From Aureibaculum luteum (GTDB lineage: Bacteria > Bacteroidota > Bacteroidia > Flavobacteriales > Flavobacteriaceae), in the NCBI RefSeq assembly GCF_003449015.1, contig NZ_QRGD01000001.1:886639-950638 (forward strand): a DNA stretch of 64,000 nt, in the 5' to 3' direction. The notes below the pieces were generated by a model. The model was not told the DNA's origin. It was given only the letters and a program-made list of their open reading frames with translations, and did no database searches. A program made the translations under genes and the position numbers. This document shows, piece by piece, positions 1-64,000 of the stretch (position 1 is the stretch's first letter; each line of letters starts with the position of its first letter).

Positions 1-30
1 ACTTATTCGGATCAACCAAGTTAATCCTTA
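1..30. repeat. 30-bp direct repeat, copy 1
   Basis: These 30 bases recur at 165-194 with a single difference: the 17th base is C here and A there. The start-to-start spacing is 164 bp. The flanks outside the repeat do not match, although copy 1 abuts the window edge, so the true left boundary of the repeat is not visible. Confidence 0.75.
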
Positions 31-112
31 AAATTTACAAATAAATTCATTTTATGATTTTAAGAGCTGGAAGAAGTACTTAAAAACCTCGCTTTTTTAA
101 TTTTGAATAAAA

Positions 113-150
113 TAAAAAAGTCAACACCCGCTAGGGTGATGTGTTTTTTA
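113..150. terminator. Terminator-like hairpin
   Basis: The core is CACCC (125-129), a 4-base loop, then GGGTG (134-138). It extends imperfectly into an A-run on the left and a T-run on the right, so it could end transcription in either direction. It probably serves a gene lying left of the window. The stem contains mismatches. Confidence 0.45.
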
Positions 151-164
151 TTTGCAGTGGCGGA

Positions 165-194
165 ACTTATTCGGATCAACAAAGTTAATCCTTA
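165..194. repeat. 30-bp direct repeat, copy 2
   Basis: This is the second copy of the 30-bp sequence at 1-30, with 29 of 30 bases identical. It lies just after the hairpin at 113-150 and is followed by unrelated AT-rich DNA. Confidence 0.75.
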
Positions 195-390
195 GTCTCT
201 ATCAAAAGAAAACAATATTTTCATGATCCATGGCTTACCTTCTAAAAAAACCTATGAATAAGAATAACTAGACTTAAATCAATAACTAAAATTAAATAGC
301 AATCGATATAACAATTTTTTAAGATCATTTGTTATGCCTGTTTATTTTCCTCTATTATCTTTGTTTACTATAATACTAAAAAATAAACAA

Positions 391-1104
391 ATGAACAATC
401 TAAAAAACAAAGTCGTTTATATTACAGGAGGCACGAAGGGTATCGGATTTGGTGTTGCAAAATGCTTAATTGAGGCTGGAATGCAAGTGGCTATTAGCGG
501 TAGAAATTTAGAAACTGCCGAAAATACAGTTGCTGAACTAGGTAATAAAGACCAAGTTTTAGCAATAGAATCTGATGTTTCTATTTTAAAGAACGAAAAT
601 GAAGCTATTGAAAAAATAATTGCAAAATGGGGACAACTAGATGTTGTGTTAGCAAATGCAGGTGTTGGTAAATTTGCACCTGTAGATCAACTTTCAGAAT
701 CAGATTGGAACGCTATGATAGACACGAACCTTACAGGAGCATTTTTCTCTTTAAAAGCCTCTGTAGAAGCGTTAAAAAAAACAGAAGGGTATTATATTAC
801 CCTCGCTAGTTTAGCAGGTACAAATTTCTTTGCTCAAGGTGCAGGATATAATGCTTCTAAATTCGGTTTAGTTGGGTTTACGCAAGCCGCAATGCTAGAC
901 TTACGCCAATACGGAATTAAAGTTTCTACAATAATGCCTGGTTCTGTAGCTACTTATTTTAATGACCATGTTCCTAATGAAAAAGACGCATGGAAAATAC
1001 AACCAGAAGATATTGGTAAACTAGTATTAGACTTATTAACCATGAATCCACGTACGTTACCAAGTAAAATTGAAGTAAGACCTACTAGACCAGATTTAAA
1101 ATAA
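391..1104 (+). CDS. SDR family oxidoreductase
   Basis: This is a classical short-chain dehydrogenase/reductase of 237 residues, the usual family length. The Rossmann nucleotide-binding motif TGGTKGIG is at residues 12-19, an NAG motif follows in the middle, and the catalytic triad reads S140, Y153, K157 (YNASK). The family oxidises or reduces alcohols and ketones with NAD(P)(H). The substrate cannot be read from sequence. I chose the ATG at 391 because the family starts a few residues before the Rossmann strand; an upstream in-frame ATG at 334 would add 19 unlikely residues. The gene converges on pckA and shares its terminator. Confidence 0.9.
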   Translation: MNNLKNKVVYITGGTKGIGFGVAKCLIEAGMQVAISGRNLETAENTVAELGNKDQVLAIESDVSILKNENEAIEKIIAKWGQLDVVLANAGVGKFAPVDQLSESDWNAMIDTNLTGAFFSLKASVEALKKTEGYYITLASLAGTNFFAQGAGYNASKFGLVGFTQAAMLDLRQYGIKVSTIMPGSVATYFNDHVPNEKDAWKIQPEDIGKLVLDLLTMNPRTLPSKIEVRPTRPDLK

Positions 1105-1113
1105 ATTGCAAAG

Positions 1114-1147
1114 AAAAAGAGGGCTAATAATAAGCCCTCTTCTTTTA
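1114..1147. terminator. Bidirectional terminator between SDR and pckA
   Basis: An 8-bp perfect stem, AGAGGGCT (1118-1125) with AGCCCTCT (1133-1140), is flanked by A-rich and T-rich arms. It sits between two convergent genes and can terminate both. Confidence 0.8.
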
Positions 1148-1165
1148 CTAAAATAACAGAAAATT

Positions 1166-2782
1166 CTAAACGTGATCACCTAATTTATGGTGCTCATCGA
1201 TTAACGGTCCACCTTCCATAATTTGTTCAGAAGCTTGATTTGCAAACTTTTCGAAATTTAAATGGAATGAATGTGCTAAGTTTATAGCTTTTCCAATATA
1301 TGCACCTTTTTGTAACCAAGTATTCATTGGATCTAAAATTTCAATTGGCACATTTGGACAATATTTAGGCATAAACAATCCGAAGATTGGGTGTTGATGA
1401 AATTCTACATTGTCTAATTCACCTTTTAAAATAGCAGAAATCATTGCTCTTGTGTATTTCAATTTAATACGAGAACCAACTCCGTAAGGTCCACCAGACC
1501 ATCCTGTATTGATTAACCAAACATTAACACCAGCATCTTCCATTTTTTTACTTAACATTTCAGCATAAACAGTAGGGTGTAATGGCATAAATGGTGCTCC
1601 AAAACAAGCTGAGAATGAAGGTACTGGCTCAGTTACACCTGCTTCTGTACCTGCTACTTTAGCAGTATATCCAGAAATAAAGTGATAAGCAGCTTGACCT
1701 GGAGTTAACTTAGAAACTGGAGGCAACACACCAAAAGCATCTGCTGTTAAAAAGAAAATATTTTTAGGATTATGAGCAACTGAAGGTACTTGAATGTTAT
1801 CAATATTATAAATAGGGTAACTTACACGAGTATTTTGTGTAATTGAACCATCTAAAAAATCAACTTCTTTAGTGTCTTTTTTAAATACTACATTTTCTAA
1901 TAAAGCACCTGGCTTGATAGCTCTAAAAATGTCTGGCTCTTTTTCTTCTGATAAGTCGATTACTTTTGCATAACAACCACCTTCAAAGTTAAAGATACTG
2001 TTATCTTCAGCCCAACCATGTTCATCATCACCAATTAATTTACGTTCAGGGTCTGCAGACAAAGTAGTCTTACCTGTACCTGATAAACCAAAGTAAATTG
2101 CTGTATCACCTTCCTCACCAACATTTGCAGAACAATGCATTGGTAATACATTTTTATCTGTAGGTAAAATCATGTTTAATGCAGAAAAAATACCTTTTTT
2201 AATTTCTCCTGTATAAGCAGAACCACCAACTAAAGCAACTTTTTTTGTAAAGTTTAAGATTGAAAAGTTCGCTTGACGGATACCAAATGCTTTAGGATCT
2301 GGACATTCATAACCAGGAGCACAAAGTACTAACCATTCTTCATCAAAATTTTCTAATTCTTCAGCGTTCAGACGTAGAAACATGTTAAAAACAAACATAT
2401 TAGACCATGCATATTCTGTAACAGTTCTAACATTCATTTTATATTTAGGATCAGCACAAACAGCTGCATCTCTTACATAAATTTCTTTACCAGAAAGGTA
2501 TTTTACAATTTCCGTTTCTAGTTTGTCAAAATTTTCAGGAGAAACTGGTTTGTTTACTTTACCCCACCAAACTCTATCTTTAGTATAATCGTCTTCTACT
2601 AAAAATCTATCTTGAGGAGATCTACCTGTAAATTTACCTGTATTTATGGCTAAGGTTCCATTTTCAGTTTCTACACCACCTTCTTTTTCAACAGCAATTT
2701 TTTGCAGTTCTTCAGTTGGTAAATTCCAATGGGCAGTCACATCGTTTAACCCGTACTTTTCTAAGTTTAAATCTTTTTTCAT
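1166..2782 (-). CDS. pckA: Phosphoenolpyruvate carboxykinase (ATP)
   Basis: This is the ATP-dependent PEP carboxykinase, which converts oxaloacetate and ATP to PEP, CO2 and ADP at the entry to gluconeogenesis. In many Bacteroidota it can also run towards oxaloacetate. The 538-residue length is full for the family. The signature TGRSPQDRF is at residues 52-60, the kinase Walker A GLSGTGKTT at 232-240, and the metal/nucleotide motif LIGDDEHGW at 249-257. The gene is monocistronic. Its promoter (-7 element at 2893-2900) carries an FNR-like dyad at 2923-2936, arranged as at the rnf, kor, ferredoxin and nifJ promoters. The predicted leader is about 105 nt. Confidence 0.97.
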   Translation of the reverse strand: MKKDLNLEKYGLNDVTAHWNLPTEELQKIAVEKEGGVETENGTLAINTGKFTGRSPQDRFLVEDDYTKDRVWWGKVNKPVSPENFDKLETEIVKYLSGKEIYVRDAAVCADPKYKMNVRTVTEYAWSNMFVFNMFLRLNAEELENFDEEWLVLCAPGYECPDPKAFGIRQANFSILNFTKKVALVGGSAYTGEIKKGIFSALNMILPTDKNVLPMHCSANVGEEGDTAIYFGLSGTGKTTLSADPERKLIGDDEHGWAEDNSIFNFEGGCYAKVIDLSEEKEPDIFRAIKPGALLENVVFKKDTKEVDFLDGSITQNTRVSYPIYNIDNIQVPSVAHNPKNIFFLTADAFGVLPPVSKLTPGQAAYHFISGYTAKVAGTEAGVTEPVPSFSACFGAPFMPLHPTVYAEMLSKKMEDAGVNVWLINTGWSGGPYGVGSRIKLKYTRAMISAILKGELDNVEFHQHPIFGLFMPKYCPNVPIEILDPMNTWLQKGAYIGKAINLAHSFHLNFEKFANQASEQIMEGGPLIDEHHKLGDHV

Positions 2783-2892
2783 TGTTCTTGAATTTTCTAT
2801 ATTATTCTAATTTAAAGTATTCTATTATTTTTAATAAGATAAAAAAATTATTACTATCTAAATGTATAATGATTAACTTTTTAAATCTAGAA

Positions 2893-2900
2893 CAAATTTA
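2893..2900 (-). promoter_or_regulatory. -7 element of pckA promoter
   Basis: On the minus strand this reads TAAATTTG, a perfect match to the Bacteroidetes -7 consensus TAnnTTTG. No TTG -33 element is found at the usual distance. The FNR-like dyad at 2923-2936 lies there instead, which suggests activator dependence. Confidence 0.7.
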
Positions 2901-2922
2901 AGGTAACAAATGTTTCATAAGC

Positions 2923-2936
2923 ATGACATTTGTCAT
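2923..2936. promoter_or_regulatory. FNR/CRP-like operator upstream of pckA
   Basis: ATGACATTTGTCAT contains the dyad TGAC-N4-GTCA with 6-bp arms. Its centre (2929.5) is 36.5 bp from the last base of the -7 element, the same distance found at four other promoters in the window. The half-site and 4-bp core spacing match those of FNR/HcpR-type regulators. The regulator's identity is inferred only at family level. Confidence 0.7.
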
Positions 2937-3007
2937 ATGAATTTAGCTATTTTCGCCTTAAATTCTTACGAAAACGTTTGATTTTTATGTAATTATATAA
3001 TATATAG

Positions 3008-3847
3008 TTAATTTATAAATAATATTGATTTTTGAACAATTTCCAAGAGATCGGCCGGTAATGACTTTTCCTCCCAGGGGTGTTTTCCTCCAAAAGAATG
3101 ATTGGCATTTTCTATAATAAAAAGCTCATTATTTCTATTCCATGAATGTAAATTTTTTGCTTCATTTAATGGAACTGTTTCATCATCAGTTCCATGAATA
3201 ATCAACGTCGGAATTCTTAAATTTTGAGCGGCTGATTTTATATACAACCTTTCTTTATTAGCGATAAAATTTTCATAAAATTGATAGTAATGAGGCATTT
3301 TCTGTTTGGTTCTAGAATTCTCTATATATGATACCCCATGCTCCTTCCAAAGTTCTAAAATATCACCTTTCGGAAACCTAGACTCATAATCAGATACACC
3401 GGCCCAAGTTATTAATTTGCTAACCCGATTATCTTCACTGGCTTTTATGGTTACTATACCTCCTGCTCTTGAATGACCAATCAATACAATTTTTGACAGA
3501 TCAACTTCATTTTTATACGTTTCCTCTTCTGAAATCCAATCTATAACTGACTTTAAGTCGTCTAATTCTTTGATAAAATTATTTTGTCCAAATGCTTCTA
3601 AGTCTGGAAAATCAATAGTTTGATCAACCGTTCCTCCATTATGTGAAAAATTAAATTTAATAAAAAATATTCCATTTTGGGCCAATTTTTCTGCAACCAA
3701 ATCCCAACATCCCCAATCTTTAAATCCTTTATAGCCATGGGCAAATATTACAACTGGTTTTGGTCTACCATCTTCTAAGTAAAAAAGATCAGTTAAAATG
3801 GGTTTGTTGTGTTTACCTACCAATTGTAGATTTCTAATAATTCTCAT
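3008..3847 (-). CDS. Alpha/beta hydrolase (dienelactone hydrolase-like)
   Basis: This is a cytosolic alpha/beta-hydrolase of 279 residues with no signal peptide. The nucleophile elbow GHSRAG gives Ser126. An HG motif (FAHGYKG, about 36-42) forms the oxyanion region. The acid is likely in HGTDDETVP (about 217-225) and the histidine in ANHSFGG (about 248). These hydrolases cleave esters or peptides, but the substrate is unknown. The start lies 9 bp after the stop of the AddB-like nuclease gene, so the two are probably cotranscribed. This is more likely chance operon packing than shared function. Confidence 0.85.
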   Translation of the reverse strand: MRIIRNLQLVGKHNKPILTDLFYLEDGRPKPVVIFAHGYKGFKDWGCWDLVAEKLAQNGIFFIKFNFSHNGGTVDQTIDFPDLEAFGQNNFIKELDDLKSVIDWISEEETYKNEVDLSKIVLIGHSRAGGIVTIKASEDNRVSKLITWAGVSDYESRFPKGDILELWKEHGVSYIENSRTKQKMPHYYQFYENFIANKERLYIKSAAQNLRIPTLIIHGTDDETVPLNEAKNLHSWNRNNELFIIENANHSFGGKHPWEEKSLPADLLEIVQKSILFIN

Positions 3848-3856
3848 ATGTAATTT

Positions 3857-6589
3857 TCAATTTGTAAATGGTGATTCTTTTTCTAAAATAGAAATATTGA
3901 CATCAAATATTTCTAAAAGCAAGAGTTTTAATTCATTTTCGAAAAGCTCAATATCTTTTTGAGTTACTAAAGATTTATTTACTTTTAAAAAGCCTGCCTT
4001 TAAATTTTTGAAAGATATAATACCGCTTTCCAGTGGATGTTTATCAATATCTAAATTTTCAGATTTTGAATACAATAAGGCATAAAAAAGTACCTGAAAA
4101 CTTTTACTATGCTTTTTGTAATCTTTTGTAATTTGATTCCAATCCTTAATATTTAAATCATTCTGCAGCACTTTACCAGTTTTATAATCAACTATTCTTA
4201 ATGTTCCGTTAAGTTCATCAATTCTATCTGCTTCACCAACCAGTTTTATAGGAAAATGGATTCCGTCAATTTCTATTTCCATTGCTAATTTTTTCTCTAG
4301 AGCTAAAATCTTAAGACTATTCCCCTGTTTAACAAGGTTTAATTCCTGTTTTAAAAAATTACTTACAAATTGTTTTGCCACATTATATACCAACAAATTC
4401 TTACCTGTAGAAATATTTCCATTACTATACACCTGATTAAACCATTTTTGAACCTCTGAAGACACTTTAGATTTCATTTGAACTAAATGCTCCTCTGTTA
4501 ATATTTCATTAATGTAAGGCTCGTAAAACGCTTCTAATGTTTTATGGATAATTGTTCCTAAGGTATTTGCTGCAATTGTTTCTTCTACCTCTTCAATTTC
4601 TCTAATTCTTAATATTTTTTGATTATAAAACTCTAGTGGGTTTAGTATATAATTTGTAAGTGTTGATGCTGAAAAGCCTTTATTTGCTAAAGTTTTTAAT
4701 TCGTCATTAACAAATTCATCCTTTTTAATTTCTTTAAATTCAAAATTAGTTTTAACCACGTCAGGTGCTACAACTAATTTTTCAACTTCATCTTTTTTAA
4801 ATATTTCTAATTGTGTTAAAAAACGGCTTTGCTCACCAGAACCATAACTATCCGCTTCCGTATTATAAATAGCATATATGTTTTCTGCTCTTTGAATTAA
4901 TCTAAAAAAGTGATACGCAAAAATGGCATCTTTTTCTTTATAGGTTGGCAACCCCACTTCTTGTTTTATATCAAATGGGATAAATGAATTATCTGACTTC
5001 CCTCCTGGCAATACGCCTTCATTTACTGAGGTTATAATTATATTTTTAAAATCAAGCACACGTGTTTCTAATACACCCATAACTTGTAAACCTGACAAAG
5101 GTTCTCCTTGAAAGGATAACTTTTCAGTTTTAAGCATTTGATTGTAAAATACATTAAGCGTTTTAATATCAGTAATATGCCCAAATTTCTCATTGAGGTT
5201 TAACAATTGCTGAAAAATAGTATAAAATCGGAACAAATATTCTCTTTCCAGTGTATTTAGGCTTTCATTTTTCTTAGCCAGCTCAATAAACCTAATACAA
5301 TTATCGACCGCGACATTGGCATCATTTTTCCAATTCTCGAATAGAAATGACAGTTCTTTATACTCAGGATTGTTGTCTGCTAATTTTAATAGGCTAGATA
5401 TAGAAAGATAAGTAAAATTATTTGCTGCTATATTATAAAGTAAACGATCAATGATTTCGGGTGTTTTAAATAAAGATTTTACCTGTGGATGATTTAAAAC
5501 GGATATTACCTCTTTATAATAGAATCCTCCATTTTTATGATGAATTTGAAGTTTAAATAAATAATCAAATAGATTACCAAGTGGTATATTTTTGAGCTCA
5601 TAACCCATTGTAATATTAACACTCTTTACCTCATTTGGTAATGAATTTAATGAAGCACCAAGCATAGATTCTTCCGCTAGAACCAAAGCCGTATCTGAAA
5701 AATTATTACTTGTATTTGCAATTTCCTTTAAAATTTCACCTGCATACTTTATTTGTGAAATGTCCTTTGGAGTTCCTATTATTTTTATATTTTTTTTATT
5801 TGAAAACTCATTGCAAGTCCATTGAAAATCATTTTTCTCAAAATAGTTCCAATCGCTTTTATATCTATTAATAAATGTAGCAACTTGTGGGTTATTTTTA
5901 ATAAAAAACGCATCTATATCCCAATAAATACTGGCTATATCGCTATCTAGCAGACCCTTAAATATTTTTTCTTCCGCCTTATTCAAAGCATTAAAGCCAA
6001 CAAGCACAAGTTTATCAGAAGAATTATTTATGTACCATTCAATATTCTCAGCGGCTTCTCTATATTGTAAACCTTGATATCCAATTTTACTTTCAACTAG
6101 GTACGAATAAAGTCTATCATAATAACTTTCAAATTTTTCATAGAACTTAACCTGATTTAAAATTAAATCCGTTTTTTGTTCACCTTTTAACAAGGTTTCT
6201 ATTCTTTTAATATCAGTGAGATACGCAAATAAATACTTTGCATCTACAAGGTGTCTGTCTATTTCATTAAAATCTTGTAATAGTAATGGAGCCCATTTGG
6301 TAAAATTTTCAAAACTTTCAACCTTTTCTGCTTCTGTTGATACTTTATATATGGAGTAGAACTCAAATAATAATGTAGTACTATCTATTGCGTTAATTCC
6401 AGATAACTCTTCAATAAATTCTTCTATACTTATTATTTTAGGAAGTATTGTTGCTTTCTTTAATTTAGACTTCAGTATATTTTTTAAAAATATTCCTGCT
6501 CTCTTACTTGGTAATACAAAAGTAAGATCTGTACTATTTTCAGTTTTTGAAAGTATATCAATTACAACTCTATCTAGAAAACTTTGCAT
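3857..6589 (-). CDS. PD-(D/E)XK nuclease family protein, AddB-like
   Basis: This 910-residue protein resembles the AddB/RexB subunit of bacterial double-strand-break resection enzymes. The N-terminus carries a degenerate nucleotide-binding segment (LPSKRAGIF, about 25-33). The C-terminal third has the RecB-family nuclease core, with an invariant motif VDYKTG at about 780-785. AddB works with an AddA helicase-nuclease to process DNA ends for RecA. No AddA partner is present in the window; in related genomes it may lie elsewhere. It leads a two-gene transcript with the hydrolase. A -7-like TAAATTTG on the minus strand lies at 6607-6614. Confidence 0.85.
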   Translation of the reverse strand: MQSFLDRVVIDILSKTENSTDLTFVLPSKRAGIFLKNILKSKLKKATILPKIISIEEFIEELSGINAIDSTTLLFEFYSIYKVSTEAEKVESFENFTKWAPLLLQDFNEIDRHLVDAKYLFAYLTDIKRIETLLKGEQKTDLILNQVKFYEKFESYYDRLYSYLVESKIGYQGLQYREAAENIEWYINNSSDKLVLVGFNALNKAEEKIFKGLLDSDIASIYWDIDAFFIKNNPQVATFINRYKSDWNYFEKNDFQWTCNEFSNKKNIKIIGTPKDISQIKYAGEILKEIANTSNNFSDTALVLAEESMLGASLNSLPNEVKSVNITMGYELKNIPLGNLFDYLFKLQIHHKNGGFYYKEVISVLNHPQVKSLFKTPEIIDRLLYNIAANNFTYLSISSLLKLADNNPEYKELSFLFENWKNDANVAVDNCIRFIELAKKNESLNTLEREYLFRFYTIFQQLLNLNEKFGHITDIKTLNVFYNQMLKTEKLSFQGEPLSGLQVMGVLETRVLDFKNIIITSVNEGVLPGGKSDNSFIPFDIKQEVGLPTYKEKDAIFAYHFFRLIQRAENIYAIYNTEADSYGSGEQSRFLTQLEIFKKDEVEKLVVAPDVVKTNFEFKEIKKDEFVNDELKTLANKGFSASTLTNYILNPLEFYNQKILRIREIEEVEETIAANTLGTIIHKTLEAFYEPYINEILTEEHLVQMKSKVSSEVQKWFNQVYSNGNISTGKNLLVYNVAKQFVSNFLKQELNLVKQGNSLKILALEKKLAMEIEIDGIHFPIKLVGEADRIDELNGTLRIVDYKTGKVLQNDLNIKDWNQITKDYKKHSKSFQVLFYALLYSKSENLDIDKHPLESGIISFKNLKAGFLKVNKSLVTQKDIELFENELKLLLLEIFDVNISILEKESPFTN

Positions 6590-6630
6590 TAGCGGAATAT
6601 TTTAAACAAATTTACGAAATGAGTTCCATA

Positions 6631-6661
6631 AAAAAAGCCATCCCTAATTGGGATGGCTTTT
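6631..6661 (-). terminator. Terminator of the ompA-like gene
   Basis: A perfect stem, GCCATCCC (6637-6644) with GGGATGGC (6650-6657), has a 5-nt loop and a T-run on the minus strand. It lies 20 bp after the stop of the OmpA-like gene and before the promoter of the AddB-like gene. Confidence 0.85.
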
Positions 6662-6680
6662 AAATTTAATATTTTTTAGC

Positions 6681-8051
6681 TTAGTTAGCTAAGTTGATTT
6701 CAACTCTTCTATTTTGAGCTCTACCTTTTCTAGTTTTATTACTAGCAATTGGATTTGCTTTACCAAAACCTTTAGAAGCTAATCTATCAGTTGGAATACC
6801 TTTTCCTACTATATAGTTTAATACAGCTTTTGATCTTTCTTCAGACAATCTTTGGTTTGTTTTATCAGAACCTGAACTATCCGTATAACCGTCTATGCTG
6901 AAATTAGAATCTTTAAATTCTTTCATGATATCAGCAATTAAATCTAATTTTTCAGCAACACCTGGTCTGAAAGTAGATCTACCTGAATTAAAGTAGATTG
7001 CTTTTGCAAACTCATCTAATTTGGCTTTAGCTTCAACAGTAATTACTTTTTCAGGACATCCTTGGTTAGAAGCAGGACCAGCTTCATTCACACAGTTATC
7101 ATCTTTATCAAATACACCGTCATTATCAGCATCTGGCCAAGGACAACCTTTATTTTCTTTAGGACCAGCAACATCAGCACACTCATCATCTTTGTCATAT
7201 ACACCGTCACCATCAGCATCAGGACAACCGTTATTTGCAGCAGTACCAGCATCATTTGGACATTGATCATCTTTATCAGCAACACCGTCACCATCAGCAT
7301 CAGGACAACCGTTTAAAGCAGCTAAACCAGCAACTTCAGGACAAGCATCATCAGAATCTTTTATACCATCACCGTCAGTATCAGGACAACCGTTGAAAGC
7401 TTCTAAACCAAATACTTCTGGACACTCATCATCTTTATCATAAACACCATCACTATCAGAATCTTTTCCACCAAACTTGATTGTTATACCAGCAGCATGT
7501 TGGAAATGAGGTAGTACGTTATCTTCATCAAAAGAATGTTTATAACCAGTTTGTACATTAATACCAATAAAATCGTTAAACCAAAAGTTAACACCAGCAC
7601 CACCATTAGCTGTACCAGCACTATTGTCACCAACAAATTGGTAACCACCACCTACATGTAAATAAGGATCAAACCATTTTTTACCTGCCCAAAGATTATT
7701 TAATGCATATCTAATATCTAAATCTATACCAATATAAGATAAATCACTTGCAGATACATCTCCTATGTTTTCAATTTTATTTAACGAACCCGCTAAACCT
7801 AAAGAAAAACCGTTATCTAAATATCTACCTACTCTAAGTCTTGAGATAGAAGGAATAATATTATAATGGTCATCGATGTTTACAAACTCATCAAACCATC
7901 CAGCAGTTCCAGCTGCTCCAGAATTTGTAGGATAAAAATCTACTGCGTTAGCTCCAAAGTCAATAGACCATGGATTGTTTTCGTCTTGTGCATTCATGCT
8001 GAAACCAGCAATAAGAGCAACAACGAATAAAACTTTTCTTAAGTGTTTCAT
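6681..8051 (-). CDS. OmpA family protein with thrombospondin type 3 repeats
   Basis: This is an outer membrane protein of 456 residues. It has a signal peptide ending near NAQDEN (about 21), an 8-strand-like beta-barrel region (about 25-195), several calcium-binding thrombospondin type 3 repeats rich in D-x-D-x-D-G (about 195-335), and a C-terminal OmpA peptidoglycan-binding domain (about 345-456) with DGYTDSSGS and RRVEI. It anchors the outer membrane to peptidoglycan. The TSP3 linker should be rigid and Ca2+-dependent, which fits a marine habitat, though this is inference. The gene has its own promoter and terminator, so it is probably highly and separately expressed. Confidence 0.93.
   Translation of the reverse strand: MKHLRKVLFVVALIAGFSMNAQDENNPWSIDFGANAVDFYPTNSGAAGTAGWFDEFVNIDDHYNIIPSISRLRVGRYLDNGFSLGLAGSLNKIENIGDVSASDLSYIGIDLDIRYALNNLWAGKKWFDPYLHVGGGYQFVGDNSAGTANGGAGVNFWFNDFIGINVQTGYKHSFDEDNVLPHFQHAAGITIKFGGKDSDSDGVYDKDDECPEVFGLEAFNGCPDTDGDGIKDSDDACPEVAGLAALNGCPDADGDGVADKDDQCPNDAGTAANNGCPDADGDGVYDKDDECADVAGPKENKGCPWPDADNDGVFDKDDNCVNEAGPASNQGCPEKVITVEAKAKLDEFAKAIYFNSGRSTFRPGVAEKLDLIADIMKEFKDSNFSIDGYTDSSGSDKTNQRLSEERSKAVLNYIVGKGIPTDRLASKGFGKANPIASNKTRKGRAQNRRVEINLAN
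7085..7460 (-). repeat. Tandem DNA repeats encoding TSP3 calcium-binding units
   Basis: Units of about 60-75 bp recur about six times within the ompA-like gene. They encode the pattern CPDADGDGVxDKDDxCPxxAG with variations. The repeat is obvious in the DNA (blocks such as ccgtcaccatcagcatcagg recur) as well as in the protein. Copy-number change by slippage or recombination is possible. Confidence 0.8.
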
Positions 8052-8094
8052 TTTAATTAATTTAAATTATAGTTTCTGTTTTTCAAATTTGGTG

Positions 8095-8123
8095 CAAATA
8101 TACGAATTATACTATATCTGCAA
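8095..8123 (-). promoter_or_regulatory. -33/-7 promoter of the ompA-like gene
   Basis: On the minus strand, TTG (8121-8123) is separated by 18 bp from TATATTTG (8095-8102). This is a near-ideal Bacteroidetes sigma-ABfr promoter and is consistent with strong constitutive expression. Confidence 0.75.
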
Positions 8124-8189
8124 TTTTTTATTAATATTTTTTTAACATTTAGAATACGTAACGTTAATTGTAAAAGGTTATTATAATCT

Positions 8190-10325
8190 CTAATAGAAAG
8201 TTGCTCTATTGTCCTCTATATCAGCAAATTTCTTTAAGATGCTGTACACTTTAGCACCTTTAGCTTTATTTACATTTTTAACAGCTGTAACTGAACCCGC
8301 ATAATTTTCTAAAGCTTTAGGGCTATCCTTTTTAAGGATTTTAGCAGCAAAAACACCATTTTTAGTATCTATACCTGAGTATAATTTATTCTCATTTAAA
8401 AAGACAAGAACTGAAACTACCTCTTCCGCTCTACCTATACCTGGCAAAATAGGACTCCCTAAAGACACTGCCTTTGAAGATTGAACATTAGTACTAAATG
8501 ATTTTGAAATATCCAGTAAATTATCTCCTTTCATCTGCTCCTTAATTAAATTACTCTTTTTTTCATTAAGTAATTTTGTTCTAAGTGCTGCTTTTGCCGT
8601 ACCTATACTAAGTCCTTTGTCATGCTTTCCTGTTAATTTAGCTACCACATAACCATCTTCCGTATCAAAACGCTTAATATCATTAACATTACTATCAGTA
8701 CTAAAAGCCCAAGTAATCATTTGTCTTTGATTACTCAAGTTTGATACTCTTTCATCCATGGCTTTTAAACCAACAGCCGGCTGAACAGTTAAACCTTCTT
8801 CTTTAGCTAACTCTTCAATATCTTTACCGTCAGTTAATGCTGAAGCAAATGTTTCTGCTTTTTGATATGCAACACTTTCAGTTTCATCAGAAGCGACAAT
8901 CTCTCTTGCAAAAGTTGCTAACTTCACATTTTTTTGCATATTCTTTTGGTCTTGAATATCTATAATATGAAATCCAAATTGTGATTTTATTACACCTATG
9001 TCCCCTACTTTATTTTCAAAAGTAAAATCTCTAAATTCAGGCACCATTGCTTGATATACAAACCAATCTAAATCACCCCCCTTAGCTCCGCTTCCTGTAT
9101 CAGAAGATAGTATTTTGGCTAATTCAGCAAACTTTGATTTATCATTCTTAACAATAGTTAATAAACTATCAGCAGTTACTTTTGCTTGAGCCTCCGTTTG
9201 AGTAATAGATGGGTCATTTGTAGTTCCTAAAAAAGGAATTAAAATATGACGAGCTTTAACTGAATCTGGCATTTGTTTTACAGCTGCCAATTTTGTTACT
9301 TTAAAATAGTTACCTTCTTTATAAGGACCATAAACGTCACCTACATTTAATTTAAAAATAGTATCCGCTAAAATTGGACTTACTCTAGATTTTGAATAAA
9401 AGTTATTATCTAAAGGAATATCAGATGCATTATTTCTGAAAAAGTCTTCAACATTATCTGTATTAGACAAACCTGTAACATTTACATTTCCCTTTGCTGC
9501 TGAACTATACTCTTCTCTATTATTAATAATTTTTTCAACTTCTGTTCTAATAGCTGCTTGATCTTCTGCAGAAGCTTTGATATCAAATTTCACAAAACTA
9601 ATATCGCGAGAAGCTTCCGCTTTGTAATCATTTGGATGACTTCTTACATATTGTTCAATTTCACTATCTGTTACCGCAACGGCACTATCTGCAATATAAG
9701 TATAAGGTACATAAACATACTCCAAATCAAGTTTAGTATTATTTGCCATATAATAACGCTCCCCTTCTTTAAAGGTAGCACCTAAACCAGCTGAAACAAG
9801 ATTATTATAAGTTCTTAACTCTAAATTGTTTTTTATATTTCTTTCGTAATCTAACCAACTTAACCAAGCTTGTCTGCTATTTGCATCATCATCTTTAGCA
9901 TCATTTAACGTAGCAATATGCTCTTTAAACATATCCTCATCAAAAAGGCCAGCTGCATTTTTAAATTGAGCACCATCTTTAACCCATGACTGTTTCAAAA
10001 TTTCATCCCAAACATCTTTTTCACCAACAGTAACTCCAGATTTCTCTAATTGAGCTTTGTAAATTTTCTGACGCACTAAATTTTCCCAAGCTCCATTCAC
10101 ATTTTGCATTTGAGTACTTCTACCACCAGACATCGTTTTTTGCTGCTCTACCATTTGAGCAAATTCTTCTCGACTTACGTTTTCACCGTTAATTTCACCT
10201 ACAGAAGTATTAATTCTAGAACCGGTTCCGTCAAACACTCCCGATAATACAAATGCGAATAAGGCAAGCCCTATTATAATGATTAAAAAAAATGTACGCT
10301 CTCTAATTTTTGCTAAAATTGCCAT
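8190..10325 (-). CDS. ppiD: Peptidylprolyl isomerase, PpiD/SurA type
   Basis: This is an inner-membrane-anchored periplasmic folding factor of 711 residues. It has one N-terminal transmembrane anchor (about 11-31, FFLIIIIGLALFAFVLSG), a SurA_N-like chaperone segment (about 35-170), and a parvulin (PPIC) domain around 355-455 with the family block ARHILIPF and a GDLDWF segment. The gene order resembles other flavobacteria, where it follows a CorC/HlyC gene. It assists folding of outer membrane and secreted proteins, several of which are encoded nearby. The symbol is by domain architecture. Confidence 0.9.
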   Translation of the reverse strand: MAILAKIRERTFFLIIIIGLALFAFVLSGVFDGTGSRINTSVGEINGENVSREEFAQMVEQQKTMSGGRSTQMQNVNGAWENLVRQKIYKAQLEKSGVTVGEKDVWDEILKQSWVKDGAQFKNAAGLFDEDMFKEHIATLNDAKDDDANSRQAWLSWLDYERNIKNNLELRTYNNLVSAGLGATFKEGERYYMANNTKLDLEYVYVPYTYIADSAVAVTDSEIEQYVRSHPNDYKAEASRDISFVKFDIKASAEDQAAIRTEVEKIINNREEYSSAAKGNVNVTGLSNTDNVEDFFRNNASDIPLDNNFYSKSRVSPILADTIFKLNVGDVYGPYKEGNYFKVTKLAAVKQMPDSVKARHILIPFLGTTNDPSITQTEAQAKVTADSLLTIVKNDKSKFAELAKILSSDTGSGAKGGDLDWFVYQAMVPEFRDFTFENKVGDIGVIKSQFGFHIIDIQDQKNMQKNVKLATFAREIVASDETESVAYQKAETFASALTDGKDIEELAKEEGLTVQPAVGLKAMDERVSNLSNQRQMITWAFSTDSNVNDIKRFDTEDGYVVAKLTGKHDKGLSIGTAKAALRTKLLNEKKSNLIKEQMKGDNLLDISKSFSTNVQSSKAVSLGSPILPGIGRAEEVVSVLVFLNENKLYSGIDTKNGVFAAKILKKDSPKALENYAGSVTAVKNVNKAKGAKVYSILKKFADIEDNRATFY

Positions 10326-10478
10326 TTTAATTTATGAATAAATTTAATTATAATTTTTAAAACTTAAAGTTCTGAATTTAAAAGGAAAAACCTTAGTATA
10401 AATTCAGTCCGCGAAAATACAAAAAATTTAAAAGATTGAAGAAGTAATAAGTCAATTAATTTAATATAGGTTAGTGGT

Positions 10479-11738
10479 TTATTCTTCTTTATACAATACT
10501 TTCAGATAAACTTGCTCTATTTTAGATGAAGAAACTTCAAGAATTGTAAATTGAAAGCTATCAACTTCTATTATTTCGTCTTTTTGAGGAATGTTTTCTG
10601 TGGCATCAACAATTAAACCACCAAGTGTTTCGTAAGCATCATTTTCAGGTAAGGTCAAATTATAGGTTTCATTAATATAATCAACCTCTAAACGGGCTGA
10701 GAACTCAAACTCTCTATCATTTATCTTATTTTCTAAAAATTCAACTGTATCATGCTCATCTTCAATATCACCAAACAATTCTTCAATAATATCTTCAATA
10801 GTAATTAAACCAGAAGTACCACCATATTCATCGATAACAACTGCTACACTTTTTTGTTTTTTAGTTAGGTCATTTAAAATATCATTAATCATCATTGTTT
10901 CTGGAATAGTTTCTATAGGAAGCAACAATGAGCGTATAGTTTTAGGGTTTTTAAACAATTCAAACGCATGTATATAACCAATTACATCATCCAAAGATTC
11001 TTTATAAACAATAATTTTTGACAATCCGGTTTCAACAAAAAGATTCTTTAGGTTTTTAATTGTATCGGTAACATCAATGGCAACAATATCAGTTCTAGGT
11101 ATCATAGCATCTCTTGCCCTAACATTATGAAAATCTAAAGCGTTCTGAAAAATTTGTATTTCAGAATCTACTTCTTCATCAGAAATTTCTAACTGCTCAT
11201 TAATATAATCACCTAATTCTGCCTTAGTAAATGCCAATTGCACATCGTCTTCTTTCGTATTAAAAACTACCCGAAGTACAAAATCAGAAATCACCATTAT
11301 AAAACTAGAAATAAAATAAAAAAGCAAAAAGAAGATATAAGCGGGTATGGCAAATATTTTTAGCGTTTCATTGGAATAAATTCTAAAAATTGCTTTAGGT
11401 AAAAATTCCGCCGACACTAATATAATTAAAGTAGAAATAATAGTTTGGACCAATAAAACAAGAAAATCGTTATACAAATAAGGTTCGAGGTAAGGCATTA
11501 ACAATTCACCCATAAAATAACCATAAACCACCAAAGCTATATTATTACCTACTAACATTGTGGTAATGAACTTCGAAGGGTTTCCTGTTAACTTGGTCAA
11601 AACGCTTGACAGAAAAGTGTCTTTTTTCTTTTCAAGTTCAATATGCATTTTATTGGCGGAAATAAAAGCAATTTCCATCCCTGAAAAGAAAGCAGATAAT
11701 AAAATTGAAATGATAATTATGATAATTTGTACTTCCAA
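10479..11738 (-). CDS. CNNM/CorC-type CBS-domain membrane protein (hemolysin family)
   Basis: This 419-residue protein has an N-terminal DUF21/CNNM membrane domain (about 1-165, with four hydrophobic segments), a tandem CBS pair (about 205-330), and a C-terminal CorC_HlyC transporter-associated domain (about 345-419). The family is implicated in Mg2+/Co2+ transport or its regulation; the hemolysin label is historical. The related gliding protein GldE has the same architecture, but no gldD neighbour is present, so I do not use that name. The start lies 8 bp after the preceding small gene, in the lptC-corC-ppiD run. Confidence 0.88.
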   Translation of the reverse strand: MEVQIIIIIISILLSAFFSGMEIAFISANKMHIELEKKKDTFLSSVLTKLTGNPSKFITTMLVGNNIALVVYGYFMGELLMPYLEPYLYNDFLVLLVQTIISTLIILVSAEFLPKAIFRIYSNETLKIFAIPAYIFFLLFYFISSFIMVISDFVLRVVFNTKEDDVQLAFTKAELGDYINEQLEISDEEVDSEIQIFQNALDFHNVRARDAMIPRTDIVAIDVTDTIKNLKNLFVETGLSKIIVYKESLDDVIGYIHAFELFKNPKTIRSLLLPIETIPETMMINDILNDLTKKQKSVAVVIDEYGGTSGLITIEDIIEELFGDIEDEHDTVEFLENKINDREFEFSARLEVDYINETYNLTLPENDAYETLGGLIVDATENIPQKDEIIEVDSFQFTILEVSSSKIEQVYLKVLYKEE

Positions 11739-11746
11739 TTTTTTAA

Positions 11747-11968
11747 TTATTTAGTTTGGTCATTTCCCTTTTGATATTGACCAGCTTCAATCTTTTTTCT
11801 AAAATGTTTTTTAAAAAAATACATAAAGATGGCTAGTACAGCAAATATCAATAAAAAATAGGAGTTACTTCGTTCTCCAGGTTTATTAAACCTATAAATA
11901 CCATCTACAAATAAAATAATACCAATAACTAAATATCCGTATTCAAAAAAGCGTCTTAAGTTTTTCAT
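11747..11968 (-). CDS. Small two-helix membrane protein of unknown function
   Basis: This 73-residue protein has two hydrophobic helices (about 10-27 and 36-53) and a basic tail (KKHFRKKIEAGQYQK). I do not recognise a domain. Its position, 8 bp before the CorC-type gene and after lptC in the same direction, plus good coding composition, makes it a real gene. It probably sits in the inner membrane with a cytoplasmic tail. Confidence 0.75.
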   Translation of the reverse strand: MKNLRRFFEYGYLVIGIILFVDGIYRFNKPGERSNSYFLLIFAVLAIFMYFFKKHFRKKIEAGQYQKGNDQTK

Positions 11969-12073
11969 TATTCTCTATATAATAAACATAAAATCAGTTA
12001 ACTCGTTCTTTAAGGATGTCTACTTCTAATTGAAACATCTCTAGCTCCCTCTTATAAGTGGAACCAATTACTA

Positions 12074-12664
12074 TTATTTAATATTCTCATCTGCTACTTC
12101 GTTACTTTCGTTTACATATACAACTCCGCTTGGGTTGCTCGTAATTACTTTAGATAAATCCTCATTTGATTCAAAACCAGAACCTTTTATTGAGTCTAAT
12201 TTTCTGTAAAGTTTAAAAGCCTTTTCCGTATAAATATAGTGTGTTTTCTGATCCCAAAAAAGTTGATCTGTATACAATTTACTATTGTCTTTATGATTTA
12301 TCACCACCACATTTCCTTTTACTTCAGAAATTAAGGTCTTACTATAGGTTTTAGCATAATCGCCAATTAATGTAATAGAATCGCCCAACTCATCGTAAGT
12401 AGTTACCTCTATGCCTTCTGGAAATTCTTGATAAGGATGCTCTTCTCTATTGGCAAAATCATTCATTAAAGGAGTAAGGAGTTTTGTTTGTACTCTACCA
12501 GAATCTGTATGAATTAAATATACATCATGAGCCACGCCAATAGGTAAATTCTTCTCTGCCAAAAAATCTTGAACTTCTTTTAAATTATTACCACACGAAA
12601 AAAGTAGTGCCGCTAAAAGGATAGCAGCAAAAAATTTAAAAGATAAATTTATAACCTTATTCAT
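12074..12664 (-). CDS. lptC: LPS export ABC transporter periplasmic protein LptC
   Basis: This 196-residue protein has a lipoprotein-like N-terminus (hydrophobic run, then LLFSCGN, with the lipobox Cys at about 24) followed by a beta-rich LptC/YrbK-type domain. Recognisable blocks are the YQEFPEGIEVTTYDE segment and an NPSGVVY motif near the end. LptC bridges the LptBFG transporter to LptA during lipopolysaccharide transport. Its place between the TPR paralogues and the corC-like gene is typical of flavobacteria. Confidence 0.85.
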   Translation of the reverse strand: MNKVINLSFKFFAAILLAALLFSCGNNLKEVQDFLAEKNLPIGVAHDVYLIHTDSGRVQTKLLTPLMNDFANREEHPYQEFPEGIEVTTYDELGDSITLIGDYAKTYSKTLISEVKGNVVVINHKDNSKLYTDQLFWDQKTHYIYTEKAFKLYRKLDSIKGSGFESNEDLSKVITSNPSGVVYVNESNEVADENIK

Positions 12665-12723
12665 TTGGTAAAATTACGGAATAATAACGTTCAGAAATCA
12701 AGGAAATTAAAAGACTTAAACAT

Positions 12724-14097
12724 TTAATCTTTATAGGGGTCAAAAGTAACCTTTTCGCCTATCCAACATTTAATTTCATATATAGATTGGTTTTTATTAT
12801 CTTCAGAAGGAAAGCAATTCGTTCTTTTACCAGGTGCATTTTTCATATAAGCCTTTATGACTCTATCTGCTTTTGCTGTAACACTTGGATCAACCTGTTT
12901 GGCTTTTTTTGCTTTATCAGCGGCAGCAACATAAACTAATCTTTTACTGAACTCATCAGTACCACAACTATTTGCACTGCTTGCATATAAACTTGCAATT
13001 AGCAAATAAGCATCACCATAACTTGGCCTAACCTCTAAAGCTTTATAAGCGTAAGCTCTAGAAGTAGATTTGTTTTTAGACCTATAATGATATGCTATTT
13101 TTAATAGATATTCAGCTTTTTCGTATGAATCTTTTATTTCACTAATACTTTTATTTAATGCATTTATACGGCGTGGAGGTATAATATCACGATAATGGAT
13201 ATAGGCTTCAATAGAATTTTCTGCAACCACCCAAGCTTCCACCATTTTAGGATAAAGCTCATTATCTTTACAATCATTTACAAACAATCTAGATACCGCT
13301 CTTTTTAACCATTTTGAATCTGTTTTATTCTTCTTAAAAGACTTTTTATATAATTGTATTAACCTCTCACAATCAGCTACCGGACCATAAGTTTGATCTA
13401 ATATTGGCTCAATTTGGCTTAAACCTCTTAGGTTAATCTTATTATTTTTTAGTTTTAATTTCTCTTTTGAAGATAGTGATATACCATCTGATTCTTTATC
13501 ATTTAATGCATCTAACTCAACAGATAACAAATCCATTTTATTATGTACCGCTTCCATTACATCATCATATGTATCAAATACCAGTTGTAAGTTAGTATCT
13601 CTATTTCTTTCGGTTACTTCTTTAAAATAAAGTGTCAAATTTTTAATACTCATTTCTGTTGGATTGGCTTTAAAAGCCGCGTCCAATTTTTTAAAAACGG
13701 CATCATTTGACACTCCTCTTTCCCTTAAAGAAATGGCCCAATCACTATAAATTTTACCTAAGTTTTTTGGAAAATATTGAATTCTTTGAATGAAGATACT
13801 ATCTATTAGCTCACTTTCAACTTCTTTGTCTTGGTCATAATTATTTTCAAACCTGCTTTCAACAATCTTTAATCCGTAAATATAAATTTGAACTGAATAA
13901 TTTGGGCAGCTTTTAAAGGTCCTTAGCCAAGGTATATAGGCATTTTCATAATCTTTACCTTTGGCATACTTAACAAATTCAAGAAAGCTACTCTTACAAT
14001 CGAAGTTTGAATTTGTTTTAATGGTATCCTTTTGCGAAAAAACACCTTCAATTATTAATAAACTTAAGAGTATTAATAATTGAAGGTGCTTCGTCAA
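12724..14097 (-). CDS. TPR-containing secreted protein, second tandem copy
   Basis: This 457-residue protein has a signal peptide (about 1-21, ending VFSQ) and helical TPR-like repeats. It is paralogous to the next gene upstream along most of its length: blocks such as KVYSDWAIS-like, MSIKNL-LYFKEVTERN and YGDAYLLIASLY are shared, and the C-termini both end in a CWIG motif. Around residues 300-330 it has lost a clean TPR unit that the other copy keeps (GESKKALEYKNKAI). Its signal-peptide codons contain an 18-bp perfect inverted repeat (14043-14088). The function is unknown. It is probably periplasmic or outer-membrane-associated. Confidence 0.8.
   Translation of the reverse strand: MTKHLQLLILLSLLIIEGVFSQKDTIKTNSNFDCKSSFLEFVKYAKGKDYENAYIPWLRTFKSCPNYSVQIYIYGLKIVESRFENNYDQDKEVESELIDSIFIQRIQYFPKNLGKIYSDWAISLRERGVSNDAVFKKLDAAFKANPTEMSIKNLTLYFKEVTERNRDTNLQLVFDTYDDVMEAVHNKMDLLSVELDALNDKESDGISLSSKEKLKLKNNKINLRGLSQIEPILDQTYGPVADCERLIQLYKKSFKKNKTDSKWLKRAVSRLFVNDCKDNELYPKMVEAWVVAENSIEAYIHYRDIIPPRRINALNKSISEIKDSYEKAEYLLKIAYHYRSKNKSTSRAYAYKALEVRPSYGDAYLLIASLYASSANSCGTDEFSKRLVYVAAADKAKKAKQVDPSVTAKADRVIKAYMKNAPGKRTNCFPSEDNKNQSIYEIKCWIGEKVTFDPYKD
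14043..14088 (-). repeat. 18-bp perfect inverted repeat inside the 5' end of a CDS
   Basis: CACCTTCAATTATTAATA at 14043-14060 is perfectly complementary to 14071-14088, with a 10-nt loop that is itself partly palindromic (CTTAAG). On the mRNA it forms a long hairpin covering codons 4-18 of the TPR copy 2 gene, starting 9 nt after the start codon. Confidence 0.9.
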
Positions 14098-14123
14098 AAT
14101 GTTGTCTTTAGATTTCTATAAAT

Positions 14124-15491
14124 CTAAGGAATTCTTACCGTTGTACCAATCCAACAACCTATTTTATATGAATCTCCCGATTTTTTACCTTCGTTAAAAA
14201 TCAATTTTGTATTAGGAGCATGATTTAAATAGGCTCTTATTGATTTATTTGCTTTAGTTGCAATTCCTGGATCTACTGCTTTTGCCTTAGCTGCCATATT
14301 TGCTGCCGCTACATATACCATTCTTTTCTCGAATTCAGAAGTTCCACAACTATTTGCACTACTACTATATAAACTAGCTATTAACAAATAAGCATCACCA
14401 TAACTTGGTCTTTCTTTTAACGCTTTATAAGCATAACTTCTAGAAGTTGACTTATTCTTATATCTATATTGACTAGCGATACCTAACAATAATTTTGCTT
14501 TTTTAAATGGATCTGTTTCTAGATCTATCGCCTTATTTTTATATTCTAATGCTTTTTTAGACTCTCCTCGTTCTTCTAAAATACCCGCATAGAAAATATA
14601 TGCATTTGCTGAAGGTTCAACTGTTACCCAAGCTTCTACTAGTTTGGGGTATAATGCATCTTCCGTACATTCTTTAGAGTACATTCTTTGCACCGCCCTT
14701 TTTAACCATTTTGGATCCGTTTTGTTTGCGTCAAAACTCTTATTATATAGAGGTATTAGCCTATCACAAGTGGCAACTTCACCTAACGTTTGATCTAAAA
14801 TTGGTTCTACTTGACCTAACCCTCTAAGGTTAATGGCGTTATTTTTTATCTTTAATTTTTCTTTGGAAGTTAATGTTTTTCCTAAAGAATCTTTTAACGT
14901 TAATTTATCTAACTCTTCAGACAACATATCCATTTTTCCATTCACTCCATCTAAAACATCATCGTAAGTATCAAACACCTTTTGTGGGTCAGTATCTTTA
15001 TTTCTTTCTGTAACTTCTTTAAAATAAAGAGCTAAGTTTTTAATACTCATATCTGTTGGGTCCTCTTTAAAGGCAGCTTCCAATTTTTTGAAAACGGCAT
15101 CATTAGATGCTCCTCTTTCTTGTAAAGAAATAGCCCAATCACTATATACTTTAGCGGAATTTTTTGGAAAATGAACTAATCTTTTAGCATAAATTTCATC
15201 AATTAATTTACTTGCAGCAGCTTTATCTGTACCTTTTTCATACATGTTCTCAGCTATTTTCAAACCATCAACATATATATACAAAGACGCTTTTGGGCAA
15301 TTATCATAGCTCCATTTCCACATATCATAAGCTCCATCAAAATTACCAGCTTTTACACTTTCGTGAAAAAGAGATAAGTTTTGTTTACATTTTTCGGGTT
15401 CAGCCCCATACTTATCATCTTGTGCATAAACATTGCTTAAACCAGTTACCAGCAATAAGCCTAAAACCAAATTTGTAATTTTTCTTTCCAT
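14124..15491 (-). CDS. TPR-containing secreted protein, first tandem copy
   Basis: This 455-residue protein has a signal peptide (about 1-23, ending VYAQ) followed by TPR-like helical repeats, among them one clear unit around residues 300-335 (ILEERGESKKALEYKNKAI). Tetratricopeptide proteins scaffold other proteins. In flavobacteria, a single gene of this kind commonly lies between an outer membrane barrel gene and lptC. Here it is followed 26 bp later by a diverged second copy. The 42-bp gap to the barrel gene suggests one transcript with coaX and the barrel. Confidence 0.82.
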   Translation of the reverse strand: MERKITNLVLGLLLVTGLSNVYAQDDKYGAEPEKCKQNLSLFHESVKAGNFDGAYDMWKWSYDNCPKASLYIYVDGLKIAENMYEKGTDKAAASKLIDEIYAKRLVHFPKNSAKVYSDWAISLQERGASNDAVFKKLEAAFKEDPTDMSIKNLALYFKEVTERNKDTDPQKVFDTYDDVLDGVNGKMDMLSEELDKLTLKDSLGKTLTSKEKLKIKNNAINLRGLGQVEPILDQTLGEVATCDRLIPLYNKSFDANKTDPKWLKRAVQRMYSKECTEDALYPKLVEAWVTVEPSANAYIFYAGILEERGESKKALEYKNKAIDLETDPFKKAKLLLGIASQYRYKNKSTSRSYAYKALKERPSYGDAYLLIASLYSSSANSCGTSEFEKRMVYVAAANMAAKAKAVDPGIATKANKSIRAYLNHAPNTKLIFNEGKKSGDSYKIGCWIGTTVRIP

Positions 15492-15532
15492 CTTTAAAGG
15501 TATTAATTAATCTTTCTACTTATAGGTCCTTG

Positions 15533-16801
15533 TTATTGTATCTTTCGTTTAACAAACCATCTATCATTGAGCGTTAAACCGAGGCGAAAGTTAAAATAAT
15601 TTTCTTTAATAAGCGAATTATTTATTTCTCCTCTTTTACCAAACTCAAAACCAAGGTTTAAATTTGATAATTGTTTGCCTATAGGTAATCCTACTCCAAA
15701 AGACATGCCAAGATCGTTAACTTTATCATTATTAATTGCAATTCCAGTTTGCCTCATATTAAAACCTGCCCTGTAAGTTATTCGTTGCCAGTAACTTGAT
15801 ATCGAATTTATTTTAGGAATATAAAACCCTCCAACAGAAACTCTACTCATTTTATCATGGCTCAATCTAGTATTATCTGCTAAAACCCCATTTGTAAAAT
15901 CAATGGCATTATGAAAGCTATATTCTAAACCAGCATACCATTTATTCTCTTGCCCCAAACCAACACTTAAAATAGTATTCAACGGTTTTTTAATATCATT
16001 ATCAAAAGAGTTATTTACTAAAGTATCTCTAGGGCTAACGGTTCCGTCATTAGTATTAACCAATGAAAACAATAGTTCATCACCTTCATTTGACAAGTTA
16101 TTCTTGAAGTGAAAAACGGCACCAGTTTTTAATGTCAGCTTGTCGGAAACTTTAGCACTGTACTGCAACCCTGCTTTTGCAGTAAACCCCTTTAAATCAG
16201 AGTTGGTTGTATGCATAGTAGCTAATTGTACACCATTTCTTCTGTTCAAAAGTGAATTCTCAATAGTACCAAATACATAAGAAGCTTCTAAACCGATGCT
16301 AACATTTTTATGTAATTTATAACCAAAACCTAAAAACACTCGATTGGTACCACCACTACCTTCAAAAAAATTAATTTCTGTTAAATCACCATCAGCATCT
16401 TCAAACTCTTCAGTTAAAGAATAACCAACAGTTGTATTTGGCTGTAAACCAAAAGATACCCCCCCCTTATTCCCAATTGGAATACCTAATGCAAAATAAG
16501 ACAAAGAAGCTGTTGAGGCCGATCCTTTATTTGTACCGTCGTTTATCGAAATTGATTTGTTTTCACCAGCAATTGTATAGGTTGTATATTGTAAATAAGC
16601 CAATGCTGCTGGGTTCGTAAAAGTCAATTGGTATGAACTATTAAAAGCACCACCTATCTCCCCCATACTCATTTCCTCTACTGTTTTTTGGGGAGTTTCT
16701 TCACCAATACCAAAAAAAGAATAAGGTGAGTTATTATTTTTTTGAGCAAAGCCTTTAATAGATAAAAGGATAAGTGATAATACTATAAGTTTCTTAATCA
16801 T
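15533..16801 (-). CDS. Outer membrane beta-barrel protein (FadL/PorV-like)
   Basis: This 422-residue protein has a signal peptide (about 1-19, ending GFAQ), then NSPYSFFGIGEETPQ and a segment in the style TFTNPAALAYL, typical of the FadL/OmpP1-like barrels of Bacteroidota. The rest alternates in beta-strand fashion and ends in an aromatic strand (NDRWFVKRKIQ). The role may be transport or assembly; no substrate is evident. Its start overlaps the coaX stop by 4 bp (ATGA), which indicates translational coupling. Confidence 0.82.
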   Translation of the reverse strand: MIKKLIVLSLILLSIKGFAQKNNNSPYSFFGIGEETPQKTVEEMSMGEIGGAFNSSYQLTFTNPAALAYLQYTTYTIAGENKSISINDGTNKGSASTASLSYFALGIPIGNKGGVSFGLQPNTTVGYSLTEEFEDADGDLTEINFFEGSGGTNRVFLGFGYKLHKNVSIGLEASYVFGTIENSLLNRRNGVQLATMHTTNSDLKGFTAKAGLQYSAKVSDKLTLKTGAVFHFKNNLSNEGDELLFSLVNTNDGTVSPRDTLVNNSFDNDIKKPLNTILSVGLGQENKWYAGLEYSFHNAIDFTNGVLADNTRLSHDKMSRVSVGGFYIPKINSISSYWQRITYRAGFNMRQTGIAINNDKVNDLGMSFGVGLPIGKQLSNLNLGFEFGKRGEINNSLIKENYFNFRLGLTLNDRWFVKRKIQ

Positions 16802-17517
16802 TCGTTTAGATTGTATATCAATATGCTGTTAAGTCCCTCCAATAAAAAATTTGGATTGGCAAATATGCTACTTTTTAACTTTTTAGCCAAGAAATTTGTG
16901 TCTCCTCCTGTTAAAACTACTGTTAAATTTGAAAATTCACTGTTATATTGCTTTATAATTCCATTTATTTCTTCAATAAACCCATTTAAAACTCCCGAAT
17001 GAATTGAGCTTTTGGTGTCCGTACCTAACAATTTATAACTGGCTTGTTCTAATAATGGTAAATTAGCCGTAAACTGATTAAGTGACTTGTACCTTAAATT
17101 AATCCCCGGCGAAATTGCTCCACCTAAATATTCATTTTTTGAATTTATAAAATCATACGTAATGCAAGTACCCGAATCAATTACCAATACATTCTGCTTG
17201 GGATATTGATTGGCCGCCGCACTAGCCAATGCAATTCTATCTACACCTAAAGTGAATGGGGTATCGTATTTATTTTGAAAAGGAACGCTCGTTTTATGAT
17301 CAAGTTTTACGAATTTTTCGAACTTTTTAAGCTCCACATCAGTTAAAATATTGGTAACTGACGACATAATACAATTTTTAAGGCTATATTCTTCTTGTAA
17401 TTTATCAATATTTTTATTGATATCGTCATGATCAGAAATCAAACTAAAAACTAACTTATCCTGCTTAAAGACAGCTAGTTTAGCTCTAGTATTTCCAATA
17501 TCAATTATTAAATTCAT
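16798..17517 (-). CDS. coaX: Type III pantothenate kinase
   Basis: CoaX phosphorylates pantothenate, the first step of coenzyme A synthesis. This 239-residue protein has the phosphate-1 ASKHA motif DIGNTRAK (5-12), the GVDR motif (about 92-95), the catalytic-Asp segment VIDSGTCITYDF (about 112-123) and the GGAISPG loop (about 131-137). It heads the run that continues into the barrel and TPR genes. It uses the 4-bp overlap ATGA with the barrel gene. Confidence 0.95.
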   Translation of the reverse strand: MNLIIDIGNTRAKLAVFKQDKLVFSLISDHDDINKNIDKLQEEYSLKNCIMSSVTNILTDVELKKFEKFVKLDHKTSVPFQNKYDTPFTLGVDRIALASAAANQYPKQNVLVIDSGTCITYDFINSKNEYLGGAISPGINLRYKSLNQFTANLPLLEQASYKLLGTDTKSSIHSGVLNGFIEEINGIIKQYNSEFSNLTVVLTGGDTNFLAKKLKSSIFANPNFLLEGLNSILIYNLNE

Positions 17518-17569
17518 GATGTGTTTTAAAGAATTGTAAAGATACGAATAGATTTTTTACGATTTTGTT

Positions 17570-17600
17570 TTGATTAGTATTAAATTAAAATTTATATTTG
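17570..17600 (+). promoter_or_regulatory. -33/-7 promoter of tRNA-Phe
   Basis: TTG at 17570-17572 is followed after 20 bp by TATATTTG (17593-17600). It lies 19 bp before the mature 5' end of the tRNA. It is a good reference for the local promoter consensus. Confidence 0.75.
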
Positions 17601-17619
17601 CAACCGCTTTTAAAGCAAT

Positions 17620-17692
17620 GGTGCCTTAGCTCAGTTGGTAGAGCAATGGACTGAAAATCCATGTGTCCCTGGTTCGAACCCTGGAGGCACCA
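17620..17692 (+). tRNA. tRNA-Phe (GAA)
   Basis: This 73-nt tRNA folds as a full cloverleaf. The acceptor stem is GGTGCCT with AGGCACC, the D stem is GCTC/GAGC, and the anticodon stem is ATGGA/TCCAT with loop CTGAAAA, giving anticodon GAA. The T loop is TTCGAAC. CCA is not encoded. The T stem, CCTGG against CCTGG, has a U51-U63 mismatch at its centre. It is followed directly by a terminator. Confidence 0.96.
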
Positions 17693-17693
17693 C

Positions 17694-17722
17694 AAAAACC
17701 CCAAACTTAGTTTGGGGTTTTT
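17694..17722 (+). terminator. Terminator of tRNA-Phe
   Basis: AAAACCCCAAA pairs with TTTGGGGTTTT around a CTTAG loop, followed by a T-rich tract. It begins two bases after the tRNA. Confidence 0.88.
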
Positions 17723-17799
17723 TGTTTTTAATAGATACTCTCTTTTTTCTTCATATCTATTGACGTGTTTTCCTTTTACTTTACCGAAAATCATTATTT

Positions 17800-17836
17800 G
17801 TTGTAAAAAAAATCAGACTGATTAGTTGTAAAAAAA
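17800..17836. promoter_or_regulatory. Palindrome with flanking direct repeats upstream of dgt
   Basis: AATCAGACTGATT (17811-17823) is a perfect odd palindrome. It is flanked by two copies of GTTGTAAAAAAA (17800-17811 and 17825-17836). It lies 35 bp upstream of the dgt start codon and could be an operator. No regulator is known. Confidence 0.4.
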
Positions 17837-17870
17837 TGTAACTTGCACAACAATAAATTTTGTCAAAAAC

Positions 17871-19208
17871 ATGAATTGGGAACAACTACTTTCTTTAAAA
17901 AAATATGGCGATACTAAGCCAAGAGAACGCAACAAGCAGAATGAGACAAGAATAGGTTTTGAGGTAGATTACGATCGTATCATATTCTCTGACTCCTTTA
18001 GAAGTTTACAAGATAAAACACAGGTAATTCCTCTTTCAAATACAGATTTCGTTCATACGAGGTTAACCCATAGTTTAGAAGTTTCTGTTGTTGGCCGTTC
18101 ATTAGGAAGAATAGTTGGTAAGGCCCTACTAGAAAAGTATCCAAAGTTAAAAGATCTTGGCTATCAAATTAACGATTTTGGAGCCATAGTGGCTAGTGCT
18201 TGTTTAGCCCATGATATTGGTAATCCGCCTTTTGGACATAGTGGTGAAAAAGCAATTGGAGAATATTTTAAATCAGGCAACGGAATAAAATATAAGAATG
18301 AACTATCTAACAAACAATGGCAAGATTTAATTGATTTTGAAGGAAATGCAAATGGTTTCAAAATTTTAACCGAATCTAGAACAGGCGTTGAAGGTGGTTT
18401 ACGCTTATCTTATGCCACTTTAGGTGCTTTTATGAAATATCCAAAAGAGTCTTTGCCTAAAAAACCAACAGCTAATATTGTAGATAAAAAATATGGTTTT
18501 TTCCAATCGGATACTGAAACTTTTTTAGATGTTGCAAAGAGCTTACAATTAGAACAAAATAGAAATGAAGATGTTTCTTATTTAAGACATCCTCTAGCAT
18601 TTTTAGTCGAAGCAGCAGATGATATTTGTTATACCATAATTGATTTTGAAGATGGTATTAATTTAGGTTGGATTGAAGAAGAGTTTGCCTTAGAATATTT
18701 AATAAAACTGGTAAAAGACACTATAAATACTGAAAAATACTACCAATTAACTACAAAACAAGACCGAATAAGCTATTTACGTGCACTCGCTATTGGAAAT
18801 TTAATTAATGAAGCTGCAGCCGTTTTTTTAGAAAATGAAGCAAAAATATTGGCGGGAAAATATCAAATTTCTTTATTAGAAAAATGTAAATATGAAGCTC
18901 AAATTAATGACATTATTAAAATTAGTATCAATAAAATTTACAGAAGTAAAGAGGTAATTGAAAAGGAAATTTCGGGTTATAAAGTTTTAGCGGACTTATT
19001 AGATGTTTTTATTAACGCTGTAAACAATACTTTTGAACAAAAGCCAAGTAGTTATGATAACTTAATAATGAACCTGTTACCTGTAAAATATCAAAACCTA
19101 GATACAAATATATATGATAGAATTCTATCCGTCTGTAGCTTTATAGCAAGTATGTCAGATGGTGCAGCTATTTTATTACATAAAAAGATAAAAGGAGTGG
19201 TAATTTAA
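17871..19208 (+). CDS. dgt: dGTP triphosphohydrolase (HD domain)
   Basis: This enzyme hydrolyses dGTP, and perhaps other dNTPs, to the nucleoside and tripolyphosphate, keeping dNTP pools balanced. The protein is 445 residues. HD-domain metal ligands appear as HTRLTHSLEV (about 63-72) and ACLAHDIGNPPFGHSGE (about 111-127). The length and the N-terminal RPRERN-like start fit the bacterial dGTPase family. The gene is monocistronic, faces the DUF3078 gene with a 31-bp gap, and has the palindromic upstream site at 17800-17836. Confidence 0.93.
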   Translation: MNWEQLLSLKKYGDTKPRERNKQNETRIGFEVDYDRIIFSDSFRSLQDKTQVIPLSNTDFVHTRLTHSLEVSVVGRSLGRIVGKALLEKYPKLKDLGYQINDFGAIVASACLAHDIGNPPFGHSGEKAIGEYFKSGNGIKYKNELSNKQWQDLIDFEGNANGFKILTESRTGVEGGLRLSYATLGAFMKYPKESLPKKPTANIVDKKYGFFQSDTETFLDVAKSLQLEQNRNEDVSYLRHPLAFLVEAADDICYTIIDFEDGINLGWIEEEFALEYLIKLVKDTINTEKYYQLTTKQDRISYLRALAIGNLINEAAAVFLENEAKILAGKYQISLLEKCKYEAQINDIIKISINKIYRSKEVIEKEISGYKVLADLLDVFINAVNNTFEQKPSSYDNLIMNLLPVKYQNLDTNIYDRILSVCSFIASMSDGAAILLHKKIKGVVI

Positions 19209-19239
19209 ATTTTTACTTATTATAAATATCTTATACATT

Positions 19240-20631
19240 TTAAAATCTGTACATAACACCAATACCTAGTATTTGTTTAAACTGCACTCTGGCACCAAGC
19301 GTTTCTAAAGTTCCGTCGTTATTAGTATCCTCCTTATACTTTACATCATCATCATAAATTAAATGCCCACCAATACTTGCGTTCATAAATTTATTAATTT
19401 TAAAAGCAAAATTCAATTCCCAATCGGCATCAACATTTCCAAATTTATTTATATAATCAGAATAAAGGCTTAGCTTATTACTCATTAACACGTTTTTAGC
19501 AATCTGTTTATTCCATGTACTTTCTACTAAAAAACCAAATTCATTTCTCGACTTTTCTCCAGGAGTTACACCAAATGCTCCACTATTTGATAAACTTTCA
19601 TCAAAAACAAGAGTTGATTTTAAGGTTATTGGAGAAAGGTATAAAGAAAATTTTTGCTGTTTTATTTCATAATGCGTACCTGCACCTAAAAATATATATG
19701 CAGGAGCAAACATTCTTGATATCGGATCACTAGTATTTGGGTATTTATATCCGTTTGTAAATTGAGTTTTAAAATTAAATTGCATTGAATAAAACCAATT
19801 TGAAACAGTATCTCGTCGATAACCAAAAACGGATTTATACTCGAACCTATCCTCAGATTTTCTTAACTCTCTATCTTCTTGAGAATTCAAACCATATCGA
19901 ACATACAACTCATTATTCCACAATAAATGTAACTTTTTATAGAGCCTAACTAAATCGACCTTAAACAAACCTGAAACGGAATTATTACCACCGGCACTCC
20001 AATTGATAAATGCGGCTTCATTTACATCCAATCCAATGCTATTCTTTTTTTGCCACCAAACAGGATCATCTGCATATTTTCTAGTTCTAATTTTGGCAAC
20101 TTTTATAGGATTAGTAACCTTCAGGGTATCAATGGTTAAGTTTTTTATAGGTGCTATATAACTTTTCTCTTTGGGTAATGGAATATAGATTGTATCGTTA
20201 TTTAATTTATTTACCGTTAACCTATAACGTTCTGTAAAAACATAGTCATTCCTTAAGGAGTCATATGCTATGTCATAATAAGGTTTTAACAAAGTATTCA
20301 TCTTAATTTTTAAAGAATCTAACTTAGTCAATCTTCTTACAGAATCAATTTTCATATAATTACCAACAGAATCCAATTGAATAACCACATCTATTGAGTC
20401 ATTTAATTGAAATCTTTTTACAGTATCTCTAGGTTTAACAGGACTGATTGTATCAGATAAAAACATATCTAATACTTTTTTTACAGATCCAGAACTCCGC
20501 ATTGAATCAGTATTACTAATGGTATTTAGTATATTGACCTTGGTACTATCAACTTGGGCGAAAACACTTAATGAAAAAAGAAGTGTAATTACAATGTAGG
20601 TGTGCTTATTTTTCAAACTTATTAATTTCAA
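19240..20631 (-). CDS. DUF3078 domain-containing outer membrane-associated protein
   Basis: This 463-residue protein has a signal peptide (about 1-25, ending VFAQ), a Ser/Asp/Lys-rich linker (about 30-150), and a C-terminal DUF3078 domain beginning near WWQKKNSIGLDVNEAAFINW. The domain resembles a beta-barrel with many aromatic strands and ends in MYRF, typical of outer membrane proteins. The function is unknown. It follows dxs by 37 bp in the same direction and may be cotranscribed. Confidence 0.82.
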   Translation of the reverse strand: MKLISLKNKHTYIVITLLFSLSVFAQVDSTKVNILNTISNTDSMRSSGSVKKVLDMFLSDTISPVKPRDTVKRFQLNDSIDVVIQLDSVGNYMKIDSVRRLTKLDSLKIKMNTLLKPYYDIAYDSLRNDYVFTERYRLTVNKLNNDTIYIPLPKEKSYIAPIKNLTIDTLKVTNPIKVAKIRTRKYADDPVWWQKKNSIGLDVNEAAFINWSAGGNNSVSGLFKVDLVRLYKKLHLLWNNELYVRYGLNSQEDRELRKSEDRFEYKSVFGYRRDTVSNWFYSMQFNFKTQFTNGYKYPNTSDPISRMFAPAYIFLGAGTHYEIKQQKFSLYLSPITLKSTLVFDESLSNSGAFGVTPGEKSRNEFGFLVESTWNKQIAKNVLMSNKLSLYSDYINKFGNVDADWELNFAFKINKFMNASIGGHLIYDDDVKYKEDTNNDGTLETLGARVQFKQILGIGVMYRF

Positions 20632-20668
20632 AATATTAAAATTACTGGGTTTAGTAGTTGCATGAAAA

Positions 20669-22447
20669 TTAAGTCCACAAAGATAGTATTTTTTTCATAT
20701 TATGGACAGATAAGCCAATACTGTTAAATAATTCTTCGGTTTTACCATGTTCTATAAACGTATCGGGAATACCTAAAATTTCAATATTCTTGTCCTTATA
20801 CCCATGCTGTTGAGCAAACGCTAGCACGGCAGAGCCAAACCCGCCTACAATTGTTCCATCTTCAATAGTTATAATATTTTTAAATTTCTTAAAAATTTTA
20901 TGAAGTAAATCCTCATCTAAAGGTTTCACAAATCGCATATTGTAATGAGCAATTACGTCATTATTGGCATTATCGGTATATACCTCCTTAATCTTGTTGC
21001 CTATTGTACCAATACTTAAAATTGCAACTTTTGAACCCTCTTTAATTGTTTCACCTTTTCCAATTTCTATGGTTGAAAAAGGTTGTTGCCAGTTTTGCAT
21101 GGTACCCATTCCTCGTGGATATCTAATAGCAATTGGTCCTTTTAAACCTAATTGTGCTGTATACATTATATTTCTTAGCTCCAATTCATTAAGTGGAGCA
21201 AAAATAATTAAATTAGGAATACATCGTAAATAGGCCAAATCAAAAACACCATGGTGGGTAGCACCGTCTTCACCTACTAAACCTGCTCTATCCAAACAGA
21301 AAACAACAGGAAGATTTTGTAATGCAACATCATGAATTACCTGATCGTAAGCACGTTGTAAAAAAGTAGAATAAATATTACAAAAAGGTATTAACCCTTG
21401 GGTAGCCATTCCAGCTGCTAAGGTAACGGCATGTTGCTCTGCAATACCTACATCAAATGCCCTTTCAGGAATTTGATCAAGCATAAATTTAAGAGAACTT
21501 CCGGTGGGCATGGCTGGAGTAATACCAACTATTTTCTCATTCTTTTTAGCTAATTCTACCATGGTTAACCCAAATACATCTTGATATTTTGGAGGTTGCT
21601 GGTTCAAATCATATTTGGCAATTAGTTCACCAGTTTTTGCGTTAAATTTTCCTGGAGCATGGTATTTTACCTGATCTTCCTCTGCTTTTTGCAATCCTTT
21701 ACCTTTTGTCGTAATAACATGTAAAAATTTAGGACCATTTACCGTCTTTAATCGTTCAAGTTCTGATAACAAAGCAGGTAAATTATGCCCATCAATTGGC
21801 CCAGAATAGTCAATATTAAAAGCTTCAATAATATTATGCTTTCGCACTCTTTTATTATTTTTAATATTAGTTAAATAATTCTTTAAAGCCCCAACACTAG
21901 GGTCAATTCCCATAGCATTATCATTTAATATGATTAAAATATTTGCCTTGCTTACTCCTACATGGTTCAATGCTTCAAATGCCATACCACTAGCAATACT
22001 TGCATCACCAATAACCGCTATATGTTGTTTATTAACTTCTCCTTTTAGTCGTGAGGCAATGGCCATGCCTAGTGTAGCAGAAATTGATGTAGAAGAATGC
22101 CCTACTCCAAAGGCATCATATTCACTTTCACTACGTTTTGGAAAACCTGAAATACCACCCAATTGCCTATTCGTTTCAAAAACGTCCTTTCTTCCTGTTA
22201 AAATTTTATGCCCATAAGCCTGATGCCCTACATCCCAAACTAATAAATCATTTGGAGTATCAAAAATGTAATGTAGAGCAATAGTTAGCTCTACCACGCC
22301 TAGACTTGCTCCTAAATGTCCTTCTTTAACAGCTACAATATTTATAATAAACTCACGCAACTCTTTTGCCAATTCAGTCAATTGCTCTTTTGGCAGTTTG
22401 CGTAAATCTTTTGGGTTGGTGATATGTTTTAACAATTTACTTATCAT
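20669..22447 (-). CDS. dxs: 1-deoxy-D-xylulose-5-phosphate synthase
   Basis: Dxs condenses pyruvate and glyceraldehyde-3-phosphate in the first step of the MEP isoprenoid pathway, using thiamine diphosphate. The 592 residues are typical of the short flavobacterial form. The TPP-binding block GDASIASGMAFEALNH is at about 146-161, the conserved GHNLP segment near 220, and the transketolase-type pyrimidine-binding region DRAGLVGEDGATHHG at about 394-408. The gene is divergent from tadA, with the shared promoter region within about 75 bp. Confidence 0.96.
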   Translation of the reverse strand: MISKLLKHITNPKDLRKLPKEQLTELAKELREFIINIVAVKEGHLGASLGVVELTIALHYIFDTPNDLLVWDVGHQAYGHKILTGRKDVFETNRQLGGISGFPKRSESEYDAFGVGHSSTSISATLGMAIASRLKGEVNKQHIAVIGDASIASGMAFEALNHVGVSKANILIILNDNAMGIDPSVGALKNYLTNIKNNKRVRKHNIIEAFNIDYSGPIDGHNLPALLSELERLKTVNGPKFLHVITTKGKGLQKAEEDQVKYHAPGKFNAKTGELIAKYDLNQQPPKYQDVFGLTMVELAKKNEKIVGITPAMPTGSSLKFMLDQIPERAFDVGIAEQHAVTLAAGMATQGLIPFCNIYSTFLQRAYDQVIHDVALQNLPVVFCLDRAGLVGEDGATHHGVFDLAYLRCIPNLIIFAPLNELELRNIMYTAQLGLKGPIAIRYPRGMGTMQNWQQPFSTIEIGKGETIKEGSKVAILSIGTIGNKIKEVYTDNANNDVIAHYNMRFVKPLDEDLLHKIFKKFKNIITIEDGTIVGGFGSAVLAFAQQHGYKDKNIEILGIPDTFIEHGKTEELFNSIGLSVHNMKKILSLWT

Positions 22448-22524
22448 AGATACAAATGTACGAGTTGCATTTGATATGTTTAAAATTAGCAGATGAAATT
22501 GTATTTTTACAAAAATATTTAACC

Positions 22525-22974
22525 ATGATCGACCCTTTTGAGGATACTTATTTTATGAAACGAGCTTTTCAAGAAGCGGAGGCTGCATTTGAAAAAAATG
22601 AAGTCCCAATTGGAGCGGTCATTGTCATAAAAAATCAAATTATTGCTAGAGCACATAACTTAACAGAAACCTTAAACGACGTTACGGCACATGCCGAAAT
22701 GCAAGCCTTCACTGCTGCTGCCGATTATTTAGGTGGAAAGTATTTAAAAGACTGTACGCTTTATGTTACTCTAGAACCTTGCCAAATGTGTGCGGGTGCA
22801 AGTTATTGGACTCAAATTGGTAAAATTGTTTATGGTGCTAAAGATGAGCAACGCGGTTTTAAACATTATAAAACGCAACTACATCCCAAAACTAAAGTTA
22901 TTGGAGGTATACTCGAAGCAGAGTGTAGTGAACTGGTTAAACGTTTTTTCATTGAAAAAAGAAATTTGAATTGA
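22525..22974 (+). CDS. tadA: tRNA-specific adenosine deaminase
   Basis: TadA deaminates A34 to inosine in tRNA-Arg(ACG). The zinc motifs of the cytidine deaminase superfamily are present: HAEMQAF and PCQMCAG. I start at 22525 (MIDPFEDTYF) to give a 149-residue protein of family length. The earlier in-frame ATG at 22456 falls across the likely promoter (-7-like TATTTTTA at 22502-22509) and overlaps dxs regulatory DNA. Confidence 0.92.
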   Translation: MIDPFEDTYFMKRAFQEAEAAFEKNEVPIGAVIVIKNQIIARAHNLTETLNDVTAHAEMQAFTAAADYLGGKYLKDCTLYVTLEPCQMCAGASYWTQIGKIVYGAKDEQRGFKHYKTQLHPKTKVIGGILEAECSELVKRFFIEKRNLN

Positions 22975-23007
22975 CGTTTACATCACCTGAAAGGTTTTTA
23001 AATCTAA

Positions 23008-23253
23008 TTAATCTTTTAAATTTTCTTCATCTATTTTAAAAGGGTTCTTACTGTTAGGATCTAGAACATACTTTTTATACTTGCCATTTCTAAAACGATA
23101 AAATATGAATAATGGCATTAAAATAAAAGATAAAAATAAAATAGACAAACCAATTATTACATCACCTTTTGGGTGTTTTTGATTTAATAAATAAGTACCT
23201 GTAATTATCGCTATTATAAAAATAACAAATAAAATTTTCAATAGAAGTTTCAT
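23008..23253 (-). CDS. Small two-helix membrane protein of unknown function
   Basis: This 81-residue protein has two hydrophobic helices (about 3-24 and 31-53) separated by a polar turn (NQKHPKGD), and a charged C-terminus (PFKIDEENLKD). I recognise no domain. It converges on tadA with a 33-bp gap and stands alone on its strand. Coding composition and clean boundaries make it likely real. Confidence 0.65.
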   Translation of the reverse strand: MKLLLKILFVIFIIAIITGTYLLNQKHPKGDVIIGLSILFLSFILMPLFIFYRFRNGKYKKYVLDPNSKNPFKIDEENLKD

Positions 23254-23333
23254 TAAACAGTGTTTATTAGATTTACTTTTAAAGACAAGAACAAAGGTAA
23301 ATTAAAAATATGGTTTATTGTATTGATGATGGC

Positions 23334-25658
23334 TTAGTTAATTCTATTCAAATTATCATCAACATCTTTATTTTTGAATACCGATTTCTTTAATTTTCCG
23401 AAAGCGTATTTTATTGAAAAAGATAATTCACTCATATCTGTATAAAAAATTGTGTTTGCTATAATATTATTCACATTATACGACTCCTTATATCGAATAG
23501 TTTTAAATATATCGTTAACACTGATAGTTGCGTCTATATTTTTTAAAAATTTCTTATTTATAGATGCATTTACAACAAAAACACCATTTCTCTTATACAC
23601 TCCCTCTTTGTGTTTTGTATAACCCCAGCTGGTTAATGATGTAGATAGCGTATTGTCAATTTTAAATTGATGAGATGTATATAAATAAACATATGGACTT
23701 GCCTTGAAACCAATGGCATTACCATCACTTACTTTATTAGTAGCGAAATTTAAAACGGTTGTCGAGTTCCAAAACTTATATTTTAATGGGACAACGAACT
23801 CCAAACTAAAACCCACTTCTTTTTCAAAATTAGTTGGAGACATGATACTAATTTCAGAAACCCCATCATATGCTAGGTTATAAAACACAGGACCTTCTTT
23901 TAAAAAATAACTTGCACTAATTGCATACTTTTTAAAATCAAATCTAAAAGAGATCTCATTGATTATGGTTGGATTTAATTCAATATTTCTGTTAAACTCC
24001 AAATAAGGATTGATATAAGTTGAAACTGAGCTAATATTTGTAAAATTGGGCCTTATAATACTTTTAGCATAATTTAATGTCAAAGTTTGCGAGCTATCAA
24101 TTTCAAAATTAACGATCGCTTTAGGAAAAAATTTTACAATATTCCTATCAATCAATAAGGTGTCTCGATCAACAAAACCTCCTTTACTCTCTGTAAATTC
24201 AGCTCTTACACCCGTTGTAAAAGAAAATTTACCTGTTTTACCTGATAACTGAGTATAACCAGCGTAATTATTTTCTTTATAGCTATAATTTGAAAGTGTA
24301 TTTGAAATAGGATCTATTGTTGAAAGGTCAGCATCCGTTTTTGCATCAGTAATTGCCATTGCTGTTCCAATTTCCAACTTCAATTTATTAACAAACTCTT
24401 TTTCAAAATCGACTTTGAAGGAAAATACATTTACCTTAAAGTCTTGAAGTCTTTTTTGATCTGAAATAAGACCAGCATCATTCAAACTATTAGCAATGTC
24501 ACTACCCAATTCTTTATTATAGAAAGAATATTGTCCGCCAATAAATAGATTCCCCTTATTTTTCAATGATTTATTATAATTCAGATTAGTACTTGAATAA
24601 AACCTAAAATCATCATTATCACTTAAAGTAAAAATATAATCTTCTATATTATTTTCCGTATTAGTAGTGTTTGTTTTGATAAGAAACTCATCTTTTTGGC
24701 TTCTTAATGTTGAACTTAAGGAGAAATAATCATCGCTATTTATTTGATAATAAATTCCTCCTCCAAAAATAAATTGAGGTCTTTTCGTATCATCTACTTC
24801 CACTAAATAACTTGATTCAATATTCTTATTTACAATAGCATAATCCGATCCATTGCTCTCCCATGGATGCAAATCATTAAATGCAGCGTTAAACTTAAAT
24901 TCAAATTTGTTTTGTTTAAAGTTAATATTACCACCCAAATAGTTGTTATAATTTTTTCGAAATGAGGCCGTTTCTGAAACAGTTCCTTTAATTCCATTCT
25001 TATTTAAAAATTTAGAATGAACCAAAATTACACTTCTACCTTCTGCCTCATATTTAGAAGAAGGATTATTGATAATTTCAATAGACTGAATATCATTTAT
25101 TGTTAAATTTTCCAATTCTTGTAATGAAATTTTTTGATTTCCTAAATAGATCAATGCAGTACCTTTTCCAATTATATTGATTGATTCTCTATCATTAGAG
25201 ATTTGTATTTTAGGAAGTTTAGATAATAAATCGATTGGGTTTGATTCAGACGAAAAAATGGTGTTGGCAACATTAATAATGATGTTTCCATTACTATTTT
25301 CAATTGGTCTTTTAGATGCTGTAATTTCGACCTCATCCAATTCAGTGGTGCTTTCTGTTAATTCTATGTTTAAGTCTGTATTCTTGTCAAGTGTAATAGC
25401 TTTTTTAAACTCTTTAAAACCTAAACAAGAAACTTTTAAGACATAAGCACCTTTTTTCAGATCTGTAAAATTAAAACTACCCTTTTCAATTTCTATATAT
25501 TCAATTAATTTTTCTTCATTTACAGATAACAATAGTACATCTCCAATATTTACCAGTTGATGTTGAAAAGAAACAAGACCCTTTAAATTATAGCTATCTT
25601 GGGCTGATAGCGTATTGCAAATAGTTATTAATAAAATTGTGATTCCTTTTTTGAGCAT
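23334..25658 (-). CDS. TonB-receptor-like outer membrane beta-barrel protein
   Basis: This 774-residue protein has a signal peptide (about 1-19), a carboxypeptidase-regulatory-like beta-sandwich (about 22-110, with YVLKVSCLGFKEF), a plug-like domain (about 120-215, with SNPIDLLSKLPKIQI and IEIINNPSSKYEAEG), and a long outer membrane barrel ending in an aromatic strand. This matches the OMP_b-brl_3 family rather than SusC. The ligand is unknown. The gene lies 66 bp downstream of a membrane-anchored LuxR regulator in the same direction, which may control it. Confidence 0.88.
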   Translation of the reverse strand: MLKKGITILLITICNTLSAQDSYNLKGLVSFQHQLVNIGDVLLLSVNEEKLIEYIEIEKGSFNFTDLKKGAYVLKVSCLGFKEFKKAITLDKNTDLNIELTESTTELDEVEITASKRPIENSNGNIIINVANTIFSSESNPIDLLSKLPKIQISNDRESINIIGKGTALIYLGNQKISLQELENLTINDIQSIEIINNPSSKYEAEGRSVILVHSKFLNKNGIKGTVSETASFRKNYNNYLGGNINFKQNKFEFKFNAAFNDLHPWESNGSDYAIVNKNIESSYLVEVDDTKRPQFIFGGGIYYQINSDDYFSLSSTLRSQKDEFLIKTNTTNTENNIEDYIFTLSDNDDFRFYSSTNLNYNKSLKNKGNLFIGGQYSFYNKELGSDIANSLNDAGLISDQKRLQDFKVNVFSFKVDFEKEFVNKLKLEIGTAMAITDAKTDADLSTIDPISNTLSNYSYKENNYAGYTQLSGKTGKFSFTTGVRAEFTESKGGFVDRDTLLIDRNIVKFFPKAIVNFEIDSSQTLTLNYAKSIIRPNFTNISSVSTYINPYLEFNRNIELNPTIINEISFRFDFKKYAISASYFLKEGPVFYNLAYDGVSEISIMSPTNFEKEVGFSLEFVVPLKYKFWNSTTVLNFATNKVSDGNAIGFKASPYVYLYTSHQFKIDNTLSTSLTSWGYTKHKEGVYKRNGVFVVNASINKKFLKNIDATISVNDIFKTIRYKESYNVNNIIANTIFYTDMSELSFSIKYAFGKLKKSVFKNKDVDDNLNRIN

Positions 25659-25724
25659 TACATTCTTTTAGAGTGACAAATAACAATAAAGAATATTAAA
25701 AATGCTATAAAACAAGGGTATGAA

Positions 25725-26447
25725 TTAGGTACTAGTACTCGTACCGTTTTTAAATCTCAGGCTTAATTCATCCCGATTTGAAACATTAAGTTTATGATAT
25801 ATATGCGAAATATGTGATTTCACTGTACTCAAACTAATAAACAACTCTTGGGCAATTTCCTTATTAGATTTCCCTTTTAGAATTAAGTTTTTAACGGTAG
25901 TTTCTTGTTTACTTAATGATAATACAGTTGTTTCTTTACGATTAGTTTTGTAGGCAAAAATTAAAAACCCGATTAACGAAATTCCTAAAATGATATTTAA
26001 CCATTTACTGTAGGCATATTTAGTCTCTACTTCTGTAATGGTAATTTTTGAAAGTATATTTTCTAAAAAAAGATATTCATTTGGACTGATTTCACTTTCT
26101 TTCAAATCTGCCAAAATAGTAATATAAAACGCTCTATTTTGATGAATATCTTTAATAAGTAATTTTTTATTACTTAGCTCTTTAATACTGATCAATTTAA
26201 CTGCTAAAATTTGTAAAGAATCTTTTGTAAACGAATGTATTTCAGATAGATACTTTTTCTTATCTACTATTTTTGAAGTTCTAATTTTAAAAGCATTGAA
26301 CTTCTGTAATTCATATTGTGTAGAGTTGTAGACTTTATTTTTATTGGATAGAGGCGAATTTTTGTTAAAAGTAATGGTATCAATTCTGCTTTGAGAAACA
26401 ACAAAGATTGTACAAAATAAAAACAACAAGCCAAACGCCTTTCTCAT
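25725..26447 (-). CDS. Membrane-anchored LuxR-type transcription regulator
   Basis: This 240-residue protein starts with a signal-peptide-like segment (about 1-19), has an extracytoplasmic region (about 20-145), one transmembrane helix (about 149-165, IILGISLIGFLIFAY), and a cytoplasmic LuxR/GerE helix-turn-helix (about 180-235, with KGKSNKEIAQELFISLSTVKSH split across the recognition helices). The layout suggests direct envelope sensing without a kinase. It precedes the TonB-like barrel gene and follows the deoxynucleoside kinase gene by 15 bp. The signal it senses is unknown. Confidence 0.83.
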   Translation of the reverse strand: MRKAFGLLFLFCTIFVVSQSRIDTITFNKNSPLSNKNKVYNSTQYELQKFNAFKIRTSKIVDKKKYLSEIHSFTKDSLQILAVKLISIKELSNKKLLIKDIHQNRAFYITILADLKESEISPNEYLFLENILSKITITEVETKYAYSKWLNIILGISLIGFLIFAYKTNRKETTVLSLSKQETTVKNLILKGKSNKEIAQELFISLSTVKSHISHIYHKLNVSNRDELSLRFKNGTSTST

Positions 26448-26462
26448 TAGTTCTTTTTTTTC

Positions 26463-27077
26463 TTAAAACAAACCATGTAATTGTGCATCTATTTTATCAA
26501 TTACAACTCCTAAATCTTCTGGTTTATCAACGATATTTAAATTATCAATATCTACAATTAGTAATTTCCCTTTGGTATATGTCGATATCCAAGCCTCGTA
26601 ACGTTCATTAAGACGACTTAAATAATCAATACTTATAGAGTTTTCATATTCTCTCCCACGCTTATGAATCTGACCAACTAAAGTCTGGATACTTCCTCGT
26701 AAATAAATTAATAAATCTGGTGGTGAAACCAATTTTTCCATCAATTCAAATAACGAAGAGTAATTATTAAAATCTCTGTTAGTCATTAAACCCATTGCAT
26801 GTAAATTGGGTGCAAAAATATGAGCATCTTCATAAATAGTTCTGTCTTGAATAATATTTTTACCACTTTCGTGAATTTCTAATATTTGACGAAATCTACT
26901 ATTCAAAAAGTAAATTTGAAGGTTAAATGACCATCTTTCCATTTCCGAATAAAAATCATCTAAATACGGATTTTCTTCAACGGATTCGAAATGAGGTGTC
27001 CATTTATAGTGTTTTGCTAATAGTTTTGTTAGGGTAGTTTTTCCTGCTCCAATATTTCCGGCAATGGCAACGTGCAT
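26463..27077 (-). CDS. Deoxynucleoside kinase (deoxyadenosine/deoxyguanosine kinase family)
   Basis: This 204-residue nucleoside salvage kinase has the P-loop GNIGAGKTT (about 7-15), the substrate-binding ERW-like segment (about 46-49), the DRTIYEDAHIFA block (about 78-89), and an LRGS lid region (about 125-128). Such kinases phosphorylate deoxynucleosides with ATP to supply dNTPs. The exact substrate (dA, dG or dC) is not certain from sequence. It is probably cotranscribed with the LuxR gene downstream. Confidence 0.9.
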   Translation of the reverse strand: MHVAIAGNIGAGKTTLTKLLAKHYKWTPHFESVEENPYLDDFYSEMERWSFNLQIYFLNSRFRQILEIHESGKNIIQDRTIYEDAHIFAPNLHAMGLMTNRDFNNYSSLFELMEKLVSPPDLLIYLRGSIQTLVGQIHKRGREYENSISIDYLSRLNERYEAWISTYTKGKLLIVDIDNLNIVDKPEDLGVVIDKIDAQLHGLF

Positions 27078-27115
27078 GCTGTTGGTTTTAGTTTAATAAA
27101 AGTGCTTAAAGATAC

Positions 27116-27934
27116 TTAAATTTTAACTGTTTTAAATACAAATATCTTTTCGCCATCAAATATATAGATTTCATTGTTTAAAACATAAAATGATTCAATT
27201 GTAATTGATTTTTTTAATAGAATTTCGAACACTCCATCTTTTAAATTACTATAATATAAGACACCTTGTTTTACCCAATAATAACAATTATTAAACCTAT
27301 TTAAAAATTGCATTTCATCTAAGACAAGGCGTTGTTTAAAATTTGAATATTCATCATATTCTAAAACAGTATTTTCATTAATCAACCAACAATTTTTATA
27401 ACTGGCAACCATTCTATTGGGTGTAAAGTTATCTTCATTAAAATTTACGGGTGCTGAGCTTGAAATAAGCTTGTTAGTTTTATAATTGTATACATACAAT
27501 TTATTATCATCTTGGCTATAGATCCAAAAATTATTATTGGAAGAACTTGATACTAAAGAAATATTTTTAGAGAACAATACTTCATTAAAGTCAATCTGAC
27601 CTGACAAATCATTTAGTTTATTATCTAGAAGAACTACTATGTTAAAATCTTTATAAAAAAGTAAAATCTTTAAAGGATTTTTAATATCAACAGCCGTTAT
27701 TTTTCCCAATTGAGTGTTGGTATAAGATAACTCTTCTTTTTTATTTTTTTTATAAAACGTGTTGTCTTTTAAATAAAACAAATTCTCAAATTCATCAACT
27801 CCTATAAATTCATCTGCTTTAAGGTTTGTGGTTTTTATTAATATAGACTCCACAATTGTATCCATATTCTTTTGTTGACCTTGAACCAAAAAACATTCTA
27901 AAAACAGAAAAAATGTGAGTATTACTTTCATCAA
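27116..27934 (-). CDS. Secreted protein of unknown function, beta-propeller-like
   Basis: This 272-residue protein has a signal peptide (about 1-19, LFLECFLVQGQ) and a regular series of short beta-strands with repeated FW/YxxD-type turns. That could form a small beta-propeller, but I cannot assign a named family. It lies 38 bp upstream of the deoxynucleoside kinase gene in the same direction, a placement that looks like operon packing. Confidence 0.65.
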   Translation of the reverse strand: MMKVILTFFLFLECFLVQGQQKNMDTIVESILIKTTNLKADEFIGVDEFENLFYLKDNTFYKKNKKEELSYTNTQLGKITAVDIKNPLKILLFYKDFNIVVLLDNKLNDLSGQIDFNEVLFSKNISLVSSSSNNNFWIYSQDDNKLYVYNYKTNKLISSSAPVNFNEDNFTPNRMVASYKNCWLINENTVLEYDEYSNFKQRLVLDEMQFLNRFNNCYYWVKQGVLYYSNLKDGVFEILLKKSITIESFYVLNNEIYIFDGEKIFVFKTVKI

Positions 27935-28139
27935 TTACAAAAATACAACAAAATTATCTCGAAACGGGTTATCCAATGTAGTCAGGATAATTGAAGTATT
28001 TTGTCCACTCCTTTCTGAATGTTGAAGTCAAAACATAAATTTTATATTTTATCTAAACAAAAAAATAAGTAAAGTGGTAACTTTTATAAATTGGCTCTAA
28101 AAATAATTTTTTATAAAAACGAATAGACCGTTAAAATGA

Positions 28140-30377
28140 CTATTTAGATGTTTTTTTCAGATCCATATGACTCAATAAATCAAGTGCAAATGTTAGCATA
28201 TTTTGCACCTCATCGGTACGAGCAATATGCAAATATTTAAATATCATCAAAGCTTCTCCATTACTCTCAATATGATGAATTTCATTTTTATCTAAAAAAC
28301 GAATAAGATCATCGGTAAAAAAAGCTCGAATAGCATCTTCATTCTCTCCAGTTAATAGAAACTTCTTAGAAAAGTCAGCATATTTCTCAAAATTTATATC
28401 ACCTTTTGAACCAGAAAGTACTTTTACTCTATTAAAAACTTTGTCAAAAATTGCTTCTTTATCAATCACAAATCTAGGAATAGAAGTGGGTAGTTTTACT
28501 ATTTGCACCGTAGTTTCATATACTTCTAAAGCTAACAAAGCTCCTTCGTCAAAAACAATATCGGCAATTTCCCAATGTGCATTATTTTCTTTATCTAATC
28601 CTTGAAGCGAATTATTCTTCATTTCAATTGGTCTTGAATCAAAGAAATCAAAATTACGCAGATATGAAGTATTCCAATCTACTTCACGTTCAAAAGACCA
28701 GCCATTTGCAATCGCCAATTTTTGCAAGCGAATTTGACGTTTGGTAATACGTTTTTTAACACGACCTGTAACAATTTTTAAAGCTCGATTATGGCTTGTA
28801 GACGCTACGTGATTTTCCAGTCCAATTAATTTCACATCACCACCGTCATTATCATGTATGCGTTTAAATTCAATCAAGTTTTCCATAATGGTTAAATCAA
28901 CTAAACGAGTTTGTGACATATCAATTCGTATAGTAGACCCTTTAGGAATGTCGTTCAATAATTTATCTAGTCGTAATGCATATAAAAAATTTGCAATTCC
29001 TTTTAATTTGACATCATACGTTCCATTTTCCAAACTATACACCTTAGAACCAGACTTATAAATCTTTTTAAAAAACTTAACGACTCCAACTTTAGCTAAT
29101 AACATATGTAAGATTAGTGTAAATAGAATTCCACCAATTATACCATAAAGTAGATCTGTAAAAAGTGTAATAAAAAGTGTTGCCGAAAGAAATAGCAACT
29201 GTTCTACACCTTGATCATAAGCATGTTTAAATACTTTTGGAGATGCTAATTTAAACCCTGTATGAACTAAAATTGCAGCTAAAGCTGCCAAGGGTACACT
29301 TCTTAAAACAGGAGCCAAAATAAGCACAAAAAGAATTAGAAAAATACCGTGAAATAAATTAGACCATTTTGTTTTAGCATTACTATTTACATTTACAGTA
29401 CTCCGAACAATTACTGTGGTAATGGGTAGGCCTCCTAACGCTCCAGAAACCATGGTGCTCAATCCTACACCTACTAAGTCTTTGTCTAAATTAGTGGTAC
29501 GCCTATAAGGATCTAACTTATCAACGGCTCGTGCACTTGCCAACGTAACTACAGAAGCTATTGTTGTAATTGATAAAACAGTAAGCCAAAATGCAGATGT
29601 TCCAATCATAGCAAAATCAGGATGCATTATACTATCGAGAGGATTGTCAGGAATATCAATCAATAATTGAGGACCAACAACGTAATTCTTTCCGAACAAT
29701 GAAATACTATGCTCATTAAAAAAATCAAATCCAAATACAATAGGTAATGCCAAAAGTAAAACCCACATGGGAGCAGGGATTACACGTATGAATTTCTGAT
29801 TAATCTTTTTATAAAAAAAGAGGACTAGTATACCTACTAAAGCTATCAAAAACACAAAAGGATTTATTTCTGGAAGTTTATGGAAAACATCAGATAGAAT
29901 TCCAATAATTGTATCGGCATCTGAACTCGTTCCAAGAGCATAGTGTATTTGCTTTGCAAAAATGATGATTCCAATTGCTGCCAAAATTCCATGTAATACT
30001 GAAGAAGGTAATAACTTGGCAAAGCGGCCCATTTTAAGAAAACCCAATATAGTTTGAATACCACCTGACACAACAATAGCCGCTAAAACGTAATTAATAT
30101 TACCATCTAATACAACTAGGCCTCCTAAAATAGCAGCAATTAAACCTGCCGCAGGACCATTGATAGATAAATTTCCTCCTCGAAAAAATGTTGTAACAAC
30201 ACCACCAATAATTGCAGAAAGCACACCAGCCATAGGAGACACTCCAGAGGCTACTGCAATTCCCAAAGCCAAAGGCAACGCGACTAGTGATACACTTAAA
30301 GCAGCCGAAACATCATTACGCCAATTTTCTTTCAGTCCTTTAAGTCCCTTCGAGGGGATTGGGTTGTTAGAATTCAT
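28140..30377 (-). CDS. SulP family inorganic anion transporter with STAS domain
   Basis: This inner membrane transporter of 745 residues belongs to the SLC26/SulP family, which moves sulfate, bicarbonate or other anions, often with H+ or Na+. The membrane domain spans about 20-430 and includes the family block GPAAGLIAAILGG near 75-87. A STAS domain follows (about 450-560, with IDMSQTRLVDLTIMENL). An additional C-terminal region of about 190 residues (560-745) lacks a carbonic anhydrase motif, and I do not recognise it. Bicarbonate and sulfate both remain possible. The gene diverges from the antiporter gene. Confidence 0.88.
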   Translation of the reverse strand: MNSNNPIPSKGLKGLKENWRNDVSAALSVSLVALPLALGIAVASGVSPMAGVLSAIIGGVVTTFFRGGNLSINGPAAGLIAAILGGLVVLDGNINYVLAAIVVSGGIQTILGFLKMGRFAKLLPSSVLHGILAAIGIIIFAKQIHYALGTSSDADTIIGILSDVFHKLPEINPFVFLIALVGILVLFFYKKINQKFIRVIPAPMWVLLLALPIVFGFDFFNEHSISLFGKNYVVGPQLLIDIPDNPLDSIMHPDFAMIGTSAFWLTVLSITTIASVVTLASARAVDKLDPYRRTTNLDKDLVGVGLSTMVSGALGGLPITTVIVRSTVNVNSNAKTKWSNLFHGIFLILFVLILAPVLRSVPLAALAAILVHTGFKLASPKVFKHAYDQGVEQLLFLSATLFITLFTDLLYGIIGGILFTLILHMLLAKVGVVKFFKKIYKSGSKVYSLENGTYDVKLKGIANFLYALRLDKLLNDIPKGSTIRIDMSQTRLVDLTIMENLIEFKRIHDNDGGDVKLIGLENHVASTSHNRALKIVTGRVKKRITKRQIRLQKLAIANGWSFEREVDWNTSYLRNFDFFDSRPIEMKNNSLQGLDKENNAHWEIADIVFDEGALLALEVYETTVQIVKLPTSIPRFVIDKEAIFDKVFNRVKVLSGSKGDINFEKYADFSKKFLLTGENEDAIRAFFTDDLIRFLDKNEIHHIESNGEALMIFKYLHIARTDEVQNMLTFALDLLSHMDLKKTSK

Positions 30378-30459
30378 AGTTATAATTAGATCAATTTTTG
30401 ATTTTCGTAAGATAGTATTTTTAAAAGGGAAACAATTTATAATGACTACTAATAAATAA

Positions 30460-30489
30460 TTGCTAAAATCATTTTATTTAGTATTTTCA
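30460..30489 (+). promoter_or_regulatory. Probable -33/-7 promoter of the antiporter gene
   Basis: TTG at 30460-30462 is followed after 19 bp by TATTTTCA (30482-30489), an imperfect TAnnTTTG. The start codon is at 30505. Confidence 0.5.
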
Positions 30490-30504
30490 CAGCAAAATTA
30501 ACCA

Positions 30505-32328
30505 ATGATTGAATTAGCGGGAATTATTATCTTAGGTATTTTGGCTCAATGGGTTGCTTGGAAGTTAAAAATTCCAGCAATCTTACCATTAATTTTAATA
30601 GGACTACTCGTTGGACCAATTGCTGCGGAATTTCTATCCGAAGATGGTACAAAATGGATAGAACCTATTTGGAATGGTAAAGAAGGTTTATTTCCTGGAG
30701 AAAGTTTGTTTTATTTTGTTTCCTTAGCTATTAGTATCATCTTATTTGAAGGAGGGTTAACATTAAAATTGAATGAAATTAAAAATGTTGGGCCAGTTAT
30801 TACAAAGTTAATTACGATAGGTTCTGTTGTTACCTTTTTTGGTGCAGCAATGGCTGCCTATTATATATTTAATCTAAGTTGGCAGATATCATTCTTATTT
30901 TCAGCCTTAATTATAGTAACTGGACCTACCGTTATTACTCCAATTCTAAGAAATATTCCATTAAAAAAAGATGTGTCTGCAGTACTTAAATGGGAAGGGA
31001 TCTTAATTGACCCCATTGGAGCTTTAGTAGCCGTTTTGGTTTTTGAATTTATTAGTGTAGAAGGTGGTGGAGAATTCACAAAAACAGCATTAGTTGAATT
31101 TGCTAAGATTGTATTATTTGGTTTTACTTTTGGTTTTACTTTTGCACATGCTTTAAACTTTATAATTAATAAAAAATGGGTGCCTCATTATTTGTTAAAT
31201 GTTTTAGCATTGGCTTCAGTTCTTGGCGTTTTTGTACTTTCAGATACTTTTGCACATGAATCTGGTTTATTAGCTGTTGTTGTAATGGGCATGGTGTTAG
31301 GAAATTCTAATTCACCATACTTAAAAGAGTTATTATATTTTAAAGAATCATTAAGTGTCCTCTTAATTTCGATATTATTTATATTATTATCAGCCAATAT
31401 AAACTTTGAAGATCTATTATTAATTTACAATTGGAAAACTGCATTATTATTTGCGATCGTTGTTTTTATAATTAGACCTATCGGCGTATTTTTAAGCACC
31501 TACAATTCAAGTTTAAAATTGAATGAAAAAATATTTATTAGTTGGGTTGGCCCTCGTGGTATAGTAGCAGCAGGAATCGCCTCATTATTTGGTTTAAAGT
31601 TAGCCAAAAATGGTGTATCTGGTGCTGAATACATTACCCCACTTGTCTTTATGATTGTATTGGGAACCGTTTTATTAAATGCAACCACTGCAAGAATATT
31701 TGCCAAATTAATTGGTGTATTTCTAACGAAATCTGAAGGGATTTTAATTGTTGGTGCATCAAAAATTTCTCGCTTAATTGGTCATTATTTGGAAAGTAAC
31801 GGAAGGCATGTAGTCTTAATTGACAGTAACCAAAATAATATAAACAAGGCAAGAGAACTTGGTCTGGAGGCCATAAATAGCGATGTTTATTCAGATAAAT
31901 TAGCAGATAATATTGAATTAAACGATGTTGGTTATTTAATGGCTTTAACAGCGAATTCAGAAATAAACAATTACGTAATCGATAAATTTAAAAATCAATT
32001 TGGTGAAAATGGTACATTTAGATTGGTAAGTACAACTGAAATGAAAGACGAGCAAAGCAATCCTAAAGAAGGCTTATTCTCGCATACTAACGATTATAAT
32101 TCTTTAAATAAAGTTGCCAACAATTATCCCAGTATTAATGAAATTAAGTTAGAATCAAAAGAACATTTTGAGCGTTTAATTGAACGTACTGAAAACGATG
32201 AAGAAATTGTACCCCTATTTATTAAAAATAAAATGGGTGTATTAGAAATTATTCCTTCAAATAATAAAAATGTTAAAATTGCGGAAGGTGCTTCACTTAT
32301 CTATTTAGGTAAACTAATTAAAGTCTAG
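30505..32328 (+). CDS. CPA-type cation:proton antiporter with TrkA-N domain
   Basis: This 607-residue protein has an N-terminal antiporter domain (about 1-400, around 12 hydrophobic helices, with GPTVITPI near 146 and WVGPRGIVAAGIASL near 350) and a C-terminal TrkA-N/RCK-type nucleotide-binding domain (about 410-530, with GASKISRLIG). It exchanges Na+ or K+ for H+ and is probably gated by NAD(H) or a nucleotide. In a window with Rnf, which pumps Na+ or H+, it may help use or restore that gradient, but this is inference. Confidence 0.9.
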   Translation: MIELAGIIILGILAQWVAWKLKIPAILPLILIGLLVGPIAAEFLSEDGTKWIEPIWNGKEGLFPGESLFYFVSLAISIILFEGGLTLKLNEIKNVGPVITKLITIGSVVTFFGAAMAAYYIFNLSWQISFLFSALIIVTGPTVITPILRNIPLKKDVSAVLKWEGILIDPIGALVAVLVFEFISVEGGGEFTKTALVEFAKIVLFGFTFGFTFAHALNFIINKKWVPHYLLNVLALASVLGVFVLSDTFAHESGLLAVVVMGMVLGNSNSPYLKELLYFKESLSVLLISILFILLSANINFEDLLLIYNWKTALLFAIVVFIIRPIGVFLSTYNSSLKLNEKIFISWVGPRGIVAAGIASLFGLKLAKNGVSGAEYITPLVFMIVLGTVLLNATTARIFAKLIGVFLTKSEGILIVGASKISRLIGHYLESNGRHVVLIDSNQNNINKARELGLEAINSDVYSDKLADNIELNDVGYLMALTANSEINNYVIDKFKNQFGENGTFRLVSTTEMKDEQSNPKEGLFSHTNDYNSLNKVANNYPSINEIKLESKEHFERLIERTENDEEIVPLFIKNKMGVLEIIPSNNKNVKIAEGASLIYLGKLIKV

Positions 32329-32335
32329 TCCTTAT

Positions 32336-32443
32336 TTATTCGCTTATTTCAGATTCAGGTGCTAATTCTACAATTAACCCATCAAGTTTTTCTTTTAAAT
32401 AAATTTGACAGCCTAAACGGCTATTATCTTTTACATAAAAAGC
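32336..32443 (-). pseudogene. C-terminal remnant of a [2Fe-2S] ferredoxin gene
   Basis: Read on the minus strand, these codons give a 35-residue open stretch that includes KDNSRLGCQIYL and DGLIVELAPES, then a stop. It is preceded by an in-frame TGA at 32444-32446. The SRLxCQ block holds the fourth cluster cysteine of adrenodoxin-type [2Fe-2S] ferredoxins. The N-terminal two thirds, with the other three cysteines, cannot be found upstream; the rnf promoter region occupies that DNA. The gene is therefore a truncated relic. Confidence 0.78.
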
Positions 32444-32560
32444 TCATTATAATTGAGAGAAACTTTCAATTAATAGTTCTACCTTAAAATCCAATCTTAA
32501 AATACCAGCTCAAAATTAGTAATAAGTATCTTTTAAACTAAATAAAGGTTACCTATAAAC

Positions 32561-32574
32561 CTGACAAAAATCAT
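32561..32574. promoter_or_regulatory. FNR/CRP-like operator of the rnf operon
   Basis: CTGACAAAAATCAT holds TGAC-N4-ATCA. Its reverse complement is identical to the site at 41167-41180. The centre (32567.5) is 36.5 bp upstream of the last base of the -7 element TAATTTTG (32597-32604). No TTG -33 element is present. Confidence 0.72.
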
Positions 32575-32596
32575 ATAATTACCTAAACGGATGTAT

Positions 32597-32604
32597 TAAT
32601 TTTG
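32597..32604 (+). promoter_or_regulatory. -7 element of the rnf operon promoter
   Basis: TAATTTTG matches TAnnTTTG fully. Transcription should begin around 32609, giving a short leader of about 15 nt before the rseC-like start codon at 32624. Confidence 0.7.
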
Positions 32605-32623
32605 TAGGGCAATTGTTAGATAT

Positions 32624-33052
32624 ATGGGTTCTCAACTAGATAGTAAAAGTACATTTGTACACTCAGGGATAATTTCAAATATAAAGGGCAACGCTATTAT
32701 AGTAACTTTAGAGCAAAATATACATTGTGAATCTTGTCGTGCAAAAGCAGCCTGCGGAATTTCAGAATCCAATACAAAAGAAATTGAAATAATAAACTCT
32801 AGAGATACATTCAAGTTAAATGAGAACGTTAATGTTGTTTTAAAAAAAGCACTGGGTTTAAAGGCTGTGTTTTGGGCATACGTATTTCCCTTCCTAGTAA
32901 TGTTCTCTTCATTAATAATAGCTTCAACTTTTTTAATAGAATGGCAGGCTGGCTTGATTTCAATTCTCGTTTTAATACCTTATTACTTCATTCTTTATGT
33001 TTTAAAAAACACATTTAAAAAAGCTCTAGAAATTTCAATATTAAAAATATAA
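32624..33052 (+). CDS. RseC/MucC family membrane protein, first gene of the rnf operon
   Basis: This 142-residue protein has an N-terminal region with Cys pairs (HCESCRAKAACG, about 31-42) like RseC, then two transmembrane helices (about 82-102 and 108-127). RseC of proteobacteria acts with the Rsx/Rnf complex to keep SoxR reduced. In Bacteroidota and clostridia, homologues commonly head rnf operons, probably as an assembly or electron-transfer accessory. The start lies just downstream of the FNR-like promoter. The rnfB gene follows after 6 bp. Confidence 0.85.
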   Translation: MGSQLDSKSTFVHSGIISNIKGNAIIVTLEQNIHCESCRAKAACGISESNTKEIEIINSRDTFKLNENVNVVLKKALGLKAVFWAYVFPFLVMFSSLIIASTFLIEWQAGLISILVLIPYYFILYVLKNTFKKALEISILKI

Positions 33053-33058
33053 TTAAGA

Positions 33059-33976
33059 ATGACAAATTCAATTTTATATAGTGTTCTTTTATTAGCTTCT
33101 TTAGGAATATTTGCAGCAATAATACTGTATGTAGTTTCTAAAAAATTCTATGTGTATGAAGACCCTTTAATAGCTGATGTAGATGACGTTCTACCCGCTG
33201 CCAATTGTGGTGGCTGTGGTTCTCCTGGTTGTAAGGCTTTTGCTCAGAAACTTGTAAACTCTGATGACATTTCGGAATTATTTTGCCCTGTAGGTGGAAA
33301 CGACGTGATGAAGCTGGTTTCTGAAATTCTAGGAAAAGAAGTTGCCGAGAAAGATCCGACAGTAGCAGTATTACTTTGTCAAGGTGGATGTGACGTACGT
33401 CCAAAAACCACCATATATCAAGGACCAAGAACTTGTTCCATATCAGCCATGGTTTATGGTGGAGAAACAGATTGTCAATACGGCTGTTTAGGTGATGGCG
33501 ATTGTGTTGCGGTATGTGATTTTGATGCCATGTACATGGATGAAAGCACAGGCTTACCTGTAATCATATCTGATAAGTGTACATCATGTGGTGCATGTGT
33601 AAAAGCTTGTCCGAGAGATATTATTGAAATGCGTCCTAAAAATAAAAGGGATCTTAAAATATTTGTCGGTTGTTTAAATGAGGACAAAGGTGGAATCGCT
33701 AAGAAAGCCTGTGATGTTGCTTGTATTGGCTGTTCTAAATGTGAGGATATTTGTCCTAAAGATGCTGTTATAATGACCGGTAATTTAGCATATATAGACC
33801 CCGTTTTATGCACCCTTTGCAGAAAATGTGTAGAGGTTTGTCCTACTCACTCTATTATAGAAACTAATTTTCCTCCAAAAAAGGTAAAAAAACCTAAAGT
33901 AGAAAAACCTAAAGTAGAAAAAGTAGCCGTTGTTAAAGAAAGTGTCGAATCTGTAATTCCTAAAACTGATGCTTAA
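33059..33976 (+). CDS. rnfB: Rnf complex ferredoxin subunit RnfB
   Basis: RnfB is the ferredoxin-interacting iron-sulfur subunit of the membrane Rnf complex, which couples ferredoxin:NAD+ oxidoreduction to Na+ or H+ pumping. At 305 residues it has an N-terminal membrane helix (about 1-25), the CGGCGSPGC Fe-S cluster domain (about 50-58), and several CxxCxxCxxxCP ferredoxin motifs between about 150 and 270 (CTSCGACVKACP, CIGCSKCEDICP, CTLCRKCVEVCP). A Lys-Pro-Val-Glu tail encoded by a tandem 15-bp repeat ends the protein. Its end overlaps rnfC by 8 bp. Confidence 0.95.
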   Translation: MTNSILYSVLLLASLGIFAAIILYVVSKKFYVYEDPLIADVDDVLPAANCGGCGSPGCKAFAQKLVNSDDISELFCPVGGNDVMKLVSEILGKEVAEKDPTVAVLLCQGGCDVRPKTTIYQGPRTCSISAMVYGGETDCQYGCLGDGDCVAVCDFDAMYMDESTGLPVIISDKCTSCGACVKACPRDIIEMRPKNKRDLKIFVGCLNEDKGGIAKKACDVACIGCSKCEDICPKDAVIMTGNLAYIDPVLCTLCRKCVEVCPTHSIIETNFPPKKVKKPKVEKPKVEKVAVVKESVESVIPKTDA

Positions 33977-35297
33977 AACATTTCCAAAAGGTGGTATTCA
34001 TCCTGCTGAAAACAAGATAACCTCTTCAAAAGAGATCAAAAGGATGCCTATACCAAAGGTTGTTTATGTGCCTATTGCACAACATATTGGTATTCCTTCA
34101 GAAATAATTGTAGATAGAAAAGATAAAGTTGAAATTGGTCAGGTTGTAGCAAAATCTAGCGGATTCGTATCCTCAAACATACATTCTCCTGTTGCTGGAA
34201 CTGTTACCAAGCTCGATATGATTGTTGATACAAGTGGTTATAAAAAACAATGTATTGTTATTAGAACCGATCAAAAAAACGAATCGAATTTTGAAGAACC
34301 AAATTTTCCTCTAAAAAAGGAAATATCTATGGATCAAAAGGATATTCTGAAACATATTACAGATTCTGGAATTGTTGGTTTAGGTGGAGCGACTTTTCCA
34401 TCTCATGTTAAGTTAGATCTTAAAAATGATAATCATGTAGATTGTCTAATTATTAATGGTGTTGAATGTGAACCCTATTTAACAGCAGACCATAGATTAA
34501 TGCTTGAAAAAGCAGATGAAATTATTGTTGGAATCCAAATTTTAATGCACGCCTTACACATTCAAGAGGCAGTCATTGGTATAGAAAATAATAAAAAAGA
34601 TGCAATTAAAGCATTAAAAAAAGCGGCACAATCTGATAAAAGAATTAAAGTAGCAGCACTTCAGGTTAAATATCCTCAAGGAAGTGAAAAGCAACTTATA
34701 AAAGCCATAATAAAACGTGAAGTTCCTAAAGGCGGATTACCAATGGATGTTGGTATTATCGTGCATAATGTTGGAACTATTTTCGCAATTTATCAAGCAG
34801 TACAATACGACCGACCATTAATTGAGAGAGTTGTAACTGTTACGGGTAAAAAAATTGAGAATGCTTCCAATTTTTGGGTAAAAATAGGTACGCCTATTAA
34901 AGATTTAGTAAATGAAGTTGGTGGTATACCAGAAGGCACTCGCAAAATTGTGAATGGTGGTCCAATGATGGGAAAAGCCATCAAAAACACGGATGTACCA
35001 GTAACAAAAGGAACTTCAGGAATACTGGTTATATCTGAAGATGAAGCTAGCAGAGGTGAACCAAAAAATTGTATCCGTTGTGGAGAATGTGTAGATGTTT
35101 GCCCTATGGGACTAGAGCCACATCTATTGATGAATTTAACTGAAAAAGGGATTTATGAAACAGCTGCCAATGAAGATATTATGACATGTATTGAGTGTGG
35201 TTCTTGCAGTTATGTTTGTCCATCACACCGTCCTTTGTTAGATTATATACGCTTTGGAAAAAGTATTGTTAAAAAATTAAACACTGCAAAAAATTAA
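33969..35297 (+). CDS. rnfC: Rnf complex subunit RnfC
   Basis: RnfC is the peripheral NADH- and FMN-binding subunit. The 442-residue protein has an N-terminal barrel-sandwich segment, the Complex1_51K-like NADH/FMN region (VGLGGATFPSHVK near 138-150, then EPYLTADHRLM and GGLPMDVG), and two C-terminal 4Fe-4S motifs (CIRCGECVDVCP, CIECGSCSYVCP). It overlaps rnfB by 8 bp and lies 1 bp before rnfD, so it is translationally coupled. Confidence 0.95.
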   Translation: MLKTFPKGGIHPAENKITSSKEIKRMPIPKVVYVPIAQHIGIPSEIIVDRKDKVEIGQVVAKSSGFVSSNIHSPVAGTVTKLDMIVDTSGYKKQCIVIRTDQKNESNFEEPNFPLKKEISMDQKDILKHITDSGIVGLGGATFPSHVKLDLKNDNHVDCLIINGVECEPYLTADHRLMLEKADEIIVGIQILMHALHIQEAVIGIENNKKDAIKALKKAAQSDKRIKVAALQVKYPQGSEKQLIKAIIKREVPKGGLPMDVGIIVHNVGTIFAIYQAVQYDRPLIERVVTVTGKKIENASNFWVKIGTPIKDLVNEVGGIPEGTRKIVNGGPMMGKAIKNTDVPVTKGTSGILVISEDEASRGEPKNCIRCGECVDVCPMGLEPHLLMNLTEKGIYETAANEDIMTCIECGSCSYVCPSHRPLLDYIRFGKSIVKKLNTAKN

Positions 35298-35298
35298 T

Positions 35299-36306
35299 AT
35301 GGCAGACCCAATTATTATTTCAGCCTCACCGCACATACATTCAGCGAGAACTTCGAAAAAAGTTATGTATGATGTTGTTATAGCATTGATTCCGGCATTT
35401 TTGGTATCATTATATGTATTTGGCTATAGTGCCATGATTCTTACATCAATTGCTGTAATTTCTTGCCTGCTATTCGAGTTCTTAATCCAAAAATATATAT
35501 TAAAAACAAAAGTAACTATTAGTGATGGTTCCGCATTAATAACAGGAATATTATTAGCCTTTAACTTACCAGCCGGACTACCTATATGGATGATAATTGT
35601 GGGTAGTTTGGTAGCGATTGGAGTTGCTAAACTTTCATTTGGAGGTCTTGGGTTTAATATTTTCAACCCTGCTTTAGTAGGTCGTGTGTTTTTATTGGTT
35701 TCCTTCCCGGTACAAATGACCATGTGGCCAACAGCGGTCGAAAATAATACTGTAATTGCTGATGCAGTTACCGGTGCAACTCCATTAGGTATTATTAAAG
35801 AAGGCTTACAATTTGGAGAAACCATGACTAGTCTTAGTGCTAAAATTCCTTCAAATATGGATATGTTATTGGGTATAACGGGTGGTTCTTTAGGCGAAAT
35901 GTCTGCTATTGCATTACTTATTGGGGGATTATATTTAATCATAAGAAAAGTAATTTCTTGGCATATTCCAGTAATTCTGTTAGCAACCATAGCGATAATG
36001 ACAAGCATCTTTTGGCTGGTAAATTCTGAGCAATTTGCAAACCCAATAATTCATATACTATCGGGTGGTGCTATTCTAGGAACCTTTTATATGGCTACTG
36101 ATTTAGTGACAAGCCCAATGACTAAAAAAGGAATGGTAATTTTTGCTATTGGCATTGGAATAATCACAGTTGTAATAAGGCTTTTTGGGGCATATCCGGA
36201 AGGTATTTCTTTTGCAATTTTAATAATGAATGCCTTTGTGCCATTAATCAATAAATATTTTAAACCGCGAAGATTTGGTTCTAAAATAAAAGCTAAAATT
36301 GTGTAA
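35299..36306 (+). CDS. rnfD: Rnf complex subunit RnfD
   Basis: RnfD is an integral membrane subunit of 335 residues with about nine to ten helices, homologous to NqrB. The covalent flavin attachment motif appears as DAVTGATPLG near 155-164, where the Thr carries FMN via a phosphoester bond in known homologues. It sits in the tight order rnfB-C-D-G-E-A. Confidence 0.94.
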   Translation: MADPIIISASPHIHSARTSKKVMYDVVIALIPAFLVSLYVFGYSAMILTSIAVISCLLFEFLIQKYILKTKVTISDGSALITGILLAFNLPAGLPIWMIIVGSLVAIGVAKLSFGGLGFNIFNPALVGRVFLLVSFPVQMTMWPTAVENNTVIADAVTGATPLGIIKEGLQFGETMTSLSAKIPSNMDMLLGITGGSLGEMSAIALLIGGLYLIIRKVISWHIPVILLATIAIMTSIFWLVNSEQFANPIIHILSGGAILGTFYMATDLVTSPMTKKGMVIFAIGIGIITVVIRLFGAYPEGISFAILIMNAFVPLINKYFKPRRFGSKIKAKIV

Positions 36307-36308
36307 TT

Positions 36309-36905
36309 ATGGGTAAGAAAGAATCAACATTTATAAATATGGTCGTGTCTCTTTTATTAATAACACTCGTTTCAGGACTCTCATTAGGCTTTATCAATGA
36401 TTTAACCATTGAGCCAATAGCAAAGGCAAAATTAGATAGAAAAATAAATGCTATAAAATTAGTGTTACCAGAGTTTAATAATAATCCGGTAGAAGACTTA
36501 GTAGTAGTTAAGTCTGAGTTTGCTAAAGATAGTGTAGAAATATACCCAGCTTTTAAAAATGAAGAATTTGTTGGAGCGGCCGTTATTGGTTCTTCTGAAA
36601 AGGGATTTAGTGGCTTGGTAAAAATTATGGTAGGCTTTACACCAGATGGCACCATTCAGAATATCGTTGTATTGGAGCAAAAGGAAACACCAGGCTTAGG
36701 GACAAAAATGAAAGATGAGAAGTTTTTAAAACAGTTTAGAGGTATTAACCCTTCGAAATTCAATTTAAAAGTAACGAAGGATGGTGGTGAAGTAGATGCT
36801 TTAACTGGAGCAACAATTACCTCTAGGGCATTTGGTGAATCTGTTAAAATGGCCTATGATGAGTTCTTAAAAAACCTTGATTCCAATAATACATCTAAAC
36901 ATTAG
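36309..36905 (+). CDS. rnfG: Rnf complex subunit RnfG
   Basis: This 198-residue protein has one N-terminal membrane helix (about 10-30) and an extracytoplasmic FMN-binding domain. The covalent flavin motif (S/T)GATxTS appears as TGATITS near 167-173, where the second Thr should carry FMN. The ETPGLGTKM segment precedes it, as in other RnfG proteins. The next gene starts 4 bp after its stop. Confidence 0.94.
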   Translation: MGKKESTFINMVVSLLLITLVSGLSLGFINDLTIEPIAKAKLDRKINAIKLVLPEFNNNPVEDLVVVKSEFAKDSVEIYPAFKNEEFVGAAVIGSSEKGFSGLVKIMVGFTPDGTIQNIVVLEQKETPGLGTKMKDEKFLKQFRGINPSKFNLKVTKDGGEVDALTGATITSRAFGESVKMAYDEFLKNLDSNNTSKH

Positions 36906-36909
36906 GATT

Positions 36910-37515
36910 ATGGCTGAAACAATCAATCAAAAGCAAAATTTTTTAAAGGGAATTGTAAAAGAAAACCCTGTTTTTGTAATGCTGTTAGGTATGTGCCCAA
37001 CGTTGGGTGTAACATCATCAGCGTTTAATGGCTTAGGTATGGGGGTAGCTACTTTGTTTGTATTGTTAATGTCGAATATTGTAGTCTCGTTGTTTAAATC
37101 GCATATTCCAAGTAAGGTAAGAATACCAGCTTTCATAATTATCATAGCATCTTTTGTGACCATAGTAGAAATGGTATTAGAGGCATTTATCCCTTTTTTA
37201 TATGAACAATTAGGCATTTTTATACCATTAATTGTAGTAAACTGTTTGATATTGGGGAGGGCCGAAGCATTTGCATCAAAAAACAATCTAATGTCTTCAA
37301 TACTAGACGGTTTAGGAATGGGAATCGGATTTGTAATTGCACTTACTGCGTTGGGAGTAACACGTGAAATATTAGGAAGCGGAAGTATCTTTGATTTTAA
37401 ATTTGTTTCAGAAGATGCAAACACGTTTATATTATTTATACTACCCCCGGGAGCCTTTATTGCATTAGCTTACTTAAGCGTTTTATTTAACAAAATTTCA
37501 ACAAAAACTACTTAA
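36910..37515 (+). CDS. rnfE: Rnf complex subunit RnfE
   Basis: RnfE is a six-helix membrane subunit related to NqrD and RnfA. I start at 36910 (MAETINQKQ), giving 201 residues, because the earlier ATG at 36877 lies inside rnfG. The family block PTLGVTSSAFNG is near 31-42 and the second inverted half carries NCLILGRAEAFAS. Together with RnfA it forms the membrane core around a [2Fe-2S] cluster. Confidence 0.93.
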   Translation: MAETINQKQNFLKGIVKENPVFVMLLGMCPTLGVTSSAFNGLGMGVATLFVLLMSNIVVSLFKSHIPSKVRIPAFIIIIASFVTIVEMVLEAFIPFLYEQLGIFIPLIVVNCLILGRAEAFASKNNLMSSILDGLGMGIGFVIALTALGVTREILGSGSIFDFKFVSEDANTFILFILPPGAFIALAYLSVLFNKISTKTT

Positions 37516-37516
37516 A

Positions 37517-38092
37517 ATGGATTATATTATAATACTTATTGCCGCTGTTTTTGTAAACAATATTGTACTCTCACAATTTTTAGGTATTTGCCCTTTTTTA
37601 GGTGTTTCCAACAAAGTTTCAACTTCTGTAGGAATGTCTGGGGCTGTTTTATTTGTAATGACCATTGCAACTACGGTTACTTATTTACTGCATCAATATG
37701 TTTTAATTCCTGTGGGATTAGATTATTTAAGAACCATCACTTTTATATTGGTAATTGCGGCTTTGGTACAGATGGTAGAAATTATCCTAAAGAAAGTAAG
37801 TCCACCGTTATATCAAGCATTAGGTGTGTTTTTACCTTTAATTACTACGAATTGTGCTGTTTTAGGTGTAGCAATATTAGCCTTAGGATTAGAAGGAGGC
37901 AGTTTATTAAAAGCTGTATTTTTTGCCATTGCTAATTCTATTGGCTTTGCATTGGCATTGATACTTTTCGCAAGCATTAGAGAACAATTGGAGCTGGCAG
38001 ATATACCAGAAGGTATGAAGGGTGTACCAATTAATTTATTAGTGGCAGGCTTATTGTCTTTGGCTTTTTTAGGATTTACTGGGCTGGTATAA
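37517..38092 (+). CDS. rnfA: Rnf complex subunit RnfA
   Basis: RnfA is the six-helix partner of RnfE (191 residues). The characteristic start NNIVLSQFLGICPFLGVS is near 14-31 and the second half carries NCAVLGVAIL. These conserved Cys residues bind the intramembrane cluster in structures of NQR and RNF. It completes the operon rseC-rnfB-C-D-G-E-A. No clear rho-independent terminator follows in the 54 bp before the convergent korB end. Confidence 0.94.
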   Translation: MDYIIILIAAVFVNNIVLSQFLGICPFLGVSNKVSTSVGMSGAVLFVMTIATTVTYLLHQYVLIPVGLDYLRTITFILVIAALVQMVEIILKKVSPPLYQALGVFLPLITTNCAVLGVAILALGLEGGSLLKAVFFAIANSIGFALALILFASIREQLELADIPEGMKGVPINLLVAGLLSLAFLGFTGLV

Positions 38093-38146
38093 TTATAGTT
38101 TTCTAAACATAGCTGTTTTGTGTTGTAACGTATTTACAAACAAATA

Positions 38147-39160
38147 CTATTTTACCTCATAAGTTTCTCCAGAAAAGAACAAATCATTAGTTTTTTTGAA
38201 TTTTGAATTGAATTTTACAGCTGCTGTTAAATCATCTTCTCGTTCTCCTAAAGTAATATCATCAAAACTCCTAATAATTCCTGTAATCAACGGATAATCT
38301 AATCTTACAAGCATTTGGTGAAGAGTTGGGTCAGAGTCTTTTGCGTCGTGAACTAATATATCTTCTTGTGTAACTCCATTTTCTCCTATAGTTACTACTT
38401 CTAATTTCAATTTATTTAATACCAAACCTTTGTCTCGTTCTTTTCCAAAAATCATTGGTTTACCATGTTCAACATATAATTGCTTATCCTCCCTTACTGC
38501 TTTGTCTGTATATTGTGTAAAACAACCATCGTTAAAAATAACACAGTTTTGTAATATTTCGACTAAGGCCGTGCCTTTAAATTTTTCTGATTCAATAAAT
38601 ATAGTAGTCATTTCTTTTGGAGTGTTACCCCCAACCCTGGCAAAGAATCTTGCCCCAGCACCTAAAGCCAATTCTCCTGGAGAAAAAGGAGGCTGTGTAT
38701 TACCATAGGGTGATGATTTTGTTTTTTGTCCCACCAACGAAGTTGGTGAAAATTGCCCTTTGGTCAATCCATAAATTTCATTATTGAAAAGAATTATATT
38801 TAAATCAATATTTCTCCGCAACACATGAATAAAGTGATTTCCTCCAATAGCTAAGCTATCTCCATCACCAGTTATTACCCAAACACTTAGATTCGGATTG
38901 GCCAATTTTACACCAGTGGCAATAGCTGGAGCTCTACCATGAATTCCATGCATACCGTAAGTATCCATATAATATGGAAAACGAGACGAACATCCAATGC
39001 CTGAAATAAAAACGACATCTTCTTTTTTTACTCCCATTTCTGGAAGAGCTTTTTGCATAGAACGTAATATAACGTAGTCATCACAACCTGGACACCATCT
39101 TACTTCCTGATCGCTCGCAAAATCTTTAAATGTATATTGTTTTATAGCTGTTGTTTCCAT
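38147..39160 (-). CDS. korB: 2-oxoacid:ferredoxin oxidoreductase, beta subunit
   Basis: This is the thiamine-diphosphate-binding beta subunit of a 2-oxoacid:ferredoxin oxidoreductase (337 residues). It has CPGCDDY (about 23-29), the GIGCSSRFPYY loop (about 54-64), and the TPP/Mg block GDGDSLAIGGNH (about 97-108). With KorA it converts 2-oxoglutarate (or a related 2-oxoacid) and CoA to the acyl-CoA, CO2 and reduced ferredoxin. Substrate assignment rests on similarity to the KorAB type and is not certain. It is the second gene of the korA-korB unit, separated from korA by 67 bp containing a hairpin. Confidence 0.93.
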   Translation of the reverse strand: METTAIKQYTFKDFASDQEVRWCPGCDDYVILRSMQKALPEMGVKKEDVVFISGIGCSSRFPYYMDTYGMHGIHGRAPAIATGVKLANPNLSVWVITGDGDSLAIGGNHFIHVLRRNIDLNIILFNNEIYGLTKGQFSPTSLVGQKTKSSPYGNTQPPFSPGELALGAGARFFARVGGNTPKEMTTIFIESEKFKGTALVEILQNCVIFNDGCFTQYTDKAVREDKQLYVEHGKPMIFGKERDKGLVLNKLKLEVVTIGENGVTQEDILVHDAKDSDPTLHQMLVRLDYPLITGIIRSFDDITLGEREDDLTAAVKFNSKFKKTNDLFFSGETYEVK

Positions 39161-39206
39161 AATTATTCTTTTAGGTGAAAAGTTATTATTACTAGTTTAT
39201 TCATTT

Positions 39207-39228
39207 AGACTTGTTCTTTTGCAAGTCT
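39207..39228 (-). other. Intercistronic hairpin between korA and korB
   Basis: AGACTTG (39207-39213) and CAAGTCT (39222-39228) form a 7-bp perfect stem with an 8-nt loop. It starts at the last base of the korA stop codon. It may stabilise or process the korAB transcript, or act as a weak attenuator. Confidence 0.5.
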
Positions 39229-41108
39229 TATTCACTAACACTCACCAATTGTTTAAATTTTTCTGTCAATTCACTATTTGAGAAAGGTAGTCCTTGAATT
39301 TTATTATGTTGTAAGAATTCAAAACCGTTAAAATGAATTCTCAATACATTAACAAACTGACCATTGTTTAATTCGCAAACAATAATTTTCTTAAATTTTT
39401 TAAAAAGATCTTCAGTATTTTTTGGTAATGGATTTATATAATTGAAATGGGCGTAACCAATATTAGTAAAACCATCATCATTAAGTTGTTTTACAGCCGT
39501 ATATAAACTACCATAAGTTCCACCCCAACCTACAACTAGTAAATCACCTTTCTGAGCAAATTCAGATGCTATTTCGGGAATGTAATTTTGTACTCGTTTT
39601 ATTTTTTCCGCCCTTATCTTCGTCATATATTCATGATTTTCTGGAACATAAGAAACATTCCCCGTAACTTTATCTTTTTCTAAACCACCAACTCTATGCT
39701 CTAATCCAGGTGTACCTGGTATTGCCCAATTACGGGCTAAGGATTTTTGGTCTCGATCATAAGGGTGAAAGTTTTCCTTAATCTCTGACACTTTATTATT
39801 TCTGATTTCAGGCATTTCATCTACTGTTTTGATTTTCCAAGGAGCGGAGCCATTTGCAATATAACCATCAGTTAATAATATAACAGGTGTCATGTGTTCT
39901 AAGGCTAATTTTGAAGCTTCGTACGCAAAATTAAAACAGTTAGATGGAGTACTGGCAGCAATTACAATGACAGGACTTTCGCCATTTCTTCCATACATGG
40001 CTTGCAAAAGGTCAGATTGCTCAGTTTTCGTCGGTAAACCTGTTGAAGGACCACCTCTTTGTACATTAACTACAACTAATGGTAACTCTATCATCATTGC
40101 CAATCCTAATGCTTCGCCTTTTAATGCCAAACCAGGCCCAGATGTAGTAGTAATCGCCAAATCACCAGCAAAGGCAGCTCCAATGGCGGAAGAAATCCCT
40201 GCTATTTCATCTTCAGCCTGAAAAGCCTTTACGCCAAAATGTTTATGCTTTACCAATTCATGTAATATATCGGTTGCAGGAGTTATTGGGTAGGAACCTA
40301 AAAATAATTCAAGCCCAGATTTTTCTGCTGCTGCCAAGAACCCCCAAGCTGTGGCAGCATTACCCATGATAATTCTATAAGTACCTGGTGCCATTTTTGC
40401 AGGTACAATAGTATAAGCATTGGGTATTAACTCTAATGTTTCGGCAAAATAGTATCCTGCATTTAAAACCTTGGTATTGGCCTCAATTATTTCAGGTTTT
40501 GATTTGAACTTTTTATTAATGAAATCTATCGTATGCTCTCGAGCACGGTGGTACATCCAATAGACCATACCCAATGCAAACATATTTTTACTTCGGGTAA
40601 TACTTTTATTATCAAGACCATCCACATTTTTTAAAGCCTCTTTGGTTAAGGTAGTCATTCCAACTTCAATAATGCGATAATTTGCAAGACTTCCATCTTC
40701 CAATGGATTGGTTTTATATTGTGCCTTTTCCAAATTCTTTTTTGTAAAAGAGTCTGTATCAACAATAATGGTATGACCAGGTTTTACAGCATATAGATTT
40801 GTTTTTAACCCAGCTGGGTTCATAGCTACCAGCAGGTCAACATCATCTCCAGGTGTATTTATTTCCATACTGCCAATATGAACTTGAAAGCCAGATACAC
40901 CATACAAACTTCCTTGTGGTGCTCTTATTTCTGCGGGATAATTGGGGAATGTAGCTACGTCGTTGCCAAACATGGCCGAAGTATCTGAAAATTGTGTACC
41001 TGTTAACTGCATACCATCACCTGAATCTCCCACAAAACGAATAACTACAGCTTCCAAAACTTCAATTTGACCCTTTGTATTTTTTGCAATTTTATTTTCT
41101 ACATTCAT
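39228..41108 (-). CDS. korA: 2-oxoacid:ferredoxin oxidoreductase, fused gamma-alpha subunit
   Basis: This 626-residue protein fuses an N-terminal gamma domain (about 20-205, with GDSGDGMQLTG near 29-39) to the alpha pyrimidine-binding domain (about 225-600, with LFLGSYPITPATDIL near 269-283 and TTTSGPGLALKGEALG). The fusion is the usual form of KorA in Bacteroidota. It acts with KorB. Its promoter shares one FNR-like dyad (41167-41180) with the divergent ferredoxin gene, and the -7 element is at 41137-41144. The predicted leader is about 24 nt. Confidence 0.94.
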   Translation of the reverse strand: MNVENKIAKNTKGQIEVLEAVVIRFVGDSGDGMQLTGTQFSDTSAMFGNDVATFPNYPAEIRAPQGSLYGVSGFQVHIGSMEINTPGDDVDLLVAMNPAGLKTNLYAVKPGHTIIVDTDSFTKKNLEKAQYKTNPLEDGSLANYRIIEVGMTTLTKEALKNVDGLDNKSITRSKNMFALGMVYWMYHRAREHTIDFINKKFKSKPEIIEANTKVLNAGYYFAETLELIPNAYTIVPAKMAPGTYRIIMGNAATAWGFLAAAEKSGLELFLGSYPITPATDILHELVKHKHFGVKAFQAEDEIAGISSAIGAAFAGDLAITTTSGPGLALKGEALGLAMMIELPLVVVNVQRGGPSTGLPTKTEQSDLLQAMYGRNGESPVIVIAASTPSNCFNFAYEASKLALEHMTPVILLTDGYIANGSAPWKIKTVDEMPEIRNNKVSEIKENFHPYDRDQKSLARNWAIPGTPGLEHRVGGLEKDKVTGNVSYVPENHEYMTKIRAEKIKRVQNYIPEIASEFAQKGDLLVVGWGGTYGSLYTAVKQLNDDGFTNIGYAHFNYINPLPKNTEDLFKKFKKIIVCELNNGQFVNVLRIHFNGFEFLQHNKIQGLPFSNSELTEKFKQLVSVSE

Positions 41109-41136
41109 GGTACGAGATTATTAGTTAACAAATAAG

Positions 41137-41144
41137 TAAAAATA
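41137..41144 (-). promoter_or_regulatory. -7 element of the korAB promoter
   Basis: On the minus strand this reads TATTTTTA, matching TAnnTTT with A in place of the final G. It is identical to the nifJ -7 element. The last base is 36.5 bp from the centre of the dyad at 41167-41180. Confidence 0.62.
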
Positions 41145-41166
41145 ATTATAGATTATTTCGCAAAAC

Positions 41167-41180
41167 ATGATTTTTGTCAG
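41167..41180. promoter_or_regulatory. FNR/CRP-like operator shared by korAB and ferredoxin promoters
   Basis: ATGATTTTTGTCAG holds TGAT-N4-GTCA. It lies symmetrically between two divergent -7 elements, each 36.5 bp from the dyad centre (41173.5). One bound dimer could therefore activate both promoters at about -41.5. The 14-mer is identical, in reverse complement, to the rnf site. Confidence 0.75.
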
Positions 41181-41202
41181 TAAAAGAGGCTTAAAATTAC
41201 TT

Positions 41203-41210
41203 TAAATTTG
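41203..41210 (+). promoter_or_regulatory. -7 element of the ferredoxin promoter
   Basis: TAAATTTG is a perfect match to TAnnTTTG. Transcription should start near 41215, about 25 nt before the ATG at 41240. No TTG -33 element is seen, since the dyad occupies that region. Confidence 0.7.
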
Positions 41211-41239
41211 GTCATTATTATCATAAAAATCGGATAATT

Positions 41240-41590
41240 ATGGCTATTATTATAACAGATGAATGTATAAACTGCGATGCTTGTATAGTAGAGTGTCCTA
41301 ATAATGCAATTTACGAACCAGATCAAGAATGGGCGTTTTCAGACGAAACTGAATTAAGTGGAATGGTTACTACGCTCGATGGAAGACAAGTGGATGCCGA
41401 TGCGTCAAACGAACCAATCTCTGATGAATTTTACTTCATAGCATCTGACAAGTGTACTGAGTGTAAAGGTTTCCATGACGAACCTCAATGTGCAGCAGTC
41501 TGCCCAGTTGATTGTTGTATTCCAGATGAAAACCATGTGGAAACAGAAGAATATTTATTACAGAAAAAAGCTTGGCTTCACGCTGAATAA
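41240..41590 (+). CDS. 2[4Fe-4S] ferredoxin
   Basis: This small soluble electron carrier (116 residues) has a first cluster motif CINCDACIVECP (9-20) and a second with an insertion, CTECKGFHDEPQCAAVCP (about 74-91), as in Allochromatium-type (YfhL-like) ferredoxins. It has an acidic insert between the motifs. It is the obvious electron acceptor for KorAB and NifJ and donor for Rnf, and it is coexpressed with them through the shared operator. It has its own strong terminator. Confidence 0.93.
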   Translation: MAIIITDECINCDACIVECPNNAIYEPDQEWAFSDETELSGMVTTLDGRQVDADASNEPISDEFYFIASDKCTECKGFHDEPQCAAVCPVDCCIPDENHVETEEYLLQKKAWLHAE

Positions 41591-41680
41591 ACGTATTACC
41601 TCCATATTTTAAATATGGTCTTTATTATTAATAATATACAAGATTTCAAGTTTGGAAATGCTTGTAGAAATGTACGTTTT

Positions 41681-41717
41681 AAAATGAGAATTTCACAAAA
41701 GTTGAAATTCTCATTTT
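41681..41717 (+). terminator. Terminator of the ferredoxin gene
   Basis: A perfect 15-bp stem, AAAATGAGAATTTCA with TGAAATTCTCATTTT, has a 7-nt loop and continues into a T-run. It lies about 90 bp after the ferredoxin stop codon. Confidence 0.88.
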
Positions 41718-41747
41718 TTGCTTAACGCCCATTAATAGTTACTTAAC

Positions 41748-41761
41748 ATGATATTTATCAT
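41748..41761. promoter_or_regulatory. FNR/CRP-like operator of nifJ
   Basis: ATGATATTTATCAT is a dyad with TGAT-N4-ATCA, and the arms extend to 7 bp (C...G outside). Its centre (41754.5) is 36.5 bp upstream of the last base of the -7 element at 41784-41791. Confidence 0.73.
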
Positions 41762-41783
41762 GGTTTTTAGACCAAAGTCTTAT

Positions 41784-41791
41784 TATTTTTA
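41784..41791 (+). promoter_or_regulatory. -7 element of nifJ
   Basis: TATTTTTA matches TAnnTTT with a final A, as at korAB. Transcription should start near 41796, leaving a leader of about 124 nt. Confidence 0.6.
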
Positions 41792-41919
41792 TACAATATT
41801 TAGTTGAATAACATGGTTAAATTTGATTAACCTGTTTTACGCGTACGAAATTAAAAATTTGCAAAAACTGTATCCTTTTATTTTGCGAGTTTCATTTTTA
41901 TTAATATGACAATATTATT

Positions 41920-44900
41920 ATGAAAAAAAATTTTCCAAAATTAATTTGTGATGCCAATGAAGCGGTTGCTAAAGTTGCTCATAAAACAAATGAGGTGTGT
42001 GCCATTTATCCTATTACACCAGCCTCACCAATGGGCGAACATGTAGATGTTTATAGCTCAAAAAAACAGATGAATATTTGGGGTAATATTCCAAGAATTG
42101 TAGAATTGCAAAGTGAAGGTGGAGCAGCTGGTGCTGTACATGGGGCTTTACAAGCAGGTGCTTTAACAACTACGTTTACAGCATCTCAAGGATTGTTGTT
42201 AATGATTCCTAACATGTATAAAATGGCAGGTGAGTTATTACCAACTGTTATTCATGTAGCAGCAAGAACAATTGCAACGCATGCCTTATCTATTTTTGGT
42301 GATCATTCTGATGTAATGGCCGCAAGACAAACGGGATTCTCTATGCTATTTAGCGGATCTGTGCAAGAAGCTCAAGACATGGCTTTGATATCACAAGTTG
42401 CAACTTTAAAATCAAGAATACCATTCATGAATATCTTTGACGGGTTTAGAACCTCTCATGAGATCTCTAAAATCGATGGTATTACTGATGATATTATTAA
42501 GGATATGATGCCAGAGAATGAAATAATGGCTCATAAAAATAGATCGTTAGATCCAGACAATCCTGTTATCAGGGGAACTTCGCAAAATCCAGATGTTTTC
42601 TTCCAAGCTAGGGAGGCGGCTAACCTGTACTATGATAAAGTTCCTGGAATTGTAGAAAATACAATGGATGAATTTTTCAAGCACACAGGGCGTAAGTATA
42701 GCTTATTTTATTATGTGGGTCATCCTGAAGCAGAAAAAGTAGTGATAATTATGGGTTCTGGTCAAGGTCCTGTAATGGAGGCTGTAGAAACAATGGTGAA
42801 AAATGGTGAAAAAGTAGGTGCTATTATAGTACGTTTGTTCAGACCGTTCTCAATTAGTCATTTTGTGGATGCTTTACCAGAAACGGTTAAAAAAGTAGCT
42901 GTTTTAGACAGAACTAAAGAACCAGGTAGTATTGGTGAACCTCTTTATCAAGATGTTGTAACAGCTTTTGTGGAAAGCAAAAGGGCAATGCCAAATATAA
43001 TTGGTGGACGTTACGGGTTATCTTCTAAAGAATTTGATCCGGCAATGGTGAAAGCAGTTTATGATGAGTTGGATAAGGAACAGCCATTAAATCACTTTAC
43101 AGTTGGTATTAATGATGATGTATCATTCAGAAGTTTAGAATTAGGAAGTAGATTAAATACGGTTAAAAATACATTTAACTGCATGTTCTATGGTTTAGGG
43201 TCTGATGGTACAGTAGGTGCCAATAAAAACTCTATTAAAATAATCGGAGAAACCACGGATAACTATGTACAAGGTTATTTTGTATATGATTCGAAAAAAG
43301 CAGGTGCCCAAACCGTTTCACATTTACGTTTTGGACCAGAACCAATATATTCTACCTATTTAATTCATAAAGCAAACTTTATAGCATGTCATCAATTTAA
43401 CTTTATTGAAAAATATGACATATTAAAGAACATCAAAAAAGGTGGAACTTTCTTATTGAACTCTCCTTTCTCTAAAGATGATGTTTGGGATATTCTTCCT
43501 AAAAAAATGCAGGAAGAGATTGTTGAAAATGAATTGGAATTCTATGTAATTGATGCAACCAAAGTGGCACATGAAGCTAATTTAGGTAAACGTACCAATA
43601 CCGTTTTACAAACATGTTTCTTTGCTATTTCTGGTGTGTTGCCAAAAGACGAAGCTATTCAGAAAATTAAAGAAGCTATTGTTAAATCTTATTCTAAAAA
43701 AGGTGATGCTGTTGTTCAAAAGAACTTTAATGCAGTAGATAAATCTTTAGAAAACCTTGAAAAAGTAGATTATCCAAAACAAATTACTAGTGATACAGAG
43801 CTTAAACCAATGATGACTGGTACAGAAGATCCATTTGTAAAAGAAGTATTGGGAAAAATATTAGCAGGTATGGGTGATGAGCTTCCAGTAAGTGCATTCC
43901 CGGTTGACGGTACATTCCCAACAGGTACTACGCAATTTGAAAAGCGTGGTATTGCGGACACGGTTCCGGTTTGGGATGGAGAAGATCTTTGTACACAATG
44001 TAATAAGTGTGTAGCCATTTGTCCACATGCTGCCATTAGGGCAAAAGTTGTTTCTAACGGCGAATTGGTAAATGCACCATCAACATTAAAATCGGTTCCG
44101 GCGAAAGGCAGACCTTTTAATAAAGCAGAAGAATCTTATGTACTACAAGTATCTGCACAAGATTGTACAGGTTGCGATCTTTGTGTAGCTGTTTGTCCTG
44201 CTGTAAGTAAGGAAGACCCAGATTTTAAAGCAATTAATATGCACAGTAAACTTAAAGTTGAAGATGAAGAAGATTCTAACTGGGATTACTTTATTAATCT
44301 TCCAGATTACGACAGAACTGAATTAAATATTACAAATGTAAAAGGATCTCAATTCCTTGAGCCATTGTTTGAATTCTCCGGTGCATGTTCCGGTTGTGGT
44401 GAAACACCATATATTAAAATGTTAACTCAATTATATGGAGATAGTATTTTAATAGCTAATGCCACTGGTTGTTCCTCTATTTATGGAGGTAACTTACCAA
44501 CTACTCCTTATAAAACGAATGCTGCGGGTAGAGGTCCAGCTTGGGCCAATTCACTTTTTGAAGATAATGCAGAGTTTGGGTTAGGTATGAAATTAGCCTT
44601 AACTAAAAAAGAGGAAATTGCTGTTAATCTTCTAAAATCTTTAGAATTATTAGTAGGTAGTGAAATAGTTGAAGCAATCTTAAATAATTCTGAAGAAAAT
44701 GAAACTCAGAAGGAACAAAAATTTGCTGATATTGAAAAACTGAAAGCAACGTTAGCTTTAATTGACAATAATGATGATGCTATAAAACTAAATCAATTAA
44801 CTCAATACTTAAGAAAGAAAGGAGTTTGGATTTTAGGTGGTGATGGCTGGGCTTATGATATCGGTTATGGCGGTGTTGATCACGTATTGGCATCTGGTGA

Positions 44901-45453
44901 AAACATTAATATTATGGTGTTGGATACAGAGATTTATTCTAATACTGGTGGACAAATGTCTAAAGCGACGCCCTTGGGGGCAAGTGCGAAATTCGCGGTT
45001 TCCGGTAAGCGTACTGGTAAGAAAAGTTTGGCTTTACAAGCGGTTTCTTACGGAAGTGTTTATGTAGCACAAGTTGCAATGGGAGCAAAAGATTTGCAAA
45101 CTCTTAAAGCAATTGAAGAGGCAGAAGCCTTTGACGGGCCATCGTTGATTGTTGCGTACTCACATTGTGGTGATCATGGTTATGATTTAAAAGACGGTGC
45201 TTTACAACAAGTAAAAGCAGTTGCAACTGGATATTGGCCATTATTTAGATTTGATCCTTCTAAACCAAAAGGCAAGAAGTTCAGATTGGATTCTAAAGCT
45301 CCTTCAGCTCCTCTTGAAGACTTCATGTATAACGAAACACGTTTTACAAGAGTTGTTAAAGAAAATGCAGAACTAGGTAAAGCATTGCTTGATCAAGCTC
45401 AGGAAGAAGTACACACGAAATGGGAAAGATTAGAGCTTTATAGAGATATGTAA
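41920..45453 (+). CDS. nifJ: Pyruvate:ferredoxin (flavodoxin) oxidoreductase
   Basis: This single-chain PFOR of 1177 residues converts pyruvate and CoA to acetyl-CoA, CO2 and reduced ferredoxin, or works in reverse to fix CO2. Domains in order: pyrimidine-binding domain I (PITPASPMGEH, about 29-39), CoA-binding and gamma regions (about 260-630), a double 4Fe-4S ferredoxin domain (CTQCNKCVAICP near 692-703 and CTGCDLCVAVCP near 749-760), and a C-terminal TPP domain (SGACSGCGETPYIKML near 824-839, LGGDGWAYDIGYGG near 975-988, TEIYSNTGGQ). It is full length for NifJ, with all cluster motifs intact. It belongs to the FNR-like regulon. Confidence 0.97.
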   Translation: MKKNFPKLICDANEAVAKVAHKTNEVCAIYPITPASPMGEHVDVYSSKKQMNIWGNIPRIVELQSEGGAAGAVHGALQAGALTTTFTASQGLLLMIPNMYKMAGELLPTVIHVAARTIATHALSIFGDHSDVMAARQTGFSMLFSGSVQEAQDMALISQVATLKSRIPFMNIFDGFRTSHEISKIDGITDDIIKDMMPENEIMAHKNRSLDPDNPVIRGTSQNPDVFFQAREAANLYYDKVPGIVENTMDEFFKHTGRKYSLFYYVGHPEAEKVVIIMGSGQGPVMEAVETMVKNGEKVGAIIVRLFRPFSISHFVDALPETVKKVAVLDRTKEPGSIGEPLYQDVVTAFVESKRAMPNIIGGRYGLSSKEFDPAMVKAVYDELDKEQPLNHFTVGINDDVSFRSLELGSRLNTVKNTFNCMFYGLGSDGTVGANKNSIKIIGETTDNYVQGYFVYDSKKAGAQTVSHLRFGPEPIYSTYLIHKANFIACHQFNFIEKYDILKNIKKGGTFLLNSPFSKDDVWDILPKKMQEEIVENELEFYVIDATKVAHEANLGKRTNTVLQTCFFAISGVLPKDEAIQKIKEAIVKSYSKKGDAVVQKNFNAVDKSLENLEKVDYPKQITSDTELKPMMTGTEDPFVKEVLGKILAGMGDELPVSAFPVDGTFPTGTTQFEKRGIADTVPVWDGEDLCTQCNKCVAICPHAAIRAKVVSNGELVNAPSTLKSVPAKGRPFNKAEESYVLQVSAQDCTGCDLCVAVCPAVSKEDPDFKAINMHSKLKVEDEEDSNWDYFINLPDYDRTELNITNVKGSQFLEPLFEFSGACSGCGETPYIKMLTQLYGDSILIANATGCSSIYGGNLPTTPYKTNAAGRGPAWANSLFEDNAEFGLGMKLALTKKEEIAVNLLKSLELLVGSEIVEAILNNSEENETQKEQKFADIEKLKATLALIDNNDDAIKLNQLTQYLRKKGVWILGGDGWAYDIGYGGVDHVLASGENINIMVLDTEIYSNTGGQMSKATPLGASAKFAVSGKRTGKKSLALQAVSYGSVYVAQVAMGAKDLQTLKAIEEAEAFDGPSLIVAYSHCGDHGYDLKDGALQQVKAVATGYWPLFRFDPSKPKGKKFRLDSKAPSAPLEDFMYNETRFTRVVKENAELGKALLDQAQEEVHTKWERLELYRDM

Positions 45454-45464
45454 AGTAAATATTA

Positions 45465-45557
45465 CCTGTCATTCTGATTAGAGTGAAGAATTTTTTAAAT
45501 ATCAGCTCAAATTTAAAAGATTCCTCCCCCGATAGTTATTGGAATCGGAATGACAGG
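45465..45557. repeat. 93-bp inverted-repeat element (MITE-like)
   Basis: The ends CCTGTCATTCTGA (45465-45477) and TCGGAATGACAGG (45545-45557) are inverted repeats with 12 of 13 bases pairing. The interior has no gene and contains GATTCCTCCCCC. A related tail is present at 59431-59455. Similar GTCATTCxGA...TCGGAATGAC elements are common in flavobacterial intergenic DNA. It sits between nifJ and the HEPN gene and may act as a terminator or mRNA stabiliser. Confidence 0.72.
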
Positions 45558-45587
45558 TTAATATATAAAATATTAAAAATTATTATT

Positions 45588-45965
45588 ATGAAAACAAGAG
45601 CCGAAGCCTTTTTTAAACAAGCAAATGTCAAATTAAAACAAGCGAATGAGCAACTATTAAAACCTGAAGAAGATGTCATTAAATATGTAGTCTGCAAAAA
45701 TGCACAAGTTGCTATAGAAAATTATTTAAAAGGATATTTATTGCATAATAAAGTTGACCCTAGCGGTTACGACACAATTGACAGTCTGTTACAACAATGC
45801 AAAAAAATCAATAATAAGTTTGAAAAAATCGACTTTTCTGAAGTTAACTGTTCATCAAAAGCTATAGATTCAGCCCATTACTGCAGTGAGTTATCAAAAG
45901 TGAGCAATTGTTTTAACATAGCCGATAGTTTAGATACCCTTTTAAGACATGAGAAAATCATATAG
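45588..45965 (+). CDS. HEPN domain-containing protein
   Basis: This 125-residue all-helical protein fits the HEPN fold. The central segment (KNAQVAIENYLKGYLLHNKVDP, in two blocks about 35-56) resembles the HEPN helix pair used in nucleotidyltransferase partner proteins. The RNase-type R-x4-6-H signature is not clear, so I would not call it an active toxin. No MNT partner gene is adjacent. I start at 45588 (MKTRAEAFF), since the upstream in-frame ATG at 45483 lies inside the 93-bp repeat. It lies downstream of nifJ in the same direction and ends in a strong terminator. Confidence 0.72.
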   Translation: MKTRAEAFFKQANVKLKQANEQLLKPEEDVIKYVVCKNAQVAIENYLKGYLLHNKVDPSGYDTIDSLLQQCKKINNKFEKIDFSEVNCSSKAIDSAHYCSELSKVSNCFNIADSLDTLLRHEKII

Positions 45966-45980
45966 GTTTTCCACAAACCA

Positions 45981-46013
45981 AAAATAACCCCCGATTAACT
46001 CGGGGGTTATTTT
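45981..46013 (+). terminator. Terminator of the HEPN gene
   Basis: A perfect 14-bp stem, AAAATAACCCCCGA with TCGGGGGTTATTTT, has a 5-nt loop and is followed by a further T-run. It can also act on the convergent GH31 side. Confidence 0.92.
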
Positions 46014-46160
46014 TTTTGTAACAATTGATAATTAAAGTTTTTGTTTATCAGATTCTTTAGCTATATTTTAAAAATAACAAAGACTGATCTTCATTGTTTC
46101 GTAACTCTAACACTTTTTTCACCTTAACTTCCAACCCGCTTATTTCTTTATACCAAGCAC

Positions 46161-48572
46161 TTATTTATCTTCACTAAAAATATGTAGCTCAGTAAAATCT
46201 TTATCTATTATTAAAGTATTATCTCCGTTTACTTTTACCTTTTTAAAATCAATTTCTACGTTATCAATCTGTATTTTATCTATTTCAAATGGCAAACCAT
46301 GAAATTTAATTTTAAACAATTTATAATCTGCATCATATCTACCTGATTTATGCTGCTGAATGATCAGTTGCTTTTCTTTACCAAGAAGTTTAAAAGTTCT
46401 ATAACTATATTTTCCTTTGGTATAGTCGTACCCATCATGAGCATCATCAAATAAGAAAGATTTTTCAGTTCCTATTTTAAAGTAAACATCTAAAGTAACC
46501 TCTTCAATGTTTTTTTCACCTACATATTGTTGTACTGGATATTTTGGTATAACTGAACCCGATTTTATAAAAATAGGCATTGTTTCAATATCACTACTCA
46601 CCCACATTTCTTTACCTCCTTCTACAACTTCATCATTCCACATATTAAACCAGTCACCTTTAGGAACATACATTCTTCTTCCTTTTGAATTTGGTTCAAG
46701 AATAGGACACACTAAAATTTTATCTCCAAACACAAACTCATCAGTTCTGTAATGTGTTTGAATATCTTCTTGATCATACATTACCATTGATTTCAAAATT
46801 GGAACACCATCATTAAAATAATGCCAAAAAGCAGTATATAGATAAGGTAACAACTGATAGCGTAGTTCTATAAACTTTCTAACAATATCAGTTATTTCAT
46901 CTCCAAATGCCCAAGGTTCTTGTGCTCCATGATCACCTGAAGAATGTACTCTGCAAAAAGGATGAAAAATACCCAATTGAATCCATCTTGCAAATAATTC
47001 ACCTTCTGGTTGCTCTGCAAATCCACCAATATCACTTCCTGCAAAAGAATAACCTGACATTGACATACGTTGAGCTTGTACATTAGCAATCCATAAATGC
47101 TCCCAAGAGGCCACATTATCACCAGTCCAAGAACTCGTATAACGTTGTGTACCTGAATATGCAGCTCTAGTAATTACAAATGGTCTTTTTGGAAAAGCAA
47201 ATTTCTTTAAACCTTGATAGGTTGCTCTCGCCATTTGCATTCCATAAATATTATGAGCTTTTCTATGACTACATGGGTTTCCATCATAATCATGACGAAC
47301 ATCATTAGGAAACGTCTTGTTTGGCACTTCCATAACAGCAGGCTCATTCATATCATTCCACACGCCTTTTACGCCTATATCTTCTATTAATTCTTTAAAT
47401 AATCCAGACCACCACTCTCTAACTTCAGGATTGGTGAAATCGGGAAAGTAACATTGACCAGGCCATACTTTTCCTTTCATATAAGGACCGTCAGCTCTTT
47501 TACAAAAATAATCTTTTTCTAGACCTTCTCTAAAAATGTTATAATCTGCATCAATTTTGATTCCCGGATCAATAATAGCAACGGTTTTAAAACCGTCATC
47601 CAATAGTTCTTTTACCATTCTTTTAGGATCAGGAAAATATTCTTTATTCCAAGTAAAACACCTGAAACCTTCCATATAATCAATATCCAAATAAATGGCA
47701 TCACATGGTATTTGTAATTCTCTGAACTTTGAAGTAACCTCTTTCACATTACTTTCAGGATAATAACTCCATTTACATTGATGAAAACCCAAAGACCATA
47801 AAGGAGGCATTTGATGTGGCTTTCCAGTCAAATCTGTATAATTAGCAACTACCTTATCCATTTCTGGGCCATACATAAAGTAGTAATTCATTTCACCACC
47901 TTGAGCCCAAAAGCTCATCACATCTTTACGTTCATGAGCAAAATCAAAATAAGATCTGAATGTATTGTCAAAGAAAATACCATACGATTTTCCAGCATGT
48001 AGTCCTGTAAAAAAGGGAATGGCTTTATATAGTGGATCAGTATCTTTACCATAAGCATAAGAGTCAGTTACCCAATTCTGAAAACGCTTACCTTTTAAGT
48101 TTAAATGTGTAGGCTTGTCTCCAAGTCCGTAATAGCTTTCTCCTTTACGAGATTTCTTACTCATTTTAACCACATTACCTCCATGCTCATAACTCTCTTC
48201 CCAATGAAAACCAATTTCATCATCAATAATTAAGGTCTTGTCTTTTGCATCAAACAATGAAATTCTAGCATTCACTTTTTTAATACGACATATTAATTTT
48301 TCTGTGGTAATTTCATATTGGTCATCATTTTCTTCAATTTCAAGTATATCATAACCGCTATTAGCATATTTGGTAATAGCATAAGAAAAGTCATTTTCAA
48401 AAATACCTGTGGTGCTATATCTAAAGCGAATAACACTGTCTCTTAAAATAGTTACTTTTAATGTAACACCATTCTCAGTAAAAAAATTAAAGGTGTCAAT
48501 ATGTTTTTCGTATGATACTATTTTTGAAGGAAATTGATTCCCTATTATTTCTAGTTCTGTATTTGTAATCAT
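46161..48572 (-). CDS. Alpha-glucosidase, glycoside hydrolase family 31
   Basis: This 803-residue GH31 enzyme has no signal peptide, so it is probably cytosolic and acts on maltodextrin or glycogen-derived glucans. It has the N-terminal beta-sandwich (about 1-250), a (beta/alpha)8 domain with the catalytic nucleophile block GVWNDMNEPAV (about 404-414), the acid/base region TSSWTGDNVASWEHL (about 470-484), and C-terminal beta domains. It follows glgB at a 158-bp distance in the same direction. A TAGTTTTG -7-like element on the minus strand (48597-48604) suggests it can also be expressed on its own. Confidence 0.93.
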   Translation of the reverse strand: MITNTELEIIGNQFPSKIVSYEKHIDTFNFFTENGVTLKVTILRDSVIRFRYSTTGIFENDFSYAITKYANSGYDILEIEENDDQYEITTEKLICRIKKVNARISLFDAKDKTLIIDDEIGFHWEESYEHGGNVVKMSKKSRKGESYYGLGDKPTHLNLKGKRFQNWVTDSYAYGKDTDPLYKAIPFFTGLHAGKSYGIFFDNTFRSYFDFAHERKDVMSFWAQGGEMNYYFMYGPEMDKVVANYTDLTGKPHQMPPLWSLGFHQCKWSYYPESNVKEVTSKFRELQIPCDAIYLDIDYMEGFRCFTWNKEYFPDPKRMVKELLDDGFKTVAIIDPGIKIDADYNIFREGLEKDYFCKRADGPYMKGKVWPGQCYFPDFTNPEVREWWSGLFKELIEDIGVKGVWNDMNEPAVMEVPNKTFPNDVRHDYDGNPCSHRKAHNIYGMQMARATYQGLKKFAFPKRPFVITRAAYSGTQRYTSSWTGDNVASWEHLWIANVQAQRMSMSGYSFAGSDIGGFAEQPEGELFARWIQLGIFHPFCRVHSSGDHGAQEPWAFGDEITDIVRKFIELRYQLLPYLYTAFWHYFNDGVPILKSMVMYDQEDIQTHYRTDEFVFGDKILVCPILEPNSKGRRMYVPKGDWFNMWNDEVVEGGKEMWVSSDIETMPIFIKSGSVIPKYPVQQYVGEKNIEEVTLDVYFKIGTEKSFLFDDAHDGYDYTKGKYSYRTFKLLGKEKQLIIQQHKSGRYDADYKLFKIKFHGLPFEIDKIQIDNVEIDFKKVKVNGDNTLIIDKDFTELHIFSEDK

Positions 48573-48670
48573 AAATTGTTATTGTAAATCGGTTCGCAAA
48601 ACTACTGAATTTTAGAACGATACTTAGTCCGTTTTATTTAAAAAAGGGGGTAAAACATTGCAAATAACAT

Positions 48671-48708
48671 AAATAACAATATCTTAAATTAATAAAATAT
48701 TGTTATTT
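48671..48708 (-). terminator. AT-rich inverted repeat between glgB and the GH31 gene
   Basis: AAATAACAATAT (48671-48682) pairs perfectly with ATATTGTTATTT (48697-48708) across a 14-nt loop. It lies just after the glgB stop on the transcribed strand. It could be a weak terminator or a processing hairpin that separates glgB from the GH31 gene. The stem is AT-only and lacks a GC core. Confidence 0.5.
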
Positions 48709-48730
48709 AGTACCAGAAATACTGATTTTT

Positions 48731-50641
48731 TTAAGAAATGTATTTAAAAATAACAACACCTAAAGGTGGTATACCTATTGTTGCAGAATAAGGTTTATTA
48801 TGTTCTTTTTTCTTCTTTAAAGTGATTTGTTTTGTATTAGAAAATCCGCTTCCACCATATTTTTCTGAATCGCTATTAAATATTTCTTTTATTTTTCCTT
48901 TTCTAGGCAATCCAATATTGTACTTTTCAATAGTTTTAGGTGTGAAATTACATACTACAATGGTATCATTTTCTTTATCGTGCCCTTTCCTGATATAAGA
49001 AAGTACGCAATTTTTATTATCGTCTAAACTTATCCATTCAAAACCATCAGCACTAAATGCTTTTTCATATAATGCGGGTGTATTTTTATAAAATTGGTTT
49101 AAATCTTTAAAAAATGCTTGTGTATTTTTATGTGGTTCAAACTCTAATAAATTCCAATCTAAACTTTTCTGAAAATCCCACTCGTTATATTGACCAAATT
49201 CACCTCCCATAAACACTAAATTAGTACCAGGATGTGTAAACATATAGCCATAAAGCAATCTTAAATTAGCAAAACGTTGCCATTCATCACCAGGCATTCG
49301 CCCTAAAATAGAATTTTTACCATAAACAACTTCATCATGCGATAACGGTAACATAAAGTTCTCAGAAAATGCATAAGCTAAACTAAATGTAATATCATTT
49401 TGATGATACTGCCTATAGATAGGGTCTTTGGCAAAATAATCTAATGTATCATGCATCCAACCCATCATCCATTTCATTCCAAAACCTAGACCATCATGTT
49501 TTACAGCTCTTGTTACTCCAGGAAAAGCAGTTGACTCTTCTGCAATGGTTATTACACCATCAAAATTATCTTCTACGGCTTGGTTAAATTCTTTTAGCAA
49601 AGAAACCGCTGCTAAGTTTTCTCTTTCACCATAAATATTTGGCTCCCATTCACCATCTTCACGCGAATAATCTAAATATAACATGGATGCTACAGCATCA
49701 ACACGCAAGCAATCAATATTATATTTTTCTAACCAAAATAAAGCATTGCTAATCAGAAAAGAACGCACTTCGTTACGTTCATAATTAAATATTAGACTTT
49801 TCCAATCTTGATGGTATCCTTTTCTTTTATCAGGGTGCTCATATAAATGTGATCCGTCAAAAAAGCCTAAACCATGATCGTCAGATGGAAAATGCGATGG
49901 TACCCAATCTAAAATTACACCAATATCATTTTGATGAAATTGATCTACCAAATACATAAAATCTTGTGGTGTACCAAAACGAGAAGTAGGTGCAAAATAT
50001 CCTGTTAATTGATAGCCCCATGAAGGGTCATAAGGATATTCCATAATTGGCATTAGCTCAATATGCGTAAAGTTCATTTCCTTAACATATGGGACTAATT
50101 TTTTAGCTAATTCCTTATAGGTTAAACGCTCATTATCTTTAGATTTCATCCAAGAATCTAAATGCACTTCATAAACAGAATAAGGTCTATCTAAACCATT
50201 CTTATCCTTACGATAAGACATCCATTTTTTATCTTTCCATTTATAATTATCAATACCCCAAACAATAGAAGCTGTTTTAGGTGGATGTTCACAACGCTTC
50301 GCATAAGGATCAGCTTTTTCTGTTATAACACCGTTATGATTACTGTGTATTTTGTATTTATATAAGCTACCTTCACCAACATCAGGTATAAAACCCTCCC
50401 AAATACCAGAGGCATCCCAACGTACATTTAACGGATGCTCTTCTCCTGACCAAAAATTAAAATCTCCAATAACAGAAACTTGTTTAGCTGATGGAGCCCA
50501 AACTGCAAAATACGTTCCCTTTACACCATCTACAGTTACAATATGAGAGCCTAGTTTTTCGTATAATTTAAAATGTTTACCTGATTTAAACAGGGCGATG
50601 TCAAAATCAGTAAATTGGCTATACGTTGATACTTTGGTCAT
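48731..50641 (-). CDS. glgB: 1,4-alpha-glucan branching enzyme
   Basis: GlgB makes the alpha-1,6 branches of glycogen. The 636-residue protein has an N-terminal CBM48-type module (about 25-110, with GDFNFW), the GH13 barrel with the nucleophile block LRVDAVASM (about 311-319), the acid GVITIAEESTAFPG (about 363-376) and the transition-state Asp in LSHDEVVYGK (about 433-442), and a C-terminal beta domain. It lacks a long N-terminal extension. The gene follows glgC at about 100 bp in the same direction. Confidence 0.95.
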   Translation of the reverse strand: MTKVSTYSQFTDFDIALFKSGKHFKLYEKLGSHIVTVDGVKGTYFAVWAPSAKQVSVIGDFNFWSGEEHPLNVRWDASGIWEGFIPDVGEGSLYKYKIHSNHNGVITEKADPYAKRCEHPPKTASIVWGIDNYKWKDKKWMSYRKDKNGLDRPYSVYEVHLDSWMKSKDNERLTYKELAKKLVPYVKEMNFTHIELMPIMEYPYDPSWGYQLTGYFAPTSRFGTPQDFMYLVDQFHQNDIGVILDWVPSHFPSDDHGLGFFDGSHLYEHPDKRKGYHQDWKSLIFNYERNEVRSFLISNALFWLEKYNIDCLRVDAVASMLYLDYSREDGEWEPNIYGERENLAAVSLLKEFNQAVEDNFDGVITIAEESTAFPGVTRAVKHDGLGFGMKWMMGWMHDTLDYFAKDPIYRQYHQNDITFSLAYAFSENFMLPLSHDEVVYGKNSILGRMPGDEWQRFANLRLLYGYMFTHPGTNLVFMGGEFGQYNEWDFQKSLDWNLLEFEPHKNTQAFFKDLNQFYKNTPALYEKAFSADGFEWISLDDNKNCVLSYIRKGHDKENDTIVVCNFTPKTIEKYNIGLPRKGKIKEIFNSDSEKYGGSGFSNTKQITLKKKKEHNKPYSATIGIPPLGVVIFKYIS

Positions 50642-50741
50642 AGTTTTGTTTGATCTATTATTTAGAGTGAAAACACTCTTAACCTCAATAAGAGGTAAAT
50701 TATTGCATTTATTTTAATATACTAGATTAAAAAAGGCATCA

Positions 50742-52007
50742 TTAAATTGAATATCCTTTTGGTAATACCGCATGTTTTTTAATAACAACGATACCGTCTT
50801 TAATAACATATTGATCTGTTTCTTTATCCTTTAAATGCGGACCTCCATTAATTCTAACATCATCTCCAATTCTACAGTTTTTATCGATTATGGTGTTTTT
50901 AATAAAGCACCTTTCACCAATACCCATAAGAATTGGGGTTTTATTTCTGTTTATTTCTTCTAGAGATTCGTAATAATCGCAACCCATCATATAGGTATTA
51001 ATAACGGTTGATTCTTTACCTATTCTTGATCTTATACCTATTACCGAAGTTTCAATTTTAGCAGCTTGAATAATACAACCTTCTGCAATTACAGCTTTAT
51101 CTAATACCGTACCTGATATTTTTGAAGTAGGCAATATTCTTGCATTTGTATAAACCCTTTGATCGGTGTCATATAAATTGAATTTTGGAATATTATCTGT
51201 CAATCCTAAATTGGCTTCAAAAAATGAATCTATATTACCAATATCTGTCCAATATCCTTCAAATTGATAACTTAACGTTTTGTGATCGTGTATGGCACTT
51301 GGAATAATCTCTTTACCAAAATCGTTGGTATCCGGATTACTCATTAAATCTACCAATAACTGTCTATTAAATATATAGATACCCATTGAAGCCAAGTAAT
51401 TTCTATTTTCACCTTTCATTTCATCACTTACTTCTGAAGTCCAATCTGGAAGTAATTCAGCATCTGGTTTTTCAATAAAAGAAGTGATTACGTTATCATT
51501 ATCGGCTTTAAGAATACCAAATGAGGTAGCATCTTTTGCGTTTACTGGAATAGTGGCAATTGAAATTTCAGCACCCTTTTTAATGTGTTCTTCAAGCATT
51601 AATCTATAATCCATTTGATACAGTTGATCTCCAGATAGAATTAAAGCATATTCAAAATCATGACGTAAAAAATGATGCATACTTTGTCTCACGGCATCTG
51701 CAGTTCCTTGAAACCATGATTGACTTTGCATCGTTTGTTCGGCAGCTAACACATCTACAAATGCTGAACTGAAAAAACTAAAATGATAGGTATTTTTAAT
51801 ATGTCTATTCAATGAGGCTGAATTGAATTGCGTTAACACGTACATACGCTTTATTTCACTATTGATACAATTACTAATAGGGATATCAACCAACCTATAT
51901 TTACCCGCAATTGGTACTGCAGGTTTAGATCTTGATTCTGTCAAGGGGTAAAGCCTTGACCCTTGGCCTCCTCCTAAAATAATTGATAATACCTTTTTGC
52001 TGTTCAT
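50742..52007 (-). CDS. glgC: Glucose-1-phosphate adenylyltransferase
   Basis: GlgC makes ADP-glucose from glucose-1-phosphate and ATP, the committed step of glycogen synthesis. The 421-residue protein has the nucleotidyltransferase signature GGGQGSRLYPLT (about 12-23), the PAVPIAGKYRLVDIPISN segment (about 29-46), the substrate-binding block SGDQLYQMDY and a C-terminal left-handed beta-helix with hexapeptide repeats. The family is allosterically controlled. The gene lies 2 bp after glgA and is translationally coupled. Confidence 0.95.
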   Translation of the reverse strand: MNSKKVLSIILGGGQGSRLYPLTESRSKPAVPIAGKYRLVDIPISNCINSEIKRMYVLTQFNSASLNRHIKNTYHFSFFSSAFVDVLAAEQTMQSQSWFQGTADAVRQSMHHFLRHDFEYALILSGDQLYQMDYRLMLEEHIKKGAEISIATIPVNAKDATSFGILKADNDNVITSFIEKPDAELLPDWTSEVSDEMKGENRNYLASMGIYIFNRQLLVDLMSNPDTNDFGKEIIPSAIHDHKTLSYQFEGYWTDIGNIDSFFEANLGLTDNIPKFNLYDTDQRVYTNARILPTSKISGTVLDKAVIAEGCIIQAAKIETSVIGIRSRIGKESTVINTYMMGCDYYESLEEINRNKTPILMGIGERCFIKNTIIDKNCRIGDDVRINGGPHLKDKETDQYVIKDGIVVIKKHAVLPKGYSI

Positions 52008-52009
52008 AT

Positions 52010-53416
52010 TTACTTTTTTAATGATTTATATAAATTGATATATGCTTTTGCAGAAGAATCCCAAGAGTGATCTATTTGCATAATTAAATTACGGATTTTA
52101 TTAAACTCCTTTTGATCGTCGTACAAAAGAGTTGCTCTTTCAATTGTTTTAACTACTGTTTCAGTGTTGAGTTGATGGTGTACGAATCCGAAACCGCCTC
52201 CTTCTACATCAATAACGGTATCTTTTAACCCACCTACACTATTTACTATAGGTATAGTTCCATATCGTAAGGCATACATTTGATTTAACCCACAAGGCTC
52301 AACACGTGATGGCATTAAAAGAAAATCAGCACCAGCATAAATGATATGGGCTAGCCTTTCGTCGTAACCGATATAAGTGCTATAATCTCCTTTATATTTA
52401 TAAGTAAGCATCTCTAAAGCACCTTCAATATCTTTTTGACCAGAACCTAATAATAAAATAGAAATGTCTAAATGTTGTAAAGCCGCATCGAATATTTGTG
52501 GAAACAAATCTGCTCCTTTTTCCCCAACTAATCGCCCTATAAATGAGAACAATGGTTTTTGAGGATTGAGACCAAACTCTTTACACAACCATTCTTTATT
52601 AGCTTTTCTACCAGCATCTAAGGTTTTTTGAGTGTAATTTTTTATAATATAGTTATCTGTCTCTGTATTCCAGACCTGAGTATCAATTCCATTTAAAATA
52701 CCCACGCATTTAGCACTCTCATGACTCAATAAACTCTCCAATCCATTGGCGTTACTTTTCAACTCTTCCATGTAACTTGGTGATACTGTGGTTACTTTCC
52801 AAGCACATTTAATTGCAGCTGCTAGTGGATTTATTTGATGATTCCAGTCGATTAAACCAACTTGTGTAAAATCAAATTCAGGGATCATATATACTTTGTC
52901 ATGCGAAAACCATCCTTGATACTGAGCATTATGTATGGTAGTAATGGTTGCCACATTTTTTAGTTCGCTGTATTTATAACACTGATCCATCATAAAAGGA
53001 ATTAATCCTGTATGATGATCATGACAATGTACCACTTTTGGTCTTTTCTCTTTCTGCAGTACCCAATCTAACACGGCAATTTGAAAAGCTAAAAAACGTT
53101 CCGTATCATTAGAAGAATAAACATAATCTTTAAACAATAATGTTGGTATATCAACCAAAAATAAGTCAAACCCCAAGTCATTATTTTCTAACATTAAGAT
53201 ATTAACATCTAAATCAAATACACCTAGTCTAACTTTAGAACTTGAAATGGTTTTAAATTTATTTGATTTTGTAAACGCGTTATCATAAAAGGGCATAACA
53301 ACCTCACTGGTTACCCCTAATTTATTTTGATATTTAGGTAAAGAGCCTACAACATCAGCCAAACCTCCGACTTTTGCAATAGGATAACATTCAGCACTAA
53401 CATGTAATATATTCAT
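52010..53416 (-). CDS. glgA: Glycogen synthase
   Basis: This ADP-glucose glycogen synthase is a GT5 enzyme of 468 residues from the start I chose at 53416 (MNILHVSAECYP). The longer in-frame ATG at 53452 adds 12 residues before the conserved Rossmann strand. The substrate motif KVGGLADVVGSLP (about 15-27) replaces the usual KTGG. The C-terminal GT-B half has the block SRVEPCGLNQMYALRYGTIP. It is the first gene of glgA-glgC-glgB. Confidence 0.93.
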   Translation of the reverse strand: MNILHVSAECYPIAKVGGLADVVGSLPKYQNKLGVTSEVVMPFYDNAFTKSNKFKTISSSKVRLGVFDLDVNILMLENNDLGFDLFLVDIPTLLFKDYVYSSNDTERFLAFQIAVLDWVLQKEKRPKVVHCHDHHTGLIPFMMDQCYKYSELKNVATITTIHNAQYQGWFSHDKVYMIPEFDFTQVGLIDWNHQINPLAAAIKCAWKVTTVSPSYMEELKSNANGLESLLSHESAKCVGILNGIDTQVWNTETDNYIIKNYTQKTLDAGRKANKEWLCKEFGLNPQKPLFSFIGRLVGEKGADLFPQIFDAALQHLDISILLLGSGQKDIEGALEMLTYKYKGDYSTYIGYDERLAHIIYAGADFLLMPSRVEPCGLNQMYALRYGTIPIVNSVGGLKDTVIDVEGGGFGFVHHQLNTETVVKTIERATLLYDDQKEFNKIRNLIMQIDHSWDSSAKAYINLYKSLKK

Positions 53417-53579
53417 AGGTAAGGTTTGATAATCCTTAAAATTACAAAACATTTTTTAAAATACTCTTTAAAATATGTATGTTTTTTATGATTTTTTATA
53501 ATTATTCATTTTAGCCCTGAATATGAAATCTTTAAAACATTTGCCTAACTTTACACATATAAAACAATTGCTGAATTCA

Positions 53580-56087
53580 ATGAATTTTAAAAAAAGTATC
53601 CCTATTTGTTTACTATTGATTTTACTCTTTAAGGTAAGCTGGAGTCAAACTAATATTCCGCCGTCAATACAAGCAATTGGCAATACAGCCTACTGCCCGT
53701 TATCTGAAGTTAATGTGGTAAGTAGTTTTGATATTATAGATCCAGACGACACTTCTATTCAGGCATTTTACATACAAATCTCTGAAGGTTATGTTAATGG
53801 GGAAGATCTGTTAAAGCTCAACAATAGTGCTACACATTCTAAAATAACTACACAATGGAGTGCCCTTGAAGGTAAATTAACATTGCAAAGTGCAATTACT
53901 CCTGAAATGAATTATACAGATTTAATTGCCGCCGTTAAAGATATTGTATTTAGCAGCAGTTCTGTTACGATTTCAGGTAATAGGTCATTTTCTTTTACCA
54001 TCGGTTCAGCAAACTATTTACCATCTACTGACCATTACTACGAATACATCTCAAATATTGGTATTACCTGGTCCGATGCCAAAGTCGCTGCTGAAAACAG
54101 AACCTATTTTGGTTTAGAGGGTTATTTAGCAACGATAACCTCACCTGACGAGGCTAAATTGGCTGGTGAGCAAGCGAGTGGTGCTGGATGGATTGGCGGT
54201 AGCGATGCTGAATCAGAAGGCAATTGGAAATGGGTAACTGGACCAGAAAAAGGCACTTTCTTTTGGTATGGTTTAGCGGTAGGAAATTCACCTACTTTTG
54301 CCTTTTGGAACACGAACGAACCCAACAATTTGGGTGATGAAGATTATGCTCATATCACGGCTCCCGGAGTTGGTATTTTAGGTTCTTGGAACGATTTAAG
54401 CAATACTGGTTCCACTTCAGGCGACTTTCAACCTAAAGGATATATTGTAGAATATGGCGGAATGCCAGATGATCCTGAAGTTAATATTTCTACAAGTACC
54501 AACATTTATATTCCTGCAATAACCTCAACAGTTCCATCAACAAGATGTGGTCCAGGAGAACTAACGCTAATTGCAAAATCAGATGTTGGCAGTGTGGTAT
54601 GGCACGATACTCCAACAGGTGGAACCACTTTATTTACCGGCGAAAATTTTAAGCCAACCATTATAAATACAACTACATATTACGCTTCTGTTGTTGGGGC
54701 TGGATGTGGAGAAAGCCCTAGAATTCCTATTATAGCTACAGCTAACGAATTACCAGATATTAAATCTGTTCTAAATTTTAAAAATTGCGATATAGATAAT
54801 GTCAACGATGGTTTCACTAATTTTAATTTAAATGAGGCTACCGAAATTATAACCAAAGGAGATAATGAATTAAGAGTATCATATCACCTTACCATAGCAG
54901 ATGCAGAAGCAGAAATTAATGCGGTTAATGCATATCCTTTTAATAATCAAACAGCGACTACTGTTTACGCACGTGTTGAAAAGCCAAATGCATGTTTTTT
55001 AATATCCACTATAAACTTAGAGGTTTCCACTACCGCTTTTCCAGAGGGCTATGTTTATAATTTAGTAGGTTGCGATAATTTAGATGCTAATGATGGTATT
55101 ACAACATTTAACCTTACAAGTGCTTCTAATCAACTAATTGGTCAATTTCCTTCAGGTCAAAATTTAAGAGTCTCTTACTTTAAAAATCTCATTGATGCAC
55201 AATCCGAAGAGAATGAAATTACAGATCAAACAAATTATATGAATACACTTTCTTATAACGAAACTCTTTTTGTAAGGGTAGAAAGTGCTGACAACGGTGC
55301 CTGTTATGGAATTGGTCCAAATCTGTTGTTAACCGTAAATCCTAGTCCAGAATTTGAAGTAAATCCTGAAGAGGCCTTATGCTTAAATTTAGGTCCACTC
55401 GTTATTGAAACATTTAATGCCGATGGTGACTATTCGTATGAATGGCTTAATGACAAAAATGAAGTCATTAGCACTGAACCTACTGCAACAGTAAATTCTA
55501 AAGGAGTTTACACTGTAACGGCAACCTCAGATGCAAACTGCACCTCTGCTCCAAAAACAATTTCGGTGAAAGAATCTGATTTATCCAGTATCACCTTAAA
55601 TGATATTCTAATCAAAGATGATTCTGATAATAATACAATTACGATAAACACAGATAATTTAGGTATTGGCGATTATGAATTTGCACTAGATGATGAAGAT
55701 GACTCCTATCAAACTGAACCTATCTTTGAAAATGTTGCCGCTGGAATTCACACCTTATATATAAGAGAACAAAATAATTGTGGAACGATCAGCATTGACG
55801 TTTCGGTTATTGGCTTTCCTAAATTTTTTACGCCCAATAATGACGGATTCAATGATACTTGGAGTATAAAAGGTATACGTGAAGATACTTTTGAAATGTC
55901 TAGTATCTATATCTATGATCGATTTGGAAAAATGCTGGCTAAAACTGATGTAAATGATTTCGGTTGGGATGGTAATTACAAAGGCAAACCAATGCCAGCT
56001 AGTGATTATTGGTTTAAAGTTCAACTGACGGATAAAAATGGAGCTGTAAGAAACAGAAAAGGGCATTTCAGTTTAGTGAGGAGGTAG
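53580..56087 (+). CDS. T9SS-secreted lectin-like protein with gliding motility-type C-terminal domain
   Basis: This large secreted protein has a signal peptide (MNFKKSIPICLLLILLF..., ending WSQ) when started at 53580. An earlier in-frame ATG at 53523 would put 19 polar residues before it. It then has a cadherin-like segment (about 20-140), a C-type lectin-like domain (about 150-300, with WSDAKVAAE and WNTNEPNN), an Ig-like segment (VVWHDTPTGG), two similar repeats with C-D-N/C-D-x-D-N motifs (about 400-580), and a C-terminal CHU_C domain (FPKFFTPNNDGFNDTW) that targets the type IX secretion system. It is a likely cell-surface adhesin. Confidence 0.9.
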   Translation: MNFKKSIPICLLLILLFKVSWSQTNIPPSIQAIGNTAYCPLSEVNVVSSFDIIDPDDTSIQAFYIQISEGYVNGEDLLKLNNSATHSKITTQWSALEGKLTLQSAITPEMNYTDLIAAVKDIVFSSSSVTISGNRSFSFTIGSANYLPSTDHYYEYISNIGITWSDAKVAAENRTYFGLEGYLATITSPDEAKLAGEQASGAGWIGGSDAESEGNWKWVTGPEKGTFFWYGLAVGNSPTFAFWNTNEPNNLGDEDYAHITAPGVGILGSWNDLSNTGSTSGDFQPKGYIVEYGGMPDDPEVNISTSTNIYIPAITSTVPSTRCGPGELTLIAKSDVGSVVWHDTPTGGTTLFTGENFKPTIINTTTYYASVVGAGCGESPRIPIIATANELPDIKSVLNFKNCDIDNVNDGFTNFNLNEATEIITKGDNELRVSYHLTIADAEAEINAVNAYPFNNQTATTVYARVEKPNACFLISTINLEVSTTAFPEGYVYNLVGCDNLDANDGITTFNLTSASNQLIGQFPSGQNLRVSYFKNLIDAQSEENEITDQTNYMNTLSYNETLFVRVESADNGACYGIGPNLLLTVNPSPEFEVNPEEALCLNLGPLVIETFNADGDYSYEWLNDKNEVISTEPTATVNSKGVYTVTATSDANCTSAPKTISVKESDLSSITLNDILIKDDSDNNTITINTDNLGIGDYEFALDDEDDSYQTEPIFENVAAGIHTLYIREQNNCGTISIDVSVIGFPKFFTPNNDGFNDTWSIKGIREDTFEMSSIYIYDRFGKMLAKTDVNDFGWDGNYKGKPMPASDYWFKVQLTDKNGAVRNRKGHFSLVRR

Positions 56088-56127
56088 TATGTCACAACAA
56101 CAGTAGGAATAAGTCTTAAAAACATCC

Positions 56128-56724
56128 CTAACCCCTCTCCAGAGAGGAAGTGGAACTAAGTATACCTTCTATTCTTTCCTTTAAAACAGGCAATACATCT
56201 TCATCAAACCAAGGATTTTTAGTCAACCAAAAACGATTTCTAGGCGATGGGTGAGGTAGCACAAAATAGTTGGGCAAATACTCCTGATAGTTTTTTACTG
56301 TTTCAGTCAGCGTCTTTTTAGCGTCTTTTTTCAAATAATATTTTTGAGCATACATTCCAATAAGTATAATCAGCTCTACATTAGGCATTTTATCCAAAAG
56401 TTGTTGATGCCATAAAGGTGCACATTCAGGTCTAGGAGGTAAATCGCCTGATTTTCCTTTACCGGGATAACAAAACCCCATGGGTACAATTGCTATTTCC
56501 TTTTCATTATAAAATGTTTCATCCGTAATGTCTAACCATTTACGTAATTGCTTTCCACTCGGGTCATCCCATGGTATTCCTGTTTTATGAACCTTGGTTC
56601 CTGGAGCTTGACCAATAATTACAATCTTAGATTCACAACTCGCTGCCAAAACCGGTCTAGGGCCTAATGGCAAATGCGAGATGCATACTTCGCATTTTCG
56701 AATATTTTTTAATACTTCTTTCAT
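56128..56724 (-). CDS. Uracil-DNA glycosylase family protein
   Basis: This 198-residue protein is of the single-domain UDG superfamily. The first catalytic-type motif IIGQAPGTKVHKTGIPW is at about 31-47, and the C-terminal active-site block LPHPSPRNRFW is at about 158-168. The family removes uracil (or related lesions) from DNA. Which subfamily it belongs to is not certain. The Cys residues CEVCISHLP near the N-terminus do not form the 4-Cys cluster of family 4/5 enzymes. Confidence 0.85.
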   Translation of the reverse strand: MKEVLKNIRKCEVCISHLPLGPRPVLAASCESKIVIIGQAPGTKVHKTGIPWDDPSGKQLRKWLDITDETFYNEKEIAIVPMGFCYPGKGKSGDLPPRPECAPLWHQQLLDKMPNVELIILIGMYAQKYYLKKDAKKTLTETVKNYQEYLPNYFVLPHPSPRNRFWLTKNPWFDEDVLPVLKERIEGILSSTSSLERG

Positions 56725-56916
56725 GCCTAATTACCAGTCCTTTAATATGGACAATTATATAATTTAAAGGTACATTATTTATTGTAAAATGAAGTTTTCA
56801 AAATCGCTTCTTTAGAACAAAATCAAATTTTCTAAAAAGTCATTAAAAACAATAACTAATTACAAGAATATACCTATATTGGTTAACCATATTTTTTTTA
56901 ACTAAAACCAACCTAA

Positions 56917-57504
56917 ATGCAAGAATTTTTTGACGGAATGTCAACTTTTGAACAAACCTATTGGATCATTGCTCTAATCGGTTCTGCAATCTTTATTGTT
57001 ATTCTTATCATGACCTTTTTAGGTGGTGACATGGATAGTGATATGGTAGCAGACGGTACTGATTTTGAAGCTGATGATGGTGGTGTTGGATTTCAATTTT
57101 TTACATTCAAAAACTTAATCGCCTTTTTTACTATTTTTGGTTGGACAGGTGTAGTTTGCACGGGCTATGATCTATCAGACGGCGTAATCTTAACCATTTC
57201 GGTAATCGCTGGTCTCTTAATGATGGTGGCCACTTCTTCCCTTTTCTATTTTATGAATCGCCTTACGGAAGATGGTACTTTAAAAATTAAAAATGCTATT
57301 GGAACTGTTGGTGAAGTTTATTTACCCATTGGTGCCAACCGCTCCAAAACTGGTAAGATTCAAGTAAGTGTTCAAGGTTCATTGCGAGAACTAGAGGCCC
57401 TTACCGACGAAAATATTGACTTAGCGACGGGTACGGTTGTAAAAGTAATTGAAATAGTTAGTGCCGAATTATTATTAGTTGAAACCCTATCAAAAAACAA
57501 ATAA
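56917..57504 (+). CDS. NfeD-like membrane protein, partner of flotillin
   Basis: This 195-residue protein has three hydrophobic segments (about 15-36, 63-84 and 90-115) with an acidic loop rich in Asp/Glu (about 38-58), then a C-terminal OB-fold-like domain (about 120-195, with IGTVGEVYLPIG) typical of NfeD short forms. NfeD and flotillin genes pair across bacteria and organise membrane microdomains. The flotillin gene follows 93 bp later in the same direction. Confidence 0.82.
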   Translation: MQEFFDGMSTFEQTYWIIALIGSAIFIVILIMTFLGGDMDSDMVADGTDFEADDGGVGFQFFTFKNLIAFFTIFGWTGVVCTGYDLSDGVILTISVIAGLLMMVATSSLFYFMNRLTEDGTLKIKNAIGTVGEVYLPIGANRSKTGKIQVSVQGSLRELEALTDENIDLATGTVVKVIEIVSAELLLVETLSKNK

Positions 57505-57597
57505 CAAGTGAAACGAACATGTTAACAGCATTATCATTTAGGGGAATGATTATTTGCGAACAGTATGTGACTTTTAAAAATCAAAAAAATTAAACCT

Positions 57598-59049
57598 ATG
57601 AATCTATTATTTGCCCAAGCTGAAGCATTCAGCGGAATTTATTTAATTGCTGCCGTCATATTAATATTATTTATTTTCTTATTTTCTATGATGCGAAGGT
57701 ACAAACGCTGTCCTTCTGATAGAATTTTAGTTGTTTACGGTAAAACAGGTGGCGGACAATCTGCCAAATGTATCCATGGTGGTGCGGCATTTATATGGCC
57801 AATTATTCAAGATTATGAATTTTTAGACCTAACCCCAATGTCCATTGAGGTCAATTTAACCAATGCCTTAAGTAAGCAAAACATTCGTGTAAACGTACCT
57901 TCACGTTTTACCATTGGTATCTCTACCGAGCCTAGTGTAATGCAAAATGCTGCAGAAAGATTATTGGGACTAACGTTGGAAGCTGTTAAAGAATTAGCTC
58001 AAGAAATTATTTTTGGTCAACTACGTATGGTGGTTGCATCTATGGATATTGAAGAAATTAATTCTGACCGTGATTCATTTTTATCACATATTACTCATGG
58101 TGTTGAAGCGGAATTGAAAAAAGTAGGTTTAAAATTAATAAACGTTAATATTACAGATATTCACGATGAGTCTGGATATATTGAAGCTTTAGGTAAGGAA
58201 GCCGCTGCAAAAGCAATTAACGATGCTAAAATATCGGTATCTCAAAAAGTTAGAGATGGTTCTATTGGTGAGGCTCAAGCAGTACAAGATCAACGTATTC
58301 AGGTAGCGGCAGCCAATGCCCATGCAGTAGAAGGTGAAAATACTGCCAAAATTCAGATAGCAAATTCAGATGCTGCTAGAAGATCTAGAGAAGCTGAAGC
58401 AGAAAGAATTGCCAATGCCTCTGAAAAAGTACAAGCGGCAAAAGCATTAGAAGAAGCATATGCTGCTGAAAAAATTGCTGAAGAAGCTAGGGCAACACGT
58501 AAGGAAGCTGAACAAGGTGCAGATATTATTGTCCCTGCTAGAATTGACAAACAAAAAATTGAAATTGATGCCGAAGCACAAGCGGAACAAATTAGAAGAA
58601 TTGCAAAAGGTGAAGCAGATGCTATCTTTATGAAAAAAGAAGCAGAAGCAAAAGGACTCTATGAAATTTTAACAAAACAGGCTGCTGGTTTAGATCAAAT
58701 TGTAAAAGCTGCTGGTAACAATTCGAAAGATGCGGTATTACTTTTAGTAGCTGATAAATTACCAGAGTTGGTGAAAACACAAGCTGAAGCAATTAAAAAT
58801 ATTAAAATCGATAAAATTACAGTTTGGGAAAATGGTGGAGGTAAAGATGGCAAAACATCAACTTCTAACTTTATTTCGGGTATGTACAAATCAGTTCCAC
58901 CTTTACAAGAAATGTTTAACATGGCAGGTATGCAATTGCCAAACTATTTAAAAGGTGAAGGTATTGAAGATGCCGTTGAGGACAAGCCTACTAAAAAAAG
59001 CAATTCTAAAACGAAAGATGTAAAACCAAAAGACGATACTACAGAATAA
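57598..59049 (+). CDS. Flotillin family protein (SPFH domain)
   Basis: This 483-residue protein has one N-terminal membrane anchor (about 15-35), an SPFH/band 7 domain (about 50-215), a long Ala/Glu-rich coiled coil (about 215-350), and a flexible Lys/Asp-rich tail. The C-terminal membrane-associated segment (FISGMYKSVPPLQEMFNMAG, about 421-440) resembles the YqiK/FloT family. It probably forms oligomeric scaffolds in the inner membrane with the upstream NfeD-like protein. A good terminator follows. Confidence 0.88.
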   Translation: MNLLFAQAEAFSGIYLIAAVILILFIFLFSMMRRYKRCPSDRILVVYGKTGGGQSAKCIHGGAAFIWPIIQDYEFLDLTPMSIEVNLTNALSKQNIRVNVPSRFTIGISTEPSVMQNAAERLLGLTLEAVKELAQEIIFGQLRMVVASMDIEEINSDRDSFLSHITHGVEAELKKVGLKLINVNITDIHDESGYIEALGKEAAAKAINDAKISVSQKVRDGSIGEAQAVQDQRIQVAAANAHAVEGENTAKIQIANSDAARRSREAEAERIANASEKVQAAKALEEAYAAEKIAEEARATRKEAEQGADIIVPARIDKQKIEIDAEAQAEQIRRIAKGEADAIFMKKEAEAKGLYEILTKQAAGLDQIVKAAGNNSKDAVLLLVADKLPELVKTQAEAIKNIKIDKITVWENGGGKDGKTSTSNFISGMYKSVPPLQEMFNMAGMQLPNYLKGEGIEDAVEDKPTKKSNSKTKDVKPKDDTTE

Positions 59050-59071
59050 TAAACTGTATAAATTTATAGTT

Positions 59072-59100
59072 AAAAACCTCGTCAATTGGCGAGGTTTTTT
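59072..59100 (+). terminator. Terminator of the flotillin gene
   Basis: AAAACCTCG with CGAGGTTTT forms a stem around a short loop, followed by a T-run. It lies about 22 bp after the stop codon. Confidence 0.85.
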
Positions 59101-59167
59101 TGTTTTCCTCAATGTTTACAAGGGTTATATTCTGTTTTATAGTATGTCATAAAATAAATTTGAAGTC

Positions 59168-59410
59168 ATGATATTTTTGTCTAATAAATTAAATCATTTA
59201 ATTAATATGGGATTACTAGATAAAATTTTTTGGCTCATTGTTTCAATTTTGAGTGTTTTAAGATTGGGAAAAATTTTAGAAATATGTATTTTAAAGAAAC
59301 CATTTCCAAACGCAAATATAAAACAAATTGAAAATTTCATAAAAAACACAAAAAGCAAGGATTTAACAAATTTGTTAAAAAAAAGAAATCAAAAAGTGAA
59401 TAGTCATTGA
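59168..59410 (+). CDS. Small hypothetical protein
   Basis: The 80-residue reading frame has one hydrophobic stretch (about 14-38, with MGLLDKIFWLIVSILSVL) and a Lys/Asn-rich tail. I do not recognise it. A shorter start at 59207 (MGLLDKIFW) would begin with the hydrophobic segment and may be better. It stands alone between the flotillin terminator and the rsmI end. It has no clear promoter or terminator, so it may not be real. Confidence 0.35.
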   Translation: MIFLSNKLNHLINMGLLDKIFWLIVSILSVLRLGKILEICILKKPFPNANIKQIENFIKNTKSKDLTNLLKKRNQKVNSH

Positions 59411-59430
59411 ATCATTCTTATAGATTTAAC

Positions 59431-59455
59431 AAATTCCTCGCACCTCGGAATGACA
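59431..59455. repeat. Partial copy of the flavobacterial inverted-repeat element
   Basis: The segment ATTCCTC...TCGGAATGACA matches the right end of the 93-bp element at 45465-45557. The left arm is degenerate (TCATTGA and TCATTCT occur just upstream, about 59404-59418). It is probably a decayed copy. Confidence 0.55.
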
Positions 59456-59525
59456 ACAAACGAATAGAATCTGTATTGATATTTACAAAATCATTGTACT
59501 GGATACAGCTACTGTTAACTGAAAA

Positions 59526-60200
59526 CTACTTTCTCCCATCAACAACCAGCACAAACTCCCCTTTCGGTGGTTTATTCTCAAAGTGAGTTAACACTTCCTT
59601 TATCGTTCCTCTAACTGTTTCTTCATACAATTTAGTCAACTCACGGGAAACTGAAATTTTTCTATCGGAACCAAAATGTTCCGCAAACTGTGTTAAGGTT
59701 TTTATCAATTTATGAGGAGACTCATAAAAAATGATAGTCCTTGGTTCTTCTGCCAAAAGCTCCATTCTTGTTTGTCTTCCTTTTTTAATGGGTAAAAAAC
59801 CTTCAAATACGAATTTATCATTAGGCAAGCCACTATTTACCAAAGCTGGCACAAAGGCTGTTGCTCCTGGCAAACACTCCACTTCAATATCATTTTCAAT
59901 ACAAGCTCGCGTTAATAGAAATCCCGGATCTGAAATTGCCGGTGTTCCTGCATCAGAAATTAAAGCAATGGATTCGCCAGATTTTAATCGCTCCACTAGA
60001 CGTGTTACCATTTTATGCTCATTGTGCATATGATGACTTTGCATTTGCGTACCAATTTCAAAATGCTTTAATAATTTACCCGAAGTACGGGTATCTTCTG
60101 CCAAAATAGTATCTACTTCTTTCAACACTCTAACAGCTCTGAAAGTCATATCTTCTAAATTACCTATTGGAGTAGGAACAATATATAGTTTTGAAATCAC
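59526..60200 (-). CDS. rsmI: 16S rRNA (cytidine(1402)-2'-O)-methyltransferase
   Basis: RsmI 2'-O-methylates C1402 of 16S rRNA in the decoding centre, using S-adenosylmethionine. The 224-residue protein starts with the conserved LYIVPTPIGNLEDMTFRAV block (about 5-23) and has LISDAGTPAISDPG (about 79-92) and FYESPHKL (about 153-160), all diagnostic of the TP-methylase family member RsmI. The C-terminal extension found in longer orthologues is absent, which is common in Bacteroidota. Confidence 0.95.
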   Translation of the reverse strand: MISKLYIVPTPIGNLEDMTFRAVRVLKEVDTILAEDTRTSGKLLKHFEIGTQMQSHHMHNEHKMVTRLVERLKSGESIALISDAGTPAISDPGFLLTRACIENDIEVECLPGATAFVPALVNSGLPNDKFVFEGFLPIKKGRQTRMELLAEEPRTIIFYESPHKLIKTLTQFAEHFGSDRKISVSRELTKLYEETVRGTIKEVLTHFENKPPKGEFVLVVDGRK

Positions 60201-60282
60201 CTTAAATATTTTAGCTGCAATTTAACAAAGTTTATGCAAATGACAGACTTATTATATTTATTGGAATTTGTATTTTTACCAC

Positions 60283-60864
60283 ATGGAAGATTTTACTCTT
60301 TATTTAAAATTAGGTTTATACCATGTTTTAGATTGGCAAGCTTACGACCATATATTATTTTTAGTAGCCTTAGCAGTTATTTACAATTTCACCAATTGGA
60401 AAAAAGTGCTTTGGTTAATTACACTTTTTACAATTGGCCACACCATAACCTTAACACTTGCCTCTTATAATATTATAAATATAAATATTGAAATAGTTGA
60501 ATTTTTAATACCCGTTACTATATTTATTACTGCTTTGGTAAATATAGTAACTCTAAAAAAGAGCAAGCAAAAAAGTTCAAATATCAATTTAATATTCGCC
60601 TTTTTCTTTGGTTTAATCCATGGCTTAGGGTTTTCAAATTATTTTAGAATGCTAATGGACGATACCGAATCTAAAATATTACCCTTGTTAGAATTTGCAA
60701 TTGGTATTGAAATTGCTCAAGTAATTATAGTGTTAGGTATTTTAATTTTAGGTTATATTGCTCAGAACTTTTTTAGAGTTTCAAAGAGAGATTGGGTGTT
60801 AGTACTCTCTTCAATAGTAATTGGTGTTGTTATCCCAATGCTAGCGGAACGCATATTTTGGTAA
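60283..60864 (+). CDS. HupE/UreJ family membrane protein
   Basis: This 193-residue integral membrane protein has about six helices. I start at 60283 (MEDFTLYLK), since the extra residues from 60268 overlap a TATTTTTA -7-like sequence just before it. The conserved N-terminus with HVLDWQAYDHILF and the block FFFGLIHGLGFSNYF match the HupE/UreJ family, which includes Ni2+/Co2+ permease-like and accessory proteins. No hydrogenase or urease is nearby, so a metal role is only possible. Confidence 0.82.
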   Translation: MEDFTLYLKLGLYHVLDWQAYDHILFLVALAVIYNFTNWKKVLWLITLFTIGHTITLTLASYNIININIEIVEFLIPVTIFITALVNIVTLKKSKQKSSNINLIFAFFFGLIHGLGFSNYFRMLMDDTESKILPLLEFAIGIEIAQVIIVLGILILGYIAQNFFRVSKRDWVLVLSSIVIGVVIPMLAERIFW

Positions 60865-60928
60865 AAATTTAACAAAAAACCCATAATTTTATCGGTACTT
60901 TGCCGACTAAAATTTCGTTGAACCTAGT

Positions 60929-61351
60929 ATGACAATAGAAAAACAACTCAAATATGATGTTGCCTATTTAAAAATGGCAAAAGAATGGGCAAAGTTATCC
61001 TATTGTAAACGTCGTCAAGTAGGAGCCTTAATTGTAAAAGGTAAAATGATTATCTCTGACGGTTATAATGGGACTCCAACTGGTTTTGAAAATATCTGTG
61101 AAGATGATGAAAATTATACCAAATGGTACGTACTTCATGCGGAAGCTAATGCAATTTTAAAAGTTGCCTCCTCAACACAAAGTTGTAAGGGAGCTACACT
61201 TTACATTACCATGTCACCATGTAAAGAATGTAGCAAACTCATTCATCAATCAGGAATTAAAAGAGTTGTTTACGCTCAAGCTTATAAAGACAATTCTGGA
61301 TTAAAATTTTTAGAAAAAGCGGGTATTGAACTCGTATATTTGAACGAATAA
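60929..61351 (+). CDS. Deoxycytidylate (dCMP) deaminase
   Basis: This zinc-dependent deaminase of 140 residues converts dCMP to dUMP for thymidylate synthesis. The family motifs are KRRQVGALIVK (about 28-38), GYNGTPTGFEN (about 47-57), the zinc/catalytic HAEANAIL (about 71-78) and SPCKECSKL (about 97-105). ComEB-type proteins share this fold. The gene lies about 64 bp downstream of the HupE-like gene and 76 bp before the S41 protease. Confidence 0.93.
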   Translation: MTIEKQLKYDVAYLKMAKEWAKLSYCKRRQVGALIVKGKMIISDGYNGTPTGFENICEDDENYTKWYVLHAEANAILKVASSTQSCKGATLYITMSPCKECSKLIHQSGIKRVVYAQAYKDNSGLKFLEKAGIELVYLNE

Positions 61352-61372
61352 AAGACCATAATATAGTACTCG

Positions 61373-61390
61373 TTACATTCTCAAATGTAA
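61373..61390 (+). promoter_or_regulatory. Palindrome upstream of the S41 protease
   Basis: TTACATT, a 4-nt loop and AATGTAA form a perfect 7-bp inverted repeat, 38 bp before the start codon. It could be an operator or leader hairpin. Its AT-rich arms make a terminator unlikely. Confidence 0.4.
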
Positions 61391-61427
61391 ATGACTAAAC
61401 TAAAAAGACTTGAAACTATTTTAAAGT

Positions 61428-63017
61428 ATGAAAAATAGCAAAATATATTATCCTTTATTTTTAGCCTTGGCGGTAGCCTTAGGTATTTTTATTGGCAGTA
61501 TGTTAAATTACCCTCAAAATAACTCAGGTTTTCTATTCAATTCTAGTTCTCAAGAAGCAAAAATTAAAAGGTTAATAAACTACATTCAATATGACTATGT
61601 TGATAAAGTAGATACCGATAGTCTTTTAGATGGAACCATTAGAAACATCTTAGATAAATTAGATCCGCATTCTGTATATATCCCAGCGAGTGAACATGAT
61701 GCTATTGCCGAAACCATGAACGGTGAATTTGTAGGTGTTGGCATTCGTTTTTTTATGAGAAATGATTCTTTAACCGTAAGTAATGTTGTAAAAGATGGGC
61801 CAAGTGATAGAGCCGGAATTGAAGCTGGTGATAGAATTTTAATCGCTGACAATGACACTTTATACGGTAAGCTTTTAGAAAGTGATTACATTATAAAAAA
61901 ATTGAAAGGCGAAGCAAATACAAAAGTTAAAATTAAAGTATACAGAAAGTACAAAGACACTTTATTAAATTTTACATTGAAAAGAGGTACTATTCCTTTA
62001 GAGAGCATCCCTAGTTATTATATGCTAACTGATACATTAGGCTATATTAAAATTGACAAATTTGCAAATACTACTTATGATGAATTTAAAACTGCTATGA
62101 ATACGTTGCAGAAAAAAAACATGAAAAGGTTGGTATTAGATCTAAGAGGAAATCCTGGTGGCTATTTGACAATTGCAACACAAATTATTGATGAATTTTT
62201 AGGAAAAGATAAGCTCATTGTTTTTACAAAAAATAAAGGAGGTCAAATCGATAAAAGTTTTGCTACTGCAAAAGGTGATTTTGAAAAAGGTCAAGTGTAT
62301 GTTCTCATTGATGAATCTTCTGCATCTGCAAGTGAAATAGTTGCTGGAGCCTTGCAGGATAATGATAAAGGCGTAATTGTTGGTCGTCGTTCTTTTGGTA
62401 AAGGATTAGTACAACAAGAAATGGAATTAGGTGATGGCTCTGCGGTTAGATTAACGGTTTCACGTTATTATACACCAACAGGCCGATCTATTCAAAAACC
62501 CTATAATAGTGAAAGTGGTGCTAGTTATTATAATGACCGATTAGAAAGATACAATAATGGCGAATTGACTAATGGTGATAGTATTAAGGTTATCGATTCT
62601 TTAAAATTTGTTACCCCAAAAGGTAAAAATGTTTATGGCGGTGGTGGTATTGTGCCTGACGTTTTTGTGAGTATAGATACTACAGCCTATTTTGGAAGAT
62701 TTCATTTTAGAGCCATTCAAGATTTTGTTTTTGAATATTTAGATAATCATCGTGAAACTACCAAAGATTGGGAGGTAACCAATTTTAAACAAAATTTTGA
62801 TAGTGATAGCGAAATTTTAAAAGAATACCTTTCCTTATTTGATGATCAAAGTAAATTAGCTGCTGAAAGTATTCCTTATATTAAATTGTATTTAAAAGCT
62901 CTTTTTGCTCGCAACCTCTACGATGAAAATGTATTTTATCAGGTAATGAATGAAAATGATGAAATGCTAAAAAAAGTAAAGGAATTGGAAATGAAAATCG
63001 ATTATATTAAGCCATAG
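61428..63017 (+). CDS. S41 family carboxy-terminal processing peptidase
   Basis: This 529-residue protein has an N-terminal anchor or signal segment (about 7-27), a PDZ domain (about 85-170, with GVGIRFFM), and the S41 catalytic core with the GNPGGYL block (about 240-246) and the SSASASEIVAGALQ segment (about 298-311) holding the nucleophile serine, followed by a Lys in GRRSFGKGLVQQ (about 323-334). CTP proteases cleave C-termini of periplasmic or lipoprotein substrates. It follows the dCMP deaminase gene and converges on the FAD-protein gene with an 11-bp gap. Confidence 0.93.
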   Translation: MKNSKIYYPLFLALAVALGIFIGSMLNYPQNNSGFLFNSSSQEAKIKRLINYIQYDYVDKVDTDSLLDGTIRNILDKLDPHSVYIPASEHDAIAETMNGEFVGVGIRFFMRNDSLTVSNVVKDGPSDRAGIEAGDRILIADNDTLYGKLLESDYIIKKLKGEANTKVKIKVYRKYKDTLLNFTLKRGTIPLESIPSYYMLTDTLGYIKIDKFANTTYDEFKTAMNTLQKKNMKRLVLDLRGNPGGYLTIATQIIDEFLGKDKLIVFTKNKGGQIDKSFATAKGDFEKGQVYVLIDESSASASEIVAGALQDNDKGVIVGRRSFGKGLVQQEMELGDGSAVRLTVSRYYTPTGRSIQKPYNSESGASYYNDRLERYNNGELTNGDSIKVIDSLKFVTPKGKNVYGGGGIVPDVFVSIDTTAYFGRFHFRAIQDFVFEYLDNHRETTKDWEVTNFKQNFDSDSEILKEYLSLFDDQSKLAAESIPYIKLYLKALFARNLYDENVFYQVMNENDEMLKKVKELEMKIDYIKP

Positions 63018-63028
63018 TAGCATTATAA

Positions 63029-63637
63029 TTAAATCTTATCATGCACTTTGGTATGTTCACCACCATTCCATTGCGTTAAAATATCAGTTACAACTGAGGC
63101 TCCACTGCCACAGGCAATAGCAAATTGGCTTCGCCATCCCGCCAAAGTACCAGCAACATAAATACCATCAACAACTAGGTGATCATCATTTTTAAGCTGA
63201 ATGCGATTTTTTTCAGGTTTGGCTTTTTTATGAGGCTCTACAAATTGTTCTAATCCTTTTATAAAAAAAGTATTCGTATAACCTACAGCAATAACAATTT
63301 CTTTAGTATGAAATACAGACTTATTGGTAACCACTTCAAAACCATTCGGTAACCGCTGTACCTCTATTACTTTTTCATTATCAATTTGTCTAATATTTGG
63401 ATATAATTCAGAAAGTTGATTTTTACCAGTTTCTAGAATGCTTTCACCTGTTGTACCGGGATCTAATCCCAATACATTATTAAACAAGGCATCTTGTAAA
63501 TGAGATGCCTTTTGATGCAATATAATTCCTACTTTTTTACCCTTTGCAAAGCCCTTGTCTTTTGCTGAACCTAAAATCAATGCACAAGACATACCTGCCG
63601 CACCACCTCCAACTATAAGCACGTCAAATGTTTTCAT
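63029..63637 (-). CDS. Short FAD-dependent NAD(P)/FAD oxidoreductase (thioredoxin reductase-like)
   Basis: This 202-residue flavoprotein has an N-terminal FAD Rossmann motif (VLIVGGGAAGMSCAL, about 6-20) and a C-terminal FAD-binding block (DGIYVAGTLAGW, about 157-168) as in thioredoxin reductases. It lacks the inserted NADPH domain and CxxC redox pair, so it cannot act as a normal TrxR by itself. Flavobacteria carry similar short forms. The electron donor and substrate are unknown. Confidence 0.8.
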   Translation of the reverse strand: MKTFDVLIVGGGAAGMSCALILGSAKDKGFAKGKKVGIILHQKASHLQDALFNNVLGLDPGTTGESILETGKNQLSELYPNIRQIDNEKVIEVQRLPNGFEVVTNKSVFHTKEIVIAVGYTNTFFIKGLEQFVEPHKKAKPEKNRIQLKNDDHLVVDGIYVAGTLAGWRSQFAIACGSGASVVTDILTQWNGGEHTKVHDKI

Positions 63638-63720
63638 TCTGTTATTAGTTAAGTTAATTTTTCAAGCCACAAAATTACATCATAAACCCTTACTTGTAGT
63701 ATTAGGTTGAAGTTCGCATT

Positions 63721-64000
63721 TTATTGAATAAATAACCCCTGAATATTGGCTGCAAATAACTTCACGGCAATTGCCAATAAAATTACGCCAAAAACTTTTC
63801 TAATTACATCTATTCCACCTTTACCTAATAATCGTTCAATTCTTTTAGATAGCTTTAAAACAATATAAACAAAAATAGTATTGATTACAATTGCTATTAC
63901 AATACTAATGGTTTGATATTCTGAACTCAAAGAAAGTATAGTTGTCATTGTACCAGCACCTGCAATTAAAGGAAAAGCCAATGGCACAACACTCGCCGTT
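63721..64000 (-). CDS. MarC family integral membrane protein (partial)
   Basis: The reading frame stays open to the window edge. The visible part reads ASVVPLAFPLIAGAGTMTT, the conserved loop of the MarC (UPF0056) family, followed by two transmembrane helices and the stop at 63721. About 93 C-terminal residues are visible of about 200 usual, so the N-terminal half lies beyond 64000. A GTG at 63987 is not the real start. The function of the family is unsettled. Confidence 0.85.
   Translation of the reverse strand, partial: TASVVPLAFPLIAGAGTMTTILSLSSEYQTISIVIAIVINTIFVYIVLKLSKRIERLLGKGGIDVIRKVFGVILLAIAVKLFAANIQGLFIQ

Follow-up and report, generated by a model that had tools for sequence, protein, structure and literature searches.

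The 64-kb window considered here, the whole stretch of DNA that was analysed, is part of the 5.1-Mb genome of Aureibaculum luteum (the home genome), which belongs to the Flavobacteriales as judged by its relatives; named near relatives include Maribacter and Lutibacter. The window contains divergent genes for a 2-oxoacid:acceptor oxidoreductase and a ferredoxin. The alpha subunit, KorA (626 aa), is encoded on the minus strand at 39228..41108 and scores above the cut-off of TIGR03710, and the beta subunit, KorB (337 aa), is encoded on the same strand at 38147..39160, with TIGR02177 as its best family at 245.9 bits, just below the cut-off of 261.9. On the plus strand, 41240..41590 encodes a 116-aa 4Fe-4S dicluster ferredoxin that scores above the cut-off of NF033683 (YfhL family). 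A palindromic site lies in the spacer between korA and the ferredoxin gene.

This site is a TGA-N6-TCA dyad at 41168..41179, centred at 41173.5 and assigned to no strand. It is a palindrome of the type found at class II sites and is proposed here as a shared operator for an activator of the Crp/Fnr superfamily. Read directly, positions 41167-41180 are ATGATTTTTGTCAG, with the TGA-N6-TCA core inside. The half-sites at korA|ferredoxin follow ATGAY, whereas the half-site consensus of E. coli FNR is TTGAT. Each side of the dyad carries a -7 element of the Bacteroidota type, TAnnTTTG, at a gap of 23: TATTTTTA for korA (41137..41144, minus strand), with five of six consensus bases and a final A rather than G, and TAAATTTG for the ferredoxin gene (41203..41210, plus strand), with all six. 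The two elements are separated by 58 bp with the dyad exactly midway, 36.5 bp from its centre to the far end of either one, so that the equidistance claimed in the original prediction is arithmetically exact on direct reading. The “perfect symmetry” described there applies to these distances and does not extend to the dyad itself, which is imperfect beyond TGA and TCA, having A before TGA in the korA-proximal half and G after TCA in the ferredoxin-proximal half. Because TAnnTTTG spans -12 to -5 in mapped promoters of Flavobacterium psychrophilum (PMC9723704), the dyad would be centred near -41.5 of both predicted starts, that of korA and that of the ferredoxin gene. The corresponding palindromic double-promoter pattern, CAAANNTA-N23-TGAN6TCA-N23-TANNTTTG, is found three times in the window when up to three mismatches are allowed, compared with 0.20 on average over 100 shuffles, and the korA|ferredoxin site departs from it by a single mismatch in 18.

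Comparison of related loci places the dyad under strong constraint. The set comprises 110 ferredoxin loci (L003-L112, home locus L003 included; L001, which is the same place as L003, was dropped, and L002, the home paralogue, was handled apart), and korA lies divergently upstream in 29 of them, again counting the home locus. A further korA spacer, L284, is cut by a contig end and stands outside the 29. The dyad is kept in 28 of these 29 spacers, home counted, a degree of conservation that is decisive for the site being real; the exception, L039, has a spacer reduced to a few tens of bases. Nor is the set made up of copies of one sequence, since the closest two spacers are only 86% identical over the 140 ferredoxin-proximal bases compared and the next pair 83%. 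Positional counts were made on 25 spacers with one usable dyad, excluding L009, L012 and L013, which have more than one, and L039, which has none. L005, with two dyads, is absent from the 24-locus profile and enters the 25-locus counts through its second dyad. The korA-side -7 element, with at least five of six bases, lies at gap 23 in 24 of the 25. L033 is ambiguous on this side, with 5/6 at gap 22 and 4/6 at gap 23, and was treated as 57 bp in the distance count and as gap 23 in the alignment of the korA-side element. On the ferredoxin side, all 25 spacers have a match of at least 5/6 at gap 22 or 23, against a background rate at other gaps of 32 such matches in 1950 places. The original prediction held 58 bp between the -7 elements to be conserved and regarded orthologous spacers lacking the dyad, or varying in length, as evidence against it. 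The distance is 58 bp in 15 of the 25 spacers and 57 bp in the other 10, which rejects exactly 58 bp as an absolute rule, and the exceptions to a shared dyad at one of these two distances are L039, L012, L013 and L009. Among the 57-bp spacers, L051 comes from Lutibacter agarilyticus DSM 29150, and the ambiguous L033 from Maribacter polysiphoniae DSM 23514. As far as aligned spacers can indicate, one dyad at about -41.5 for both predicted promoters is under strong positional constraint.

In the aligned spacers, conservation covers the dyad with its immediate surroundings, each -7 element and, towards korA, one additional element. This element, with consensus AANGTRA, occupies -22 to -16 of korA (41148..41154, minus strand) and is weak in the window, where four of six specified bases match. 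The alignment (L003-L052) holds no counterpart of AANGTRA on the ferredoxin side, and the two promoters therefore need not be equal. Housekeeping promoters of Bacteroidota have a -33 TTG at its usual spacing. This feature is nearly absent here: among 50 promoter sides it is seen five times at spacers of 15-24, and only one of these five falls at 18-22, so that the promoters lack the -33 element of the Bacteroidota type, suggesting that they need an activator. Two wider spacers, L012 and L013, depart from the shared arrangement: in each, korA and the ferredoxin gene are paired with separate dyads, both at a gap of 23 from the respective -7 element. L009 also has two dyads, of which the korA side fits the geometry and the ferredoxin side does not.

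The arrangement does not follow ferredoxin genes in general. Among 81 ferredoxin loci without an adjacent korA, TGAN6TCA is found anywhere in up to 220 bp upstream at only five. Two of these (L038, for which the upstream stretch is 180 bp only, and L042) combine the dyad with a -7 element at the right gap, and their ferredoxins are 82% and 78% identical to that of the window. No dyad is present at unlinked loci L015, L043 and L053, with ferredoxins 71-76% identical, or in the 220 bp upstream of the second ferredoxin gene of the home genome. The idea that the arrangement belongs to ferredoxin genes as such was rejected on these findings, with two cases in 81.

The same spacing between dyad and -7 element is found elsewhere in the window and in the home genome. 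A search of the genome for ATGAN6TCA-N{6,36}-TANNTTTG returns 47 matches compared with 25 for a reversed control. The gap is exactly 23 in 15 of the 47, with four at most at any other of the 31 gaps tried (Poisson P 7e-13); at least two of these 15 lie well inside ORFs. Within the window, a plus-strand dyad at 41749..41760 lies upstream of nifJ (pyruvate:ferredoxin oxidoreductase, TIGR02176), with TATTTTTA (5/6) at 41784-41791 at a gap of 23 counted by eye. A perfect TAAATTTG is also seen downstream of this dyad, at gap 57. Further dyads at gap 23 precede the rnf cluster (32562..32573, plus strand; first ORF at 32624, rnfB at 33059) and pckA, encoding PEP carboxykinase (dyad at 2924..2935, minus strand; gene at 1166-2782). 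Because the rnf cluster and pckA share the dyad at this gap, the window holds more than one member of what is a putative regulon for anaerobic life. Outside the window, dyads at gap 23 precede cytochrome c genes, a radical-SAM hemN-like gene and the nos cluster; an ORF read as nrdD, also behind such a dyad, has no Pfam support.

The full mirror-image pattern recurs as well. With up to three mismatches, CAAANNTA-N23-TGAN6TCA-N23-TANNTTTG is found at 36 places in the home genome, six of them with only one mismatch, against 14 in the control. When no more than one mismatch is allowed and each palindrome is taken once, there are 70 sites in 100 genomes (home included) compared with three for the reversed control, and 35 of the 100 genomes have at least one. 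A script working on mechanically called ORFs places 60 of the 70 between divergent ORFs; the remainder comprise three in coding sequence, four between plus-strand ORFs, one between minus-strand ORFs and two at contig ends. String matching identifies eight hemN|usp pairs, 11 sites with an rrf2-like gene on one side, four fnr|ccoI pairs, five korA|fdx pairs and a further korA cut off at its contig end, and leaves 38 of the 70 pairs with no label on either side. All of these labels (hemN, usp, rrf2-like, fnr, ccoI, korA, fdx) are string matches, which Pfam backs for examples only, in the cases of Rrf2, P-type ATPase, Usp and radical-SAM; FNR-like examples among the symmetric pairs were also checked. 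The fnr|ccoI spacer is symmetric in G017, G027, G034 and G053. Since the predicted symmetric double promoter recurs at other gene pairs, the korA|fdx site is, by this pattern, one instance of a recurrent layout.

Seven proteins of the home genome match HTH_Crp_2, six of them above its cut-off. The best candidate regulator among them is a 228-aa FNR-like protein, whose gene is divergent from that of a P-type ATPase, followed by a cbb3-type oxidase gene. Its domains (PF00027, PF13545 and PF00325) give it the cNMP-binding fold and Crp-type helix-turn-helix of the superfamily, and its recognition helix, GTATESAIRLL, has the E-x3-R spacing through which family members contact DNA. FNR proper senses oxygen through a labile 4Fe-4S cluster that controls its dimerisation, and in E. 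coli this cluster is held by a CxxC-x5-C motif plus a fourth cysteine. The FNR-like protein has the CxxC (Cys4 and Cys7) and Cys106 but no cysteine six residues after Cys7, with Cys53 conserved instead; Cys4, 7, 53 and 106 are conserved in 49 of 51 aligned rows. The home protein accounts for two of these 51 rows (its own and L167), and L215 and L216 are more distantly related. Because the third N-terminal cysteine is absent and the score against NCBIfam Fnr, 87.8 bits, falls far below the cut-off of 228, the protein is called FNR-like rather than FNR proper. This cysteine set, in which the usual N-terminal triple of FNR is replaced, is unusual and is seen across L167-L214. When the first 62 residues of the regulator were compared with solved structures, to place Cys53 relative to E. 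coli FNR, weak matches only were returned. In the home genome, the spacer between the FNR-like gene and the ATPase gene (L152:10327) contains a dyad whose -7 matches lie at gaps of 10/11.

Orthologues of the FNR-like protein, at 46% identity or more, are encoded in 25 of the 29 korA|fdx genomes, the G015 copy being a fragment at a contig end. They are absent from the genomes of L012 and L013, which are listed as 100% complete, and from those of L039 and L041, which are drafts. In three of these four genomes the dyad is split or lost, and L041 keeps a normal dyad; L009 has its atypical ferredoxin side although its genome encodes the FNR-like protein. The coincidence of regulator absence with a split or lost dyad is thus suggestive only. 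Two further Crp-type proteins of the home genome, of 351 and 356 aa (L150:13274-14329 and L153:8711-9781), are receiver-Crp hybrids, response regulators in which a receiver domain is fused to a DNA-binding end of Crp type. They have the helix TATExxIR, like that of the FNR-like protein, and may share sites with it. Their genes adjoin ORFs read as putative PAS-type kinases, and the dyads around them appear by eye to have a C/G-richer centre.

The observed sequence, conservation, spacing and recurrence of the site, together with the presence of the regulator, point to the dyad as a shared class II-type operator, from which an FNR-like dimer at low oxygen would activate korAB and the ferredoxin gene at about -41.5 of each (probability roughly 0.8). 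A dimer of the Crp/Fnr superfamily, likeliest the FNR-like protein whose gene neighbours those of the cbb3 oxidase, would bind the dyad when oxygen is scarce, occupy the place of the missing -33 elements of both promoters and replace their contacts, and recruit RNA polymerase in either direction from a position of about -41.5, with 57 or 58 bp between the -7 elements. As a result, korAB and the ferredoxin gene would be switched on in the same condition. Binding itself, activation rather than repression, oxygen as the signal and the service of both directions by one dimer are each predicted from sequence in this model. FNR-activated promoters of E. coli with a known start offer a precedent, with 19 of 23 sites at -41.5 ± 4 (PMC3688515). 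Weighing against the model are the ferredoxin promoter of L009, which does not fit even though that genome has the FNR orthologue, the dyads of L012 and L013 in genomes without the orthologue, the similar recognition helix of the receiver-Crp hybrids, the dyad-less ferredoxin loci L015, L043 and L053, and the low score of the regulator against NCBIfam Fnr. The original prediction held that a single dimer drives both genes and locks their production together. The placement of the dyad at about -41.5 for both agrees with this proposal, and “drives” and “locks” are better reduced to shared on/off control, which is likely and does not imply a fixed output ratio.

Several other readings of the site can be weighed against this one. 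That the dyad is a chance palindrome might be entertained for so short a motif in A+T-rich DNA, but it is rejected, with a negligible likelihood, by the conservation in 28 of 29 spacers, by the unlinked loci (five of 81 with any dyad, two with the right -7) and by the genome count of 70 symmetric sites to three. A repressor site blocking both promoters is very improbable. The dyad does overlap the expected place of both -33 elements, and the dyad of the home fnr|ATPase spacer, given its -7 matches at gaps 10/11, sits in a repressing-type place. Repression would not, however, require a strict gap of 22 or 23, the single -33 TTG among 50 promoter sides at spacers of 18-22 suggests the need for an activator, and the companion genes of the dyads have anaerobic functions. 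It is considerably less unlikely, though still improbable, that the operator and geometry are as described and the main binder is a receiver-Crp hybrid, answering a kinase instead of oxygen directly. The two hybrid genes of the home genome, with their FNR-like recognition helix, fit such an arrangement, as do the dyads in the L012 and L013 genomes, which have no FNR orthologue and contain Crp-like frames of 350-360 aa (likely hybrids by length alone), and G005, which likewise has no FNR orthologue yet has two symmetric double promoters. The dyads of L012 and L013 do indicate that another regulator can use such sites. Against a hybrid as main binder are the presence of the FNR-like protein in 25 of 29 korA|fdx genomes, the finding that L039, the sole spacer without a dyad, belongs to a draft genome without this protein, and the A+T-rich centres of the korA|fdx dyads, compared by eye with the C/G-centred ones at several dyads beside the hybrid clusters. 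The FNR-like protein is the likeliest candidate for the binder of the korA|fdx dyad.

A different question is whether the dimer serves its promoters in turn, the contacts of one polymerase excluding the other, such that the promoters compete and their ratio is not locked. This has somewhat less than an even chance of being correct. The C-terminal domain of the RNA polymerase alpha subunit contacts DNA at about -60, and, given a site at -41.5 of each promoter, that contact for one promoter corresponds to about -23 of the other; alternation is plausible because the upstream contact of one polymerase would then fall inside the other promoter. Competition is also favoured by the separate dyads of the wider L012 and L013 spacers and by the extra conserved element on the korA side. 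On the other hand, a single shared dyad is retained in 25 of the 28 dyad-bearing spacers, and any competition must therefore be tolerable.

The proposed layout bears some resemblance to established systems. At araC|araBAD, one CRP site serves two divergent genes at unequal distances from their promoters. The korA|fdx spacer likewise has one putative Crp-family site for two divergent genes, but at distances that are the same or 1 bp apart. Bidirectional promoters can also arise from symmetric -10 elements that overlap or lie close together. The likeness to korA|fdx is that DNA symmetry would give rise to divergent transcription; the difference is that the symmetry here is that of a proposed operator with two -7 elements 57/58 bp apart. 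Class II sites of E. coli, such as those of dmsA, narG, nirB, nrfA and others, have their dyad centre at -41.5 (± 1) relative to the start (PMC3688515). The korA|fdx dyad resembles these class II FNR and CRP promoters in its predicted -41.5 placement, and differs from them in that one dyad faces two back-to-back Bacteroidota promoters, with TAnnTTTG and hardly any -33. The TAnnTTTG -7 element is shared with the sigma-A promoters of F. psychrophilum (PMC9723704); that study, in which the cbb3 oxidase is up-regulated when oxygen is limiting, has no occurrence of Fnr or Crp in its main text. Class II activation, which depends on the bound protein touching RNA polymerase, is already known, and so are operators shared by divergent genes. 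Within the open-licence literature, no description of an FNR regulon in Flavobacteriaceae or Bacteroidota was found, nor any pair of promoters with a single FNR/CRP site at class II distance from each, nor any earlier case in which such a layout, with equal distances, is conserved and recurs throughout a bacterial family.

These sites raise the question of whether two polymerases, each with the activator at -41.5, can be served by the same dimer, and pose it at dozens of natural sites, with the 57- and 58-bp spacings and the natural split variants as controls. A broader reading, tentative and somewhat doubtful, is that a pair of bare -7 elements, spaced by about 58 bp and with a Crp/Fnr dimer midway, constitutes a standard two-way anaerobic switch of Flavobacteriaceae, in which the dimer would hand polymerase to either side and set the ratio as well as the on-state, and into which FNR-like proteins and receiver-Crp hybrids could both plug; korA|fdx, hemN|usp, rrf2-adjacent and fnr|ccoI sites would all be cases of it. 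The dyad geometry itself offers a rule, readable from sequence, for how genes of this family are controlled without oxygen, and it ties a regulator with unusual cysteines to a concrete set of likely targets: 2-oxoacid:ferredoxin oxidoreductases, Rnf, PEP carboxykinase, cytochromes and the N2O reductase cluster.
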